Shown here: piece by piece, positions 1 through 64,000 of the stretch
How the letters are laid out: each line of letters starts with the position of its first letter
Position numbering within the stretch: position 1 is the stretch's first letter
From: Deltaproteobacteria bacterium
Lineage (GTDB): Bacteria; Desulfobacterota_D; UBA1144; Nemesobacterales; UBA2774
Assembly: GCA_040223695.1 (NCBI GenBank)
Contig: JAVKFU010000007.1
Location: 62,001 to 126,000 of the forward strand
Direction of reading: 5' to 3'
DNA: 64,000 nucleotides
Program-made: the position numbers and the translations under genes
The notes under the pieces: model-generated
What the model saw: only the letters and a program-made list of their open reading frames with translations
Databases searched by the model: none
Told to the model about the DNA's origin: nothing

Positions 1-249
1 AGTATCGGCACGCCGCGCTTCTATTTCCTCCCGTGTAATAACAGTTACACTCGCAGTGCTTCTCCCGAGAGTAGTCGGGTAAGCCGTTCCGGTTACCACT
101 ACAGGGTCGAGGGCCTCTTCGTTATCCGGAGATACAACCTGGCTGTAGGAGCCTCTTGTGCCTGCGACCCAGAGACCAGTAAACACAACAAATAAAATGA
201 AATTCTTACTCAGAGTTTTTTTGAATGGATTAATCGTCAAAGCAGTCAA
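1..249 (-). CDS. TonB-dependent outer-membrane receptor, N-terminal part (runs off left edge)
   Basis: Only the first 83 codons are in the window. After a hydrophobic signal segment the product reads DPVVVTGTAYPTTLGR, then VTVITREEIEARRADT. This is a TonB-box-like start followed by the opening of a plug domain and resembles BtuB-type receptors. Such proteins import siderophores, cobalamin or other large ligands across the outer membrane using TonB energy. I take the TTG at 247-249 as start, 11 nt after a GGGGGAG Shine-Dalgarno; a second in-frame TTG at 238-240 is possible. It lies about 50 nt downstream of the GSDH-cytochrome gene on the same strand, so the two may be co-transcribed. The substrate cannot be told from this fragment. 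Confidence 0.75.
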   Translation of the reverse strand, partial: MTALTINPFKKTLSKNFILFVVFTGLWVAGTRGSYSQVVSPDNEEALDPVVVTGTAYPTTLGRSTASVTVITREEIEARRADT

Positions 250-302
250 GAACCGTAAAGCTCCCCCCTAGCATACTGAAAAAATCATAGCCCCATGAGA
301 GA

Positions 303-2093
303 TTATCGCCTTTTCCGGTAGAATCTGTACGTAACAGCGAGTAGAAGAGATATTAACAGAAATGAAAAGACAAACCCAACTATAAATGAATAAAGCATAT
401 ACTTGTATGTTAGCCGCGGGATTAGCTGCCTTAGTAATCTTCTTATTTTAACTCTTAAGCTTTCTTCCGGCACCAGATGGTCTGTTATTAAAACGGCTTC
501 ATGTTCAGAAAGCCCTAAATTGGGCATTTGTGACCGGGGATTATCAAACTTCGGCTCAAGCAAATGATACTTGATCCAAATCCTAACCTTATCGATCCCT
601 TTCTTCTCCAGCACCTCTTTTCTGGCTTCTCTAAAATTCAGATAAGGCTCTTCCTCGAGGAGGTCTAATTTTTTAACGGATTCAGCATACTCCTGAGAAT
701 CGAGTCTTTCTTCAATTCTTGAAATCATAGGATCCCTATCAAGGGCCGGACCGAGAGTACCAAAGCCATATTCGTACAAGGTATGACATCTAAAACACCC
801 TTTATCTGCCATTAAGGCTGGAGCAGTTGTAAATTCATTCAAAAGGTATGGGTGTGCTTTGTTTTTGTCGTAAATGACCTTGAATACCGAACTTCGTCCA
901 ACTGAGTCCGGCATAAGGGGGACGAAATATAGCCCATCCGGTCCTAATCCGACGCCGACGACAATTTGCAACCCGCTACCAATATACTTTAAAAAATGTT
1001 TAGGAACACTTAACATCCTGCTTTCATTGAGGCTGTAATCAAGCATTATAATGCTTTTCCCTCCGTCCAAATCAGGACCGGCTTTACCCGTAGTACCGCT
1101 AAGCGCTACGTAGAATTTCCCCTTAAATTTTTCGGGGAATATATCCAGGTTTTCTTTATAGTAATCCATTTGTACCGGACCAACGGCAGGCGCAAAGACA
1201 GCAGCAGAATTAATCCCTATGCTCCAATCAGTGCCATCCCAAAGGTAGTTTTCGCCTTCTTGGACTTCAAGGAATTTGTCCGCGTCCTTACCGTTTTCCA
1301 CTACAAAGACTCTGTCTTTCAAAACTTTTAATCCGAACGGATTTCTAAAACCATAAGCCCATACATAATTTCTGGCCTTCTTGATATCGTTATCAACATA
1401 AAAAGGGTTGTCCGGAAGAGGCTTTCCATCGAGCGTCATGCGAAGCACCTTTCCAAGAGTAGAATCAATACTTTGACTCTTGATATTGTCATATCCATTG
1501 CCTACGCTGACATAAAGTAAATCGTCGTAAATTTGACAACCCCCAATCTGGTGAGACGGACTCGATTGATCTCTGGAGAAAACTTCTGTAAAACTTAGCA
1601 TGGAAGCTGGCTTGAGAGAAAATATCCCGGGCTTGGATTGAAACCTGACTATATTATTCCGCAGTATGTTATTTGCATCCTGATAGGCAAAAGTGACGAA
1701 TACGTAACCGCTTGCCGGATCGAGACATATACCGGCCAAGCCTAGCTCGCCCGCTAATGCAGGCAGTTCCTCAGAAGGCTTTAACTTGAAGAAATCCTCA
1801 GAGAAAGTATAAATAGTCCGGTCGTTTGTAACTACCTTCACTCTCCCCCTGAGTTCAGTCACGAAATATAGCGGATCCTTGGGTTTTTTGCCGGGGTTCG
1901 GGATAAAGGCAATGGCTGAAGGCAAGTGGTAACCCTCAGTGTCTATGCTGATCGAAAAGTTGTTTTCAACCGCCCAATCACTTTTCCAATCATTTGAGTC
2001 CTGAGCGAATGTGACGGAAAAGCTGAAAAGGAAGATCAAAAAAAATAATTTGAGGCTCCCAAATAATATAGAGGTATAACTGATTATTCGCAC
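303..2093 (-). CDS. PQQ/GSDH-type sugar dehydrogenase-like protein fused to cytochrome c, membrane-anchored
   Basis: This is a 596-residue exported protein. Residues 1-30 form a signal peptide. Residues about 40-420 match the glucose/sorbosone dehydrogenase beta-propeller, with typical stretches such as GELGLAGICLDP, HQIGGCQIYDDLLYVSVGNG and YVWAYGFRNPFGL. A single heme c motif CFRCH lies at residues 433-437. A C-terminal transmembrane helix (about 565-590) ends in a basic tail. The layout suggests periplasmic oxidation of an alcohol or sugar with electrons passed to the attached cytochrome c. PQQ use is inferred from the family. The start codon is GTG with no clear Shine-Dalgarno. It probably precedes the TonB receptor in one transcript, suggesting a link between substrate uptake and oxidation. 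Confidence 0.75.
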   Translation of the reverse strand: MRIISYTSILFGSLKLFFLIFLFSFSVTFAQDSNDWKSDWAVENNFSISIDTEGYHLPSAIAFIPNPGKKPKDPLYFVTELRGRVKVVTNDRTIYTFSEDFFKLKPSEELPALAGELGLAGICLDPASGYVFVTFAYQDANNILRNNIVRFQSKPGIFSLKPASMLSFTEVFSRDQSSPSHQIGGCQIYDDLLYVSVGNGYDNIKSQSIDSTLGKVLRMTLDGKPLPDNPFYVDNDIKKARNYVWAYGFRNPFGLKVLKDRVFVVENGKDADKFLEVQEGENYLWDGTDWSIGINSAAVFAPAVGPVQMDYYKENLDIFPEKFKGKFYVALSGTTGKAGPDLDGGKSIIMLDYSLNESRMLSVPKHFLKYIGSGLQIVVGVGLGPDGLYFVPLMPDSVGRSSVFKVIYDKNKAHPYLLNEFTTAPALMADKGCFRCHTLYEYGFGTLGPALDRDPMISRIEERLDSQEYAESVKKLDLLEEEPYLNFREARKEVLEKKGIDKVRIWIKYHLLEPKFDNPRSQMPNLGLSEHEAVLITDHLVPEESLRVKIRRLLRQLIPRLTYKYMLYSFIVGFVFSFLLISLLLAVTYRFYRKRR

Positions 2094-2332
2094 ATTAAAT
2101 TTCTATTAAGTAAATTTACGTTAAGGAAATGAATTACAGTTCTAAATAGTTTGCCATAATTACAATCAGCTGTAAATTTAGCAATTGTGTTTAGGTATAA
2201 TTTTCGAGTATCCATTTGATATTGTTAATTCAGATTGCTATATTACCGCAATCACCGCCGCTCCAATACTCGGAAAAATAATTTTTTCTTATTCTAATAA
2301 GAATCGGGATTATAATTACCACAGGAATAGTT

Positions 2333-2680
2333 ATGGTACAGAAAAGAGATTCGAGAAGAATCCCATATAGAAAAAGAATCAAGCTGGGTAAAACGCAGCC
2401 CACATTGCTGGCATATACGTCAGATTTTTCCGACCACGGTCTTAAAATTGAGTCACGTAACATTTACCCGCCAGGGACGCGTATAGTAATAAGCATCCCG
2501 GACGAGACCGGATCGGGAGAAGAGGAAAACTCGGAGATAATAGTCGAGGGTGTTGTAAGGTGGTCAAAACACAGACTCGGCAACATGCCCGGTAAAATGG
2601 GCATAAAGCTGATTAAAGGAACGGATAACCGCCTGCAGGAAATCTATAAGGAGAAAGTGGGTAGACTAAACAAGACATAG
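2333..2680 (+). CDS. PilZ domain protein (c-di-GMP binding)
   Basis: This 115-residue stand-alone PilZ domain has both ligand-binding elements. An RRxxxR-type cluster lies at residues 8-13 (RRIPYR), and a DxSxxG motif at D31-S33-G36. The C-terminal part (VEGVVRWSK, then MGIKLI) is the usual end of the beta-barrel. PilZ proteins bind cyclic di-GMP and act as small effectors for motility, secretion or polysaccharide synthesis; no target gene is adjacent. AGGAA lies about 7 nt before the ATG. No output domain is attached, so it probably acts through protein-protein contact. Confidence 0.85.
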   Translation: MVQKRDSRRIPYRKRIKLGKTQPTLLAYTSDFSDHGLKIESRNIYPPGTRIVISIPDETGSGEEENSEIIVEGVVRWSKHRLGNMPGKMGIKLIKGTDNRLQEIYKEKVGRLNKT

Positions 2681-2882
2681 GGAAAGCCGGTTATACACAC
2701 CGTATTAGCTTCGTCGGGTAATCCAACCCTCCGGGTCTGATTTTAGTGCTTCCGGGAACACAGTTGTTTAATAAGCCGAAACCGGATAATCCGCGAGAAC
2801 TAAATTAATCCGCAAAATCAGTTCGGATTTTTTATAAATAACGGAACTCCACTCTTTAGCCCATATTTATAAATTGAGGTTC

Positions 2883-3170
2883 TCAATCGGATTCCCGGAC
2901 GAATTCCTGGTAAGCTGACTTTAATATGCTTATGCATAGCGACACATGGGTAGGGAATCTGGCGTCTTCTGTGCCGATCACAAGCGCCTCATGATGTGTA
3001 CGCAAGAATGTTGTGTAATACATGCTAGTTACGCCGCACATTTCATCTATCAATTTAAGCGCGCTTTTCCCCCAGGCCTTAAAGTCATCGGACCTCAAAA
3101 ACCCGCGAGTAGAAGGCTTTGATTCATCAATCAACCGCGCATAACGAGTCTCTATATAATTTTTTTTCAT
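2883..3170 (-). CDS. hypothetical protein, 95 aa
   Basis: I do not recognise this gene securely. A longer frame reaches 3257, but the ATG at 3168-3170 follows a good AGAAGGAC site, and the longer version would overlap the NUDIX gene, so the short start is preferred. The product is helical. Its core, FKAWGKSALKLIDEMCG followed by SMYYTTF, resembles a helical segment often placed N-terminal in ATP-binding or TIR-like proteins of defence and signalling type; this is only a weak resemblance. It sits immediately downstream of the NUDIX and PPK2 genes on the same strand and could be the third gene of that transcript. Confidence 0.55.
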   Translation of the reverse strand: MKKNYIETRYARLIDESKPSTRGFLRSDDFKAWGKSALKLIDEMCGVTSMYYTTFLRTHHEALVIGTEDARFPTHVSLCISILKSAYQEFVRESD

Positions 3171-3234
3171 TAAAACACGTCCTTCTGATTCATAATCAGC
3201 CCTTGGCGAAATCGCGGCGCAATTCCGATTAAGA

Positions 3235-3705
3235 TTAATATCGGGGGGCGTACGCAAGATTCTGCAACCAAAAATCGATCACGTACTCTATCCTTGCGAG
3301 AAGCAACGGCCTGTACTTATCCAGGTCGGGCAAATGCACCCAGCGGCATTCAATTATACCCTCTTCTATCTGGGGCGCGACATCGGAATCTTCACCATGA
3401 TAATGTACAAGATACCATAAGGTCTTTTTCAGATATTTTATCTTTTGGTGCCTTGTGGTATGCCACGTAGAAACCAATCTGCCCTGAACCGTCAGCTTGT
3501 TTTTATCAAGTCCTGTCTCTTCACTTATTTCTCTCAAGGCGGTTTCGACAGGGTCTGAATCCATTTCGAACCGGCCTTTAGGCAAGTCCCATTTCCCGCG
3601 TTTGAATATAAGCAGTATGTGGTAGTTGTCGTTATATACAAGACCGCCCGCGGACCTCACGCGCGGCAATTTTAAAGTGTTGGAAAGCGTAATTTCTTCA
3701 TTCAT
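3235..3705 (-). CDS. NUDIX hydrolase
   Basis: This 156-residue protein carries a Nudix box at residues 44-66. The catalytic part is intact (REISEETGL, R58 E59 E62 E63 G65), but the conserved Glu of the GX5E portion is Ser (S50). The N-terminal RSAGGLVYN and KRGKWDLPKG stretches are typical of the MutT/ADP-ribose group. Nudix enzymes hydrolyse nucleoside diphosphates linked to another moiety; the exact substrate is unknown. Its ATG overlaps the last codons of the upstream PPK2 gene by 8 nt, so translation is probably coupled. Pairing with a polyphosphate kinase suggests a role in nucleotide or polyphosphate turnover (inference). Confidence 0.85.
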   Translation of the reverse strand: MNEEITLSNTLKLPRVRSAGGLVYNDNYHILLIFKRGKWDLPKGRFEMDSDPVETALREISEETGLDKNKLTVQGRLVSTWHTTRHQKIKYLKKTLWYLVHYHGEDSDVAPQIEEGIIECRWVHLPDLDKYRPLLLARIEYVIDFWLQNLAYAPRY

Positions 3706-4585
3706 TTCTCGGTTCCGTAAGAAGCTCCCTGGCGTTTAGTTTTTGTTCATCAGCCATTTCTTTGAGCACAGAATACTGCAGTTTGTTTAACCCGTTAAAT
3801 GCAACTCCGTTTATTTCAATACTATGCATTTCGGTTACGTCTTCTCCCGTTAAAGGAACAAATTTCTTCTTGCCGTAGAGGTTCACAACATAAAGCATAC
3901 ATGTGAGCCGTGACGTTTTCCTGGAATTGGAATCAATCAGTACCCAGGGAGATTTTTCAGACGCCGTATGCGAGAACATCTGTTCTTTGTATTTCGTATA
4001 AGTTTCCCATTTTTTTCTCGCATGAAAATCATTCTCCGAAAATTTCCAAAACTTAAGCGGGTCGGACAGACGTTCCTGAAACCTGTAAAGCTGGTGTTCG
4101 GGATCAACCGATAAATAAAATTTCACGAGCTTGAGTCCGTCGTCTATCAGCTGGTGCTCCCATTCAAGAACCTTATGTATGAAGTATTCATACTGTTTCT
4201 TTGTGCAATACCCCATCGTAGGCTCTATCAACGCACGGTTGTACCAAGAACGGTCGAAGAAAACCATTTCACCGGGTTCCGGCAGGTGCTTTTCGTATCT
4301 GTGGAACCAGTACTTGGATTCTTTTTGTGTGGGTATGCCAAGATCAACGGTACCGTAGTATTTAGGCATAAGGTTTTGCGTGAACCGCAGTATTGTAGAG
4401 CCCTTGCCCGCCGCGTCGCGCCCATCGAAGCATATACACATACGTTCCCCCAGCTTTGCTACCCTCTGCTGAATTGTCAGCAGCTCAAGCTGGAGCCTTC
4501 GTTTTTCGATGTGGTAGTCCCTAAGGCTTATACCCCCGTAAGGGGCGTTGATCTTTAATACTTTTTTTCCCGTAAGCTTTTTCAT
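3698..4585 (-). CDS. ppk2: polyphosphate kinase 2 family protein
   Basis: This 295-residue protein has the PPK2 fold signatures. There is a Walker A loop GRDAAGKGS at residues 55-63, a lid/Walker B region FFDRSWYNRA, and a C-terminal RFQERLSDPLKFWKFSE stretch followed by the conserved KEQMF and WVLIDSN segments. PPK2 enzymes use polyphosphate to phosphorylate nucleoside mono- or diphosphates. Length and motifs fit a single-domain PPK2; the subclass (AMP, ADP or NDP preference) cannot be told by eye. It is the first gene of a minus-strand unit with the overlapping NUDIX gene and probably the small gene after it. Confidence 0.88.
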   Translation of the reverse strand: MKKLTGKKVLKINAPYGGISLRDYHIEKRRLQLELLTIQQRVAKLGERMCICFDGRDAAGKGSTILRFTQNLMPKYYGTVDLGIPTQKESKYWFHRYEKHLPEPGEMVFFDRSWYNRALIEPTMGYCTKKQYEYFIHKVLEWEHQLIDDGLKLVKFYLSVDPEHQLYRFQERLSDPLKFWKFSENDFHARKKWETYTKYKEQMFSHTASEKSPWVLIDSNSRKTSRLTCMLYVVNLYGKKKFVPLTGEDVTEMHSIEINGVAFNGLNKLQYSVLKEMADEQKLNARELLTEPRNE

Positions 4586-4933
4586 CCTACTCTTTCACCC
4601 GGGTTATTTAAAGGGATTAAATCTGCATGCGGCCAATTTGAATTCCATCCTCAATCGAACATCCCCCTTAAATAGACCCCAAGGAATTGGAGCTTTAATT
4701 CAGGCAAGCATGATTTAAGTTTATTTCCTAACACCTTTAACCTTCATTCGGGCAGGTCAACGAGAATACAAAAAATTATATTAAACGAGATATTTTTTCA
4801 AATTTCAACTATCCAATTTATATTATAAATGGCAATCAGAAATTGGTTGGATGTTACAATTTACTTCTTTAGCATTAGAATTATACATATCTATGTTAAG
4901 AATATGTTAAGAAATGCCAGGAAGGAGAAAAAT
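4586..4933. other. intergenic region with a tandem 10-bp repeat
   Basis: This is an AT-rich gap between the divergent PPK2 gene and the secreted repeat protein. The decamer ATGTTAAGAA occurs twice, at 4893-4902 and 4904-4913, with an 11-bp period, about one helical turn. It ends about 20 nt upstream of the repeat-protein ATG and just before its Shine-Dalgarno. It could be a binding site for a dimeric regulator. No gene is supported; in-frame run-in codons upstream of 4934 lack a ribosome site. Confidence 0.4.
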
Positions 4934-5416
4934 ATGAATCAGAATAAGAGATTATCACCTTATATCACATTATCAATTGCGGCTTTGACCTTTATTTTAA
5001 CATTCGACATCTCTCAGGTTTCAGCCGATGTTTTCCGTACCTCAGCCACGCGCGAACTGGTACAGATCGACCCGGAGACGGAAGAACTCAATCAGGTGTC
5101 CGAGCCCATAGGGGAGGTTTCCATGCCCGTTGAGGACATACCTGCGGAGCCGGTAGGCGAGCTTTCCGAGACAGCGGAAGAGGCGTCGGAGCCGGTTGGC
5201 GAAGATGTAGCGGCCCCTGAGCCTCTAAGTGAGGTATCAGAATCCGACGACCGGGCGTCCGAGGAAATAGGCGACGTATCCGAAACTGCCGGGGAGGCCT
5301 CCGAGCACCTCCCGGGCACCCCGGAAGGCGAAGAATACGGTCTTGAGGACGAAGCGAACGGGGAAGAGATGCCCATCGGGGACAGGGAAGCCGAAGGGCG
5401 GCTAATCGGGGAGTAG
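4934..5416 (+). CDS. secreted acidic 7-residue-repeat protein with GDREAEGR tail
   Basis: This 160-residue protein starts at the ATG at 4934, right after AGGAAGGAG. Residues 1-31 form a signal peptide ending near VSADVF. The mature part is strongly acidic and built of loose 7-residue units such as VSEPIGE, LSETAEE, ASEPVGE, ASEEIGD and VSETAGE. It ends in PIGDREAEGRLIGE. The same GDREAEGR tail closes the otherwise different protein at 38152-38631, so the two belong to one family. No known domain is recognisable; it should be unfolded, extended and exported. Function is unknown. A cell-surface spacer, metal or cation binder, or partner of a basic polymer are guesses. Confidence 0.8.
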   Translation: MNQNKRLSPYITLSIAALTFILTFDISQVSADVFRTSATRELVQIDPETEELNQVSEPIGEVSMPVEDIPAEPVGELSETAEEASEPVGEDVAAPEPLSEVSESDDRASEEIGDVSETAGEASEHLPGTPEGEEYGLEDEANGEEMPIGDREAEGRLIGE

Positions 5417-5632
5417 TTTCATCGAGTCCGACTTTTGTAGAACTATTTAGACAACTTCACTCAGTTATTAGGAGGTCCGAACGATACGCTGTGATCTCAG
5501 ATCTACCCCTGTAAATCCCTCATTCCTAAATTACGCTTTATCAACTCTATATTCTTATCTCTGGAGCCTCTCTTTATTCTTATTCAACGCCGATTGTGCT
5601 TTAAACCCTAAAACAGAATATAGTCAATCCGA

Positions 5633-6358
5633 CTAAGTATCCCCCTTTTTCTCCCAGCTCCTATTGAGCGTTATGTTCTGAAGTATATTTAAGGCCTTAC
5701 TTTCAAGGCGTGGATCCCGGTTCTCATCGACCGAGACATGCACATACATAACTTCATAATAGAAAGTATCCCCGATTTCCTCCGATACATCATATGGCCC
5801 CTCGAATACATAAAATTCAACTACCTCGTAGAAATACTTATCACTGATATCAAGCGCACGGCCTCCGTAGGTCGTTGCCGGGCCGCCCGCCTTGAATTGA
5901 AGCCGTTTCCCTGAGACGAATTCATAGCTCGACTTAACACAGATATCTTTCAGATCATTACACGTCTCGGATGAGTAATTACTCACCCTCACATTCAACT
6001 CCTTATTCTGCAACAACTGTCTTTCATGATAATTTTTCACCCAGCTAAGCAAGTATTCATTGCTAAGCTTATCGTTCCATGACCTGAGACCGCTGGTAAT
6101 ATAGATATGATAAATGTCACTGCCTCCGCCGCTTGAGAGCCTGAGCCGGTCCTCGCAGTAGTTAGCTCCGTAGAGGATTTCAGTCCAGTGTTTATCGACG
6201 TACCACTCCCCCTCTTCCGGGGGCAGCATCAGTATGCAGCCGCTCACTATTTGGTCCGAAGAGTCCTCAACGCGAACGTATTTAGTAGATGAACAGCCGA
6301 TAATTAAAATGACCGGAAGGAGAAGCGAGATTAATACAACCGTTAATTTCAAGGTCAT
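5633..6358 (-). CDS. hypothetical lipoprotein
   Basis: This 241-residue protein begins with a lipoprotein signal whose lipobox reads LIIGC (Cys22), followed by SSTKYVRVED. The rest is a soluble domain containing SGLRSWNDKLSNEYLLSWVKNYH and repeated acidic and aromatic stretches, and I do not recognise it. It should be attached to the inner or outer membrane facing the periplasm. The gene is monocistronic by position, with over 190 nt free on each side. A weak AGGATATG site precedes the ATG. Confidence 0.7.
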   Translation of the reverse strand: MTLKLTVVLISLLLPVILIIGCSSTKYVRVEDSSDQIVSGCILMLPPEEGEWYVDKHWTEILYGANYCEDRLRLSSGGGSDIYHIYITSGLRSWNDKLSNEYLLSWVKNYHERQLLQNKELNVRVSNYSSETCNDLKDICVKSSYEFVSGKRLQFKAGGPATTYGGRALDISDKYFYEVVEFYVFEGPYDVSEEIGDTFYYEVMYVHVSVDENRDPRLESKALNILQNITLNRSWEKKGDT

Positions 6359-6548
6359 GTTACATATCCTGAAAAGCCGTTTTTACCTCTGATATGTAAA
6401 GCCAAATCATTCAATACAACATGACTTTCACATGACCCACTATAAAATATGTCTGATTAACTTGTCAAGGGAACCGTAACCTCAAGGGGCCGCTGATTTT
6501 CCGTCAAACTTTCTTTACAAACCATACACCTACTTTGCCGTTACCGAT

Positions 6549-6953
6549 TTATAACATCTTCAGAGCAGCTTGTATCCTTTCTCTGACTTCCTTCGCAATC
6601 TCCCCAATACCAGGATTATCCGTCAGGTTTAAGGCAGTCTCGGGATTCATCGCGCATACGACCACAGCGCCGTCATCCTTTTCGTAGACGAGAACATTGC
6701 ACGGAAGAAGCGTGCCCAGTTGAGGCTCCATATCTATGGCCCTGTGCGCGAATTCGGGATTACACGCTCCCAGAATCTTATAAGGCTTTCTGTCCACTCC
6801 GAGTTTTTCTTTGAGCACTTTCTGTGCGTCAATCTCGGTCAGAACGCCGAACCCATGCTCCTTGAGCGTCCCTGTGACCTTTTTTACCGCCTCGTCGAAA
6901 TTACACTCGGTCTCTCCGCCGAATGAGTAGCTGCTTAAGTCTCTTACTTCCAT
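6549..6953 (-). CDS. DUF302 domain protein
   Basis: This protein has 134 residues from the ATG at 6951-6953, which follows GAGGAGG. A slightly longer frame starting at 6968 uses an ATG lying inside that ribosome site and is rejected. The sequence has the DUF302 pattern: FDEAVKKVTGTLKEHGFGVLTEID, then YKILGACNPEFAHRA and LPCNVLVYEKDDG. DUF302 proteins are small cytoplasmic alpha/beta proteins found near redox or metal functions; no activity is established. Single Cys residues in GACNPE and LPCNV are typical of the family. Confidence 0.85.
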   Translation of the reverse strand: MEVRDLSSYSFGGETECNFDEAVKKVTGTLKEHGFGVLTEIDAQKVLKEKLGVDRKPYKILGACNPEFAHRAIDMEPQLGTLLPCNVLVYEKDDGAVVVCAMNPETALNLTDNPGIGEIAKEVRERIQAALKML

Positions 6954-7253
6954 TTTACGCCTCCTCATATTTTCAAAATATATCTAATTCAACAACCGGT
7001 CCCGGTCATTATAACCTGGCCCCGCACCTGTTCTGATGAGCAGAACTGGAATCAAGATTCTGCCATTTCAGTCTGTTAAAAAAGACATAACAGCAATACC
7101 AGTACCATAAAAATAGTTGTATGATAAAAGGCGGTTATGACCTGATCTTAATAAATCATCTTGTCAGATTATAAGACACCCGACATAAAAGCCCCAACCG
7201 GTCGGAACATAACAGGGCAGTAGATACGAAAGGGGGAATCGGGAAGAAATAAA
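6954..7253. other. intergenic, no feature seen
   Basis: About 300 bases between the DUF302 gene and the tRNA gene. I see no supported reading frame, hairpin terminator or RNA. The DUF302 promoter should lie in its left part. Confidence 0.5.
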
Positions 7254-7330
7254 TGGTCGGGGTGAGAGGGCTCGAACCTCCGACCTCGGCGTCCCAAGCG
7301 CCGCGCGCTTCCAAACTGCGCTACACCCCG
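7254..7330 (-). tRNA. tRNA-Pro (anticodon UGG)
   Basis: Read on the minus strand this is a 77-nt cloverleaf. The acceptor stem CGGGGTG pairs with CACCCCG, followed by discriminator A and an encoded CCA. The anticodon stem CGGCG pairs with CGCCG around the loop CTTGGGA, giving anticodon TGG (proline). The T arm is GGAGG-TTCGAGC-CCTCT. All stems pair. No second tRNA is adjacent. Confidence 0.96.
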
Positions 7331-7597
7331 ACTGAGGAAAAAAGATTATACCTATGAAAAGAAAAACAACAAAGTATTTTCTTTATTTTATAAATTCCGG
7401 CAATCGGGCACCCGATTTGTGGTTCCTGATACCTGTGTTCCGATTACGGAACATCATAACCAGCCGGGCAAATCTCGCTCAAAACCCGGAGCGCCTGCTA
7501 ACCTGAAATACCGCCGCACAGTTTTATAAAGGCCCTCCCGCAACTTAATCGGTCACCCGACCTCAATGCTTCTTATAAGTCCTGCGGTAAACAGCTA

Positions 7598-7897
7598 TCA
7601 ACCAAGATACTTGTCGAAGACATCTTTTGCCCAGAAGATTTCCGTTCCCGAGGAGAGGAGAGCCGTGTGCATAATCGCTTCAGCAATCTCCTGTTTGCTT
7701 ATCCCGAGGGCGAGCGCTTTTTTTATCCTTGATCCCGTACAGTGCGGGCATCTTCCGTGCGTGGCAACGGCAACAGCTATAAGCGCCTTGGTCTTTTTAT
7801 CAAGCGCCGTCTCTCCTTCAACCGCATTGTAAAAACTCCACCACCCTTCCGCCATCTCAGGTGCGTGTTTCTCGAACCATCTCTTTTCATCGGCCAT
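7598..7897 (-). CDS. carboxymuconolactone decarboxylase / AhpD-like protein
   Basis: This 99-residue protein of the CMD family has the redox motif CPHC within ATHGRCPHCTGSRIKKALALG, the AhpD-type CxxC active site. The flanking helices (TKALIAVAVAT, ISKQEIAEAIMHTALLSSG) also match. Such small CMD proteins act as alkylhydroperoxidase-like disulfide reductants. GGGAGGACC precedes the ATG. It lies directly downstream of msrA (about 70 nt) on the same strand, consistent with a shared oxidative-stress role. Confidence 0.88.
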   Translation of the reverse strand: MADEKRWFEKHAPEMAEGWWSFYNAVEGETALDKKTKALIAVAVATHGRCPHCTGSRIKKALALGISKQEIAEAIMHTALLSSGTEIFWAKDVFDKYLG

Positions 7898-7969
7898 GTA
7901 ATTGGTCCTCCCGTATCTTAATCGTCTCCGACATTCTCCAATGGAATAAGGGGGAATCGGGACGTGTAT

Positions 7970-8518
7970 TTATTTTATATCTTTCATATGCTGTATATAC
8001 CTGTCTCTGCCCGAGCCCACCTTGTACGTAGCGTAGCCGATCGGGTTTTTTTGGTAATAATCTTGATGATAATCCTCGGCGGGATAGAATTCCATGGCGG
8101 GTCTGATTTCGGTGACTATGGGGGCCTTGTATCTTCCGGTCTCGGCGAGTTTTTTCTTTGATTCCTCCGCGGCCTCTTTCTGTTTTTCATCGTGATAAAA
8201 GATGGCCGTTTTGTAATGACGGCCCCTGTCGACAAACTGTCCTCCGTCATCGGTGGGGTCCACATTCAGCCAGAAAACGTCAAGGAGCTCATGATAAGAG
8301 ACACGAGCGGGGTCAAAAACTATCTGAATCGATTCCAGATGCCCCGTCATTCCGTAACAAACCTCATGATAGTTCGGATTCTTTTCGGTGCCCCCCGTAT
8401 AACCTACAGTAGTTGAAATGACACCTTCAAGGTTATCGAAGGGAGGCTGCATGCACCAGAAACAACCGCCCGCGAAGGTAGCCGTTTCGGAATGGTTCTT
8501 TTCTTCTGCCATGGTCAT
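7970..8518 (-). CDS. msrA: peptide-methionine (S)-S-oxide reductase MsrA
   Basis: This 182-residue cytoplasmic MsrA has the active-site segment GGCFWCMQPPF near residue 17, followed by the conserved VGYTGG, YHEVCYG, GHLESIQIVFDP and HQDYYQKNP stretches. The first Cys of CFWC is the expected nucleophile. It repairs free and protein-bound methionine-S-sulfoxide. A second, exported MsrB lies at 47945. GGAG lies 9 nt before the ATG. Confidence 0.95.
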   Translation of the reverse strand: MTMAEEKNHSETATFAGGCFWCMQPPFDNLEGVISTTVGYTGGTEKNPNYHEVCYGMTGHLESIQIVFDPARVSYHELLDVFWLNVDPTDDGGQFVDRGRHYKTAIFYHDEKQKEAAEESKKKLAETGRYKAPIVTEIRPAMEFYPAEDYHQDYYQKNPIGYATYKVGSGRDRYIQHMKDIK

Positions 8519-8669
8519 AAGATTAATCTCCAGAAATTAGATTATAGAGAGAAAAGTATACTTTCTGTAGGGCTATGAGCAAAACGAATTTTCTTATTAG
8601 GACGCAGGTAGAACTCAAACGGGTTTAAATTGCGAGCGAACAAAGGCTCCAGGTACTTCTAACACATGG

Positions 8670-9077
8670 TTACCTCTTAAGGCGGCCATAATAGAGCCTG
8701 TTGAGCACCCAGTATAAGACCGGGAGGCCGATAATTATTTTTGCCGCCGCCCAGGCAAGCGCCTTTTCATATGTGGTGAAATTATCCATTATGAGCGCAG
8801 GGTCAAGAAGGACGCCTTTATTGTAAAGCTGAATAATAGTCATGAATGAAACGGTGACAAGATATATCCAAACGATTGCGGTCAGATAATATCCCGCTCT
8901 CTTCCCCTTAAGGAGCAACATACCACCTGCAGTGCCGCAAATTCCTCTGAAGACGACCGCGTTTACCACAATAATGACAGCGCCCGCGGGGAGATTCCCT
9001 AGCTTGTACAGAAGGTAGATACCTGCGAGACCGGGAAGCCCGGCCAGTAGAGTAATTAATGCTATCAGACTTCTCAC
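8670..9077 (-). CDS. small multi-pass membrane protein
   Basis: This 135-residue protein has about four transmembrane helices: near residues 3-23, 31-55, 62-82 and 108-127. It starts 5 nt after the stop of the S41/tricorn protease gene, so the two are almost surely co-transcribed. No family is recognised. Short loops (LLKGKRAGYY, NRLYYGRLKR) suggest basic cytoplasmic ends. Confidence 0.7.
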   Translation of the reverse strand: MRSLIALITLLAGLPGLAGIYLLYKLGNLPAGAVIIVVNAVVFRGICGTAGGMLLLKGKRAGYYLTAIVWIYLVTVSFMTIIQLYNKGVLLDPALIMDNFTTYEKALAWAAAKIIIGLPVLYWVLNRLYYGRLKR

Positions 9078-9082
9078 TTAAA

Positions 9083-12000
9083 TTAGTCCGATCCGGATCT
9101 GTCTTCGTAGACAGGTCTCTCGGGTTTTACCCGAGGATTCTTTTCCAGAAGATCGAGAATGATTTCAACAGCCCTGTCCAACTGAGGGTCATCCGTTTCG
9201 TTAAGGTTCCCGGGAAGGTCATCGACTTCGTAGTCGGGATCGACACCGTATCCCTCTACCTCCCATTTACCGTCCGAATTCCAGAAAGCGTAAGTAGGCG
9301 CCGTGACAAATCCGCCGTCTATTAAGCCCGGATTACCCCCTATACCGATGAGTCCGCCCATTGTACGCGTCCCGACCAGTGGACCGAGTCCCGCTTTTTT
9401 AAAATAATATGGAAGGGCGTCGCCTCCCGACCCGGCCCATCCGTTTATAATCATAGCCTTCGGGCCGGTGTGAGAACGTGTCGGAGTTCTCCAGTCCTTA
9501 AAATCCCGCACCGCCCAATAGTTAAGGGTCGGCCGATCGAGAAACTCGATAAAGCGGTCCGGCACCTGCCCTCCGCCGTTAAATCTCTCGTCAATTATGA
9601 GCGCCTCCTTACCGGCCTGCGGCGTAAGTTGACGAACAAGCTCGTTCTGCCCCTGCCAAGCGGTATCCGGCAGATATATGTATCCCACTTTACCGCCGGT
9701 CATCTCCTCAACCCTTTTGCGGTTATTTTCAATCCAGTCAAGATAACGGAGCTTCTTATCCTCGCCGCTCGATATGAGCTTCACGGTTATCTGCCGGGGA
9801 TTTTTCGAGTCGGGTTCGGAACCGAGTGTTAACGTCACCGTTTCTCCCTCAAGACCCTGAAACGCTTTCCAGGGGTCGGCAGACGCATCCAGATTGTTTC
9901 CGTTTACAGCCACCAGATATTCTCCTTCTTTTACTTTTACTCCCGGCTGCCCGAGCGGAGAATAGACATCGGCGCTCAACTCCCCGCCTTTATATATCCT
10001 TTTAATTCTGTAGGCCTCCCTCTTCTCGTCCAATTCCAGATCCGCGCCCAAAAGGCCGACAGAAACCCTCTCCGCCTCCTCAATGTCACCTCCGCTCACA
10101 TAGGTGTGAGAAGAATTTAGCTCCCCCATCATCTCGCTTATTACATAGTTTAAGTCATCGCGACTGACAACGAAGGGGAGTAATTTTTCATATCTCTCCT
10201 TCACCCCCTGCCAGTCAACCCCGTGCATGTTGGGATCGTAGAAAAAGTCCCGCTGAATACGCCACGCATCGTTGAAAATCTGCCGCCACTCCTCGCGGGG
10301 GTCGATGAAAAACTTCATTCCCGATAAGTTGATTTGACCCTCCCCCGGTTTTTTACCTTCCGCAAGACCGATTATTCCGAATTTATCCCCCGACCTGTAA
10401 ATAACCTTTTCGCCGCTTGAGGAAACTGCGTAATCACTTATCTTGGGGATAACCGTTTTTTCTCTCCTGTCTTGCAAATCGAAATACTGAAGCGTTCCGC
10501 CGGGCCCATTATGATTTTCCACCCCTGCCGGGGGAAAACGCAAATAAACAATTTTACCTTTTACCGAACTCAGCGACCCGAAATTCCCGGCGCCAACGGG
10601 GATTTTTACGGCCCGCTCTTCTATTCCTTCGAAGTCGATTTCAACTTTACCGCCCTTATTTTTATTATTGTCGCCATTTGAGATTTTTCCGGAATTATCC
10701 GAAACGTACTCTTCTTCATCTCGGGGCGCCAGAGGAGACATTATGTCTTTCCTGAGAGTAATTGCGTAAATCTGTGTCGAGTTAGGGTATATCCACGTGT
10801 CGTCCATATCGCCGTAAACCGGCTTGAAGCTCGTATCGGAATAGTAGTATAAATACCTGCCCTCGGGATCGAATACGGGGGAGTTGTGGTTGTAGAAATC
10901 GGTTGTGACCTTGTGAGTATTTTTGGTGTCCGCACCGTAGAGGAAAACGGATTTAAGACCGTTGGGCATTTTCTTTGTATATGCTACCCATCTGCTGTCA
11001 GGAGACCACGAATAGAAGTCGATTTTATCATGATCGTCTTTATCCACAAACTCCGGAACTCCCTTGTCGATATCCACAATGTAGAGGCTCCCGGCCTTAT
11101 CGCTGAAAGCAATTTTCCTGCTATCCGGGGACCACAGAGGCTTGTAGCGAAAGCTGCCGCCGTCCGTTGTAATTCTGGTCTCCTCTCCCTCACCGTTGCT
11201 GAGTCTCAAATAAAGCTCATACTCTCCGGATTTATCGGAAAGATACGCAATATACTTACCGTCATTCGACCAGACGGGAAAACGCTCCGCAACACCGGAG
11301 GTTTCCGTCAGATTACGGACGGCTCCCTCTCCGGCGGGTACGGTGACAACCTCACCGCGAGCTTCAAACAATGCCCTCTTGCCCGTGGGTGAGACGGAAA
11401 AATTTTCGATATATCTCGACAGATCCTTCAGGCGTGGCCTGACCTCGGGCAAATCATACGGAGCCTGAACGGAAACCTCGCTTATGCTTTCATCGGCCAG
11501 GTGGAGCAGAAAGAGCTTCCCCCCGTTCTCGAAAACAATATCCTTCGGCCCGAGACTCGACCATCTTATGTCGTAATCCGTGAAAGTGGTTATCTGCTTT
11601 GTTTCTTCGGTCTCGAGATCATGAACCCACAGGTTGAGCCTGTGCGCTTTCCCCTGGTCTGAGAGAAAATATATTTTGTTACCGTGCCACATAGGCAGAA
11701 AGTCCGTCCCTTCGTATGATGTAAGCCTCTTTACAGACTTGTCGTCGAATTTATATATCCATATATCGCTCGCCATTCCGCCCTTATAGCGCTTCCATAC
11801 TCCCCTCATCGGAGAGTAATAATCGAATGCCATCTGACCGCCGTCCGGACTGAAGCTCCCGAACTCGCCGTACGGAAGAGGAAGAACTTCCGGCATACCC
11901 CCATTTACAGCCTGGCTGAAAAAACGGTTGAAACGGTTAGAAGGACTCAGCATATTGGACCGGAACAGTATATGATCTCCGTCCGGGTGCCAGTCCACGA

Positions 12001-12367
12001 CAAGGTCGTCATCCGGGTGGTGGGTCAGTCTTGAAGGAATCCCGCCTTCAGCCGAAATCACATACACATCGGTATTACCGTCGTAATTTCCGCTGAAGGC
12101 TATCCTGCCGCCGTCCGGTGAGAATTTAGGGAATTGCTCGCTTCCGCGGGAGGAAGTTAACTTTCTCGCGACACCGCCTTCCCTCGGGACTATCCAGAGG
12201 TCCCCCGCATAGACGAAAACGATCTCGTCCGCGCTTACATCGGGGAAGCGAAGCATGAGAGCGTCCGGGTCGCTCTTCACGTCTTTCGCAGGATTATTCG
12301 TCCATGAATATGCAAAAGTGCATGCCGTGAGCAGGTAAAAAATAAGGGCCAGCAAAGATATTTTCAT
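9083..12367 (-). CDS. tricorn-type S41 peptidase with PD40 beta-propeller, exported
   Basis: This protein has 1094 residues. The N-terminus is a signal peptide with a lipobox-like LTAC at residues 13-16, so it may be a lipoprotein. WD40-like PD40 repeats follow (FSPDGGRIAFSG, WHPDGDHILF, WSNDGKYIAYLSD, WSPDSRKIAFSD). Next come the tricorn core (EEWRQIFNDAWRIQRDFFYDPNMHGVDW), a PDZ-like domain, and the S41 protease domain with nucleophile Ser980 in AGSGGDALPYYF. Bacterial tricorn homologues degrade peptides in the periplasm. The acidic insert near residue 560 (EEEYVSDNSGK) is low complexity. AGAGGAAAT precedes the ATG. A small membrane protein follows 5 nt downstream. Confidence 0.9.
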   Translation of the reverse strand: MKISLLALIFYLLTACTFAYSWTNNPAKDVKSDPDALMLRFPDVSADEIVFVYAGDLWIVPREGGVARKLTSSRGSEQFPKFSPDGGRIAFSGNYDGNTDVYVISAEGGIPSRLTHHPDDDLVVDWHPDGDHILFRSNMLSPSNRFNRFFSQAVNGGMPEVLPLPYGEFGSFSPDGGQMAFDYYSPMRGVWKRYKGGMASDIWIYKFDDKSVKRLTSYEGTDFLPMWHGNKIYFLSDQGKAHRLNLWVHDLETEETKQITTFTDYDIRWSSLGPKDIVFENGGKLFLLHLADESISEVSVQAPYDLPEVRPRLKDLSRYIENFSVSPTGKRALFEARGEVVTVPAGEGAVRNLTETSGVAERFPVWSNDGKYIAYLSDKSGEYELYLRLSNGEGEETRITTDGGSFRYKPLWSPDSRKIAFSDKAGSLYIVDIDKGVPEFVDKDDHDKIDFYSWSPDSRWVAYTKKMPNGLKSVFLYGADTKNTHKVTTDFYNHNSPVFDPEGRYLYYYSDTSFKPVYGDMDDTWIYPNSTQIYAITLRKDIMSPLAPRDEEEYVSDNSGKISNGDNNKNKGGKVEIDFEGIEERAVKIPVGAGNFGSLSSVKGKIVYLRFPPAGVENHNGPGGTLQYFDLQDRREKTVIPKISDYAVSSSGEKVIYRSGDKFGIIGLAEGKKPGEGQINLSGMKFFIDPREEWRQIFNDAWRIQRDFFYDPNMHGVDWQGVKERYEKLLPFVVSRDDLNYVISEMMGELNSSHTYVSGGDIEEAERVSVGLLGADLELDEKREAYRIKRIYKGGELSADVYSPLGQPGVKVKEGEYLVAVNGNNLDASADPWKAFQGLEGETVTLTLGSEPDSKNPRQITVKLISSGEDKKLRYLDWIENNRKRVEEMTGGKVGYIYLPDTAWQGQNELVRQLTPQAGKEALIIDERFNGGGQVPDRFIEFLDRPTLNYWAVRDFKDWRTPTRSHTGPKAMIINGWAGSGGDALPYYFKKAGLGPLVGTRTMGGLIGIGGNPGLIDGGFVTAPTYAFWNSDGKWEVEGYGVDPDYEVDDLPGNLNETDDPQLDRAVEIILDLLEKNPRVKPERPVYEDRSGSD

Positions 12368-12603
12368 ACTATTTCCTCTACAATACGATAAGACAAATGA
12401 TTTAGAGTCTTCAAATTTTATAATCCAGAAACCACGGCAAGACCACTTATTAAATTCTAATTCCGCCTATTATAAAATATACCCTAATTCTTGATTTTGG
12501 TTCGCAAACGATCGAAAGCCGCAGGCTGCTTTGGGGAGTAAAAATGAGAATAGCAGTCAGGGGATGAAAAAGTTGTTGCCGCCCTTTCCGATTGAGAATT
12601 TCC

Positions 12604-14688
12604 CTAACCTATATACCTTTTGTGAAACTCTCTCATGCTTGAAGGCTCGCCTATCACGGTAATCCGGTCGTTTTCCTCAAGCACCGTATTCCCGCGCGGG
12701 ATTATTATCTCCTCACCGCGTCGAATAAGGGCTATCAAACTGCCCTCAGGCATTTTAAGTTCCTTTAGCTGCCTGCCAATAAGGGATTCAGTGGGTGAGT
12801 CCTTATGTACATATATAGAGTGAAACCTCTCGTCATGGAGTATGGCCTCCTTAAGCTGCTGTTCATCCTCGGCCATCTCCCACTCATTAGCAAAATCCTC
12901 GTTCTCCACATGGCGCGCGATCTGAGCCAGCATCCTCAGATGCTGAGACGGATTATCGAGCGGACTTGCCAGGAAAAATATCGCGCGAAGTGTTTGCTCC
13001 TCATCCTGATCGGTGACGGGATTCCTGAATTTGATGTAGATTCCGGGCTTCGAACGCACCATTACCATCTCCATTTGAGCCAGCCCTTCAAGACGCAGAT
13101 GCGGTAGAGCGACTTCATGCGAAACAGGCGTAGCACCCACCAATGTGCCTTCCATAAACCTTTTTCTAAGACTATCGGACGATTCTTTGGCCAGCTCGGA
13201 GAATATTACGCTCGCCTGCTCCACCACCTCGTCAAATTCCATCCGCCTGTTGATATCGATAACATAACTCCTCGCCACGAGCTCATCGAACGGGTCTTCC
13301 TTGCGGAGCTCTTTCTCTTTCAATATCCCTCTGAGCTCCCTGTCGAGCCCCTCATACCTGGACCTGCCGAGCGTCTCGAACATATGATATATCGCGCCGC
13401 TCCTGACAACTTTATTCTTGACATAGAACTTATACCAAACCACTCCCACGAGAACCATCGCTATCGTGGCGATCTTTATCCATCCCCCCATATTAACGAG
13501 AAGCCACAGGCTTCCCAGAATGCCGAATATCTGCATCCACGGATAGAGCGGTGAACGGTAGCTTGGATCGTAGGATTCGATTTTACTCTCTCTCATCACT
13601 ATTACGGCGACACAGACTAGAGTAAACATCAGTATCTGAAAGGCGCTCGCAATTTTTACGATCTTTGATGTATCCAGGAGGAGAAGAATAGCTACAATTG
13701 TGCCGACGGTTACGATTATGGAGTAGAAGGGTATGCCATTGTTGCCGAGTTTTTGTAAAAATCCCGGCATCATGAGATCGCGGCTCATGGCGAGCGGATA
13801 ACGGGACGCACTCATCGTGCCCGAATTCGCGACGGAGATGAACCCCAGAAGCGCTGCTACGGACACCGCTACGATGCCTACCTTGCCGAATATCACGCCC
13901 CCGAGTGTGGCTACCGGAGAGAGGTCGCCCGCGAGCCTGTCCATAGGCACAACTCCCACCATAATAGCCGCTCCTAGAACGTAGAGAATTATCGCGGTTA
14001 GAAGAGCCAGGAAAATTCCGAGCGGCAGATTGCGTTCCGGGTTCACCACTTCTTCAGAAAGGCTCGTTACCTTTGTAATTCCGCCGTAACTTATATACAC
14101 GAAGGCCGCCGTCGCAAGAACCCCCGTCAGACCCGAGTCAAAGAAGCCGTCAAAGTGGGACAATTTGACTTCCGGAACCCCCGCGCCGAGAAAGACAATG
14201 AGGAATACCAGTATTAAAAGGACCACAATGACTTGAAATCCCCCGCTTATTTTGGCGCCTATAAGATTGAGCACCCCCAGAGCCAGTGCAATGCCGATCG
14301 CTACAGGGGTGATAGGGAGGTCGGGAATGAAAAGCCCTACATAAACTCCCATGCCGATCAATGCGAAAGCTACCTTCAACACAAGAGCCAACCAGTTACC
14401 CAGGCCTCCTACCGTACCGAAGAGAGGACCCATTGACCTGTCCAGGAAGTAGTATTCTCCCCCCGCCTTGGGCATGGCCGTAGTCAACTCCACTATGCTG
14501 AATGTAGCGGGAATGATAGGAAGCGCCGCCACCAGATAGGCCAGTACTATAGCCGGTCCTGCCATAACGGCCGCGAGACCCGGAAGGAGAAAAAACCCGG
14601 CGCTGAGCGTAGTACCCGTAGCGAGCGCATACACATCGAGAAGCTTGAGCTCTTTCTTGAGGCTTTCCGGTTTCTTAGGTGAATTCAT
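12604..14688 (-). CDS. APC-superfamily amino acid permease with PTS EIIA-like and TrkA-C tail
   Basis: This is about 694 residues from the ATG at 14686-14688; an in-frame TTG at 14754 would add 22. Residues about 20-440 form a 12-helix APC transporter beginning LLDVYALATGTTLSAGFFLLPG. The cytoplasmic tail holds a PTS EIIA type-2-like domain, with VSHEVALPHLR carrying the His position phosphorylated in EIIA. It ends in a TrkA-C/RCK-C domain (LIGRQLKELKMPEGSLIALIRRG to DRITVIGE). The tail should sense phosphorylation state or a small ligand such as a nucleotide. The substrate is unknown. D-Ala-D-Ala ligase lies 149 nt upstream on the same strand. Confidence 0.85.
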   Translation of the reverse strand: MNSPKKPESLKKELKLLDVYALATGTTLSAGFFLLPGLAAVMAGPAIVLAYLVAALPIIPATFSIVELTTAMPKAGGEYYFLDRSMGPLFGTVGGLGNWLALVLKVAFALIGMGVYVGLFIPDLPITPVAIGIALALGVLNLIGAKISGGFQVIVVLLILVFLIVFLGAGVPEVKLSHFDGFFDSGLTGVLATAAFVYISYGGITKVTSLSEEVVNPERNLPLGIFLALLTAIILYVLGAAIMVGVVPMDRLAGDLSPVATLGGVIFGKVGIVAVSVAALLGFISVANSGTMSASRYPLAMSRDLMMPGFLQKLGNNGIPFYSIIVTVGTIVAILLLLDTSKIVKIASAFQILMFTLVCVAVIVMRESKIESYDPSYRSPLYPWMQIFGILGSLWLLVNMGGWIKIATIAMVLVGVVWYKFYVKNKVVRSGAIYHMFETLGRSRYEGLDRELRGILKEKELRKEDPFDELVARSYVIDINRRMEFDEVVEQASVIFSELAKESSDSLRKRFMEGTLVGATPVSHEVALPHLRLEGLAQMEMVMVRSKPGIYIKFRNPVTDQDEEQTLRAIFFLASPLDNPSQHLRMLAQIARHVENEDFANEWEMAEDEQQLKEAILHDERFHSIYVHKDSPTESLIGRQLKELKMPEGSLIALIRRGEEIIIPRGNTVLEENDRITVIGEPSSMREFHKRYIG

Positions 14689-14836
14689 ATTGAGACCCAG
14701 GGATACTAACCCGTCAAAAAAGCACGGTAATCCCGTTTGATATGTCGTATGCAATAATTAAATCTAAACAGATGTTGAAATAAAAGTCCGATCAACCAAG
14801 TCGATAGACTACTCGGTTACAATACAAGAATTGATT

Positions 14837-15955
14837 TTATAGGGGTTTTTGGCTTTCCGCAATATCCGATTCCAGACTGTTCTTGAGTTCACTCGTCTCA
14901 AGTGCAAGCTCTATCAGTCTGGATACGAGATCGGGATATTCCATTCCGCTCAGACCCCACAGCCTGGGATACATGCTTATCTGTGTAAATCCGGGCATGG
15001 TATTGATTTCACTTATATATATTTCGTTGGTCTCGCCGTTTATAAGAAAATCCACCCTGCCCAGACCGCGGCAGTCAAGCGCCTTAAATGTTTTCACCGC
15101 GTAATCTCTAAGCCTTTCCGTTGTTCCCTCATCCAGCTCAGCGGGGGCAATAAGCCCCGTCCCCTGCTCAAGATATTTTGCCCTGTAATCGTAAAATTCC
15201 CTGTGCGGCACCACTTCGCCGGGGCATGATGCTATCGGATTCTCATTCCCGAGCACACTAATTTCAATCTCCCTGGGCTTTGGAACCGCCTTCTCCACGA
15301 GCACCCTGCTGGAGAACCGGCAGGAGAAATCAACGGCTTTATCGAGTTCTCCGGGAGAGTTAACTTTAGTAATACCCACGCTTGAGCCCAGATCCGCCGA
15401 CTTTGTGAAACACGGCACTCCTATCTCCTGCAAAATCCTGTTTCTTAAGATATCCCTGCCGGATTTCCATTCGTGCTTGTAAAATCCCGTATAACTCACT
15501 ACAGGGAGACCCGAATCCTTAAGCACGGCCTTCATGATAATTTTGTCCATTCCCACGGAAGACCCGAGCACCGAAGCCCCTACATACGGTACACCCATAA
15601 GCTCGAACATGCCCTGTACCGCTCCGTCTTCACCATGCGTCCCGTGAAGCACTGGGAAAATGACGTCGACCCTGTGCGCGGAACGCAATTCCCCGCCGAA
15701 TATCTCATAAAACTCGTGATTCTCCGGGTTAAGAGAAGGGGCTAAAAAGGAGCTATCCGAGACTTCAAGCTCTCCGTCCTTTAACCATGCGGCAATTGAC
15801 GCTCTGCGCCATATTCCGCTCTTGTCGATGAATATGGGAAATACTTCGAATTTTTCCGGGTTTACGTGCTTTATTATTGACTTCGCGGAGAGGAGAGAAA
15901 TCTCATGCTCCACCGATCTGCCGCCGAAAATAACTCCTACCGTTAATCTGGGCAA
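14837..15955 (-). CDS. ddl: D-alanine--D-alanine ligase
   Basis: This 372-residue ATP-grasp enzyme joins two D-alanines for peptidoglycan. The sequence shows VGVIFGGRSVEHEISLLSAKSI at the N-terminus, then VFPVLHGTHGEDGAVQGMFEL, GVPYVGASVLGSSVGMDK, and the C-terminal ISEINTMPGFTQISMYP. The start is TTG at 15953-15955, with GGGGAGAA about 11 nt upstream. Length fits the long Ddl form. It sits alone rather than in a murein cluster. Confidence 0.96.
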   Translation of the reverse strand: MPRLTVGVIFGGRSVEHEISLLSAKSIIKHVNPEKFEVFPIFIDKSGIWRRASIAAWLKDGELEVSDSSFLAPSLNPENHEFYEIFGGELRSAHRVDVIFPVLHGTHGEDGAVQGMFELMGVPYVGASVLGSSVGMDKIIMKAVLKDSGLPVVSYTGFYKHEWKSGRDILRNRILQEIGVPCFTKSADLGSSVGITKVNSPGELDKAVDFSCRFSSRVLVEKAVPKPREIEISVLGNENPIASCPGEVVPHREFYDYRAKYLEQGTGLIAPAELDEGTTERLRDYAVKTFKALDCRGLGRVDFLINGETNEIYISEINTMPGFTQISMYPRLWGLSGMEYPDLVSRLIELALETSELKNSLESDIAESQKPL

Positions 15956-16128
15956 CGCGCTTAATTCTCCCCGTAAGATATAGAGCCAAGAAATAAAACG
16001 TACTTAACGGGATAACCAAACCCCGCACCATTGTCAAGACGAGTCACGGCAAACTTGCATATATAAAGTCTTAATGTAAAATCCACAAACAGCTTTATCA
16101 CACAATTAATAATCAGGAGGCTAGAACT

Positions 16129-17322
16129 ATGCAGAAGGTCGTAATTAGCGAACCGCTAAGAACTGCAATTGGGGCTTTTGGCGGCACATTAAAAGATACC
16201 AGTCCGACCCAGCTCGGTTCCACCGTTGTGAAGGAGATACTGGACCGGACCGGGGTGGACCCGAAAGAAATAGATGACTGTATTATGGGGAATATTCTCA
16301 GCGCCGGTCAGGGTATGAATATTTCGAGACAGGTAGCGCTCGGCGCGGGGCTCCCTATCGAAACCCCGGCACTTACCGTTAACAGGGTATGCGGATCGGG
16401 GATACAGACCATAGTACTCGGCGCGCAGGCTATAAAGGCCGGGGATGCGGACGCAATAATCGCCGGAGGGACAGAGAACATGAACCAGGCTCCCTTCTAT
16501 CTGCAAAAAGCCCGTTACGGATACAGAATGGGAATGCCCAAGGACGAAATTGTTGACGGCATGGTTTACGACGGTCTCTGGGACATTTTTAACGACTACC
16601 ATATGGGTGTTACGGCCGAGAACCTTGCCGAAGCATATAATATATCCAAGGAAGAACAGGACGAATTCGCATATAAGAGCCAGATGAAGTGTAAAGAAGC
16701 GATGGACAGTGACAGATTCCAGGACGAAATCGTTCCGGTTATGATCCCCCAGAGAAGGGCCGACCCTGTTTCTTTCCAAAAGGATGAGCACCCGAAAGGG
16801 GATACAACAATGGAAGGGCTTCAGAGATTAAGAGCCGTATTCAAAGTGGGCGGAACGGTTAGCGCCGGAAACGCATCGGGCATTAACGACGGCGCCGCGG
16901 CTGTTCTGATTACTTCCGAGAAAAAGGCAAAGGAACTCGGACTCAAACCGGTTGCTTCGATAGTATCCTACGCCGTAGCGGGCGTCGACCCATCTATTAT
17001 GGGTATCGGCCCGGTTCCCGCGATTCAGAAGGCGCTCGATAAAGCCAAGCTCTCTATAGACGATATAGATCTTTTCGAGCTCAACGAGGCGTTTGCAGCT
17101 CAGTCGCTTGCGGTACTGAGGGATTTACCCGTACCGGAAGACAAGATAAACGTAAACGGCGGGGCAATCGCGCTCGGTCACCCGATTGGGGCTTCCGGAA
17201 CCAGAATCCTGGTCACGCTGCTACACGAAATGAAGAAGAGAAAGAAAGCGAAACGCGGTCTTGCGGCCCTTTGTATCGGCGGCGGAATGGGTATCGCTAT
17301 GATTGTAGAGAAAGAAAAGTAA
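16129..17322 (+). CDS. acetyl-CoA acetyltransferase (thiolase)
   Basis: This 397-residue thiolase has all active-site elements: Cys88 in NRVCGSG, the LNEAFAAQ stretch, His351 in GHPIGASG, and Cys382 in LCIGGGMG. It condenses two acetyl-CoA to acetoacetyl-CoA or catalyses the reverse cleavage in fatty-acid degradation. No beta-oxidation partner is adjacent, so direction is not decided by context. AGGAGG precedes the ATG, and a strong bidirectional terminator follows at 17346. Confidence 0.95.
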   Translation: MQKVVISEPLRTAIGAFGGTLKDTSPTQLGSTVVKEILDRTGVDPKEIDDCIMGNILSAGQGMNISRQVALGAGLPIETPALTVNRVCGSGIQTIVLGAQAIKAGDADAIIAGGTENMNQAPFYLQKARYGYRMGMPKDEIVDGMVYDGLWDIFNDYHMGVTAENLAEAYNISKEEQDEFAYKSQMKCKEAMDSDRFQDEIVPVMIPQRRADPVSFQKDEHPKGDTTMEGLQRLRAVFKVGGTVSAGNASGINDGAAAVLITSEKKAKELGLKPVASIVSYAVAGVDPSIMGIGPVPAIQKALDKAKLSIDDIDLFELNEAFAAQSLAVLRDLPVPEDKINVNGGAIALGHPIGASGTRILVTLLHEMKKRKKAKRGLAALCIGGGMGIAMIVEKEK

Positions 17323-17345
17323 GATTAGATTTCCAATTAGTAAGC

Positions 17346-17376
17346 AAAAAGAGGGGAGTCGCCCTCCCCTCTTTTT
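17346..17376. terminator. bidirectional Rho-independent terminator
   Basis: A perfect 13-bp stem (AAAAAGAGGGGAG with CTCCCCTCTTTTT) around the loop tcgcc lies between the convergent thiolase and thioesterase genes. A-runs and T-runs flank the GC core on both sides, so it can stop transcription from either direction. Confidence 0.9.
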
Positions 17377-17419
17377 CTTAACCCGATTTCAAGTCCGTAT
17401 ATTCAGTTTACGATAGAAT

Positions 17420-17872
17420 TTATGACTGGATTTCTATCATATATTTCTCAGGCTCGAATAACTCCCTGAACCTCCCGGGCACGGGAGCGACCTTCCGCTC
17501 TTCGTAGTTCATGAACACGATCCCCGTCTTGGCGAGAGCCACCTCCCTTTCCGTCTCTTTCTCCTTGAGCCTGTACACCAAATCGCAGCCGTACTTCGTA
17601 AAATCACAAACGGCTATCTCAATGATTATAATCTCGCCGTAGAAGCTCTCCGACTTATATACTACGGCGACGTCCGACATTACTATCCCCGGCCCGTCAA
17701 CGTCGAGCTCCGAGAACCCGTAGTCGTAAAAAAACCTTACCCTGGCCTCATGCGTTAACGAGAGGATTGAATCATGCCCCAGGTGCCCGCCGTAGTTGAT
17801 ATCGCTTATTCTCAGATTGATTTCGGTTGAGAATATAAAACTTTCCGGAAACTCCATTTTTATCCTGGCCAT
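17420..17872 (-). CDS. hotdog-fold acyl-CoA thioesterase
   Basis: This is 150 residues from the ATG at 17870-17872, which follows AGAGGGTG; the frame extends upstream to 17944 without a ribosome site. The sequence (LRISDINYGGHLGHDSILSLTHEARVRFF) is the 4HBT hotdog pattern with the ISDINYGGH segment in the active-site loop. It should hydrolyse acyl-CoA thioesters. The chain length preference is unknown. It is convergent with the thiolase gene. Confidence 0.85.
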   Translation of the reverse strand: MARIKMEFPESFIFSTEINLRISDINYGGHLGHDSILSLTHEARVRFFYDYGFSELDVDGPGIVMSDVAVVYKSESFYGEIIIIEIAVCDFTKYGCDLVYRLKEKETEREVALAKTGIVFMNYEERKVAPVPGRFRELFEPEKYMIEIQS

Positions 17873-17969
17873 ATATTCACCCTCTTCATTTTTCAGTGTA
17901 TTATCCAAGCCCCGCACCATTGTCTGTGGATAGCTATCTGTCATGCTCTCGATGACATTTTATTTCAGG

Positions 17970-17999
17970 TTGACATCCGGCAGGCTCATTTGCTAAATT
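17970..17999 (+). promoter_or_regulatory. possible sigma-70 promoter for the 18038 gene
   Basis: A perfect TTGACA (17970-17975) is followed after 18 nt by TAAATT (17994-17999). This lies about 40 nt upstream of the ATG at 18038. Match and spacing are reasonable but not proven. Confidence 0.35.
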
Positions 18000-18037
18000 T
18001 GTATTATACTTAATCTACACGACGAGGTGAAAATAGC

Positions 18038-18592
18038 ATGGTGGACATAAGGAAAATCAAAACCTCTTCCATTAAATCATTCTTCAGCAACCTGGTACAT
18101 ACGTGTTTCCTCGATCTCGGAAAGGAAAAAGACAGGGATGCAGCAAAATATCTCACTGAAATGCTGACCGAATTCGCCCGCACCGAAAGTCTTTACAAAT
18201 TGAGCGATTCAGAGGGCAAGCGTATCCATACTATTGTAGAAATGCTTCTGGAGAGCAAAAAAACTCCGGTCGAAGATAACGATTACGAAAGAGAAGTAAG
18301 AAAGTACGTCGGAGACTTTACCCTTTTTATGAGCGGCGTTTTCAGGGATTACGTTAACAGCGGCTCATACCTGCAGTACTATTTGAACGAGGGGATGAAG
18401 TCCTATTTCCTGGTATCCAGGCTCGACCTTGAAATGGGAAAGGGTAATCCCATCATGTTTAGTAAGCTGTCACGTGAATTTGAATTCTATTCAGGGGCTC
18501 TTGACTATATGCGCAAGGTTTATTTCGGGCCTGATCAGAGCGGGAATCCGTTCACAAACCTCGCCTCCCAGATTTCAAAGCTGGAACATTAA
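18038..18592 (+). CDS. hypothetical helical protein, 184 aa
   Basis: I do not recognise a family. The protein is soluble and mostly helical, with segments such as KDRDAAKYLTEMLTEFARTESLYKL and VGDFTLFMSGVFRDYVN. There is no signal peptide or membrane helix. GAGGTG precedes the ATG, and a TTGACA-type promoter lies upstream, so it is probably expressed on its own. It is convergent with the LLM oxidoreductase gene, only 19 nt away. Confidence 0.7.
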   Translation: MVDIRKIKTSSIKSFFSNLVHTCFLDLGKEKDRDAAKYLTEMLTEFARTESLYKLSDSEGKRIHTIVEMLLESKKTPVEDNDYEREVRKYVGDFTLFMSGVFRDYVNSGSYLQYYLNEGMKSYFLVSRLDLEMGKGNPIMFSKLSREFEFYSGALDYMRKVYFGPDQSGNPFTNLASQISKLEH

Positions 18593-18611
18593 ACAATTTG
18601 CCCGGCCGCTC

Positions 18612-19661
18612 TTACCCGCTAAAGCGAGGCAGTATTTCCTCTGACAGTACTTTTAGCGATTTTTCCCTGTCCGGGCTGAAATCCCTCAGAATGAAATGAT
18701 CGACACCCGCGTTTATATACTCCTCAAGCCTATTTATCACATCGTTCTTCGAGCCCGCGATTACGAAATCTAGCAGGATCTCACGTGAATAGTACTTTTC
18801 GCCCATTTCCCTGAACTTTCTGAGCATATCCGCGTCATTGGGCATAATCCTGGTGTACTGAAGTCCCTTGTACTCATCGTCGATTCTGATATCGTAACCC
18901 GCCTCGGAAAGAAGCTCGGGCCAGATCAGAGCGTGTTTCACCGGTTCGAGTGACTTATAGGCCTCGTCCTGATTGTCGGCTATAGAAGTAAATATGAAAA
19001 GCGTTTTTTCGACCTCGTCCAGATTTTCATCCCTCGCCCCGGCCCCTTCCATTACAGCTCTCGCCTTCTTGGCAAAAAGCCCCGAGGGCATGGCGTTCGT
19101 AACCCATCCGTCCCCGTACCTGCCCGCTATATCGAGCGCCCTGGGGCCTGTCGCGGCAACGTATATCGGAATACTCCCGTTATTGACAGGCTCAATTCTA
19201 AGCTCCGCCTCTCTCAGGTTATAAATCTCGCCGTCGAAATCAACGGACTCACCTTTCCAGAGCGACCTCATGATCTTTATCGATTCCACAACTCTCGTGA
19301 GCGGCTTATCCCACTTAATACCGTAGGGATCCAGATTCATCTTCTCACCGTAGCCGACGCATACGAAAATTCTCCCCCCCGATATGTGATCGATAGTAGC
19401 GAGCCTGTGGGCGAAGACGGCCGGGTGCATCCTGTGAGCGTCCCCCACTGTACCCATCCGGATTCTCCCGGTCTTTACCGAGGCGGCGGTAACCACCGAC
19501 CATACCTCCGGTGTAATCCGTTTTGCCATGAAAACAATATGATCCGGGAACCATACTGTATCGAACCCGGCTTCCTCGGCGTTCTTCGTGAATTTTATGA
19601 GTCCTTCCACGGGTTCGCCAGGGACAGGAGCGGTAATTCCAAACTTGATCTTTTTGCCCAT
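18612..19661 (-). CDS. LLM-class (luciferase-like) flavin/F420-dependent oxidoreductase
   Basis: This 349-residue TIM-barrel oxidoreductase belongs to the bacterial luciferase-like family. Diagnostic stretches are AEEAGFDTVWFPDHIVF, RIRMGTVGDAHRMHPAVFAHRLATIDHISGGR, and IYVAATGPRALDIAGRYGDGW. Members use FMN or coenzyme F420; the DHIVF and HRMHPA context resembles the F420-dependent MER/FGD group, but the cofactor is inferred. The substrate is unknown. A second LLM protein lies at 31992. It is monocistronic by position. Confidence 0.88.
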   Translation of the reverse strand: MGKKIKFGITAPVPGEPVEGLIKFTKNAEEAGFDTVWFPDHIVFMAKRITPEVWSVVTAASVKTGRIRMGTVGDAHRMHPAVFAHRLATIDHISGGRIFVCVGYGEKMNLDPYGIKWDKPLTRVVESIKIMRSLWKGESVDFDGEIYNLREAELRIEPVNNGSIPIYVAATGPRALDIAGRYGDGWVTNAMPSGLFAKKARAVMEGAGARDENLDEVEKTLFIFTSIADNQDEAYKSLEPVKHALIWPELLSEAGYDIRIDDEYKGLQYTRIMPNDADMLRKFREMGEKYYSREILLDFVIAGSKNDVINRLEEYINAGVDHFILRDFSPDREKSLKVLSEEILPRFSG

Positions 19662-19829
19662 TTTAATCCGGCCTCCGACTTGTTAAGTAACCGCCGTTTT
19701 GAATACAGTTTTAATTTAACTTTTTTTCTTGATTTTTGTAAATCCAAGGGTTATTATTTCCTACCCTGAAAGCACAAACACTATAAATACCACCCAAGCG
19801 AGTGGGAAAGAGGCGGAGGTAGATAGAAA

Positions 19830-20069
19830 ATGGAAAGATTGGAAAAAACGGAAAAAGAGCATGCCAGCAAGCATGTTGACATCGAATCTAAAAGGTTTTT
19901 CTTCGACGTCAAGGAAAACCATAAAGGGAAATATCTGAGAATTACGGAGCTAAGCGGCGGCAGATCATGCATCGTAATACCTCTCGGGGGAATCAAGATG
20001 TTCAAGGAAAGACTCGGAGAGGTTATTGATGAGGCCGAAAAGCTGATTGAGGCTCCCGAAAGCATGTAG
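19830..20069 (+). CDS. PUR-alpha-like nucleic-acid-binding protein (DUF3276 type)
   Basis: This 79-residue protein has one PUR repeat: SKRFFFDVKENHKGKYLRITE, then RSCIVIPLGGIKMFKERLGEVID. Bacterial single-repeat PUR proteins dimerise to form a whirly-like fold that binds single-stranded DNA or RNA; this is known for the Borrelia member. It is cytoplasmic and monocistronic. The starting region has AGGCGGAGG about 10 nt before the ATG. Confidence 0.8.
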   Translation: MERLEKTEKEHASKHVDIESKRFFFDVKENHKGKYLRITELSGGRSCIVIPLGGIKMFKERLGEVIDEAEKLIEAPESM

Positions 20070-20201
20070 TCATCATCTCGGGGGATGGCGGCTTAAAGTT
20101 TTATAATAAGGCAACATAATCGGGTTTCGAATAGTTCCAGAGTCCCGGAGAGCTATTTTTTTCCGAGTTCCGAGAATGGAAGTAAGAGCATAGATTTTTT
20201 C

Positions 20202-20606
20202 TCAAGAGGCGTATTGAGAAATTTGACCGCGCTCGATATCAGTGTCTGATACAAGAACAAGCTCATCCGTGAGCCAGTTAGTAAATTCCCGGTAGGAGCT
20301 GAATGAATATTCCATTCCGCCTTCGGTTTCAAGACTGATCAAGGTTATCAAGCTCTCAAGGTCTCTTAGTGCAAATATCGGTTTAATGTCTTTGAATTCC
20401 GACTTCCCCCATGATTTGAAGAGGGATTCGTCCCCTCCCCTCACGTTCAGATGACCGCTTGACGTCAGTGTCAGGTAATCTTCCATTTTGCTGAAACGGA
20501 AAAACAGTTTCCATAAATTGGTACGCTCTGAAAGAGTTTTTACGATTACCCTGTGATTGTAGCTGTCCCCGGTCTTTAACCTCTCTTCAAACAAATTTTT
20601 TTCCAT
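20202..20606 (-). CDS. hypothetical protein, 134 aa
   Basis: This is a soluble protein of unknown family. It has a beta-rich first half (VIVKTLSERTNLWKLFFRF, YLTLTSSGHLNVRGG) and an acidic-aromatic second half with EYSFSSYREFTNWLTDELV. The ATG follows AGAGGATAAC. It lies downstream of the small secreted protein gene, separated by a hairpin. No function can be proposed. Confidence 0.6.
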   Translation of the reverse strand: MEKNLFEERLKTGDSYNHRVIVKTLSERTNLWKLFFRFSKMEDYLTLTSSGHLNVRGGDESLFKSWGKSEFKDIKPIFALRDLESLITLISLETEGGMEYSFSSYREFTNWLTDELVLVSDTDIERGQISQYAS

Positions 20607-20648
20607 GGCTGTTATCCTCTAAAAATTTCTTTATGATTCCTAAAACCG

Positions 20649-20682
20649 GGAAGGGAGAATTGTTTGGATTTATCTCCCTTCC
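20649..20682 (-). terminator. hairpin, possible terminator
   Basis: A perfect 10-bp stem (GGAAGGGAGA with TCTCCCTTCC) encloses a 14-nt loop. It lies between the secreted-protein gene ending at 20696 and the 20606 gene. On the minus strand it is followed by CGGTTTTA, a weak U-tract, so it may be an attenuator or partial terminator. Confidence 0.5.
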
Positions 20683-20695
20683 AATTTAATGCCTT

Positions 20696-20962
20696 TTAAA
20701 TCCTGACGCCGAATACGAATAAGGTGCTCTCTTCATTCTCTGTCTCCTCAGCAGTTTCCAAAGTGCCTACACGGGTATGCGCCTTGACGGGACTGAGGTA
20801 GAAGCTCATCGGGCTTGTTTCAATTTCTCCGCCCTTAGTGCCGCTCTTGACTTCACTTATTGACGAAGCGTTTGTGTAAAGGTCCATATGGTTCGCGGGG
20901 AACGAGAGAGAGGAAAAACCGAGTGATAAGCCTAATGCCGTGATGGCGACTAACTTCTTCAT
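20696..20962 (-). CDS. small secreted protein, 88 aa
   Basis: A clear signal peptide (residues 1-22, MKKLVAITALGLSLGFSSLS) is followed by about 65 residues of unknown type, rich in Ser, Thr and Glu, with TSPMSFYLSPVKAHTRVGTLE. It has no cysteine. A strong AAAGGAGG site lies before the ATG. The ending LFVFGVRI resembles the last strand of a beta-barrel or surface protein, but that is speculative. Confidence 0.65.
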   Translation of the reverse strand: MKKLVAITALGLSLGFSSLSFPANHMDLYTNASSISEVKSGTKGGEIETSPMSFYLSPVKAHTRVGTLETAEETENEESTLFVFGVRI

Positions 20963-21379
20963 TTGTCTTACCTCCTTTTAATTTATTTGTTTGGACTTAA
21001 GTGCAAAGGGTGTGCCAATTACAATAAATTATGAATGTATTAATGATTACAGTCGGTTATGGGAGGATTGTTAGAAAACCAGGTGTAACGAGATTTCGCG
21101 ATTATCGAAATCTCGTTATTGAAATTGGCGAAAGATCATTATTTAGTAAAGCCGGACGGAGAGTTTATCGAGCGGATTCAGAGAAAGAGAATACCGAAAG
21201 ATTGAAGCTGCATTCGTGGGATTGATGGAAAATCAATTCTAACCTAATCGATATTCAACGAAGATTAGTAATGACCGTGAATCTTTTAAAACGTACGATA
21301 ATATTCTCTATTGATTTTTATTGTTTAAGCCGGTGTTTGTACAAGTCGTCTCATAGCCTAACAAGGTCCCTGCTCCAAA
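20963..21379. other. intergenic region with a perfect inverted repeat
   Basis: 417 bases without a supported gene. A 64-codon open frame at 21031 has no ribosome site and is interrupted by the hairpin noted separately, so I do not call it. The right part, upstream of the lysA stop, is AT-rich and featureless. Confidence 0.5.
21086..21118. repeat. perfect 13-bp inverted repeat
   Basis: Arms TAACGAGATTTCG and CGAAATCTCGTTA flank a 7-nt loop (cgattat). No run of T follows on either strand, so it does not look like a Rho-independent terminator. It could be an operator for a dimeric regulator, a recombination or transposon-end remnant, or a structured RNA element. Confidence 0.85.
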
Positions 21380-22636
21380 TTAGAAATCGGGAACGGTTTC
21401 TCCGCTCAGCATCTCGTCATAGGTCTCCCTCTTCCTCACGACCCGGAACTCCTTGCCCTTTACAAGCACCTCGGGAACCCGAGGGCGCGTATTGTAATTA
21501 GAGGACATTACGAAACCGTAGGCGCCCGCGCTCAGAACGGTTAAAAGATCGCCGGTTTTTACCTTCGGAAGCTCTCTGTCGAGCGCAAGGAAATCACCCG
21601 ATTCACATATAGGACCCACAACGTCCACGACTTCCCCCGCCCCGTCCGATTCCCTTACCGTCAGTATCTCGTGGTACGACTCGTAGAAGGCGGGCCTTAT
21701 CAGGTCATTCATCGCCGCGTCCACTATGACAAACTTCTTTGCCGCGCCTTCTTTTATGTACAAAACCTTCGTGACGAGCATGCCAGCGTTCCCGATAAGG
21801 GATCTGCCCGGCTCGAGTACCAGCTTATAGGACTTCCCTCGAAGCACGGCTTTTATGAGATCGGCATATTCTTTCGGGTGAGGCGGCTTTTCGTCCTTTT
21901 TATAGCTTATTCCAAGTCCCCCGCCGATATCTATATATTCTATATTTATACCCGCTCCGACCAGATCGTCAGCGAGCTTTACGAGCTTTTTCACGGAATC
22001 GGTAAACGGTGTGAGATCGAATATTTGCGAGCCGATGTGGGCGTCAATTGCCACCACGCGGATTCCTTCCATTTTGCTCGCCTTTTTGTATACCTCGATC
22101 GCTTTACCTATCTCGATCCCGAACTTGCTTTTCTTAAAGCCGGTAGAAATGTAAGGATGCGTATCGGGGTCTATATCGGGGTTTACGCGGAGAGCGACAG
22201 GGGCTTTTTTGCCGAGCTCGATCCCTAACCCGTTGAGAAGTTCGAGCTCCTCCTGAGACTCCACATTGAAAAACAGGATGCCCGCCTCTATGGCCGCTTT
22301 CATCTCCTGAGCCGTCTTGCCCACCCCGGAGAATACGACCTTTGACGGATCGCCTCCCGCCCGTTTAACGCGCTCAAGCTCGCCCAGGGAGACTATATCG
22401 TACCCCGAGTGGAGGTCGGCGAATGATTTTAATATTCCGAGATTTGAATTCGCTTTTACGGAGTAACATATAAGCGTATCGATATCCGAGAACGCCTCAC
22501 GGTACTTGACGAAGCTGTCCCTTAAAACCCCGTAGCTGTAAATGTAGCACGGCGTTCCGACCGATTGGGTTATTCTTGATACCGGCACATCCTCGACACA
22601 GAATTCACCGTCTTTATACTGATAAGCGCCATGCAT
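21380..22636 (-). CDS. lysA: diaminopimelate decarboxylase
   Basis: This 418-residue PLP enzyme makes L-lysine from meso-diaminopimelate, the last step of that pathway. The PLP lysine is Lys61 in CYSVKANSN. Other family blocks are FSGVGKT, HIGSQIFDLTPF, DIGGGLGISY, EPGRSLIGNAG and VVGPICESGDFLALDRELP, where CESGD supplies the second subunit's active site. Length is normal. It is unlinked to other dap genes here. Confidence 0.96.
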   Translation of the reverse strand: MHGAYQYKDGEFCVEDVPVSRITQSVGTPCYIYSYGVLRDSFVKYREAFSDIDTLICYSVKANSNLGILKSFADLHSGYDIVSLGELERVKRAGGDPSKVVFSGVGKTAQEMKAAIEAGILFFNVESQEELELLNGLGIELGKKAPVALRVNPDIDPDTHPYISTGFKKSKFGIEIGKAIEVYKKASKMEGIRVVAIDAHIGSQIFDLTPFTDSVKKLVKLADDLVGAGINIEYIDIGGGLGISYKKDEKPPHPKEYADLIKAVLRGKSYKLVLEPGRSLIGNAGMLVTKVLYIKEGAAKKFVIVDAAMNDLIRPAFYESYHEILTVRESDGAGEVVDVVGPICESGDFLALDRELPKVKTGDLLTVLSAGAYGFVMSSNYNTRPRVPEVLVKGKEFRVVRKRETYDEMLSGETVPDF

Positions 22637-22747
22637 TCGAAAACTTCTCCTCTGATAAACGGATGAAATTTACACAATATAACTAAAATGAAAATAGCGA
22701 ATGATTAGCGTAGAAATATTGGAGGCCTAAATTTTAACTTTAGATAT

Positions 22748-23344
22748 TTATTTTAAGTCGCCCTTAAGATACGCATCTATGTAATCGAGTCTGTCGTTGC
22801 CCCAGAACATCTTGTCGTCTATAAAGAAGGTTGGCGCTCCGAAGGCCCCCCGTCGAGCGGCTTTCGATGTCTCTTCCCTGAGGCTGTCTTTTATCTCCTG
22901 CTCACCGATTCTGGCTACAAACCAGTCGGGGTCAATCCCGAGAGCTCCGACGGCATCCCTCAAAATATCCTCCCTGCTAAGGTCTTTCCCCTCTGTCCAG
23001 TAGAGCCTGAACATCTCGTGGTTGTATACGACAAGTTTTCCCTTTTCGGAAGCCGCAAACGCTCCCCTCATTGACCTCACGCTGTTAAGCGGGAAAAGCT
23101 CCGGGAATACGAACTCAATCCCGTAGTACCCGGCGGAGTATTGCGTGTCTTCTCTCACATACGCGATTTTGTTATCAACCTCCGCGGCAGGTTTTATTCC
23201 TATCTCGTTAAATAACCCGCCCAATAAAAACGGCTTCCACTCAAGCTTAGCGCCGTTATCCTCACATATCTTCTCTATCCTCCTTGAGGCTATGTAGCTG
23301 TAGGGGCTGCTGAAATCATAGTAGAACTCGACTTTCTTTCCCAT
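22748..23344 (-). CDS. DsbA-family 2-hydroxychromene-2-carboxylate isomerase
   Basis: This 198-residue thioredoxin-like protein of the HCCA isomerase/kappa-GST type reads MGKKVEFYYDFSSPYSYIAS, with Ser in place of the redox CxxC, then KPFLLGGLFNEIGIKP, NSVRSMRGAFAA and RGAFGAPTFFIDDKMFWGNDRLD. These enzymes use glutathione to isomerise aromatic-degradation intermediates; many homologues are of unknown role. No aromatic catabolic genes flank it. It is divergent from hemDE. Confidence 0.88.
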   Translation of the reverse strand: MGKKVEFYYDFSSPYSYIASRRIEKICEDNGAKLEWKPFLLGGLFNEIGIKPAAEVDNKIAYVREDTQYSAGYYGIEFVFPELFPLNSVRSMRGAFAASEKGKLVVYNHEMFRLYWTEGKDLSREDILRDAVGALGIDPDWFVARIGEQEIKDSLREETSKAARRGAFGAPTFFIDDKMFWGNDRLDYIDAYLKGDLK

Positions 23345-23453
23345 TTAATCTCTCCATTAACAACAGTGCTTAGAAGGGATTATAAGAAATGCGGGATTTA
23401 ATGGCAAGCGTGTAAAACGCCCGGATCGGCTAAATTGCTCGCGACAAAGCCGA

Positions 23454-23481
23454 TTGACCCTTTTTCTTCCTGTGCTAAACT
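23454..23481 (+). promoter_or_regulatory. possible sigma-70 promoter for the hem cluster
   Basis: TTGACC (23454-23459), a 16-nt spacer and TAAACT (23476-23481) lie about 30 nt upstream of the hemDE ATG, in the divergent gap with the isomerase gene. Each box matches the consensus imperfectly. Confidence 0.35.
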
Positions 23482-23510
23482 CAACTTGTAAAAGGACATA
23501 AGCGACCATA

Positions 23511-25469
23511 ATGACGAGTAATTTTACATTTAACGGACTTAGAGTAACTGCGTTTGAGAGCCGAAGGGCAAGGGAAATCGAAAAGCTCATACGGTATCAC
23601 GGCGGCGTGCCCAGGGTCGCCCCTTCAATGAGGGAAGTACCCCTTTCGGAATCGAAGGAAGCCGTACAGTTCGCCGAAGACCTGTTTGACGGGAAGTTTG
23701 ACATCGTTATCCTCATGACCGGCGTCGGCACGCGCGCGCTGGCGGAGGCGGTCTCAACAAAACACCCGGTCGAAAAGTTTATTAAGGCGCTCAGGCAAAC
23801 CACGATAATCGCGCGCGGCCCCAAGCCGGTAGCGGCTCTCCGCGAGATGGGCTTAAAACCCGACATCACAGTCCCCGAACCCAACACATGGCGGGATGTT
23901 TTAAGCACTCTCGACGAGCAAATAGAGCTTGTGGGAAAGAAGGTTGCCGTTCAGGAGTACGGAATTTCAAATGACGAATTCCTTAAAGCGCTTCGGGAGC
24001 GTGGGGCTCTGGTTACAGCCGTACCTGTTTATAAGTGGGACCTGCCAGAAGATACGGACCCCCTCCGCAAGGCGATACGCTCCATAACGGAGCACAACGA
24101 GGACATATCACTCTTCACGAGCTCTCAGCAGATATACCACCTCTTCAAGGTGGCTTCAGAGGAAGGGCTGACCAATCAATTGAAAGAAGGATTCAAAGAC
24201 GTTGTAATAGGATCGATAGGACCTACTACGACTGAAACACTGACCAGGTTCGGACTTTCGGCGGATTATGAACCGGACAGCCCCAAGATGGGCAACCTGA
24301 TACGGGAGATGGCAAGGAGCGGAAACGAGCTGCTGAGAAAAAAGAGGACCGCGCATGTAAACGGTGTGGATACCAGCATGTGGCACCGGGTGGAAATGGT
24401 CTGGAGTGAGGATAGTGAGCGGAAGAGAAAAGATATCATAGAAAATTCAGTGTTTATGAAAGCCTGTAGAAGGGAGGAGACGGAGTACACCCCTGTCTGG
24501 CTAATGCGGCAGGCGGGCAGGTTTATGCGCGAATACAGGGAAATCAGGGCAAAAATATCGTTCCTCGATCTCTGCAAGACCCCTGAGCTTGCGGCTGAGG
24601 TAACACTGAGCGCTGTCGACCGCCTGGGAGTGGACGCCGCAATAATCTTCTCCGACATCCTTCTGATTATAGAACCGCTTGGAATCGATCTCGAGTTCTC
24701 AAAAGGAGAGGGTCCCAGAATCAGACGTCCCGTACGCTCGGGAAAAGCGATAGACCGCTTGAGGGAATTCGATAGCGAAAGCATGGATTTCGTTTACAAC
24801 GCGATTGAGCTCACCCGACGCGCGCTTGACCCCGAGAAGGCCCTGATCGGATTCGCAGGCGCTCCCTTTACCGTGGCCTCTTACGCAATCGAGGGAGGCG
24901 GCTCCCGTAATTACGAAAACACAAAGGGATTAATATACAAGGACCCCGCAGCGTGGCATGCGCTAATGGAGAAATTAACCGAAGCCATTTCCGCTTATCT
25001 CAACCGACAGATAGCGGCCGGAGCGGATGCCGTGCAGCTATTTGACAGCTGGGTGGGATGCCTGTCGCCGGCCGATTACCGCGCCTTCGTTCTGCCCCAC
25101 ATGAAGAAGCTGGTCTCTTCGATAACGGGCGGCGTGCCTGTAATAAACTTCGGCACCGGAACCGCTACACTGCTGGAGTTAATGAAAGAATCGGGATGCT
25201 CAGTAATCGGATTTGACTGGAGAGTCGATATCGCAAAGACCTGGGAAAAGATAGGCTACGAGGTTGCCGTTCAGGGCAACCTCGACCCCGTAGCGCTTTT
25301 TGCGCCTCCCGCAGAAATACGCAAAAGAGCTAAAGAAGTTCTGGACAAGGTTTCGGGCAGACCCGGACATATCTTCAATCTCGGTCACGGCATACTGCCC
25401 CGCACGCCTGTCGATAACGTGCTCGCCCTCATAGACGCGGTTCATGAATACTCGGGCAAAAATAACTGA
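23511..25469 (+). CDS. hemDE: uroporphyrinogen-III synthase / uroporphyrinogen decarboxylase fusion
   Basis: The protein has 652 residues in one open frame. Residues 1 to about 265 are HemD-like (LRVTAFESRRAREIEKLIRYHGG; IVILMTGVGTRALAEAV; ISLFTSSQQIYHLF; VIGSIGPTTTETL). A charged linker of about 45 residues leads to a complete HemE from about residue 314 (FMKACRREETEYTPVWLMRQ, IIFSDILLIIEPLG, FAGAPFTVASYAIEGG, FNLGHGILPRTPVDNV), of normal length. It would close hydroxymethylbilane to uroporphyrinogen III and decarboxylate it to coproporphyrinogen III. Met316 has no ribosome site, so HemE is not separately started. Ferrochelatase follows 32 nt downstream. Confidence 0.92.
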   Translation: MTSNFTFNGLRVTAFESRRAREIEKLIRYHGGVPRVAPSMREVPLSESKEAVQFAEDLFDGKFDIVILMTGVGTRALAEAVSTKHPVEKFIKALRQTTIIARGPKPVAALREMGLKPDITVPEPNTWRDVLSTLDEQIELVGKKVAVQEYGISNDEFLKALRERGALVTAVPVYKWDLPEDTDPLRKAIRSITEHNEDISLFTSSQQIYHLFKVASEEGLTNQLKEGFKDVVIGSIGPTTTETLTRFGLSADYEPDSPKMGNLIREMARSGNELLRKKRTAHVNGVDTSMWHRVEMVWSEDSERKRKDIIENSVFMKACRREETEYTPVWLMRQAGRFMREYREIRAKISFLDLCKTPELAAEVTLSAVDRLGVDAAIIFSDILLIIEPLGIDLEFSKGEGPRIRRPVRSGKAIDRLREFDSESMDFVYNAIELTRRALDPEKALIGFAGAPFTVASYAIEGGGSRNYENTKGLIYKDPAAWHALMEKLTEAISAYLNRQIAAGADAVQLFDSWVGCLSPADYRAFVLPHMKKLVSSITGGVPVINFGTGTATLLELMKESGCSVIGFDWRVDIAKTWEKIGYEVAVQGNLDPVALFAPPAEIRKRAKEVLDKVSGRPGHIFNLGHGILPRTPVDNVLALIDAVHEYSGKNN

Positions 25470-25501
25470 GTAATCTCACATCAGATTATGGAGAATGACG
25501 A

Positions 25502-26434
25502 ATGAAAAATAATATCGACGCCATACTCTTGATAGGATACGGCGGGCCGGAGAAGCCCGAAGATATACGCCCCTTCCTCCAGAACGTCGCCAGGGGAAGA
25601 CCGATACCTGCAGAAAGGCTTGAAGAAGTAGCCCACCACTACGAGCTTATCGGAGGTAAATCCCCCATTAACGAATACACCTACCGACAGGCGAAGGCAC
25701 TGGAGGACAAATTGGCGGAGAAGGGGAATAGAATCCCGGTATATGTGGGCATGAGACACTGGCATCCCCTGATACCCGACGCCGTTAAAAAAATGTATGA
25801 CGATGGGACCAGAAAAGCCCTGGGTGTAATAATGGCCGCTCACCAGAGCGAGGTCAGCTGGGAGAGGTATCAAAATGATGTAAAGCAGGGACTTGCTGAA
25901 AAAGGAATAGATATAGAATTCGAATACACCCCTCCCCTCTTTGACCACCCGCTTTTCATAGAGGACTCGGCGGACCGTATCGCCGAGCGCTTCGAGGAAA
26001 TCCCGCCCGGTGAAAGAGAAGACACCATGATACTCTTCTCAGCGCACAGCATACCGACCCCTATGGCTGAGAGCTCACCATACGTTGAGCAATTAATGAC
26101 AACAGCCCGCCTGATTGCCGAAAGACTGAACCACACCAAATGGAGACTCGTTTACCAGAGCCGGAGCGGCCGCCCTCAAGACCCGTGGCTCGAGCCCGAC
26201 ATATGCGACGTGACAGGCGAGATCGCGAAAGAGGGGGTCAGATATGTAATAGTGCAGCCCATAGGATTCCTCTGCGACCACGTGGAGGTGCTTTTCGATA
26301 TCGGTATTGAAGCCATGGAAGCCGCCGAGGAGGCGGGAATAAAGCTGCTCCGGGCCAAAACGGTAAACGACGATCCCAAATTCATTGCGGCAATGGCGGA
26401 CCTGGTTGAGAAAACCATGAACGGCTCCGAATAA
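25502..26434 (+). CDS. hemH: ferrochelatase
   Basis: This 310-residue enzyme inserts iron into a porphyrin in the last part of heme synthesis. It reads ILLIGYGGPEKPEDIRPFLQNV, then YELIGGKSPINEYT, MRHWHPLIPDAVK, FSAHSIPTPM (His182, the usual metal-site His), YQSRSGRPQDPWLEPDI and PIGFLCDHVEVLFDI. It is translated just after hemDE, with GGAG near the ATG. Whether the substrate is protoporphyrin or coproporphyrin is not decided, although the SAHSIP and GFLCDHVEVL segments fit either class. Confidence 0.95.
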   Translation: MKNNIDAILLIGYGGPEKPEDIRPFLQNVARGRPIPAERLEEVAHHYELIGGKSPINEYTYRQAKALEDKLAEKGNRIPVYVGMRHWHPLIPDAVKKMYDDGTRKALGVIMAAHQSEVSWERYQNDVKQGLAEKGIDIEFEYTPPLFDHPLFIEDSADRIAERFEEIPPGEREDTMILFSAHSIPTPMAESSPYVEQLMTTARLIAERLNHTKWRLVYQSRSGRPQDPWLEPDICDVTGEIAKEGVRYVIVQPIGFLCDHVEVLFDIGIEAMEAAEEAGIKLLRAKTVNDDPKFIAAMADLVEKTMNGSE

Positions 26435-26450
26435 GGTACAGGCAAAATAA

Positions 26451-26924
26451 ATGCCCTCTTACGAATTCGCAACTATCTGGCGTATTAATGCCCCGCTCGA
26501 AAGGGTCTGGAATGAAATATATTATTCTGAAAAATGGCCTGAATGGTGGAAGGGCGTTGAAGAGGTCGTCGAGCTTAAAAAAGGCGATGACCTGGGGGTC
26601 GGCAGCATACGCAGCTACACATGGAAGAGCAAACTACCCTATAGACTCACTTTTGAAGTAGAAACCGTGCGCGTGGAGCCTATGTCCACAATCGAAGGTG
26701 TCGCAAGCGGGGAACTTCGGGGGAGAGGTCTATGGAATATTTCAAGCGAACGCGGAATTACCACTGCGAGATACGATTGGCAGGTTGATACTGTCAAAGA
26801 ATGGATGAACCTTATTGCGCCTCTGGCGAGACCGCTCTTCAAATGGAACCACGATGTTATAATGGGCTGGGGCGCCCGGGGCTTGAGCGAGAGACTTCGG
26901 GCGAGAGTGATTGAAGACAAGTGA
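26451..26924 (+). CDS. SRPBCC-family (polyketide cyclase/START-like) protein
   Basis: This 157-residue helix-grip protein opens with FATIWRINAPLERVWNEIYYSEKWPEWWKGVEEV, a typical SRPBCC start, and ends with a long C-terminal helix. Such proteins bind hydrophobic ligands. It begins 16 nt after hemH, so it is probably part of the hem transcript, but a role in heme metabolism is only inferred. Confidence 0.8.
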   Translation: MPSYEFATIWRINAPLERVWNEIYYSEKWPEWWKGVEEVVELKKGDDLGVGSIRSYTWKSKLPYRLTFEVETVRVEPMSTIEGVASGELRGRGLWNISSERGITTARYDWQVDTVKEWMNLIAPLARPLFKWNHDVIMGWGARGLSERLRARVIEDK

Positions 26925-26953
26925 AACAGTAAGTATACTCCCCTACTCTTAGA

Positions 26954-27388
26954 ATGGACTGGATACAAAAAGAAATCCATCTGTCTCCGAAAGAACGCGG
27001 ATTCCACCTCGTCACAGGGGAAATAGTTCAACTGATACCGGAGCTCTCAGAGTTCTCAGTAGGCATAGCGCACATATTCATATGCCATACTTCTGCCTCC
27101 CTTACCATCAACGAAAACGCCGACCCCGATGTCAGGGTGGATTTCGAGAGCCACTTCAATAAGTCCGTTCCCGAGAATGCCCCCTACTATGTACATACTC
27201 TGGAAGGGCTCGACGATATGCCGGCGCACATAAAGGCATCGCTCATGGGAAGCTCCCTGTCAATACCAATCAAAAACGGCGGATTGAATGTCGGAACCTG
27301 GCAGGGAATATACCTCTGCGAGCACCGGAACCGCGGAGGGTCGAGGAAGATAATCGTTACTATTTTCGGGGAGAAAAAAAGCGGCTAA
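26954..27388 (+). CDS. yjbQ: YjbQ/UPF0047 family protein
   Basis: This 144-residue single-domain protein has the UPF0047 signatures IFICHTSASLTINENADPDV, then SSLSIPIKNGGL, NVGTWQGIYLCEHRN and a conserved C-terminal strand. YjbQ has weak thiamine phosphate synthase activity in E. coli and binds metal. It is the last gene of the hem run, 29 nt after the SRPBCC gene. The biological role is unsettled. Confidence 0.9.
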   Translation: MDWIQKEIHLSPKERGFHLVTGEIVQLIPELSEFSVGIAHIFICHTSASLTINENADPDVRVDFESHFNKSVPENAPYYVHTLEGLDDMPAHIKASLMGSSLSIPIKNGGLNVGTWQGIYLCEHRNRGGSRKIIVTIFGEKKSG

Positions 27389-27548
27389 TACGTCATACTC
27401 AATTTTGTTATAAAAATTGGAGATAAGAGTTTACACTTAGTGTAACAATGCTTATTGGCAGAATTACTATTACCGCATTACCTAAGAAGAGGCCTGTCTA
27501 GCTTGCAGGCTTTCTCCAAAAATCAAAGTAAATACACGAGGTGTCCTA

Positions 27549-27684
27549 ATGGCCGAAATTAAACGAAGCAAGACCAGGGTTAAAGAATTCGATAACGTGG
27601 AAATGGATTTTGGCTGAGCGCCGACCGGGTTCTACGGCATACTGCGGTGCATCGGTAGGCGAATATTTATCTTCTTCCTATTAA
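27549..27684 (+). pseudogene. decayed 5' fragment of the downstream alpha/beta hydrolase gene
   Basis: From its ATG the fragment reads MAEIKRSKTRVKEFDNVEMDF and stops at TGA, 27615-27617. The intact gene at 28243 reads MAEITRSKTRVKGFENEEMDF over the same stretch. Similarity resumes in another frame at 27646 as GASVGEYLSSSY, against GSSVGECLSAAS in the intact copy, then ends in TAA. The distance from ATG to this block is 97 nt here and 99 nt in the intact gene, so a net 2-nt deletion explains the shift. After 27684 similarity stops and a minus-strand GerW-like gene takes over. It is a truncated tandem-duplicate remnant, not a working gene. Confidence 0.85.
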
Positions 27685-28011
27685 AAATCCCGCAATAAAA
27701 CCGATAGCGAGGAGCGCAGCCAGTTTCCTCCCACTTGTACATGGAATGAAATGAGTACCCTCTTCGGTCACTTCCATGACACCGATCGGCTTTGCGCGAA
27801 CTCCGGCCCCGACCCCTCCGCCATCCCTGTCCTTTCCTTCTTTTTTATCTTTCCCTGTTTCCCCGTATCCCGCGCCGAAACCGTAAACGACCTTTGCGAC
27901 GGGTATGATCGTTTTACCCTGAGCCTCGATCGGCTCGCCGTACACGGCCTTAACACTAGCTCCTGCCTGAAGTCTCTCAATGATAGATTCAAAAAATTCC
28001 TTTATGGTCAT
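27667..28011 (-). CDS. GerW/YtfJ-family protein with C-terminal membrane helix
   Basis: This 114-residue protein matches the GerW (YtfJ) spore-protein family: FESIIERLQAGASVKAVYGEPIEAQ, TIIPVAKVVYGFGAGYG, a Gly/Lys linker, then KPIGVMEVTEEGTHFIP. A C-terminal hydrophobic helix (LAALLAIGFIAGFLIG) ends in RR. YtfJ is needed for normal germination in Bacillus, but homologues occur in non-sporing bacteria with unknown role. No sporulation genes are near. It lies between the gene fragment and the intact hydrolase, antisense to both. Confidence 0.85.
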   Translation of the reverse strand: MTIKEFFESIIERLQAGASVKAVYGEPIEAQGKTIIPVAKVVYGFGAGYGETGKDKKEGKDRDGGGVGAGVRAKPIGVMEVTEEGTHFIPCTSGRKLAALLAIGFIAGFLIGRR

Positions 28012-28242
28012 TCACTGCCCCCTTACCATTTTTCATAAAGATTTATGCGCTAACCAAGCAAATATTTATAACTGTTAATATAATACTACACTGAATATTT
28101 TAGTAACAAATACGTATCATATAAATCAGGAAAGGAGAATCCCGGGAATTTGTTTCGACCTGTTGTTAAGGTACCCGCAAAACATTATATTTAATTCAGT
28201 CTCAGAGTAAAAAAACTGAATATATTATCTTTCGGAGTGACT

Positions 28243-29463
28243 ATGGCTGAAATCACACGCAGCAAGACCAGGGTTAAGGGATTCGAAAACGAAGAGATGG
28301 ATTTCCAGCTGATACGGCAGCTGGGCTCGGCGGCGTTCGGGGGCTCATCCGTGGGCGAGTGTCTTTCCGCAGCTTCGCGTATAAAGGACGGCGACCCCCA
28401 AAGCTGGGTGGAGGAGTTTACGAAGCTTGCGGAATGGCAGCAGAGTGACGCGCACAGACGCGCCCTAAAAGGACATACCGTAAGCGCCCGCGAGCAGTTT
28501 TTCAAGGCGTGCAACTCATTCCGCGCCGCCGAGTACTACACCAGCTGCCTCGACCCGAAACACAGGGAGCTGGGTCAAAAATCACGCTACTGCTTCGAAG
28601 AGGCTATGAAATACGTATGGCATACCTTTGAGCCAACAATGATACCGTACAAAAATATCGAGATCCCGGTTTACATTATGACGCCCCATCCGGAAGCTCA
28701 GAAGAGAAAAACTCTCCTCATAGTGAGCGGTTTCGACGGCACGCTCGAGGAGGAGTACCTGATGCGCGGGTTCGCCGCTCTTGAACGGGGCTATAACGTC
28801 GTCCATTACGCGGGTCCCGGTCAGATGGACCTCTTCCGGTTTTACTCTAATACGCACTTCGAGCCGGATTTTGAAAGCCCTACCGGTGCCGTAATCGACT
28901 CTATTATAGAGCGCCCGGAAGTGGACCCTAAGAGGATCGCTCTCATGGGCATAAGCCTGGGGGGGTATTTCTCCACACGGTCTGCCGCTCATGAAGAAAG
29001 AATAAAGGCTCTGATAGCGAATTCGCCTATACTGAACCTCCACGACTATCTGAGCGCATTCACCGATACTGACCCCGCCGAGATGCCCGACGAAATGAAC
29101 TTCACTATCGAAGAAATACCGGAAATCCCGGATGACGTATTCCCCCCAGAGGATAAGGCCAGGTCGGAGAACCTAATGGTGCGTTTCGGACAAAATTCGT
29201 TCAGGGACACATTTATTTACTTAACGGATTTTGTCGTGGGCGACGCGGTGTCAAATATCAGGTGCCCTTCACTCGCTCTAGTAGGCGAGGGTGAGGGCGG
29301 GGAGCCCGAAAAGCAGTTCAACGAATTCGCCGGGAAGGTTTCAGGCCCGGTTACGAAACACCGATTTACGGAATTTGAAGGGGCCGACACGCACTGTCAG
29401 GTGGGAAACCCCGCATACTCAGCCGCGGTTGCGCTCGATTGGCTGGACGACATATTCGACTGA
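28243..29463 (+). CDS. alpha/beta hydrolase with helical N-terminal cap (Ayg1/DHPON-hydrolase-like)
   Basis: This is 406 residues from the ATG at 28243, with GGAG five nt upstream; a GTG two codons earlier is possible. The nucleophile elbow is GISLGGYFS. The region KTLLIVSGFDGTLEEEYLMRGFAALERGYNVVHYAGPGQ is the oxyanion region. The N-terminal 130 residues are a helical cap containing EWQQSDAHRRALKGHTVSAREQFFKACN. The overall layout resembles the fungal Ayg1 and 2,6-dihydroxypseudooxynicotine hydrolase group that cleaves C-C bonds. The substrate is unknown. A broken 5' copy lies upstream at 27549. Confidence 0.82.
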   Translation: MAEITRSKTRVKGFENEEMDFQLIRQLGSAAFGGSSVGECLSAASRIKDGDPQSWVEEFTKLAEWQQSDAHRRALKGHTVSAREQFFKACNSFRAAEYYTSCLDPKHRELGQKSRYCFEEAMKYVWHTFEPTMIPYKNIEIPVYIMTPHPEAQKRKTLLIVSGFDGTLEEEYLMRGFAALERGYNVVHYAGPGQMDLFRFYSNTHFEPDFESPTGAVIDSIIERPEVDPKRIALMGISLGGYFSTRSAAHEERIKALIANSPILNLHDYLSAFTDTDPAEMPDEMNFTIEEIPEIPDDVFPPEDKARSENLMVRFGQNSFRDTFIYLTDFVVGDAVSNIRCPSLALVGEGEGGEPEKQFNEFAGKVSGPVTKHRFTEFEGADTHCQVGNPAYSAAVALDWLDDIFD

Positions 29464-29535
29464 TTATTGGGTCTCTATAAAATTAAATTTTACAGATACG
29501 CGGGTAAACTAAATAGGAAACCAGCGGAGCTATTG

Positions 29536-30381
29536 ATGAGTCGGACGAAAAACAAAACAATCATGAGCCTAACTCTATTTATAATAGCGGCGGTACTACT
29601 GTGCTCTCTCTCTATTAACGCCGGAAATGCCCGCGCCGGATCGGGTACGGACGAACCGGAGATAATAAAGCTGGGAAACTGGACAGAGGCTGACCTCGAC
29701 AAAGTAATGAAAGATTCATCGGAATCGGGCAGCACGGGAAAGCAGATTGATTTTATATCGGAGAAATTTCTCGATACGCCTTACAAAGACTCTACCCTTA
29801 CGGGGGATTTGAACACGCAAGAGGTATTCACAATCGATCTCGAAGGTATGGACTGCTTTACATACATCGATTACGTTGAAGCGATGAGGCTCTCCGAGTC
29901 ATTTCCCCAATTCGAGGAAGAGCTCAAAAAGGTCAGGTACAAGAAAGGCAACATAAATTTTCAAGACAGAAACCATTTTTTTTCTGACTGGACGGTTTAC
30001 AACAAAAATTATGTGAGGGACTTAACTAGAGAGATAGGCGGAGAAAAAACGAGAGAGCTCTTAAAAAATCTAAACCGGAAAAAAGACGGCACAGTTTTTC
30101 TGCCCGGAATCCCTGTCACGGAAAGGACTATATACTACATCCCCTCCGCAGAAATCGATAAAACGGTAACCGACAAGCTGAATACCGGCGACTATGTCGG
30201 CATATATACCGATATCGAAGGCCTGGACGTATCCCATACCGGCATAATAATTAAGAAAGAAGGCGGGATTTTTCTGCGACACGCGTCTTCCAGGGAAAAC
30301 AATAAAAAAGTAGTGGATGAAGACCTGATCGAATATATTCAGAATAAACCGGGATTGGTTATATACAGACCCGTCAACTGA
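29536..30381 (+). CDS. DUF1460 exported protein (NlpC/P60-like amidase fold)
   Basis: This is about 281 residues from the ATG at 29536, which follows GCGGAGC; an upstream TTG frame is discounted. It has a signal peptide ending near NARAGS. Domain features are FLDTPYKDSTLTGDL, LEGMDCFTYIDYVEAMRLS with the Cys expected to be catalytic, then RNHFFSDW and DVSHTGIIIKKEGG with the His. DUF1460 proteins are papain-like amidases thought to act on cell-wall peptides. It is followed 10 nt later by a small membrane protein gene. Confidence 0.85.
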   Translation: MSRTKNKTIMSLTLFIIAAVLLCSLSINAGNARAGSGTDEPEIIKLGNWTEADLDKVMKDSSESGSTGKQIDFISEKFLDTPYKDSTLTGDLNTQEVFTIDLEGMDCFTYIDYVEAMRLSESFPQFEEELKKVRYKKGNINFQDRNHFFSDWTVYNKNYVRDLTREIGGEKTRELLKNLNRKKDGTVFLPGIPVTERTIYYIPSAEIDKTVTDKLNTGDYVGIYTDIEGLDVSHTGIIIKKEGGIFLRHASSRENNKKVVDEDLIEYIQNKPGLVIYRPVN

Positions 30382-30391
30382 AGAGAAATTG

Positions 30392-30724
30392 ATGATACTT
30401 GAACGTATTAAACCCGAACTGGACACACCCGAAAAAATAAGAAACGCATATTCTATATTTTCCTCCTGGCTGTTTTCAAATTTCATATTCTTCTTCGTAA
30501 TCTTTTACGCCTTATACCTATCCTACCGCCTGGGGAGCTACGCAGGATCGTACTCTTTATTAATTATCGTTATAGCCGCGATGGCGTTTCTCTATTTCAT
30601 GAGAAAAATATTCCACAGCCTCTTGAAGGGCCAGTCCGTAAGACTAAACCACATCGTTTTCTATGTGCTGATTTTGATGAACACTATACTTTTAGTATGG
30701 ATACTGCGTATGGCGACCTCATAA
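30392..30724 (+). CDS. small membrane protein, about 110 aa
   Basis: Three hydrophobic helices (near residues 24-44, 52-70 and 87-106) and a short helical N-terminus (ERIKPELDTPEKIRNAYSI) are visible. No family is recognised. It starts 10 nt after the DUF1460 gene and is probably co-transcribed with it. ATG is chosen over the TTG just before it. Confidence 0.65.
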   Translation: MILERIKPELDTPEKIRNAYSIFSSWLFSNFIFFFVIFYALYLSYRLGSYAGSYSLLIIVIAAMAFLYFMRKIFHSLLKGQSVRLNHIVFYVLILMNTILLVWILRMATS

Positions 30725-30791
30725 TAAATGAGCAGAAAATCTTAGCTGCCATGAAACTGGTTTTCCAGCAAACGCTGCAGGATTATAAAAC

Positions 30792-31472
30792 GTGACGGAG
30801 TATATATTGAAACCGGAAGACCTGGTATTGGAAGCAACCGATTTTTATTACAAAGGGGCCTATGAGGAGGCAATCGAGGCCCTAGATAAGGCTATCGAGC
30901 TTAAGCCGGACTTCGCCCAGGCCTGGTACAATAAAGGAATAACTTTTTCCGTTATGGGCCGTACCGAAGATGAAATCGCCTCGTATGAAAACGCAGTTAA
31001 AATAAATCCCGGCTATGCCGAGGCGTGGAATAATATGGCCTCGGCTCTGGGAAGGGTCGGGAGGTTCGAGGAGGCGCTTCGAGCATCTGAGAGATCTATC
31101 GAATTGAAACCGGACTTTCCGGTAGCCTGGTGTAACAAGGGGGCTGCCCTTAGCGGTCTGGAGCGTGAGCTTGAAGCAATTGCGGCTTACGACAGGGCGA
31201 TTGAAATCCAGGATAACTACGTCGAAGCCTGGTACAACAAGGCGGTATCGCTTCATAATCTGGATAAACTAAAGGGCGCGCTCAAGGCTTATAACAAGAC
31301 TCTAGAGCTTAACCCCGAATACGCCGAGGCTCTTTATAACAGAGCGGGGCTCCTGGTTAAAACTGGCGATACCGAGAACGCTATTTCCGACTTGAAAAGG
31401 GCAATCGAGCTTAAACCTTCTTTTATGGACCAAGCCCTTACGGATGACGAACTCAAGATACTCCTGTCATGA
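30792..31472 (+). CDS. tetratricopeptide repeat protein
   Basis: This 226-residue soluble protein is made almost wholly of six 34-residue TPRs, from about residue 10 to 215. Each carries the W/G/Y/A/P pattern (for example YKGAYEEAIEALDKAIELKPDFAQAWYNKG). There is no signal peptide. TPR arrays bind proteins; the partner is unknown. The start is GTG at 30792, with AGGATT about 10 nt upstream. Confidence 0.9.
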   Translation: MTEYILKPEDLVLEATDFYYKGAYEEAIEALDKAIELKPDFAQAWYNKGITFSVMGRTEDEIASYENAVKINPGYAEAWNNMASALGRVGRFEEALRASERSIELKPDFPVAWCNKGAALSGLERELEAIAAYDRAIEIQDNYVEAWYNKAVSLHNLDKLKGALKAYNKTLELNPEYAEALYNRAGLLVKTGDTENAISDLKRAIELKPSFMDQALTDDELKILLS

Positions 31473-31542
31473 ACAGTGCTGTAAATTCCCCGAATAAATG
31501 ATAGTCTATTATCCGTTAGACGACTTACATAGGAGGCAAGAT

Positions 31543-31977
31543 ATGGCTCTAAATGCAAAAGAGTTAACCGATCTGTCAAAAGAAGGAATGAAGGCCCGCG
31601 CAAGCCTGGACAGAATCCTTGACTTTGTCGACCTGATGAATAAAAAAGCAGAAGAGCTTGAAGGAGATATTGAACCCGCAGGCGAAAAAATAAAAAATAT
31701 GGCTGACGAGATGGCGAAACATATCGAGGGAATCAAAGACCAGGTCGATACTCAGCTAAACAATATAGAGGTCAATCCCGAGGAAACCAAAGAAGCCGCC
31801 GAAAAGCTCTTTTTATATCACGGTACGGTCCATCAGGTGATTTCGTGGGCGGACACCCAGAAGAGCGGACATAAAGAAGGCTCCTACTGGTGGCGTTACT
31901 GGGTCAGTGTGCTTGATAATGTTATGCAGATGGAAGTAGCGAAGGGCTCAGATATGCTGGAGAAAGTAGAAAGCTAG
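31543..31977 (+). CDS. hypothetical coiled-coil protein, 144 aa
   Basis: The ATG at 31543 follows TAGGAGG; the frame runs upstream to 31498 but without a ribosome site. Residues about 15-90 are helical and coiled-coil-like (RILDFVDLMNKKAEELEGDI, MADEMAKHIEGIKDQVDTQ). The C-terminal part is aromatic-rich (GSYWWRYWVSVLDNVMQMEV). It is cytoplasmic, family unknown, and follows the TPR gene on the same strand. Confidence 0.7.
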   Translation: MALNAKELTDLSKEGMKARASLDRILDFVDLMNKKAEELEGDIEPAGEKIKNMADEMAKHIEGIKDQVDTQLNNIEVNPEETKEAAEKLFLYHGTVHQVISWADTQKSGHKEGSYWWRYWVSVLDNVMQMEVAKGSDMLEKVES

Positions 31978-31991
31978 AATTTTCATGATAA

Positions 31992-32927
31992 TTAACCGGC
32001 AAAATCCTTAAAACCGGGAATTATCTCGTCCGCCAATACTTTCATCATATAAAATATTTCTTCGACGTCGTCGGCCGCCGGGTCAAATACCAGGTGAGTC
32101 ACGCCTGTTTCTTCATACCGGTTGATATATTCTCTAATCTCGCCCGGCGTACCGCGTAACGTGAAAACAGCATCGTCGTTTTCATTCTTAGCCGAGCCGG
32201 TTTTAGTGTCTTTCTCGCTTAAAATTTTCAACCTGTTTCTAACGGAAAAGGTAAAGTTTTCCAAATCCCTGCCGTTTTCTTTTGCAATCGATTTGAGACC
32301 GGCGATTCCGCTCTCAACATCCTCCGGAGTTACCCATGTAGGCTGCCAGCCGTCCCCCAGTGCGGCCGCCCTTGCAACCGCGTACTTGCTCGCTCCCGCA
32401 ATCCATATCGGGGGACGGGGTTGTTGCACCGGCTTCGGAAAGAATTTGATGTCTGAAAACGAGCAGAACTCTCCGTCGAACTCAGGGGCATCCTCCCGCC
32501 ATAGGGTCGTAACGGCTTTTATGTATTCATTCGTCATCCTGCCGCGTGATTGAACGGGCACTCCGAGAGCCTCGAACTCCTCCTTCATCCAGCCGGGACC
32601 GACACCGAAGATCACCCTTCCCTTACTCAATACGTCCAGTGTGGCGATCATCTTCGCAACCACTACGGGGTTACGGTAGGGAAGAATGATAACGCTCGTT
32701 CCTACTGCGATCCTGGAAGTGACAGCGGCTATATTGGAAAGGAGAACGAAGGGGTCATAGAAATATTCGCTGAACGTTCCAAGCCGCTTCTCGGGAACTA
32801 TTACGTGGTCGCTTGCCCAAATCGAATCGAAGCCGAGCTCTTCGGCTCTTTTAGCGATCTTTATGTTTGTTTGCGCGTCCGCGTTTAGGCGTATGGGAAG
32901 GCATAATCCGAATTTCATATCAAACAT
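31992..32927 (-). CDS. LLM-class F420-dependent oxidoreductase (TIGR03619-like)
   Basis: This 311-residue luciferase-like TIM barrel reads KFGLCLPIRLN, AEELGFDSIWASDHVIVP, RIAVGTSVIILPYRNPVVVAKMIATLDVLSKGRVIFGVGPGW and PPIWIAGASKYAVARAAALGDGW. This order and spacing fits the F420-dependent LLM subgroup with TIGR03619 character. The substrate is unknown. It is convergent with the coiled-coil gene, 14 nt apart. Confidence 0.88.
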   Translation of the reverse strand: MFDMKFGLCLPIRLNADAQTNIKIAKRAEELGFDSIWASDHVIVPEKRLGTFSEYFYDPFVLLSNIAAVTSRIAVGTSVIILPYRNPVVVAKMIATLDVLSKGRVIFGVGPGWMKEEFEALGVPVQSRGRMTNEYIKAVTTLWREDAPEFDGEFCSFSDIKFFPKPVQQPRPPIWIAGASKYAVARAAALGDGWQPTWVTPEDVESGIAGLKSIAKENGRDLENFTFSVRNRLKILSEKDTKTGSAKNENDDAVFTLRGTPGEIREYINRYEETGVTHLVFDPAADDVEEIFYMMKVLADEIIPGFKDFAG

Positions 32928-32971
32928 TTAGGTTAATGTTATTTCATGAATGGGCAAATGCGCCCGATCGA

Positions 32972-33000
32972 TTGACATCGAATTCCATCTACATTAGCAT
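32972..33000 (+). promoter_or_regulatory. possible sigma-70 promoter for the 33036 gene
   Basis: TTGACA (32972-32977), a 17-nt spacer and TAGCAT (32995-33000) lie in the divergent gap, 35 nt before the ATG at 33036. The -35 box is perfect and the -10 box has four of six matches. Confidence 0.4.
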
Positions 33001-33035
33001 AATTGCGTTTTACCGTCTGCCTGCACCTAAGTATC

Positions 33036-33920
33036 ATGAGACAAGAATCCGTTTATACAGACTCCGTCTACATTGAAAACACAAAAAACCGTTCACTCCG
33101 GAGATGGATAATATCTATTATATTGCTTATATTTCTTGTATGTTATATAGCCTTTTTCTGGGCGCGGCTGGGAGAACTCCTCCCGCCGCCCTACGATGGC
33201 TGGACTTATCTGTATGAGCCTTTCATAGCACCCTGGTGGATAAATAACTTTTTTCTCGATCAGCCGTTATACATAAGACTGGACCTGCTTTGGTATATAA
33301 CCTGTTTTATCTCCTCAATGATCATACCCGCAGTGTTTTTTATTCTTATAGGCCACAGGCTGACCGATTTCGGGATAGGTATGCTGAATAAGCTGGGTAT
33401 CAGATTAACGAGTATTGCTATAGCGTTTTCAATACCTTTCGGACTATGGATACAGATCGCCTCCCCGTACCCTCATAAATTAACCTGGATGTATATTCTG
33501 TCGCTTTTTAATAAAATCCCGGAGCATTTCCTGATTTGCGGCATACTTACCGCTCTCATGCTTCCGCTAAGGCGTCTGCCCGATCCTGTTTACCTCGCGC
33601 CTGTCGAAGGCTCGACCGGTCAGAAAATACTCAGATGGCTGGGATTAGCACAACCCATGACAAGGGACTCCGACAACAGGACCCTGGCCTGGTTCGGGCT
33701 TAACTGGACATCCCTGTTCGCAATAGTCGCTTCAGGGCTGGCTTTTTTTATGATACACATCGGGAGAGCGAATCCCGTGGAAGTAGGACTATCGCTGCCC
33801 GGCGGAATAATAATATCCTACATCACTTTTCGTACCCATTCGATCTGGCACGCAATCCCCGCCCATTGGACACTCAACCTGATTCCTATGGGAATTCTTT
33901 ATTTATGGGACAAGTATTGA
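33036..33920 (+). CDS. CPBP-like intramembrane protein
   Basis: This is about 294 residues from the ATG at 33036, with six or more membrane helices. Two of the three CPBP (Abi/Rce1-like) protease motifs are visible: FFMIH (FxxxH) and HWTLN (HxxxN). The first motif, normally EExxxR, reads PEHFLICG, so one Glu and the Arg are missing and activity is doubtful. CPBP proteins process prenylated or bacteriocin-related peptides. It is divergent from the LLM gene. Confidence 0.65.
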   Translation: MRQESVYTDSVYIENTKNRSLRRWIISIILLIFLVCYIAFFWARLGELLPPPYDGWTYLYEPFIAPWWINNFFLDQPLYIRLDLLWYITCFISSMIIPAVFFILIGHRLTDFGIGMLNKLGIRLTSIAIAFSIPFGLWIQIASPYPHKLTWMYILSLFNKIPEHFLICGILTALMLPLRRLPDPVYLAPVEGSTGQKILRWLGLAQPMTRDSDNRTLAWFGLNWTSLFAIVASGLAFFMIHIGRANPVEVGLSLPGGIIISYITFRTHSIWHAIPAHWTLNLIPMGILYLWDKY

Positions 33921-33929
33921 GTACCTTTA

Positions 33930-34901
33930 TCATGTGGATAAAATGTAACCCTCAGCTAATTCGAGCACCTCTTCCGCGCATCCCCATGATAGTGTAAACC
34001 CGGCGCCGCCGTGACCGTAGTTGTGTATAAAGGCGCGTCCGTCGGAGGACTGCTCAAGTTCGAGCCTTACCTCTGTCCTTCCCGGCCTGAGCCCTACCCT
34101 GTGCTCAAGAACCCGTGTTTCTTTGAGGGCGGGCTCAAGCATACTGCATTTCCTTAGAATACTATCCGCCGTCTCCGGATCAACCTCAAGACTCCAGTCA
34201 CCCTCCTCGGCGGTTCCGCCCAGAATGCAGTCAGAACTCCGCGGAACTATGTAAGACACTGCCAGCGGACCCATCTCGTCGTTTATACACCTTGTAAGAC
34301 CCGGATTCGTAACCCTTACTATCTGACCTCTGATAGGAAAAACCTCTTCATCGCCAAGTAGCCTCCCTGCTCCGAGTCCGGAACAATTGACTATTAGGCC
34401 CCGGTTTCCGTTCAGGCTTGAAATAGAATCAAGCTCTTTATCCAGCTTTCTAATCGTTCCCCCGAGCGAAGTAAAAGTGTTGACAAGATACTGCATGTAA
34501 ACAGGTGTCTCGATGCGCGGGACTTCCGCCAGAAAACCGTCAATGTACCCTTCGGGCAGCAAATCCGAATGCGCTCTGCGAAAAGAATTGACAGCGCTTT
34601 TCCAGAAAGGCTCGGGCATTTTTCTGTCGTATATCTTAAGAAGCTCGAACATCGATACCCCGCTCTCGGGCAGCAGGCTCAACTCGACGAACTTCCGGTA
34701 GGAAGCGGCCGCCCACTTAAGCACTTTATCCTGGGGAGATACCTTGTAGGGATACCAGTAAGCCGCGGCGACGTTGGACGTAGTATCCGGAGGCAGAGAA
34801 GAAGCCTCTATCCTTACATCGAAGCCCTCCTCAAGCAGTCTAATGCCGCACGTTAGACCCGATACCCCGCAGCCCAGGATGACGACTTCTTCACTTTTCA
34901 T
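33930..34901 (-). CDS. D-amino-acid oxidase family flavoprotein
   Basis: This 323-residue protein starts with a Rossmann FAD loop (VVILGCGVSGLTCGIRLLEEG). It shows DAAO-type blocks AAAYWYPYKVSP, VNCSGLGAGRLLGDEEVFPIRGQ, VGLRPGRTEVRLE and HNYGHGGAGFTLSWG. It should oxidise D-amino acids to imino acids with production of H2O2. It starts 14 nt after the HugZ-like gene and is probably co-transcribed with it. Confidence 0.9.
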   Translation of the reverse strand: MKSEEVVILGCGVSGLTCGIRLLEEGFDVRIEASSLPPDTTSNVAAAYWYPYKVSPQDKVLKWAAASYRKFVELSLLPESGVSMFELLKIYDRKMPEPFWKSAVNSFRRAHSDLLPEGYIDGFLAEVPRIETPVYMQYLVNTFTSLGGTIRKLDKELDSISSLNGNRGLIVNCSGLGAGRLLGDEEVFPIRGQIVRVTNPGLTRCINDEMGPLAVSYIVPRSSDCILGGTAEEGDWSLEVDPETADSILRKCSMLEPALKETRVLEHRVGLRPGRTEVRLELEQSSDGRAFIHNYGHGGAGFTLSWGCAEEVLELAEGYILST

Positions 34902-34915
34902 AGGGAGTCTCCGAT

Positions 34916-35701
34916 TTAAAGCCGCGCTTCCTTCACCATTTGAACAAGCACTTCTCTTGTGTCTTCGGGGTTAATCACTTCTCTCGGAAATCCGATGCGC
35001 CTGCTGAATACCTCATCGCCTGATTTAAGACGCACCTGAAAGCCGAGTCTGTCAACCGATGTCATTGCGGCTTTCCCGGCAGTGATACCCGCGAATTTCT
35101 CCGCCAGAAGTATCATAGAATCCTCGTGGTCCTCGTTCATATGCCTGATTATTCCCGAAGCCGCGTCCGCCAGTGGATCGACTTCAGCTTTGAAGTAATC
35201 CTCCGATGTTACCCAACCCATAGCTCCGAATCCTCCGACGAAATAAATGTCCTCTATGTCCATACGGTAAAAAAAGAAATCATCGAAGTCCACCCAGTAA
35301 CTCGCGTTCCTGTAGCGCGAGAGATAAAGCTCTCTCACCGCTCCGATTTCATTTTCCGGGACTTTCGACGTCTCGCCGATAAGCGTCACGCGGGAGGCGT
35401 CGAGCGGGTCGCCCAGAGAGTCGGTCTGAGAAACGAAAAGGCTCACCCGTCTGTCCCTCTCGATGTTGTGGGTATGCATGGCCATAGTGCTTATGAGAAA
35501 TATCGGCCTCCCTTTTTCGTCAAGCCCGTATGGCATGAGGGAGCCGAAAGGCCAGCCGGGATGTTTTTCCGAGAGGGTCGAAAGCGTCCCCATTCTATTT
35601 CTGTAAACGAGTGTGCGAACCCGCTCAGCATATGAGGGCTCGGGAACAGAGGGTTCGTCGCGTGAAGAGGTTGTATAGCCGTGGTTTTTTGATGATGTCA
35701 T
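34916..35701 (-). CDS. HugZ-like FMN-binding split-barrel protein with DUF2470 domain
   Basis: This is 261 residues from the ATG at 35699-35701; the open frame reaches 35917, but that part would run opposite into obgE. The N-terminal half is a pyridoxamine-phosphate-oxidase-like split barrel (RVRTLVYRNRMGTLSTLSEKHPGWPFGSLMPY, RRVSLFVSQTD). The C-terminal half is a DUF2470 domain (GIIRHMNEDHEDSMILLAEKFAG). Relatives include heme oxygenase HugZ and chloroplast glutamyl-tRNA reductase-binding proteins. It may bind heme; the substrate is not known. Confidence 0.85.
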   Translation of the reverse strand: MTSSKNHGYTTSSRDEPSVPEPSYAERVRTLVYRNRMGTLSTLSEKHPGWPFGSLMPYGLDEKGRPIFLISTMAMHTHNIERDRRVSLFVSQTDSLGDPLDASRVTLIGETSKVPENEIGAVRELYLSRYRNASYWVDFDDFFFYRMDIEDIYFVGGFGAMGWVTSEDYFKAEVDPLADAASGIIRHMNEDHEDSMILLAEKFAGITAGKAAMTSVDRLGFQVRLKSGDEVFSRRIGFPREVINPEDTREVLVQMVKEARL

Positions 35702-35786
35702 TTCTAAATTATACCCCACCGCACGATACCTATTAAATGTTATAATTACGGCTTTTTCCAATGAGCAGGGTAAAGGATTATAATAG

Positions 35787-36812
<1,026 letters not shown>

Positions 36813-37009
36813 TTAATAGTTTTAGTGGGGTAGACCAACCCTAAAATGCGATGTTTAAGTCTATTTCTCAGGCGGGCAATCACCCGGCAGGCCTGTCCCG
36901 AATACCGCAATCATGCCGTTACCTTCATACCGAGGTTACGATCACGTTCAGTAGACAATAGCATTATACGATTGTGGAATATAAGCCCTTTATTGTTTAA
37001 ACTTAGTCT

Positions 37010-37441
37010 ATGATGAAAAATATAGCGTTAAGTGGAGTTTTAACCCTTCTTATCGGCCTGAGCGTCGCCAGTTATGCAGAAGAGACGTCCGAGTCCGATA
37101 AATTTAGTTATGACAGCAATCAGGTTTTGCACCCGGAATGGTACATCGACGTAACCAAATGGTCTTTCTTTACGGCTGCCAGGGTGGCAATGCTGAGCTC
37201 GGTTACAATAGAGAATACGGCCGACGTCGCCTATAAAGACATCAAAATCAAACTCTATTATGCCTCATACTCACACCCCGCTGCCGGAATTATAGCCACG
37301 ACCACCGGCATCCTGCCCGTAACTGTTCCCCCTAACAGCAAGGACACCTATCTCAAAGGCGGAATTACCATGGGCGCAGGCAATCAGAACTACAAGGTAA
37401 CCGATATAGAAGTACTGTCGGCAACCCCTGTAAAAAACTGA
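37010..37441 (+). CDS. exported protein, 143 aa, beta-rich
   Basis: A signal peptide (residues 1-23, ending near ASYAEE) is followed by a 115-residue domain of beta-strand character: VAMLSSVTIENTADVAYKDIKIKLYYASY and LPVTVPPNSKDTYLKGGIT. The pattern resembles FxLYD-like or immunoglobulin-like exported domains. No Shine-Dalgarno is obvious. It begins a run of small genes on the plus strand (37010-39627), followed 36 nt later by the first 7-residue-repeat gene. Confidence 0.7.
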   Translation: MMKNIALSGVLTLLIGLSVASYAEETSESDKFSYDSNQVLHPEWYIDVTKWSFFTAARVAMLSSVTIENTADVAYKDIKIKLYYASYSHPAAGIIATTTGILPVTVPPNSKDTYLKGGITMGAGNQNYKVTDIEVLSATPVKN

Positions 37442-37477
37442 AGATGTTATGATTCCTTTTTAAAAAGAGGCGCGCAA

Positions 37478-38050
37478 TTGAAACAACATTTATCGAAAAC
37501 TATAAGACTCCACACGTTCGCACTATTTATATTCCCGTTTTTTATAGTCTGCACTTATCCAATAATGGGCACTTCATCAGAGGATGAATATTTCGAGTCT
37601 TTTTCCGATACCGAAATTCAATATGACGAATACGGATTTGCGTACCTTCCGGGGTCTGAATACACGCACGATCACGAATATTATCCGGAGGAATATGAAT
37701 ACTATTTTGACGAACACTCAGCCGACGATGAAGAATGGGAATATACCGCCGATCAGGATCTGTTTTTGGTGGAGCAACCCGATCCGCTGGTCGATCAGGG
37801 AAACCCCCTGGTAGATCGTCCCAATCCCCTTGTTCAGCGTGAAGCGCCGCTTGTGAATAGACCCGATCCTCTTGTAGAACAATCGCGCCCGCTGGTAAAA
37901 CAATCCGCTCCGCTCGTAGAGAGACCCCTACCGTTGGTTAAGCGCCCGCATCCTCTCGTTACCAGGCCCCGTCCTCTGGTTAGACGGCCCGCTCCACTGG
38001 TGAAGATGCCCCGTCCGCTCGTCGAGCAGCCGCCGCCGCTTGCGCGCTAG
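37478..38050 (+). CDS. secreted protein with 13 heptapeptide LVxxxxP repeats
   Basis: This is 190 residues with a TTG start at 37478, seven nt after AAGAGG. Residues 1-30 form a signal peptide. Residues 31-96 are acidic and tyrosine-rich (23 D/E and 11 Y of 66, no Lys or Arg). Residues 97-187 are thirteen exact-length 7-residue units, consensus L-V-x-[QR]-[PSG]-x-P, then LAR. Charge moves from acidic in the first units to strongly basic in units 7-12. Codons for the same residues vary from unit to unit, so the pattern is kept at protein level. No homologous family is known to me. It lies 101 nt before the acidic repeat protein. Confidence 0.85.
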   Translation: MKQHLSKTIRLHTFALFIFPFFIVCTYPIMGTSSEDEYFESFSDTEIQYDEYGFAYLPGSEYTHDHEYYPEEYEYYFDEHSADDEEWEYTADQDLFLVEQPDPLVDQGNPLVDRPNPLVQREAPLVNRPDPLVEQSRPLVKQSAPLVERPLPLVKRPHPLVTRPRPLVRRPAPLVKMPRPLVEQPPPLAR

Positions 38051-38113
38051 CCGGGTAACGTGAACAAGACATATCAATTGAGCTTCGGAAATAACAACTG
38101 AAGGAAGGAAAAA

Positions 38114-38155
38114 ATGAGGATTGAAGAAGATTACAACAACAGGAGGAACAAATGA
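38114..38155 (+). CDS. possible 13-codon leader ORF
   Basis: AAGGAAGG precedes an ATG that opens MRIEEDYNNRRNK and stops at TGA 38153-38155, overlapping the ATG (38152-38154) of the acidic repeat gene in an ATGA junction. The AGGAGG for that gene lies inside the leader. It may couple or buffer translation of the repeat gene. Chance occurrence is possible. Confidence 0.35.
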   Translation: MRIEEDYNNRRNK

Positions 38156-38631
38156 GAAAATCGCTAGGAGACAAAATACTTTTCACTATGCTCTTTCTGA
38201 CTATGGTCTACGCGGCTTCGTTACTTCCATTTATTCACAATGCCGCAGCATGGAATCTTTCCCCGGCACACAAGAGTCCGCTAATTCAATATGAAGAAGA
38301 AATAGGGCCTCCGCCCGTACCGGACACGCCCAGGGCCCCGGAGCCGGGGGAAATGTACGACCCCGCTCTTTCTTCCGACAGCGCGATCTCGGAACCCGAT
38401 CCGTTGTTTGAAGAACCCGAGCCTGTCGTCGAACAGCCTGAGCCCTATGTGGAGGAAGCGGAGCCTTTTCCGGGAGAGGCGGAACCCGAAGTAGAAGAGC
38501 CCGAGCCGTTGGTTGACCAGCCTGAACCACTCGTTCCCGAGGAAGAACCTCTGGTTGACGAGCCGGAATCCATGGTCCCCCAGGGAGAGCCGCTAGGTGA
38601 CAGGGAGGCTGAGGGAAGAGGCATAAGATAG
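38152..38631 (+). CDS. secreted acidic heptad-repeat protein with GDREAEGR tail
   Basis: This 159-residue protein has a strong AGGAGG. Residues 1-33 form a signal peptide. A Pro-rich stretch is followed by ten 7-residue units at 81-150 of the type x-x-E-P-[LV]-V-[ED], for example EPEPVVE, EPEPLVD and QPEPLVP. Between R61 and R151 there is no Lys or Arg, so the repeat is a polyanion with regular prolines. The end PLGDREAEGRGIR matches the tail of the 4934-5416 protein. The next gene upstream has the same 7-residue, Leu-Val-Pro spacing but becomes basic. The repeat probably forms an extended polyproline-like rod; function is unknown. Confidence 0.85.
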   Translation: MRKSLGDKILFTMLFLTMVYAASLLPFIHNAAAWNLSPAHKSPLIQYEEEIGPPPVPDTPRAPEPGEMYDPALSSDSAISEPDPLFEEPEPVVEQPEPYVEEAEPFPGEAEPEVEEPEPLVDQPEPLVPEEEPLVDEPESMVPQGEPLGDREAEGRGIR

Positions 38632-38702
38632 TAGCAATTCCCCGTAAAACGGTTACATTCTGATAATAATTCAACCGTGCCGACACAAGGAGGAACAAGA
38701 TA

Positions 38703-39050
38703 GTGCTATTCGACAGAAAAATCGATTTCAGTGAATCAAAGCAGAAAGAGTGGGAACTGCTCAAATCAAAAGTGGGATCGGGAATCGAACTCCCTTTGCC
38801 CGACTCCGAAAGATGGTTTCACACTCACGTAGAAGGAGAAGACCTTATTGTTGAAAGCGCAAAACTGAATGTGCGCCCGCTCATGATATATGATCCGATA
38901 AAGATAGATTTTGAAGAATTCAAAACCGTGGCAGAACACTACAACAGCTTTCTAGAGCTGCAGGTAAGGACAATGAGCGATACGCATGAAATTAAAGACA
39001 AGGCCAAGAATCTTCGTTACGTCTTTATGATCATTTACCATCTTTTGTAA
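38703..39050 (+). CDS. hypothetical protein, 115 aa
   Basis: This has a GTG start at 38703 after AAGGAGG. It is a soluble, charged protein (KQKEWELLKSKVGSGIELPL, ERWFHTHVEGEDLIVESAKL, VRPLMIYDPIKIDFEEFKTV). No family is recognised and no signal peptide is seen. It is placed 71 nt after the acidic repeat gene on the same strand and may share its transcript. Confidence 0.65.
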   Translation: MLFDRKIDFSESKQKEWELLKSKVGSGIELPLPDSERWFHTHVEGEDLIVESAKLNVRPLMIYDPIKIDFEEFKTVAEHYNSFLELQVRTMSDTHEIKDKAKNLRYVFMIIYHLL

Positions 39051-39120
39051 ATAAGACCCGTAACGTATTAGTACATTCCATTCTTTATGAAAAGAAGACG
39101 GCAAGGAAGACTGACCGCTT

Positions 39121-39627
39121 ATGTTCCCGAAGAATTATTACGAGCTAATGGCCGAGTACAACAAATGGATGGACTATAAAATATACGGTGTATGCAGCGG
39201 GATTCCGGACGCCCTACGGAAGAAGGATATGGGCGCGTTTTTTAAGTCGATCCACAGTACCCTTAACCATATCTATTACGGCGACATTGCGTGGCTCGAA
39301 AGGCTCCGCGACAACAAATTCACGCCGAGGGAGATAGGCGCGGACCTCTTCGATGACTTTGAAGAACTCCGAGCGGCCCAGGAAAAGACAGATGTCGAAA
39401 TACTCGAATGGGCCCGGAGCCTGACACCCGAAGACCTGAATAGTGAATACGACTACGAGAGCAATGTGAAGGGATTTAAAAGAACACTTCCACGATGGGT
39501 GCTTGTGACACACATGTTCAACCATCAGACGCATCACAGAGGTCAGGTAACTACGCTTATAAAACAGCTCGGCATTGATCCGGGAATCACTGACATACCG
39601 TGGCTTCCGTGTCTTGAGGATAAATAG
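39121..39627 (+). CDS. DinB-family metal-binding protein
   Basis: This 168-residue four-helix DinB/YfiT-type protein opens with YYELMAEYNKWMDYKIY. The metal-binding histidines are in HSTLNHIYYGDIAWLERL and in HMFNHQTHHRGQVTTLIKQLG. DinB proteins are metal-dependent, often thiol-transferase or hydrolase-like; the substrate is unknown. AAGGAAG precedes the ATG. Confidence 0.88.
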   Translation: MFPKNYYELMAEYNKWMDYKIYGVCSGIPDALRKKDMGAFFKSIHSTLNHIYYGDIAWLERLRDNKFTPREIGADLFDDFEELRAAQEKTDVEILEWARSLTPEDLNSEYDYESNVKGFKRTLPRWVLVTHMFNHQTHHRGQVTTLIKQLGIDPGITDIPWLPCLEDK

Positions 39628-39727
39628 CAAGCGTAAATAAAAAATCAAGCGGCTCTTCACACATTCTTAACTTTTTTCGAATAATATAAAATATCACCAA
39701 TAACAGTCGCTCCGGGAGAGGTTGCCA

Positions 39728-40426
39728 ATGAAACACCTGCTATACATGATCTTATTCGCTATATTTATAACGGCGTGCTCAACCCTTGTAGTCCGGGCGC
39801 AGACAGAGGGTTTTAACGTAAAGACCCCTGTCGAAAAAATATCCGACAGAACGATCAGATTCCTGAATGATATTGTAAAAAACACAAAAGAAGATTCCAG
39901 GCAATCTATTCCTCCTGACCTGGTATGCGGCGCGCAATGTTTTTTAATAGCGCCTTCAATCAATATGGATCACTCCGGGAACGATTTTTCGGGAACGGGG
40001 CTTCTAAGCTGCCGTTCAAAAGACTCAGTCAAACTAACGCCGCCCTTGTTTTATAACGTTACCAATATTGAATCCTTCGAAGAGAACGGAGGCGGGTTGA
40101 TTATCTTTGTCACCGACAGTGAGGGGGTTGAATCGGTTTTAGGTGATCAGCTGCGATTCAATTCCGATGATTCCGGTAGCCGCAAAAATGGACCGGACGG
40201 TACGTCACTCAAATCCTTCATTGCATATACCGGACAGCCCGGAGAGGGGTTTGATGAATTCGATCTTTCGGGAGCTACTCTGGTATACGGAACAGCAGAT
40301 ACGTTCAACGCTTATCAGCAAACCCTAGACCCCATAGACATAATGCTCTACAGCGTCGATATCCCGCCCGCGCTGAGGGGTTTCAACAGTTCGCTTGAAG
40401 AGTGGAGAAATGGCTGTAAAGAGTGA
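39728..40426 (+). CDS. exported SYLF-like (Ysc84) lipid-binding protein
   Basis: This is 232 residues from the ATG after GGGAGAGG. A signal segment includes ITAC, a possible lipobox. The mature part reads IPPDLVCGAQCFLIAPSINM, GTGLLSCRS, KLTPPLFYNVTNIESFEENGGG and KSFIAYTGQPGEGFDEFDLSGATLV. The order of these blocks recalls the SYLF domain, which binds phosphoinositides or membranes. I hold this with moderate confidence, since the usual Gly-rich core is diverged. Confidence 0.6.
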   Translation: MKHLLYMILFAIFITACSTLVVRAQTEGFNVKTPVEKISDRTIRFLNDIVKNTKEDSRQSIPPDLVCGAQCFLIAPSINMDHSGNDFSGTGLLSCRSKDSVKLTPPLFYNVTNIESFEENGGGLIIFVTDSEGVESVLGDQLRFNSDDSGSRKNGPDGTSLKSFIAYTGQPGEGFDEFDLSGATLVYGTADTFNAYQQTLDPIDIMLYSVDIPPALRGFNSSLEEWRNGCKE

Positions 40427-40507
40427 ATGAATTCGTAAAAACAGATAACAGTCCGCTATTTAGTTCGTAACGTTTTCCTAAACCCCTTAAATCACGCAGC
40501 GGTATTT

Positions 40508-40732
40508 TCACTCGAAGTAGCAAGTACCGAAGTCGGGAATTCCTCCCCCCGTATCCATCTCTTCTTCATAGGAATACTGGCAATAGCACACCCCTATTTC
40601 CCCGCAGTCATAGGAGGTGTTGCACTGCTTTCCCTGGTTGCAGTCCTTGCATTGAACAGGCCTGGCGCCCAGGTAAACACCGGCAATTGCAACCATTATA
40701 ACGACGACGAATGAAATTACGATTTTCTTCAT
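40508..40732 (-). CDS. small secreted Cys-rich protein, 74 aa
   Basis: After a signal or anchor helix (residues 4-22) the product has seven cysteines (CKDCNQGKQCNTSYDCG, VCYCQYSY, TCYF) in about 50 residues. The spacing is irregular and no known Cys-rich fold is matched. It lies 85 nt downstream of the large Cys-rich gene on the same strand and may be secreted with it. Confidence 0.6.
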   Translation of the reverse strand: MKKIVISFVVVIMVAIAGVYLGARPVQCKDCNQGKQCNTSYDCGEIGVCYCQYSYEEEMDTGGGIPDFGTCYFE

Positions 40733-40817
40733 TTTATCTCAGCCCCCCAAATTTGATTTTATTTAATAATCTTATAGCACATTTATTATTCGGCAAAAGA
40801 TCCCTAATTTTATAACG

Positions 40818-42047
40818 TCAGCATGCAGATTTTCCGAATAATTTCCTCGCCAGTATCAAGCCCGGTATCAGAAGCCATAAAGGGAGGCCTCTCTCCCCTC
40901 CGGCTGCCGGTGCAAGCGCACAGCTCGAACTGCCGCCACTTTTTTCCTTTTCGCCGCACAGGGTACCGTTTATATCGCACTGAGGTGTAATTCCCCTTTC
41001 CCGCTGCAGTTTGTTCACATCGAATATAGCGGCTTCGGTCTTACTATTAGCAATACAACCGCAAATCTGGCTTGCACAGCAGCTACATCCCGCCTCTTCC
41101 TCCAGTTTGATAATTTCCGACACGTCACAGCTCTGAAGCCCCGAACATGCCTCTTCGACCAAATCCCTGTCATTACATTGCGAAGTACATAAGGTTGCAT
41201 CGCATGTATAGCCTATCTCAATCCCATTTGCGGATTGGCAGCTTCCATACTCATCGCATACTTCCTCACAATTAACGTTATCCGGGGGAAGAGGAATATC
41301 GTCCGGCAATAAAGGGCATCCTCCAATCGACTCCGGGGCGTCCGGTATGCAACCGTCAAAAGGCGGTGTGGGCAAAGTCCCTGTAGCGTTCGGATTAAAG
41401 GCCGCGGACCAGACCATATCTTCTCCCAGATCGCACACCTGATTGTTAAGCCCTACCTGATACGGCCCGTTGAACGTCGGGCAAAGACATTCTACAATCC
41501 CTTCTTCACCTGTTCTGGTACACGGGGCTGTCATACATCCCGCGTACAAGGACGGGGCGCAGTTCGTCTCTCCCAGGCCCTCTTCCGGCACACAATCGAA
41601 GCTAAACGTGGAAATCATGTCCGTGCCGGGAATAAAACTGCCGTTATTGATAGAACCGCACACCGGAGCAGAGTTAGTAGTCTGACAAGCGCTGCCGTCC
41701 GCTCCGCATTTCTCAATCGTCTCAAGATATACATCCAGATTCAGGATCGCATTAATGTCTACAAAATATTTTCCATAAGAAATTTCGAAACATTCACAAT
41801 TCGCGAATGTCCCGTCTCCTACAAGCTCGCATTTCTCAGGCTCCGGACCGGAGTAATAACACAGGGCTATCGGTCCGCCCTCGCAAGGTAGAAAATTGGA
41901 GGGCTCGAGGATTATGTCCGCAAAAGCAGGCCCGAAAGGTGTCGTCATCAAATCATTAGGCACAAAATTTATTTGAGCCCGCGATGACGGAACAAAAAAT
42001 ACGGAAAGAATAAGCATAGACTTAATCAGAATTATATAGATTTTCAT
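40818..42047 (-). CDS. large Cys-rich exported protein with MYXO-CTERM-like anchor
   Basis: This is 409 residues with a signal peptide (1-24) and 34 cysteines in the whole chain, many in CxC or CxxxC arrangements (NCECFE, VECLCPTF, EEAGCSCCASQICGC). The C-terminus is tripartite: SSSCALAPAAGG, then the hydrophobic stretch LPLWLLIPGLIL and the basic ARKLFGK. This resembles MYXO-CTERM-type sorting signals, where a Cys precedes a membrane segment and Arg/Lys. I infer cell-surface display by a rhombosortase- or myxosortase-like enzyme, none of which is in this window. The ectodomain family is not recognised. Confidence 0.7.
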   Translation of the reverse strand: MKIYIILIKSMLILSVFFVPSSRAQINFVPNDLMTTPFGPAFADIILEPSNFLPCEGGPIALCYYSGPEPEKCELVGDGTFANCECFEISYGKYFVDINAILNLDVYLETIEKCGADGSACQTTNSAPVCGSINNGSFIPGTDMISTFSFDCVPEEGLGETNCAPSLYAGCMTAPCTRTGEEGIVECLCPTFNGPYQVGLNNQVCDLGEDMVWSAAFNPNATGTLPTPPFDGCIPDAPESIGGCPLLPDDIPLPPDNVNCEEVCDEYGSCQSANGIEIGYTCDATLCTSQCNDRDLVEEACSGLQSCDVSEIIKLEEEAGCSCCASQICGCIANSKTEAAIFDVNKLQRERGITPQCDINGTLCGEKEKSGGSSSCALAPAAGGERGLPLWLLIPGLILARKLFGKSAC

Positions 42048-42334
42048 TATATCCTCCGCTACTTAGAACAAGATGTAAAATCACTATGAGTTGGCATCCC
42101 ACAATACTGATTAAGATTGAAACAGGCTACACTACCCGCAAGTATTTCACTTATTTAATTCTAAGTCAACGGCATTATCGCTTAAATGATAGAATTACCG
42201 TGGCATCGCTAATTAGGAATCACACTTCTTGTAATTCGTTGATTAAGCATGATAATACTGTATCGGTGGTTTTCCGCATACGGGTGTTTACAAAAAAAAT
42301 TACAGGCCTAAATTTAAAGCAATGGAGGGATAAA

Positions 42335-43177
42335 ATGAATCAGTCATCAGGAACAGTCTTAAAAAGAGCATTTCGGAATTCACTAAAGATATCGGTCACG
42401 ATATCCCTTATCTTGGGATTATTTTCTATTATGCTTCCCGCCAGCTTCGTAGCAGCCCAGGAGAGTAATCCCGATATCGACCCGAAAGCGGAAAGTCTCC
42501 TTCAGGAGATGAGTTATTTTATGGGAAGTAAATACCAATATACCTTCAAGGCCGAAATTATGTACGACGTGGTACTTGAATCGGGTCAAAAGGTTCAGTA
42601 CGACGCAAGTGAAACCGTTTATTTAAAGAAGCCCGATAAATTTTATGTCCAGTACATAAGCGATCTGGGCGGGTACAAAATTTGGTACGACACCGGCAAG
42701 GTTACTCTGCTCGAAGTACCGGCCAACGATTTTTCATTGGCCACTCTTCCACAATCAGTCGATCAGGCGCTGGACAAGCTTTACGAGCAGTACGGTTTCG
42801 CGCCCGCTTTAAGCGAATTCCTTTTTATAAATACATTTAAAACAATGACAAAGAATGTGGTATCGGCTGAAAATTTCGGCCCCAGTAAAGTTTTTGGCGT
42901 GAAGTGCCAGCATCTTTATTTCGTCGAGAAAGACATCGACTGGCAAATCTGGATAGAAGACGGAAAGCGCCCGATTCCCAGAAAACTCGTGATTACCTAC
43001 AAGAATCTCCCGGAATCACCTCAGTTCATTGCCATACTCAAAGACTGGATATTCGACAAATCTATCACGAATTTCGCATTCAAACCGGAGATACCCAACG
43101 TAAACAAAAGGGTGGAATTTTCTGAAATTACCGGAAATCCGAAATTTAAAATGGGAAGTATAAGGGCTTTTCAATAG
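42335..43177 (+). CDS. DUF2092 exported protein
   Basis: This is 280 residues from the ATG after ATGGAGGG; the upstream open frame from 42086 is discounted. A signal peptide ends near FVAAQES. The mature chain reads DPKAESLLQEMSYFMGSKYQYTFKAEIMYDVV, the start of DUF2092, a LolA-like periplasmic lipoprotein-carrier fold, and continues with DKFYVQYISDLGGYKIWYD and SKVFGVKCQHLYFVEKDIDWQIWIEDGKRPIPRK. DUF2092 proteins are periplasmic with unclear function; they may carry hydrophobic molecules. A strong terminator follows. Confidence 0.85.
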   Translation: MNQSSGTVLKRAFRNSLKISVTISLILGLFSIMLPASFVAAQESNPDIDPKAESLLQEMSYFMGSKYQYTFKAEIMYDVVLESGQKVQYDASETVYLKKPDKFYVQYISDLGGYKIWYDTGKVTLLEVPANDFSLATLPQSVDQALDKLYEQYGFAPALSEFLFINTFKTMTKNVVSAENFGPSKVFGVKCQHLYFVEKDIDWQIWIEDGKRPIPRKLVITYKNLPESPQFIAILKDWIFDKSITNFAFKPEIPNVNKRVEFSEITGNPKFKMGSIRAFQ

Positions 43178-43207
43178 TAATAAATCTGATTTTTGAAATA
43201 AGAGAGA

Positions 43208-43238
43208 GTGCGCCGGAATTATCCGGCGCACTTTTTTT
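43208..43238 (+). terminator. Rho-independent terminator after the DUF2092 gene
   Basis: A perfect 10-bp stem GTGCGCCGGA with TCCGGCGCAC, a 4-nt loop, and seven T. It sits between convergent genes and may also stop transcription of the cold-shock gene, though its other flank lacks a T-run. Confidence 0.9.
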
Positions 43239-43245
43239 AACCGTT

Positions 43246-43455
43246 TTAAGCTAAAACAACGTTTTGAGCCTGAGGACCTTTCTGTCCGTCAACAACGGTG
43301 AACTCTACACGCTGTCCCTCTTCGAGGGAACGAAAGCCTGTAGCGTTGATTTCACTGTAGTGAACGAAAACATCATCTTCATTCTCAACCTCTATGAAAC
43401 CAAAACCTTTTGTAGAATTGAACCACTTCACAGTGCCAATTTTACGTTCTGACAT
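43246..43455 (-). CDS. cspA: cold-shock protein (CspA family)
   Basis: This 69-residue OB-fold protein has intact RNP1 KGFGFIEV and RNP2 VFVHYSEI motifs, and the usual [13 protein letters not shown] start and [10 protein letters not shown] end. It binds single-stranded RNA or DNA. GGAGG lies about 10 nt before the ATG. Several hundred bases upstream are gene-free, which would allow a long 5' leader of the csp type. Confidence 0.96.
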
Positions 43456-43932
43456 AGCTGGCTTACCTCCTATCTTTAAATTGGGTTATGCTAGTGGTTC
43501 GAAATCACTTCAGATTGGAATCTTACGTTGGTCTAGAACTACTGCAACCTCACGTCAAATATAGCTTATCTCAAGGGCGCTGTCAATACGGGAAATAATT
43601 AGTTAAAAATGAATATGCATTAGTCAAGCCCCGTGTCTCGGGAACTCCACGCTATGAAACCAAGAAAGCATTCGTGTACGCTCCTCTCCTTCCCGCAAAG
43701 TCCCGCTGGTATTCTTTGGAAATTACGGAGCCCATCATACACAGATGTAGAGTCCGCCCTCTCCTCATTCAAAAACGAGCGGCAGGAAAAATAACCGTTT
43801 CCGCCACAATTCATATTCCATACCGTCAGAACAGTAGCCGGCGGTGGTTCTCAGAACTCAAAGTCAAGAACGCTGCCCGACCTCGAATCTTCTAATTTGT
43901 TAGGTATGATTTTAAATGTCTAGAAAAACATT
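43456..43932. other. intergenic; possible csp leader; no gene supported
   Basis: 477 bases. The right side of the cold-shock gene (43456-43570) could hold its leader and promoter. Two overlapping short frames at 43620-43895 lack ribosome sites and known domains. Their high Arg and Cys content suggests non-coding or decayed DNA. Confidence 0.4.
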
Positions 43933-45084
43933 ATGATGATAAAACTTGCGGCATTAATGATTCCGTTACTACTTATTCTTGGCGGCTGCGTAGCCAAACA
44001 AAGCCCCGAACCGGACCACCGATTTACATTCAGCTGGCCATACTCGGATAACGATGGAATGAAACCGAGAGGAGGAGTGACCGAGGGCGCTCCGGTTACA
44101 TTGGACAAATCCCCGAGTCCCGGATGGCTTTCGGTCATGGAGCCCGGAGTCACAAAATACGAGCGTGACCGGAGGGCAATCCTGTCAATGGCGGGTACTT
44201 ACAGGGTCACGTTTAATTTCATCGAGACCGTCCCACTCAGAAGCGATTACAAGGTTGACCGGCCTTATCAGTCATGGGCTACCGAATACATAGAGGTAAT
44301 CGAGGACACAGGAGATTTCATAAGCCTTCAGCACATACTGATCATGTACTTTGTGGACGAAAACGGCAAAACGGAAGGGCCTGTGGTCGCCAAGCACTGG
44401 CGGCAGGACTGGACTTACGAGGACACTGAGATTCTCGAATTCAAGGGTAATAATACCTGGCGGAAAATCAAAGTACCGGGAACTGAATCCAGGGGAAAGT
44501 GGTCGCAGGCAGTTTTTCAGGTAGACGACACCCCCAGATATGAAGCTCTCGGAGAATGGACGTATGCCGGAAACTATCCGAGCTGGACAAGCTCCGGAAC
44601 CTGGCGCCCTTTACCCAGAAGAGAGTTCAGCGTCAGGGACGACTATAATGTGCTCGACAGCATAAACCGCGTCGTCATAACACCTGTCGGATGGGTGCAT
44701 GAGCAGGAAAACCTGAAACTGGTTGTCGATGATAACGGAAATCCATCAGGGAATAATCCTTACTTGGTTAAAGAAATAGGAGTTAACCGTTACGAAAATA
44801 TTAAGGAATTCGACTCGAAGGCCGCAGTAGATTACTGGAACCGAACCGCTCCTTTCTGGAGTGATGTAAGAAAATCATGGACAGAGGTGATATCGAACAA
44901 TTCTCCGCTCAAGCTGAGCAGCAGCTACGATGATAAGAAGCTCTACGAGTATCTGTTTGAGTACGCGGACAACATTGAAGCGGGCGGACAATACGACAGC
45001 GCTCAGGGTTCCGAATACGCTAAAGAGATTATTAACCGATATGTAATACAGTCCGGAGCGATTCCCGATTCCGCAGTGTATTAA
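43933..45084 (+). CDS. DUF6607 lipoprotein
   Basis: This 383-residue protein has a signal with lipobox LGGC (around residues 16-19). The body has the DUF6607 blocks: RRAILSMAGTYRVTFNFIET, WATEYIEVIEDTGDFISLQHIL, VAKHWRQDWTYEDTEILEF, WSQAVFQVDDTPRYEALGEW, PLPRREFSVRDDYNVL and VGWVHEQENLKLV. The family is of unknown function and probably a periplasmic beta-barrel. ATG at 43933 or 43936 is possible. Confidence 0.85.
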   Translation: MMIKLAALMIPLLLILGGCVAKQSPEPDHRFTFSWPYSDNDGMKPRGGVTEGAPVTLDKSPSPGWLSVMEPGVTKYERDRRAILSMAGTYRVTFNFIETVPLRSDYKVDRPYQSWATEYIEVIEDTGDFISLQHILIMYFVDENGKTEGPVVAKHWRQDWTYEDTEILEFKGNNTWRKIKVPGTESRGKWSQAVFQVDDTPRYEALGEWTYAGNYPSWTSSGTWRPLPRREFSVRDDYNVLDSINRVVITPVGWVHEQENLKLVVDDNGNPSGNNPYLVKEIGVNRYENIKEFDSKAAVDYWNRTAPFWSDVRKSWTEVISNNSPLKLSSSYDDKKLYEYLFEYADNIEAGGQYDSAQGSEYAKEIINRYVIQSGAIPDSAVY

Positions 45085-45266
45085 AGCTACATTTCAGTTG
45101 AAACAACCCCGTAAGGCCCGAGACGCCAAATCCAGTCCTTTAAAAGGAAGAAGAACATTTCACCATTCCCTCTGGCTAGGCTGCCCTATTACCAATTATC
45201 CCCGATTCATAATTTTTATAGCGCCTCTCCGCAAGTAAAAATTACCTCGTATTCAAACAGCATTTG

Positions 45267-45296
45267 TTGACATCTGCCTTAATTTTAAGGTATTAA
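45267..45296 (+). promoter_or_regulatory. possible sigma-70 promoter for the LOG gene
   Basis: TTGACA (45267-45272), an 18-nt spacer and TATTAA (45291-45296) lie about 70 nt upstream of the LOG gene start. The -35 box is perfect. Confidence 0.4.
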
Positions 45297-45364
45297 AATC
45301 ATGTACTTTATATTTACAAACAACGGTAAGAATCATCAAATACTGATCGCTTAAAGAACTGAAA

Positions 45365-46135
45365 TTGCTAGAATACATCAAAAATATCTTTAAAAGACCC
45401 ACCCGCAGAAAGCATGTCATGGAAGACAGGGAATTTATAGAGGGGCCGCATTCCCGTCGTCGTGAACTCTGGTTTTTAATTCGGGTAATGGGAGAATTTC
45501 TTCATGGATTCCGCATACTCCATTTCGTCGGGCCCGTTGTAACCGTTTTTGGCTCAGCAAGAACAAAGGACGATACACGCTACTATGAGCTCGCAAGGGA
45601 GATAGGACATCGACTTGCTTTAATGGGTTTTACCATAATGACCGGAGGGGGCCCCGGGATTATGGAAGCAGCCAACAGAGGCGCAAAGGAAGCCGGAGGA
45701 AAATCCGTCGGCTGCAATATAATTCTCCCGATGGAACAAGGCCACAATCCTTACCTGGACATTATGGTTACATTTAAATACTTTTTTGTGAGAAAGGTAA
45801 TGCTGCTGAAATACTCCTACGCGTTTGTAGTCATGCCCGGCGGCGCGGGCACTATGGACGAGCTTTTTGAAACCCTTACCCTGATTCAAACCAAAAAGAT
45901 TTTTAACTTTCCGATAATACTGGTAGGCAAAGAATACTTCGAGCCTCTGATGGAGCTTCTTGACTCGATGGTGGAAGAAAAGACGATAGATCCTCACGAC
46001 CTTGATTTATTGATACTGACAGATTCTGTAGAGGAGGCCGTCTCGTATATAAAAATTAATATTGTCGATAAATTCGGCATCAAACTTAAGAAACTGCCTA
46101 AGCCTTCCAAAATCCTGTTGGAAAAGGGCGCCTGA
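45365..46135 (+). CDS. LOG-family nucleotide 5'-monophosphate phosphoribohydrolase (TIGR00730)
   Basis: This is up to 256 residues. The Rossmann-like LOG fold is shown by TVFGSARTKDDTRYYELAREIG, GGGPGIMEAANRGAKEAGG and the signature PGGAGTMDELFETLTLIQT. LOG enzymes split NMPs, including cytokinin nucleotides, into base and ribose 5-phosphate. The start is TTG at 45365, or the ATG at 45419; neither has a strong ribosome site. Confidence 0.88.
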   Translation: MLEYIKNIFKRPTRRKHVMEDREFIEGPHSRRRELWFLIRVMGEFLHGFRILHFVGPVVTVFGSARTKDDTRYYELAREIGHRLALMGFTIMTGGGPGIMEAANRGAKEAGGKSVGCNIILPMEQGHNPYLDIMVTFKYFFVRKVMLLKYSYAFVVMPGGAGTMDELFETLTLIQTKKIFNFPIILVGKEYFEPLMELLDSMVEEKTIDPHDLDLLILTDSVEEAVSYIKINIVDKFGIKLKKLPKPSKILLEKGA

Positions 46136-46300
46136 AACATTTTCACACCCGTCAAGGGGGCTTTTCACAAAATAAAAACACAAATTAATCGATATAATAA
46201 CAAGTTGTAGAAATCTCCCTCTTGGATTACAATCGAAACTAAGGATTTTGTATTATTTAAACCTTAATTTTGCGATTTTATTATTTAAGGGGGCAGTAAT

Positions 46301-47764
46301 ATGAATAGAATAAAAGACATTAGAGATTACATCACTATTCTGAAATCTATTGGGGAGCTTCAGGAAATAGATGAAGAAGTCGATCTAAATCTTGAAATTG
46401 GCGCTATAATAAGAAGGGTCTGCGAGCTCAGGGCTCCCGCGCCTCTTTTTAATAAAATAAAGGGGATTCAAAACGGGGCGAGAGTACTCGGAGCCCCCGC
46501 AGGTCTAAGCAGCCAAAAGGGCCTGAAGATGTCCCGTATCGCCTGCTCTCTGGGATTCAAACCCGATACAGACCCGAACGAAATAGTAAACACACTGGCA
46601 AACTCGATTATAAAAGAGGGGATCCAGCCAGTGACGGTCAAGGAGGGAATTTGCCATGAGAATCTATATGTCGGGGAAGAAGTTGACTTAACGAGCCTGC
46701 CCGCTCCGTATATACACAAAGGAGACGCGGGACGCTATTTCAATACCTGGGGCACGGTAGTTGTAGAAACACCGGATAAGACATGGACAAACTGGTCTAT
46801 CGCCCGGATCATGCTGATAGATAAAAACCGCATGACGGGCCTTGTAGCACCTCAGCAGCATCTGGGAATAATTCACAAAATGTGGAATGACAGAGGGAAG
46901 CCGACGCCGTTTGCTCTTGCACTCGGCTGTGAGCCTGCCGTACCGTTCTTCTCCGCGACACCGCTTCCGGAAAACGTCAGCGAGGCTGACATTATGGGCG
47001 CTCACTTCGGAGAGCCGGTAGAGGTAGTTCCGTGTAAAACAGTTGACCTGGAGGTACCGGCTACGTGCGAAATAGTTATCGAGGGAACAATATCCGATAC
47101 CGAGAAAATAAGCGAGGGCCCTATGGGGGAGTTCGCAGGTTATATGGGAGAGGCGCATCCCGAACCCGTTTTTAAAGCTACGGCTATCACACACAGAAAT
47201 AATCCCATCCTACCCGTGGTCTCCGCCGGTTTCCCTGTCGAGGATACGCAGACCTGCTGCGGAATAATGTATTCCGCCCTCCTGCTCGCCGAACTTAGAA
47301 AAAAAGGATTCCCGGCAACTTCATGCTTCGGCGTATTGGAAAGCGCATTACACTGGTTTGTCGTAACCGTAAGCAGAACGGACCTGTCGGAGAAGTACGC
47401 TCTGAAATTAACGCACGCCGCCAAGGACATAATTTTTGAAAGTAAACCCGGAGTGGATATACCAAAAGTGATACTCCTTGACGACGATATAGACCCGAGC
47501 AATCTGAACGAGGTTATCTGGGCCTACGCCACACGCTGCCATCCGGATACGGACGCGCATCTATACACTCATGAGAAAACCATGCCCCTAGTTCATTACC
47601 TGAACGCGGCTGAGAAAAAGGATATGAGCAGCACCAAGGTCATATATAACGGGCTTATACCTTCATTCGACAGTTCTCATATTGTGAGTTTCAAGCATAA
47701 CGTACCGCACGAGCTGCAGAACAAAGTTATAGGGAACTGGAGAAAGTACGGATATTCGGAGTAA
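46301..47764 (+). CDS. UbiD-family decarboxylase
   Basis: This 487-residue prenyl-FMN-dependent decarboxylase reads RIKDIRDYITILKSIGELQEIDEEVDLNLEIGAIIRRVCE, GPMGEFAGYMGEAHPEPVFKATAITHRNNPILP, and VPKVILLDDDIDPSNLNEVIWAYATRCHPDTD. It could decarboxylate ubiquinone precursors or other aromatic or unsaturated acids; no UbiX is adjacent, so the substrate is open. AAGGGGGC precedes the ATG. Confidence 0.92.
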   Translation: MNRIKDIRDYITILKSIGELQEIDEEVDLNLEIGAIIRRVCELRAPAPLFNKIKGIQNGARVLGAPAGLSSQKGLKMSRIACSLGFKPDTDPNEIVNTLANSIIKEGIQPVTVKEGICHENLYVGEEVDLTSLPAPYIHKGDAGRYFNTWGTVVVETPDKTWTNWSIARIMLIDKNRMTGLVAPQQHLGIIHKMWNDRGKPTPFALALGCEPAVPFFSATPLPENVSEADIMGAHFGEPVEVVPCKTVDLEVPATCEIVIEGTISDTEKISEGPMGEFAGYMGEAHPEPVFKATAITHRNNPILPVVSAGFPVEDTQTCCGIMYSALLLAELRKKGFPATSCFGVLESALHWFVVTVSRTDLSEKYALKLTHAAKDIIFESKPGVDIPKVILLDDDIDPSNLNEVIWAYATRCHPDTDAHLYTHEKTMPLVHYLNAAEKKDMSSTKVIYNGLIPSFDSSHIVSFKHNVPHELQNKVIGNWRKYGYSE

Positions 47765-47944
47765 AATCTCAGTTTTCTAAACAGCAAACAGACCGACTAT
47801 CCCTGAGAGTATAAACCGGCCCTACCCTCATTACATAACTCCCTCAATAAAGTTTTCTCGAGTAAACTATAAAGAATAGAAATCCAAAGACATTTCAAAT
47901 ACGTATGTATAGTCTGACAAGCTCAAAAAGGGAGGCCGTACGAA

Positions 47945-48541
47945 ATGAATAGAACAATAGCAATTACAATAGCCTTCGCTTTATTTTTCGCTGCGAATAT
48001 ATTTAATTACGCAAAAAATATCCACGCCGAGCAAGCGTATAGTGATACGAATACCGCAAAAAAAAGCGGCGATAAGATGGAAATTAAGGCAGGCGCGCCC
48101 GGGAACTTCGTAAAACCCTCTACTGAAGAGCTTAAGAAAAAACTCACCCCGCTTCAGTATAAGGTAACTCAGGAGGAGGGCACAGAACGCCCGTTTAGCA
48201 ACGAATACTGGGACAATAAAAAACAGGGAATATATGTTGATATTGTTTCAGGAGAAGTGCTTTTCAGCTCCTCCGATAAATTTAAATCCGGAACCGGCTG
48301 GCCCAGCTTCACTAAGCCGCTTGTGCCGGAAAACGTAGTAGAGGTCGAGGACAACAGCCTCTTTATGAAGAGAATAGAGGTTCGCAGTAAAAACGCGGAC
48401 TCACACCTGGGACACATTTTTAACGACGGACCCGCGCCTACAGGCCTCAGGTACTGTATAAACTCCGCGTCACTCAGGTTTATACCCAAAGAAAACCTTG
48501 AAGAAGAAGGTTACGGGAAGTATACGAAACTTTTCGAGTGA
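47945..48541 (+). CDS. msrB: exported peptide-methionine (R)-S-oxide reductase MsrB
   Basis: This 198-residue protein has a signal peptide (1-28), then a complete MsrB domain: [70 protein letters not shown]. The catalytic Cys is in RYC, the only Cys in the chain. Both zinc CxxC pairs are lost (VSGE and SKNA in their places). It should repair methionine-R-sulfoxides outside the cytoplasm. GGGAGG precedes the ATG. Confidence 0.94.
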
Positions 48542-48677
48542 TAAATAAATTTATCCAACTCACAACACCGGGGCTTCCGCAAAATATTCCAGGGGCGGGC
48601 TACAGGAATTCCAATTTGAATTGAAAAGGTATATCCTTACCTTCATCGAATAAATCGGCATAACCCGAAAGTCCCCT

Positions 48678-50672
48678 ATGACCATTAAGTTCGGAAGAGA
48701 CATTTGCTGTGAACTGAGTAACTCGGAAAAGCGCGAATGGCTCGTAACGAACGGTATCGGCGGATACGCTTCCGGAACTATTGCCGGGATGCTTACAAGG
48801 AGATACCACGGACTTCTCGTGGCGGCGCTTAAACCGCCTCTGGGAAGGCACCTTCTCGTCGCGAAATTCGATGAGACAGCTTCTTATAACGGATTAAATT
48901 ACCCCCTGAGCTCAAACCGCTGGGCGGACGGATCGGTAGACCCTGACGGTTATATAAACATAGAGAGTTTCTCTCTCGACGGCACCATGCCGGTCTGGAG
49001 CTATGCGCTTGCCGACGCAATCCTAGAGAAGCGGGTATGGATGAAAAAGGGGGAGAATACAACATTTGTCAGATATATGGTACTGCGCGCAGGCGGCCCG
49101 ATCGGCCTCAATATAAAGGCTCTCGTGAATTACAGGGATTATCACGGCAGAACCCTGAGAGGGGGCCGGAATATGAAAGTATGCGAAACCGATCAGGGTA
49201 TCAGGGTCAATGCCTATGACGGCGCCGTTCCCTTTTATGCACTTGCGGACAGAGCGAAAGTGAATATATCAAACGAATGGTACTACGGCTTTAATCTGGC
49301 TCAGGAGAAGTACAGGGGACTCGACTACAGAGAAGACCATCTGAATGCATGCACTTTCAGCGCCGCTCTAACCGCTGGAGAATCCCTGACTATTGTCGCC
49401 GGTACCGATGAATTTGCCGTATCGGACGGACACCGGGAACTTACACGGTTCAGAGAATATGAAAGGGAATTGGCCGAAAAATCAGGCTTTGTAAAAGGGA
49501 AAAATCCGGTTATTAAATCTTGGGACCTTGACCGTCTCGCCCTTTCAGCAGACCAGTTTATAGTGGACAGGACGATAAAGAAAAACAGAGTCGGGAAGAG
49601 CATAATCGCCGGCTATCACTGGTTCGGAGACTGGGGAAGGGATACGATGATCAGCATTCCGGGTCTGGCTATTCATACCGGGAGAATTAGTATAGCGAAA
49701 TCGATTCTTGAGACCTTCGCCGGGTATATCGACAAGGGGATGCTCCCTAACAGATTCCCCGATGAAGGGGAAGCGCCGGAATACAATACGGTGGACGCTA
49801 CTTTGTGGTACTTTGAGGCGATCCGCCAATACTTTGAGACGACAAAAGACATAACGTTTTTAAAAGTGCTCTACCCTGTGCTGGAGGAGACCCTTGATTG
49901 GCACTTCAAGGGGACAAGATATAACATAAAGGTTGACACTGAGGACGGGCTGCTATATGCGGGTGCGGAAGGTGCGCAGCTAACGTGGATGGACGCTAAA
50001 GTCAGGGACCGGGTGATTACGCCAAGAATCGGCAAACCGGTTGAAGTAAACGCCCTCTGGTATAACGCGCTTTCCTCGATGTCCCGTTTTGCAAAAAGCC
50101 TCAAAAGGCCTTATAAAAAATACGAAATTGCCGCCGAGCGGGCACTGAACGGATTCGCATGTTTCTGGAACGAGGAAAAAAATTATTGTTACGATGTAAT
50201 CGACGGACCGGACGGAAACGACCCTTCGTTAAGACCAAATCAAATATTCGCACTATCTTTACCCGAGAGCCCCCTTACTCCCGGCCAACAAGAAAAGGTG
50301 CTCGAAGCCTGCTCGCGAAATCTGCTTACGTCCTACGGTCTGAGAAGCCTTTCTCCCGGACACCCCGATTACAGGGGTCGTTACGGCGGGGGGCAGGAGG
50401 AGCGCGATCGAGCCTATCATCAGGGCACGGTGTGGGGATGGCTTCTGGGGCACTTCGCTCTCGCTTATCTGAGGGTTTATAAAGACAGGAAGAAAGCCAG
50501 GGAATTTCTGTCGCCGATGCTCGATCAAGTACGTTCACACGGTATCGGAACACTCAGCGAAATTTTTGACGGGGACGCCCCGATGACGCCGAGAGGATGC
50601 ATAGCCCAGGCCTGGACGGTGGCAGAGACTATTCGCGCGTTATCCGTAATAGAAGGATTCAAAGCCAGGTAG
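48678..50672 (+). CDS. glycogen debranching enzyme (amylo-alpha-1,6-glucosidase)
   Basis: This 664-residue protein has an N-terminal GDE_N_bis domain (WLVTNGIGGYASGTIAGMLTRRYHGLLVAALKPPLGRHLLVAKF). An alpha/alpha-barrel GH133-type catalytic domain follows (AGYHWFGDWGRDTMISIPGLAIHTGR, RFPDEGEAPEYNTVDATLWYFEAIRQY, HQGTVWGWLLGHFALAYLR). The Asp of GDWGRD is expected in the active site. It removes alpha-1,6 branches from glycogen. Glycogen synthase genes are not in the window. Confidence 0.92.
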   Translation: MTIKFGRDICCELSNSEKREWLVTNGIGGYASGTIAGMLTRRYHGLLVAALKPPLGRHLLVAKFDETASYNGLNYPLSSNRWADGSVDPDGYINIESFSLDGTMPVWSYALADAILEKRVWMKKGENTTFVRYMVLRAGGPIGLNIKALVNYRDYHGRTLRGGRNMKVCETDQGIRVNAYDGAVPFYALADRAKVNISNEWYYGFNLAQEKYRGLDYREDHLNACTFSAALTAGESLTIVAGTDEFAVSDGHRELTRFREYERELAEKSGFVKGKNPVIKSWDLDRLALSADQFIVDRTIKKNRVGKSIIAGYHWFGDWGRDTMISIPGLAIHTGRISIAKSILETFAGYIDKGMLPNRFPDEGEAPEYNTVDATLWYFEAIRQYFETTKDITFLKVLYPVLEETLDWHFKGTRYNIKVDTEDGLLYAGAEGAQLTWMDAKVRDRVITPRIGKPVEVNALWYNALSSMSRFAKSLKRPYKKYEIAAERALNGFACFWNEEKNYCYDVIDGPDGNDPSLRPNQIFALSLPESPLTPGQQEKVLEACSRNLLTSYGLRSLSPGHPDYRGRYGGGQEERDRAYHQGTVWGWLLGHFALAYLRVYKDRKKAREFLSPMLDQVRSHGIGTLSEIFDGDAPMTPRGCIAQAWTVAETIRALSVIEGFKAR

Positions 50673-50931
50673 ACAGGCAAGACTACGCCTCAGACAATCA
50701 TATTTTTTCCATTCCGCGTCACTTAAGCTCCCGGCAGTTGAAAACCCTGAACACTGGAACCGGTATCCCATCCCCATCCCACCTAATTATCTTGAATATC
50801 CCCTCAACAATAATTTAAGAGCAAATGGTTCGGAGTTCTCATACATTTTCTGAATCTGAAACTAAAAAGGTTTCGTACATATAGTCACAGCCTTAAAAAT
50901 GCAGCGGGGCATCGATAAAGGACAATGAAAT

Positions 50932-51591
50932 ATGAACACCGCGAAAATTGGTTATCAAGAAGACAGGAGTAATGCTCAACTTAGCGGCTCGGGCACTGAT
51001 ATAAACGGATTTTCCGATGAGCACCTCATAAAGCTGATCGCTGAGGGACGCGAGGAAAAAGCATTTAAAGAAATACTTGCCAGGTATAAGAAAAAAATTT
51101 TTCTTGCCGCCTTTAAAATTACCAAGAATTACAACGACGCTGAAGACATTTTACAAGATGTGTCGTTGACCCTATACAGGAAAGCACACACTTTCAGGAG
51201 AGACTCTAAATTCTCAACCTGGCTTTACCGTCTTGTTATAAACGAAGCTATATCGAGACTCAGAAAAACCAAAAAAAACGGGGCTATTTCACTCGATAAC
51301 TACATGCTCAAATTCAACGATGAAGGCCGCCATATTGAGACACCTCTGATTGACTGGTCGCAGGACGTAGAAAACAGGGCCGCAGCCAGGGAAATGCTGG
51401 TCATAGTAGAGAAGGCAATTGGACTTCTCTCACCTTTGGATAGGTCGATTGTCGTTCTGAGCGAAATAGAAGAGCTTACCAATCCCGAGATCGGACAGGT
51501 TCTCGGTATGACTGTCGCGGCTGTAAAGGGAAGACTGCACAGGGCAAGACTCTTTCTAAGAGGTAAAGTATCCGCACAACCGGGATATTGA
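50932..51591 (+). CDS. ECF RNA polymerase sigma factor
   Basis: This 219-residue sigma-70 family protein has region 2 (DEHLIKLIAEGREEKAFKEILARYKKKIF, NDAEDILQDVSLTLYRKAHTFRRDSKFSTWLYRLVINEA) and region 4 (LSPLDRSIVVLSEIEELTNPEIGQVLGMTVAAVKGRLHRARLFLRG). It directs RNA polymerase to stress promoters. A frameshifted zinc-finger anti-sigma gene lies 132 nt downstream and is its likely regulator. Confidence 0.93.
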   Translation: MNTAKIGYQEDRSNAQLSGSGTDINGFSDEHLIKLIAEGREEKAFKEILARYKKKIFLAAFKITKNYNDAEDILQDVSLTLYRKAHTFRRDSKFSTWLYRLVINEAISRLRKTKKNGAISLDNYMLKFNDEGRHIETPLIDWSQDVENRAAAREMLVIVEKAIGLLSPLDRSIVVLSEIEELTNPEIGQVLGMTVAAVKGRLHRARLFLRGKVSAQPGY

Positions 51592-51700
51592 CTTTAATTA
51601 GAAGCCCCTTGAAATTCAGCACGGGGTATTGGCGTGCCCGAAACAAGCCTAGCTGCAGGGTATTGCCGCGATATGTGAACCCATTTAGCTACCCGGAACT

Positions 51701-51719
51701 TCTGATAACTTATATCAGA
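51701..51719. repeat. 7-bp inverted repeat upstream of the anti-sigma start
   Basis: TCTGATA and TATCAGA arms with a 5-nt spacer end four nt before the anti-sigma ATG. This could be an operator or an RNA hairpin hiding the start, since no clear Shine-Dalgarno is seen. Confidence 0.6.
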
Positions 51720-51723
51720 CATT

Positions 51724-51941
51724 ATGAATAGGCGGATTTATTCCACAATTAAGGGGCTTCACAACATTGAATCCGGCAGGGATACTGCAGATTTAATCCC
51801 TGCTTACCTTAGCGGGGAACTACACCCTGACACTGAAAACAAATTGAAAAACACCTGAAGGGTTGTGCAGGCTGCGCAGTCTTCATGAATACCTATACAA
51901 AGACTATAGAATTGACAAAGACATATCTTGGAGAGAAATAG
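51724..51941 (+). pseudogene. zf-HC2 anti-sigma factor, frameshifted at GAAAAAC
   Basis: From ATG 51724 the frame reads to ENKLKNT and stops at 51856-51858. Reading one nucleotide back from 51852 gives HLKGCAGCAVFMNTYTK and runs to TAG at 51941. Joined, the product is about 72 residues with the ZAS zinc motif H-x3-C-x2-C after DLIPAYLSGELHP, the standard anti-sigma layout, but no membrane helix. The switch is at TTG AAA AAC, so a -1 slip gives ENKLKN then HLKGC. Either a base is missing in the A-run (mutation or assembly error) or ribosomes slip. It sits just after the ECF sigma gene. Confidence 0.8.
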
Positions 51942-52056
51942 TCGCAATGTCAGAATATAAGGAATACTTATGGTTTAAAAAAAATTAACATCCTTTGTCA
52001 TTATTCCGCGTCTAAATATATATAGTTCGATTAAATCCCGTTTGGAGGTATTAAAT

Positions 52057-52410
52057 ATGCAGCGAATCAAAGTTATGGGCTTGTCGTTAATAATGGCAGT
52101 CGCTTTTTCAAGTCTGCTCTCGACTTTTTCCTACTCAGCAGATGAGGGCGTGCAAACCAAGAAAGGCAATGTCGTATGCCTGATACCGGATTACGGCAGC
52201 GGTAATGTTAAACCGGTTATTGCTACCGGTCCCTGCGACGGCTTACCGCCGCATCAGCATGTTCTGGTGACCGAGGACAGGGTTTATTCTCTTCAGGGGC
52301 TCCAGGACGGCTTAATGAAAATTGAGCAGAATCCTAATAAAACCAACGTCGAAATCACCGGTAAGGTAGAGGGGAGTGATCAGACCGGCTGGGTTCTTTT
52401 TGTGAATTAA
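52057..52410 (+). CDS. secreted hypothetical protein, 117 aa
   Basis: The ATG at 52057 follows TTTGGAGG. A signal peptide (1-27, ending FSYSADE) leads to a 90-residue domain with VVCLIPDYGSGNVKPVIATGPCDGLPPHQHVLVTEDRVYSLQG. This resembles the small periplasmic OB-like domains found in many exported hypotheticals. The two Cys could form a disulfide. A hairpin (52423-52447) without a T-run follows. Confidence 0.7.
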   Translation: MQRIKVMGLSLIMAVAFSSLLSTFSYSADEGVQTKKGNVVCLIPDYGSGNVKPVIATGPCDGLPPHQHVLVTEDRVYSLQGLQDGLMKIEQNPNKTNVEITGKVEGSDQTGWVLFVN

Positions 52411-52500
52411 CCGTAACTTCAAGAGGAGAGATATTGCATCTCTCCTCACCCCCGTCCTTGTCAATTATAAAAAGAGGTAAGGCCGATAATAAACAACCAA

Positions 52501-55500
52501 TCATACTTTACCTTCGAGCAAATCGTCCTCAAAATTCAAGATTCCGCTTAAATCCTGTGCGTAGCGTCTGACGTCGGGGAAATTCAGATTACTGATCTTA
52601 TCAAACACAATGGATGCCAGCTGAGCCGTTCGCTCACATTCCTCCCTTTCAATTTCGGCGCGCAAGTCGAATAACTCTCCTTTTTCAGGCTCGATGAACT
52701 CAAGCACTCCGCGATTTACTTTGTATTCAGCTCCGTAGTCTTTTGAGTGTTCGACTAAAAGCTTATAAAAAACCAGCTGTCTTTTATATTGATGAAGCTG
52801 TATTTTTTCGTATTGTCCGCTCCCCTTCCAGTCCGTTTTGTGCTTACCCGTTTTAAAATCATGGACCGCAATCTCCGCTTCGTTCAGAGGGACCATCTTG
52901 TCGATCTTCCCGGTTAAATGAGCCTTGCCTATCACAACTCCCTGGTCGCTGAAATTAACTTCCGAGAAGTGGGAGGGATGAAAATTTTCAATCTTCTTAT
53001 CATAAAAAATAGTCAATCTATCCCTCCCCTTCTTTAAATAATCCTTGAAGTGTTTTTCATTCAATCTTTCATATGCCAACTCACGCTCATACCAGCCCAG
53101 CACCATTTCAAGGGAGGGAAGTTCTCCGGCTTGTTTCAGATGCCTGTAAACGGCCTCCATTATTCGGTGAATAGCAGAGCCGTAAGAACCCTCGGGGGTC
53201 TTGGATTGAGGAAATCTAAGCAGATTCTGCTCAAAGAATAAACGGGGGCCTCCTTTTGTTACATTCAAAAAATTGTTCAGGTGAGTCACGCTGAGCTTGT
53301 ACTCCTCCAGAGTCTTCTCGAAAACAGCCTTTTCGTCATGAACGACCGGCGGAGCATGGTACGATTCCCACGAGACTGTTAACACATCCCCGGTATCAGG
53401 TATCTCAGAAACGTCTATATCTTCCCGGTCTACGCTTAACGCCTTTCTTAACTTAGCTCCCGACTCTTCGCTCTCTCCGGAATCCTGAATAAAATGAAGC
53501 CTTGACGAAATATTCCCGTTTTCCTTCGTTTCGTAAGAAGTAATGTAGAGATTGCTTCCGGCTCTCGTTACAGCTACGTAAAATAATCTAAGCTGATCGT
53601 CCAGGGTATCGCCCGCAGGGCTAATCGGAAGATTAAGGGGGAATGGTAGCAAAGACCCCCTGCCCTTTCGTGTCCAGATTTCCTCCTGACAGTTAATTAC
53701 AAAAACCGTATCGAACTCAAGCCCTTTCGCTTTATGAGCGGTGAGAAGGCTGACCGAATCACCTGAATTCACGAAAAAACTGTTGTCAATTACCGGGACA
53801 TTGTTTTTTTCATGAAGCCCCACAAATTCGGCAAGGTCATCGATCTTTAAAAGCTCTCCCTTCCTGTAGTCCCTTAATGCCTGGATAAAGGTGCGAAGGC
53901 CCGAAAGGAATTTTATATACTCGACGCGATTTTCCTCCAGTCTGCGTTCCCCGAAATAATAATCCTTGAAGGGACTGACAAATTTTTGGTCAGAAACCCC
54001 ATCCGGGCTCTCTAACTCGTCTTCGTCGTTATCGGGAACGAGCTCCTCATGAGCCCCCATTATCCTATCGAGAATGTGCTCGAGCGTCTCGAAGGAGGAT
54101 TCTTTTCCAAGCTGTATTAAGAAATCAGCCACCCGTTTGATATTTTCATCATGATAGGATTCCATTATGTCAAGCCACCCGGCCCTCCTGTTTCCAGCTT
54201 TTTTTGAAATATCCCATATAACCTTCCGGTCTATTTTCCAAAAGGGATAACTGAGAATTTCCGGTAAATACTCGTCCGCCTCGTCCATGTTTTTCCGGCA
54301 AACGGAGCTGATAAAACGGGATATCTGAATAAGCTGACGCACATGAGGCTCCCTCAGCACGTTGTTGTATCTCTCGTATATGAGGGGTATCTCCATTTTA
54401 TTTAGTAAGAGCGCGATCTCCTCAAGCTGCCTGTGATTTCGAGCTATGACGGCTATACTACTCGGGCATTTGCCCGTTTGAATGAGCCTCTCGATTTCAC
54501 GACCTACCCAGAAATATTCGTGTAAATTTGTGGGAAAGGACTTTGAAACGATTTCTCCGGGCTCGACCCTGGCATTCGAAGAAACTATGTTTTTATCTAT
54601 ATCGGGATATAAATTCTCAAGACGTTCTTCTCCCTTTGTTATGATAAAACGCGCGAGATCCAGAACATCCTGAGTCGACCGGTAGTTTGAAGTAATGCTT
54701 AGTACTTTGGTATCCGGATAAATTTTTTGAAAATTAAGAACGTTTGACAATTCCGCGCCCTGAAACTTGTATATCGCCTGATCATCATCCCCTACAACCA
54801 TAACATTCGGTTCCCGGCCGTCTTCACCGTATTTCGTTATGAGACGAAGAAGCCTCATTTGCGCTTCATTCGTATCCTGAAACTCGTCGACCAGTATGTA
54901 TTCATACTTTTGATGGAGCTCGTATCCCAGCGATTTATTTGTCTCGATACCCTGGATCGCCTCGAGTATCATGTCGTCAAAATCATAGCATCTTTCTTTA
55001 TACAACCGCTCTTGATATTCTTCATATACATCCGCGAGAGAGAAGAGTTTGTCCGAATAGAGACTATCCTTTAGTACGAGAGCTCCATTATCATCTTTTT
55101 TTGTATATTCGGATTTCCAGTCGGATAGAGGCTTTGTCTTTGCGCTCCTCTCGGCATCTTCGAGTATATGAGTGAGTGAATGTCGCACCGACTCTACGAT
55201 TGATTTTATATCCAGAAATGCCGTATCAAGGGCATTCTCAGAACTCAAGTTTTCTACGAGACCTGCAACGATTCCAATTGATTTCTTTGCTATTCTCGGA
55301 GCAAATACTGAATTAATTTGAGGATTCAGATGTTCGTAACACGTCTTATTCCGTTCCAGTACTAAACGGAATTCTTCAGGGGTGAGTCCGGCCTTCTTTA
55401 AATCGCCTATGGCTTCTTTAATGCTGTTAATATAAGCATATCCACCCTCGGGATGGATTGTCCGTAGAGGATCGTCGTACGAGAGTTCCTCAATTATTTC

Positions 55501-55875
55501 TTCAAGTATCTGAATCTGCCCTAAATCATCAACGGGGGAAAATATCGTGCCGCTATAAAAATATTCCGGGTAACCGCTTATAATCTCGACTCCGAAACTA
55601 TGAAACGTGTGTATCGCTACTTTATACGCGTCCTGTCCGATCAGCTCCGACAATCTCTTACGCATGTTATGGGATGCAGAGTTAGTGAATGTGAGGCACA
55701 GAACGTTCCTGGGAGACGTATCGGTTTTTCTGAGAATATTCGCGATCCTGAGACCCAGAATCTCGGTCTTTCCGGTACCGGGTCCGGCAACGACAAGTAG
55801 CGGACCGTTTATATAATCTACGGCCTCTCTCTGCTCGGGATTTAATTTCCCGTAGCGTTCCTCAAAATTTCCCAT
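52501..55875 (-). CDS. UvrD/Rep-type helicase fused to RecB-like PD-(D/E)XK nuclease
   Basis: This 1124-residue superfamily 1 helicase has Q motif LNPEQREAV, Walker A GPGTGKT (31-37), Walker B LVDEFQDTNEAQ, motif III GDDDQAIYKFQGA, motif V LLTAHKAKGLEFDTVFV and motif VI RLFYVAVTRA. The C-terminus holds a PD-(D/E)XK nuclease (TGKIDKMV, then HDFKTGK with D1006 and K1008). The layout resembles AddAB or AdnAB subunits, but no partner gene is next to it. It is likely used in double-strand-break end processing. Confidence 0.9.
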   Translation of the reverse strand: MGNFEERYGKLNPEQREAVDYINGPLLVVAGPGTGKTEILGLRIANILRKTDTSPRNVLCLTFTNSASHNMRKRLSELIGQDAYKVAIHTFHSFGVEIISGYPEYFYSGTIFSPVDDLGQIQILEEIIEELSYDDPLRTIHPEGGYAYINSIKEAIGDLKKAGLTPEEFRLVLERNKTCYEHLNPQINSVFAPRIAKKSIGIVAGLVENLSSENALDTAFLDIKSIVESVRHSLTHILEDAERSAKTKPLSDWKSEYTKKDDNGALVLKDSLYSDKLFSLADVYEEYQERLYKERCYDFDDMILEAIQGIETNKSLGYELHQKYEYILVDEFQDTNEAQMRLLRLITKYGEDGREPNVMVVGDDDQAIYKFQGAELSNVLNFQKIYPDTKVLSITSNYRSTQDVLDLARFIITKGEERLENLYPDIDKNIVSSNARVEPGEIVSKSFPTNLHEYFWVGREIERLIQTGKCPSSIAVIARNHRQLEEIALLLNKMEIPLIYERYNNVLREPHVRQLIQISRFISSVCRKNMDEADEYLPEILSYPFWKIDRKVIWDISKKAGNRRAGWLDIMESYHDENIKRVADFLIQLGKESSFETLEHILDRIMGAHEELVPDNDEDELESPDGVSDQKFVSPFKDYYFGERRLEENRVEYIKFLSGLRTFIQALRDYRKGELLKIDDLAEFVGLHEKNNVPVIDNSFFVNSGDSVSLLTAHKAKGLEFDTVFVINCQEEIWTRKGRGSLLPFPLNLPISPAGDTLDDQLRLFYVAVTRAGSNLYITSYETKENGNISSRLHFIQDSGESEESGAKLRKALSVDREDIDVSEIPDTGDVLTVSWESYHAPPVVHDEKAVFEKTLEEYKLSVTHLNNFLNVTKGGPRLFFEQNLLRFPQSKTPEGSYGSAIHRIMEAVYRHLKQAGELPSLEMVLGWYERELAYERLNEKHFKDYLKKGRDRLTIFYDKKIENFHPSHFSEVNFSDQGVVIGKAHLTGKIDKMVPLNEAEIAVHDFKTGKHKTDWKGSGQYEKIQLHQYKRQLVFYKLLVEHSKDYGAEYKVNRGVLEFIEPEKGELFDLRAEIEREECERTAQLASIVFDKISNLNFPDVRRYAQDLSGILNFEDDLLEGKV

Positions 55876-56142
55876 TAAGGATATAAATTAACCTTAAATT
55901 GAAAAAATCGGAATAACTCCTCAGCTATCCTAAGAAAATTAAGCCATCATGATTTCATAATACTGACAGAATAATTTCATCCCGGACTCGGACGGAGCCT
56001 GATCCGGGATTGGCATGAGGAAGCCGATGACGCACTCTGCGAAAAAAAGACTCTTAATCAAACAGGTAAATACCAATATCAGGTAATTTTTTGAACCTTC
56101 GAAGAATATGCATCTTTAATACGTATTGCTTATATATTCCCC

Positions 56143-56754
56143 TTATGCAGCAAGCTTTTTCGCGATCTTTGCGACATGCTCTCCCTGAAACCGCGCGCCG
56201 GCCAACTCGTTATCGCTTGGACTGCGGCTTCCGTCGCCGCCAGCGATCGTTGAAGCTCCGTATGGAGAGCATCCGGTTATCTCATCCATAGTCATCTGTC
56301 CCTCGAAGGTGTACGGAAGACCGACAATCACCATACCCTGATGCAGCAATGTATAATGAAAACTGAGGATGGTAGATTCCTGGCCGCCGTGCTGAGTGTT
56401 CGAGCTAGTAATAACACTCCCCGCTTTTCCGACCAATTTCCCGCTCTGCCATAGCTTTCCCGTAGAATCGAGAAACTGGCGCATCTGGCCGCACATGTTG
56501 CCGAAGCGGGTCGGGGTTCCGAATATTATCGCGTCCGCCTCACCCAATTCGTCCCGTGTGCACACGGGGATATGCTCCTGCTCTTTCTGAGATTCTATCG
56601 CGCCCATTTTCTCAAGCACATCGTCGGGCAGAGTTTCAGGCACGCGGCGTAGAAGAGCTTCCGTACCGTCCACAGACCTCGCTCCCTCCGCAGCTGCCTC
56701 CGCCATTCTATGAACATGACCGTACATCGAATAATAAACAACCAAGACTTTCAT
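56143..56754 (-). CDS. wrbA: NAD(P)H:quinone oxidoreductase WrbA
   Basis: This 203-residue flavodoxin-like protein reads [23 protein letters not shown], the FMN loop, then [48 protein letters not shown], and [31 protein letters not shown]. WrbA reduces quinones by two electrons, limiting radical formation. AGGAGG precedes the ATG. It is monocistronic by position. Confidence 0.96.
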
Positions 56755-57114
56755 TAAATCCTCCTGTTTTACAATATGGTTGTTTTAAGTATACGGAAAA
56801 TAAAAGGGGTTTCAGCTACTAATTGCAGCAGAATTAAGTAACCTGGGTATTAAGAAAAAATAGAGGTAATCGGTTCTACTAAATGAATTATTTGTAGATT
56901 ATGAGTTCTATTTCGTCATTAGAATAATGGGTTCCTGTGATTGAATTTCTAGTACAGTGATATCGCATTTTGTAAAGAATCTTCTTCGAGGGGTCTTTTC
57001 TTCGGCCGTTTAATTCCTGATGCCGTTTACAATTAATTAGCACGGCTGACTTGAGAGCGCTTTTTTAAATGAAATCCAGAGCGGATTCAAAAATTGTTCC
57101 CACGTATAAAACCA
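56755..57114. other. intergenic, no feature seen
   Basis: 360 AT-rich bases between wrbA and the ZIP-like gene, both on the minus strand. The wrbA promoter should be in the left part. No reading frame or hairpin is supported. Confidence 0.45.
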
Positions 57115-57843
57115 TTAAATTGTAAACATAAGAAAAGCGTACAGGAGAGCTCCCAATGCGAAAGGCCAAAATCTGCTGTCGCGCTCCTCGGGAAGCTCCT
57201 CTTTTAAAACATTGAGAATAACGCCGCCTGCAAGAAAAGAGAAAAGAGCAACGATGGCAGGCTCACTTATTTCAGTATTGATTCCCACAAGCCAGCCGAT
57301 AAATAGAGAGAAACCGAGTACCCACCTCCCGATATGGTCGTATATATGTTCATGGTGCTCTCTCAGTCCAATATCGTTAACTATCAGGTGAAGTCCCATA
57401 GCTCCTACATAAAAACCCAGTCCCTGAACCGAATGATCTTCCCTGTGAACCAGCAAGTAGCCGATGAGCGCATTATAGATGGCAAAAGAAAATATATGTA
57501 TATAGAAAACCCCTAAATTTCTTTCTTTAGAGCCGTCACGGCTCTTATATTTAGACGTTTTCACCAACTTTTCCAGGCCGTAGAATATCATCAAGCCCAG
57601 CATTGCGATAAAATACGCATGGGATTCGAAGAATTTTATGAAATTAAAATAGTCGGATTCTTTTAATACATCCTGCCCCTCTTTGAGCTCCGGCAATACA
57701 TGAATAAACACGTATGCCACGGATACCCCTCCCGCCATGGATAACCATTTGCATCGTGAAGCCGTATTAAAGAAACTCAGTCTTCCGGCAAATAGATGAC
57801 CCACCAATAAAATAAATATCGATAATACAACAAGGCTATTCAT
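57115..57843 (-). CDS. ZIP-like membrane protein
   Basis: This 242-residue protein has about seven or eight transmembrane helices. Helix 2 contains GGVSVAYVFIHVLPEL and the last third FSFLAGGVILNVLKEELPEE, both reminiscent of ZIP metal-transporter segments. A His-rich loop (GLREHHEHIYDHI) lies between. The canonical ZIP HN and HE pairs are only partly visible, so metal transport is a hypothesis. Confidence 0.65.
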   Translation of the reverse strand: MNSLVVLSIFILLVGHLFAGRLSFFNTASRCKWLSMAGGVSVAYVFIHVLPELKEGQDVLKESDYFNFIKFFESHAYFIAMLGLMIFYGLEKLVKTSKYKSRDGSKERNLGVFYIHIFSFAIYNALIGYLLVHREDHSVQGLGFYVGAMGLHLIVNDIGLREHHEHIYDHIGRWVLGFSLFIGWLVGINTEISEPAIVALFSFLAGGVILNVLKEELPEERDSRFWPFALGALLYAFLMFTI

Positions 57844-58071
57844 AAATTAGTCAGGTCTTGATTATTTTTAAGGTAAGTATAAGTTACAGTGCGCTCTTTT
57901 AAACCGCCAATAAGTAATAGCACTACCTCATATATTCACAGCTTGAGTGATAACAAAAAAGCCGAAAATTCAACTAAACTATTTAAATTGATTAACCAGT
58001 TATAAAGTGTAATTATTATTCTATGCTTAGACTTATAATCAAGAGAGGTTGTACGAAACTCAAAATCCGCA

Positions 58072-59460
58072 ATGATTAAAACCAAAATTATTTGTACAAT
58101 AGGTCCCGCCACAAGCTCCCCAAAAATGCTTTCGAAGCTGATTCAATCGGGAATGAACGTAGCGAGATTAAACTTTTCTCACGGCACACACTCCGAGCAT
58201 AAAGAAAGAATCGATACAATCAGGAGAATCTCAGACGACCTAAACAAACCTGTAGCAATTCTGCAGGATCTGGCGGGACCGAAAATCAGAATTGGAGGAA
58301 TAAAATCGGGGTCGGTAATCTTGGAATCAGGATCGGATTTCACGTTAACCAGCCGTAGCGTTCCGGGCGATGAGAATGAAGTATCAGTCAATTATAAGAA
58401 GCTGCCGACAAAAGTAAACGCCCGTGACACCTTACTTCTGAGTGACGGCTCCATAGAGCTTAAAGTCATTGAAACTTCAAAAGAAGATATAATATGCCGG
58501 GTAATTACCGGGGGGAAACTCAGTTCCAAAAAAGGAATCAACATACCGGCACACTCCCTCGACATATCGAGCTTTACAAATAAGGACAAAAAGGATCTCG
58601 ATTTCGGAATTAAGACCGGAATTGACATGATAGCCCTATCTTTCGTCAGAAATGCCCGGGATGTTGAGAAGGTAAAAAGATACTTAAAGAAGAAAAAGAG
58701 CACACTGCCGGTTATCGCCAAAATAGAGACCCTTCCGGCAATAGATAATATCGATGAAATACTGGACGCTATTGATGGAATCATGGTTGCCCGCGGTGAC
58801 CTGGGAGTTGAAACTCCTATCGAAAAGGTCCCGATAACGCAAAAAATAATTATTAGCAAGTCAAATGAGATTGGAAAGACTGTGATTACGGCTACTCATA
58901 TGCTGAAATCGATGGTACACGACATGAGACCGACCAGGGCTGAGGTTGCCGACGTAGCTAACGCGATTCTGGACGGTACAGACGCTGTAATGCTTTCCGA
59001 GGAAACGGCAATCGGCGAATATCCGGATCAGGCGGTGAAAATTCTGGCTAAAATCGCAAAAACCATGGAATCCAGCTCTTTATTCCAGACTCTGGTCGAT
59101 AAATTCAGGAATTTTTCCACTGATAGCGATCGTGAAGCTCTGGGGCTTGGGGTGTGCAACGTAGCTGAAGATATAAAAGCATCAGCAATCATTACCTACA
59201 CCAAATCAGGCTATACGGCAAAAACCATCTCCAGGTATCGTCCCAAACAGATCATTATAGCTATCACGCCATCAGTTGATACATACAGATACCTGCCTGG
59301 CGTATGGGGAGTTATTCCAGTTTTGACCCAAAACGATGAGGAGCAATACCTAACCCCCGAGAATATGATTAGAACTGCACTAAAATCTAAAGTTATTAAA
59401 GCCGGAGATAATGTTGTTATCACGGATGAAGCTGGTATGAGTATTCATACTGTAGAATAA
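58072..59460 (+). CDS. pyk: pyruvate kinase
   Basis: This 462-residue enzyme makes pyruvate and ATP from PEP. Its blocks are TKIICTIGPATSS, NVARLNFSHG, ILQDLAGPKIRIG, VIAKIET with the catalytic Lys, GIMVARGDLGVE, and RAEVADVANAILDGTDAVMLSEET. At the active-site Thr the usual TATQML reads TATHML. Length matches the typical bacterial enzyme. It is monocistronic. Confidence 0.96.
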   Translation: MIKTKIICTIGPATSSPKMLSKLIQSGMNVARLNFSHGTHSEHKERIDTIRRISDDLNKPVAILQDLAGPKIRIGGIKSGSVILESGSDFTLTSRSVPGDENEVSVNYKKLPTKVNARDTLLLSDGSIELKVIETSKEDIICRVITGGKLSSKKGINIPAHSLDISSFTNKDKKDLDFGIKTGIDMIALSFVRNARDVEKVKRYLKKKKSTLPVIAKIETLPAIDNIDEILDAIDGIMVARGDLGVETPIEKVPITQKIIISKSNEIGKTVITATHMLKSMVHDMRPTRAEVADVANAILDGTDAVMLSEETAIGEYPDQAVKILAKIAKTMESSSLFQTLVDKFRNFSTDSDREALGLGVCNVAEDIKASAIITYTKSGYTAKTISRYRPKQIIIAITPSVDTYRYLPGVWGVIPVLTQNDEEQYLTPENMIRTALKSKVIKAGDNVVITDEAGMSIHTVE

Positions 59461-59630
59461 CGTCCTGTAATTAAAAATATAAGCTTTGAAGCTCACCAGA
59501 GATTATAAAACTGTGAAATATGGTTACGGCAGACCGAAAAAAATTTCCACAGCTCAAATTCCCCGCCTCAATTTAAGTTATAATCTTTTAGGAATCGCGA
59601 CTTTTTTATAAAATATTAGGGAAACTATAA

Positions 59631-62276
59631 ATGCTCGCTGAACAACTCCGGCACTGGGCCGAGAAACAGCCCGATAAGACAGCCCTACAGCTAAGGGACT
59701 CCGAAGGCGCATATTCCACAATCAGCTACCGCGACCTATACCAAAATTGTCTCAAGCTAAAATTAAAACTGGAGTCTATGGGATATAAACCGGGCGATCG
59801 TATTTCGGTATATGGCGACAACTCTCCCGACTGGGTTATATCTTACATCGCTGTCCACTTCGCAGGCGTTATTCTGGTACCGCTTGACGCCCTGCTCGGC
59901 CCTCAGGATATTTTCAATTTTCTGAGTTTCTCGGAGGCAAAAGCCGTAATAACCGACCAATCGCATATAGATAAACTCAAAGAAGAATTAACGACAAGAG
60001 GCTCAGATATTGAAGTCATCCCTATGGAATCGATAGTTAACGGGTCCGAAGAAAAGCGATCAGGCGAGCCTCATATACCGGACCCGGATGATCTGGTAGC
60101 CATATTGTTTACCTCCGGCACTACAGGGACTCCAAAAGGCGTTCAGTTATCGAACAATAATGTTTTCGGCAACGTAAGGGCAATATTGAAATCAGTCGAT
60201 GTGAGGCCACGGGACAACATCTTAAATATTCTTCCTCTTCATCACGGATACTCATCTATAGTAGCCTTACTGTCCCCTCTTTGGGCAGGCGCTACCGTTA
60301 CATTTTCAGAGTCAATTAAAAGCACCGACCTGATTGCATGTATAAGAGAAACAAAAGTCACAATTTTCCCTGGAGTGCCGAGGTTATTCGAGCTTCTGTA
60401 TAACGAAATAGACAGCAGAGTGAGACGCTTGCCTTTGCTGCAAAAGACTTTATTTAAAAGTATGTTCAAAATATCGGAATTCAGCTGGAAATCAATAAAT
60501 GTGAGATTGGGAAAATTGTTTTTCGGACAAATTCACGAACCGTTCGGCGGGCAATTTCGTTTTTTTACATCAGGGGGCGCCAAGCTCGACCCTAAAATAT
60601 ATAGCAGCTTTCTCAGCCTCGGTTTCAAGATAGCCGAGGGATACGGACTCACCGAAACCTCCGCTGTTTCGACACTGACGTCGCCTGATAACCCCAATCC
60701 GGGAAGCGCGGGAAAACCGCTGCCGGGGGTTGAAATCAGGATCGATAACCCGGAGGAGTCCGGAACGGGAGAGGTATGCATAAGAGGACCGAATGTCACT
60801 AGAGGCTATTACAAGAACGAGAGCGCTACTAACGAACTGATAAGAAACGGGTGGCTTTTTTCCGGGGATCTGGGGAGATTGGATTCGGGGAATAATCTCT
60901 TTATTACCGGAAGGGCCAAAGAGGTGATAGTTCTTCCCTCGGGCAAGAATATATATCCTGAGGATGTGGAAAACCTGTATAAAAAGAGCTCACTCATAAA
61001 GGAGCTTTGCGTCATACCCTCGAAGTCGGACTCCGGCAGCATTAAAGGTCTCGGCATGGTAGTAGTCCCCGACATGAAAGAGGCAAGAGACAGAGACGTT
61101 CTTGATATACGGGAAAGAATACGTACTACCATCTCAATGACGGGGTCGAGCCTGCCCTCATATATGCAGATATCCGAGGTTCTTATTTACACTGACGAAC
61201 TGCCGAAGACAAGATTGGGCAAGTTCAGGAGAGGTGAAATTGAGGAGATAGCAGCCGAGCTAAAGGCGGGCGAGCAACCGAGGGAAACATTCCTCACACC
61301 CAAGGCGATAGAGCTCCTGAACAAGCCCGAAGCCCTAAGATTCCTGAAACACTTTACCGAGATAACCGAAGTCGAGGGACCTTTTCATCCGAGCGACGAC
61401 CTCACACTGGACCTCGGACTCGATTCCCTTACGCTTGTCGAGATCACAGCTTTACTTGAAAAGGAGTTCGGAGTTTTGATAACGGAAAGAGACATTTCAG
61501 ACATCCGCACAATCGGGGACATACTCAAAAGACTACCCGAATCACAACCGACAATTACTGAAGAAGATAGAAATCTAAAAACTTTATTCGAACGGGAAGA
61601 AACCGAATCAATAGATGATATTTTTAATTTGAACCGGGGCATTTTTAAAAGAGCGGCTATGAGAATAATACAGATCCTGGTCAGGGTAATCGTAAAAATC
61701 ACATTCAGGGCCAGCATCAAAAAAGTTAACAAGATACCTAGGAATAAAGCGGTTTTGATATGTCCCAACCACCAGAGCTTCATAGATCCTGTACTGATTT
61801 TTGCCCTTCTGCCCGGCGACATGCTTGAAAAACTTCTTTTCACAGGCTTCGGCGAGTACTTTAGCAAGCCCCCGCTTTCCTGGATCGTGCATCCCTTGAG
61901 AGTAATACTGACGGGTACCAGCAGAACGTACGCCGACTCCCTGAGACTGGCGTCACAGGGGCTGAGACGCGGCATGTCCGTCTGCATCTTTCCGGAGGGG
62001 GCGCGCACGAGTACCGGAAGTATAATGGAGCCCAGGATAGGGACGGGTTTATTGAGCGTGGAAACAAACACTCCTATCATTCCGATTTATATCGACGGCG
62101 CAACCAAAACACTCTCCCCCGTAAACCCCGATCTTAATTTCCCGAAGGTGACTCTTACCGTGATGGACCCGATAGAACCCGCAGTGGGTAAAAAGGACGC
62201 AAAGGATTTATATCAGGAGACTGTTAACAAGTGGATGGAAGAGATGAAAAGAATTGAAGAGAACACGGGGCGATAA
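59631..62276 (+). CDS. acyl-CoA/ACP synthetase - acyl carrier protein - PlsC acyltransferase fusion
   Basis: This is an 881-residue three-domain protein. Residues 1 to about 545 are an AMP-forming acyl synthetase (P-loop TSGTTGTPKG at 161-170, GYGLTETSAV, SGDLGRLDSGNNLFITGRAKE). About 575-650 is an ACP with phosphopantetheine Ser599 in LGLDSLTL. About 690-880 is a PlsC-type 1-acylglycerol-3-phosphate acyltransferase (NHQSFID with H714 and D719; FPEGART). It could activate a fatty acid, hold it on its own ACP and transfer it to a lysophospholipid or glycerophosphate. E. coli Aas has the first and last domains in the other order and no ACP. Confidence 0.92.
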   Translation: MLAEQLRHWAEKQPDKTALQLRDSEGAYSTISYRDLYQNCLKLKLKLESMGYKPGDRISVYGDNSPDWVISYIAVHFAGVILVPLDALLGPQDIFNFLSFSEAKAVITDQSHIDKLKEELTTRGSDIEVIPMESIVNGSEEKRSGEPHIPDPDDLVAILFTSGTTGTPKGVQLSNNNVFGNVRAILKSVDVRPRDNILNILPLHHGYSSIVALLSPLWAGATVTFSESIKSTDLIACIRETKVTIFPGVPRLFELLYNEIDSRVRRLPLLQKTLFKSMFKISEFSWKSINVRLGKLFFGQIHEPFGGQFRFFTSGGAKLDPKIYSSFLSLGFKIAEGYGLTETSAVSTLTSPDNPNPGSAGKPLPGVEIRIDNPEESGTGEVCIRGPNVTRGYYKNESATNELIRNGWLFSGDLGRLDSGNNLFITGRAKEVIVLPSGKNIYPEDVENLYKKSSLIKELCVIPSKSDSGSIKGLGMVVVPDMKEARDRDVLDIRERIRTTISMTGSSLPSYMQISEVLIYTDELPKTRLGKFRRGEIEEIAAELKAGEQPRETFLTPKAIELLNKPEALRFLKHFTEITEVEGPFHPSDDLTLDLGLDSLTLVEITALLEKEFGVLITERDISDIRTIGDILKRLPESQPTITEEDRNLKTLFEREETESIDDIFNLNRGIFKRAAMRIIQILVRVIVKITFRASIKKVNKIPRNKAVLICPNHQSFIDPVLIFALLPGDMLEKLLFTGFGEYFSKPPLSWIVHPLRVILTGTSRTYADSLRLASQGLRRGMSVCIFPEGARTSTGSIMEPRIGTGLLSVETNTPIIPIYIDGATKTLSPVNPDLNFPKVTLTVMDPIEPAVGKKDAKDLYQETVNKWMEEMKRIEENTGR

Positions 62277-62684
62277 ACATAATTACGAGAAGGCTTAGTC
62301 CGGCTCCCGGTTAACATTCAGGCCCAAAGATTCGGAGCCACAAATCAGCGCTCAGCAGGATTACAAGCGGCTAAATGTGTGAATAATTTCAAGGGCTTAG
62401 TTGCCCGTGCTCGCTTTAAGAACCTTGCCGCCCATAACCTGACTCGACGCGCTCTACAAAGTATATTTGTCTCATGCGGAGATTTAGTCTTGCTTGGCAT
62501 GCCACTTGTATATATAGAATTGATAGCATATCTCTACTATTTATAATGTCTTTTATAGATAAGGCCAGAATATTCGAGCCTGTAAAATTCACGGAATTAC
62601 AAATTAATGCTAACCTAACTTACGGGAACAAAAATTTATTAACGCCAATATCGTTCGATGAAAAAGGCGGAGCAAAAAAATAAA
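62277..62684. other. intergenic, no gene supported
   Basis: 408 bases. A 69-codon frame at 62474 has no ribosome site or recognisable domain and overlaps the ribosome site of the next gene. The AAGGCGGAG at 62664-62672 serves the gene at 62685. Confidence 0.5.
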
Positions 62685-64000
62685 ATGTCAAAAATCGAAC
62701 CTGGGAATTCACGAGTACTGGTTCTCGGAGCCTCAGGTTATGTAGGCGCGAGACTCGTTCCGGAGCTCCTCAACAGCGGTTATTCGGTTAGAGCATGCAG
62801 CAGGTCTATCGATAAACTTGAAAAAAGACCCTGGAGTAACAAAAAAAATCTTGAGTTGGCCGAGTTTGATATATTTGATGAGGACTCGTTAATAAATGTA
62901 ACTCAGGGCTGCGACGCCGCATATTATCTTATTCATTCGATGAACCCGAACAAAGAGGATTTTGCGGAAGCGGATAGAAAAGCAGCTCAGAACATGGTTA
63001 AGGTTGCCGAGCGATGCGGATTAAAGAGAATAATATATCTCGGCGGGCTGGGCGACAAGGATACGACAATCAGTAAACACCTTCTGTCCCGAATTGAAGT
63101 GGGGGAAATACTGCAATCGGGAAAAGTTCCGACAACCGTTTTTCGGGCGGCAATGATCATAGGAGCGGGAAGCGCGTCATTCGAGATACTTAGGTATCTC
63201 GTAGAACGCCTGCCAATCATGATAACCCCGAAGTGGGTCCGTATAGAATCTCAGCCGATAGCGATAAGAAACGCTTTGTATTACCTGGTTAAATGTTTGA
63301 AGACGGAATCCACAACGGGAAATTCATACGACATCGGAGGCCCGAAAGTCCTGAGCTATCAGAGTCTTATGCATACATACTCCAGGGAAGCGGGTCTGTC
63401 GAGGAGATGGATTATTCCCGCTCCGGTTCTAACGCCAAAATTGAGCTCATACTGGATTCATCTGGTAACACCGATTAACGCAGCGATTGCCAGACCCCTG
63501 GCTCAGGGTTTAAGCAGTAAAGTGGTTTGTCTTGAGAACAGAATACACAATGAAATATCGCAGGATTTGCTGGATTGCAGACAAGCGATAAAGCTCGCTC
63601 TCGACGAGGCGCAGCATAATTTAGTGAAAGATATTAACGAACAAACTGACGTTATTCCCCCGCCTGAATGGACTTATCCGGGAGACGACGCCTGGGCCGG
63701 CGGCAAGGTTTTTGAAGACCACCGAGTAGTCAGAATCAAGGCAAGCCCACAGCAGGTTTGGCAGCCTCTGTTAAATATCGGAGGTAGAAATGGATGGTAC
63801 TATGCGGATTGGCTCTGGAAACTAAGAGGCTCAATAGACAATCTGATCGGCGGTGTCGGAATGAGACAAGGAAGGACCGACCCTCATCATCTTAATGAAG
63901 GGGACATGGTGGATTTCTGGCGAATAAAGGAAGTCAGGAACTATAAAAGGCTCTTATTAAAAGCCGAGATGAAATTACCCGGGAGCGCGATTCTGGACTT
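62685..64000 (+). CDS. NAD(P)-binding NmrA/SDR-like protein with DUF2867 domain (runs off right edge)
   Basis: At least 438 codons are present without a stop. The N-terminal half is an extended SDR/NmrA Rossmann domain (RVLVLGASGYVGARLVPELL, AAYYLIHSM, RIIYLGGLGD). From about residue 345 the DUF2867 region begins (DHRVVRIKASPQQVWQPL, then GGRNGWYYADWLWKLRGSID). Such fused proteins are reductases or isomerases of unknown substrate. The ATG at 62685 is chosen because AAGGCGGAG lies about 12 nt upstream. Confidence 0.85.
   Translation, partial: MSKIEPGNSRVLVLGASGYVGARLVPELLNSGYSVRACSRSIDKLEKRPWSNKKNLELAEFDIFDEDSLINVTQGCDAAYYLIHSMNPNKEDFAEADRKAAQNMVKVAERCGLKRIIYLGGLGDKDTTISKHLLSRIEVGEILQSGKVPTTVFRAAMIIGAGSASFEILRYLVERLPIMITPKWVRIESQPIAIRNALYYLVKCLKTESTTGNSYDIGGPKVLSYQSLMHTYSREAGLSRRWIIPAPVLTPKLSSYWIHLVTPINAAIARPLAQGLSSKVVCLENRIHNEISQDLLDCRQAIKLALDEAQHNLVKDINEQTDVIPPPEWTYPGDDAWAGGKVFEDHRVVRIKASPQQVWQPLLNIGGRNGWYYADWLWKLRGSIDNLIGGVGMRQGRTDPHHLNEGDMVDFWRIKEVRNYKRLLLKAEMKLPGSAILD

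Follow-up and report, generated by a model that had tools for sequence, protein, structure and literature searches.

The window analyzed here, a 64,000-nucleotide stretch of a 3.0-Mb genome (G000, contig C7), contains two adjacent genes, gene 1 and gene 2, whose products are rich in proline-containing heptads. They are part of a block of genes that all lie on the + strand, preceded by a gene for a 143-aa protein and followed by genes for a 115-aa protein and a DinB-family protein (Table 1). The intergenic gaps in this co-directional block are 36, 101, and 71 bp. A promoter/terminator scan found no terminator-like site between the block genes; for promoters the scan was uninformative, with one promoter-like site against 3.2 expected. 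The window also encodes two Cys-rich exported proteins, a small one (40508-40732; DCNQGKQCNTSYDCGEIGVCYC) and one of 409 aa that matches no Pfam family (40818-42047). Several relatives have kept both of them downstream of the locus.

Table 1. Features of the repeat locus, in window coordinates.
Feature	Position	Strand	Remarks
143-aa secreted beta-sandwich protein, family unassigned	37010..37441	+	57-69% identity; predicted fold
Gene 1, exported; Tyr/Glu-rich acidic segment ahead of 13 LVxxxxP heptads that pass from acidic to basic	37478..38050	+	orthologues in G002, G003, G006, G012; predicted disordered
LVxxxxP units 1-13 of gene 1, all exact (protein residues 97-187)	37766..38038	+	
Basic units 7-12 of gene 1 (10 K/R, 1 E; protein residues 139-180)	37892..38017	+	
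Gene 2, exported; acidic paralogue of gene 1, ten degenerate heptads	38152..38631	+	orthologue of the g2 single-copy gene
Ten gene 2 heptads, acidic; first K/R in last unit	38404..38613 (accurate to a codon or two)	+	
115-aa conserved protein, family unassigned, downstream	38703..39050	+	found in the 12 genomes that have the repeat locus
DinB-family gene	39121-39627	+	

Gene 1 encodes 190 amino acids from a TTG start codon, with AAAGAGG located 7 nt upstream. Its repeats read LVEQPDP, LVDQGNP, LVDRPNP, LVQREAP, LVNRPDP, LVEQSRP, and LVKQSAP (units 1-7), followed by LVERPLP, LVKRPHP, LVTRPRP, LVRRPAP, LVKMPRP, and LVEQPPP (units 8-13). These 13 in-register units compare with a longest run of two for a looser pattern in 2000 shuffles, and the identity at a lag of seven residues is 0.39, against a shuffle maximum of 0.15. 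The original prediction had described 13 exact units that turn from acidic to basic, a description that both the sequence and the shuffles bear out; the ten Lys/Arg residues that it had counted against one Glu in units 7-12 are also there. Over the mature protein, acidic and basic residues are segregated beyond all 20000 shuffles, while the segregation within the 13 units alone is moderate (412/20000 shuffles). In the window protein, residues 26-110 carry a net charge of -26 and the last 80 residues +9. AlphaFold2 returned a model with a pLDDT of 55 and a pTM of 0.12, in which the signal helix is the sole folded part and no regular structure lies beyond it. On this prediction, which is based on only five sequences, the gene 1 protein is expected to be intrinsically disordered.

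Gene 2 encodes 159 amino acids from an ATG start codon with the ribosome site AGGAGG. Its heptads are LFEEPEP, VVEQPEP, YVEEAEP, FPGEAEP, and EVEEPEP (1-5) and LVDQPEP, LVPEEEP, LVDEPES, MVPQGEP, and LGDREAE (6-10). The lag-7 identity of this protein is 0.28 (shuffle maximum 0.20). The ten units that had been proposed for gene 2 are thus present, but the Leu-Val-Pro pattern and the purely acidic composition ascribed to them hold only in part: exact Leu-Val occurs in three units only, and a Lys or Arg first appears in the tenth. Similarly, the opposite charge attributed to the two products applies to their tails; gene 1 as a whole has a net charge of -14, and only its C-terminal half is basic. 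Both repeat proteins are probably exported, as had been supposed, by means of Sec-type signal peptides that are clearest in the orthologues. The putative cleavage regions are ...PGTAAA|EDWR in G003 gene 1 and ...HNAAA|WNL in the window gene 2, and the signal of the window gene 1 is less canonical.

Neither repeat protein has a match in Pfam or NCBIfam at E <= 1. A search of PDB sequences with gene 1 produced nothing credible, and gene 1 used alone as the query found no relatives among the genome contigs and none among plasmids. The repeat locus is present in 12 of the 16 genomes of one Candidatus Dadabacteria family, the members of which have been deposited under that name or under older Deltaproteobacteria/Thermodesulfobacteriota labels. 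A family-wide search located the 115-aa gene in precisely the same 12 genomes. In three genera, the locus contains both gene 1 and gene 2 (5/5 loci): g1, that of the window; g3 (G002, G006, G012); and g4 (G003). In g2, a single acidic repeat gene occupies the same position at six complete loci (G001, G005, G011, G013, G014, G015), not counting a seventh, in G009, that is truncated at the contig end. No basic partner of the g2 protein is detectable at the six complete loci, and every gene 1 has a gene 2 next to it (5/5 loci). Four genomes did not yield the locus (G004, G008, G010, G007). A true loss in the first three was considered and rejected, because their contigs break inside or just before the locus; G007 is 59% complete and has no obg match. 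Outside the family, the phylum has one repeat-like match at E <= 1e-4, in G022, and it is unlinked to the locus. This match (L057 6529-6933), in another family of the order, is an acidic 134-aa protein with PLVPQ/PIVPE heptads, encoded beside a pentapeptide-repeat-like protein; its heptads may be convergent.

The two repeat genes are tandem paralogues: an alignment of gene 1 from G003 with gene 2 from G006, which runs through the non-repetitive N-terminal segment, shows 38% identity over 159 aa (84 bits). Indeed, G003 gene 1 retains the segment that marks gene 2, QYDxxDxxPPxPDTPxAPGPGxIxDxALSPDSVIxxPDPPID. The g2 protein and the window gene 2 have in common an N-terminal PPPxPDTPRAxxP and a C-terminal GEPLGxxxxEGRGxR. 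The two repeat genes are therefore products of a tandem duplication, with the g2 gene being either the orthologue of gene 2 or a descendant of the common ancestor. Gene 1 may have been gained by the paired genera or lost from g2, as neither the Obg nor the RpoB tree resolves the base of the family. G011 has a second RpoB-domain match (G011:C137:102-1181; L146) with eight in-frame stops, along with an intact rpoB on another contig; the second match is possibly an assembly error, contamination, or a pseudogene.

The repeat proteins are functional and under purifying selection. Between g3 orthologues, whole gene 1 has a dN/dS of 0.24, and its repeats taken separately 0.09-0.14; gene 2 has 0.15-0.16, falling to 0.06 in its C-terminal part. 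The single g2 gene has a dN/dS of 0.08. In the Leu, Val, and Pro columns of gene 1, pS is 0.73, near synonymous saturation, and pN is 0.03. It is because of these low ratios, and because Leu, Val, and Pro are kept despite the synonymous saturation, that we regard both genes as constrained. The original prediction had argued for selection at the protein level from codons that vary while residues are kept, and on this point it was right. The same figures weigh heavily against a functionless low-complexity expansion in which similarity and charge are products of drift and composition. Proline-rich repeats do expand and contract easily, and unit numbers vary among the relatives; however, dN/dS of 0.06-0.24, near-unchanged Leu/Val/Pro positions, and a charge polarity found in 5/5 loci make this explanation scarcely tenable.

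That polarity is constant across the pairs. At the five paired loci, the first part of gene 1 is acidic (-26 to -38 in 5/5 orthologues) and its last 50 residues are basic (+9, +8, +6, +6, and +8). The last 50 residues of gene 2 carry -14 to -18, and its last 80 residues -25, -27, -26, -25, and -21. The single g2 proteins have -3 to -8 in their last 50 residues and -9 to -13 in their last 80. The charges of gene 1 and gene 2 thus lie on opposite sides of the single-copy value, in a comparison that covers five pairs from three genera, which are few and related. The individual charged residues are far less constant than their sum. Across the gene 1 tails, 17 columns have Lys or Arg in any sequence and two have it in all five, and the net charge stays between +6 and +9. 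The repeat register, on the other hand, is kept across relatives only in gene 1. In g3, gene 2 has no LV run, and its lag-7 identity is 0.19-0.21 (shuffle maximum 0.17-0.20); in g4, it is a 101-aa acidic protein without heptads. The best reading of these alignments is that selection keeps the net charge pattern, not the repeat register.

This result bears directly on the arrangement first proposed, in which the two products were taken to be extended, register-matched rods, oppositely charged and paired lengthwise. The window proteins do have a common period of seven, a proline at the same position of the unit, and opposite charge. A shared heptad and proline register finds no support in the relatives as a basis for pairing, though, as regular heptads have been lost from gene 2 in g3 and all of them in g4. 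Further, the basic part of the gene 1 repeats is limited to units 7-12, and g2 has no basic partner to offer. Matched rods are therefore very unlikely, but mutual binding of the two proteins in some other manner is possible. The expectation that the pair would be conserved together fails, since g2 keeps the acidic protein alone at its six complete loci, an outcome that the original prediction had itself named as contrary evidence. Charge complementarity, by contrast, has not been lost in relatives, being kept in 5/5 loci with both genes. In sum, the observation is real and slightly stronger than first stated, since relatives keep the charge polarity and do so under purifying selection, and the interpretation attached to it is only partly supported.

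The gene neighborhood offers another possible partner. The 143-aa gene is directly upstream of the repeat gene or genes in 11/11 family loci that are assembled on that side. Its product has a predicted seven-stranded fold (pLDDT 70), an invariant HPEW core, and a conserved ARVA.LSSV.IENT stretch. It belongs to no Pfam or NCBIfam family, and a fold search found nothing better than E 0.01. We assign it no function, because the search matched only generic beta-sandwiches. Matches to this protein (paralogues and a multidomain form of ~490 aa) occur in 39/44 genomes of the order. The heptads could be a multivalent linear-motif scaffold for this beta-sandwich, with charge tuning which copies dock. 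Such an arrangement would account for the 11/11 adjacency, which includes g2 and is tighter than the association of gene 1 with gene 2, and for the retention of the LV..P positions of gene 1 against strong synonymous turnover. Yet beta-sandwich paralogues exist across the order without adjacent repeat proteins, the g4 gene 2 has lost the motif, and the domain model is only moderate at that pLDDT. We thus consider the scaffold improbable.

At the g3 and g4 loci and at most of those in g2, obg and the 143-aa gene are separated by a divergent SCO1/SenC and multicopper oxidase gene pair (for example, L046 8190-10332 and L048 7747-9892). The assignment is Pfam-confirmed in G002 and was judged elsewhere by the resemblance of translated starts. 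This copper gene pair is missing from the obg/143-aa interval in the window, G005, and G001. The copper genes were considered as a functional clue for the repeat locus and rejected, because the window is without them in that interval.

Among known systems, the closest physical parallel is the periplasmic linker of TonB, in which (Glu-Pro)n is followed by (Lys-Pro)n, both forming polyproline-II rods, and whose two stretches, opposite in charge, can form a hairpin in simulations (PMC10771500). Like that linker, gene 1 encodes an exported, proline-rich, disordered chain with an acidic stretch and then a basic one, and this charge order is found in 5/5 orthologues (-26 to -38, then +6 to +9). Gene 1 differs in having LVxxxxP heptads rather than X-Pro dipeptides and in having a separate acidic paralogue adjoining it. 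Nor are the repeat proteins one periplasm-spanning energy transducer. Pfam and NCBIfam searches detected no TonB C-terminal domain in either protein, and the chains end in repeats or a short tail. The resemblance is physical, and the repeat proteins are not TonB. On this analogy, three fates are conceivable for the gene 1 product: folding back on itself, binding to gene 2, or binding to a polyanion of the envelope. Also close to the pair is the single g2 protein with its acidic LVEQP heptads, which has the same 143-aa/115-aa flanks, N-terminal segment, C-terminal tail, and period of seven as gene 2; it differs from the pair in being one gene, whose product lacks a basic tail like that of gene 1 and is less acidic than that of gene 2. 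These proteins matched no known family, and we place them, as a variant, among charge-segregated, proline-rich, disordered envelope proteins.

Our preferred reading, to which we give somewhat less than an even chance, is that this family-restricted tandem pair encodes secreted, disordered, proline-rich paralogues whose net charge pattern is selected, and that gene 1 engages in fuzzy electrostatic pairing with gene 2, with itself, or with both. Sec export would deliver both chains to the periplasm or the surface, where they would lie extended as polyelectrolytes resembling polyproline II. There, the basic gene 1 tail would make fuzzy electrostatic contacts with a polyanion, the simplest candidates being the acidic product of the adjacent gene 2 and gene 1's own acidic half. 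The outcome would be a loose, charge-balanced layer or tether, not a register-matched rod dimer. Fuzzy pairing of this kind is consistent with a charge split that is constant in five pairs, with basic positions that shift while the net charge holds, and with low dN/dS, paralogy, predicted disorder, and co-directional genes with short gaps and no terminator-like site. Several facts count against it. The genus g2 manages without gene 1. The acidic half of gene 1 (-26 to -38) is larger than its tail in charge, so that gene 1 could neutralise itself and an external partner would be unnecessary. Finally, the sample is small, five related pairs from three genera, and neither marker tree resolves the base of the family.

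A different polyanion would lead to a different picture. The basic tail of gene 1 could anchor the protein to an anionic polymer of the envelope (LPS phosphate, peptidoglycan, exopolysaccharide, or extracellular DNA), with its acidic half as a spacer; gene 2 would then be an independent acidic surface or metal-binding paralogue, and the two proteins would not bind each other. The solitary acidic protein of g2 is readily accommodated in this way, as is the g4 gene 2, which lost its heptads while the gene 1 tail persisted. Basic residues that slide along the tail with net charge kept are also expected for docking to a repetitive polyanion. Anchoring does not explain why gene 1 is found only beside gene 2 (5/5 loci), and the analysis did not identify a candidate polymer. 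We judge it rather unlikely, and less likely than fuzzy pairing.

A bolder extension of fuzzy pairing is an extracellular two-component electrostatic material, in which tandemly duplicated, secreted proline-heptad proteins that diverged in charge assemble with each other on Dadabacteria cells, into a complex coacervate or a polyelectrolyte layer. Like the disordered proteins and polyelectrolytes that form complex coacervates, the members of the pair are oppositely charged, low-complexity, disordered chains. Unlike in those systems, gene 1 is net acidic and basic only in its tail. Such a material is a quite improbable, speculative outcome.

The locus is a compact natural case for a question about disordered proteins, namely whether selection sees their net charge and charge pattern or the positions of their residues, and the sister genus g2 supplies a single-copy comparison for the charge-split pair. 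Should the two products associate, they would form an unusual electrostatic layer of two components, in a bacterial phylum that is known mainly through metagenomes.
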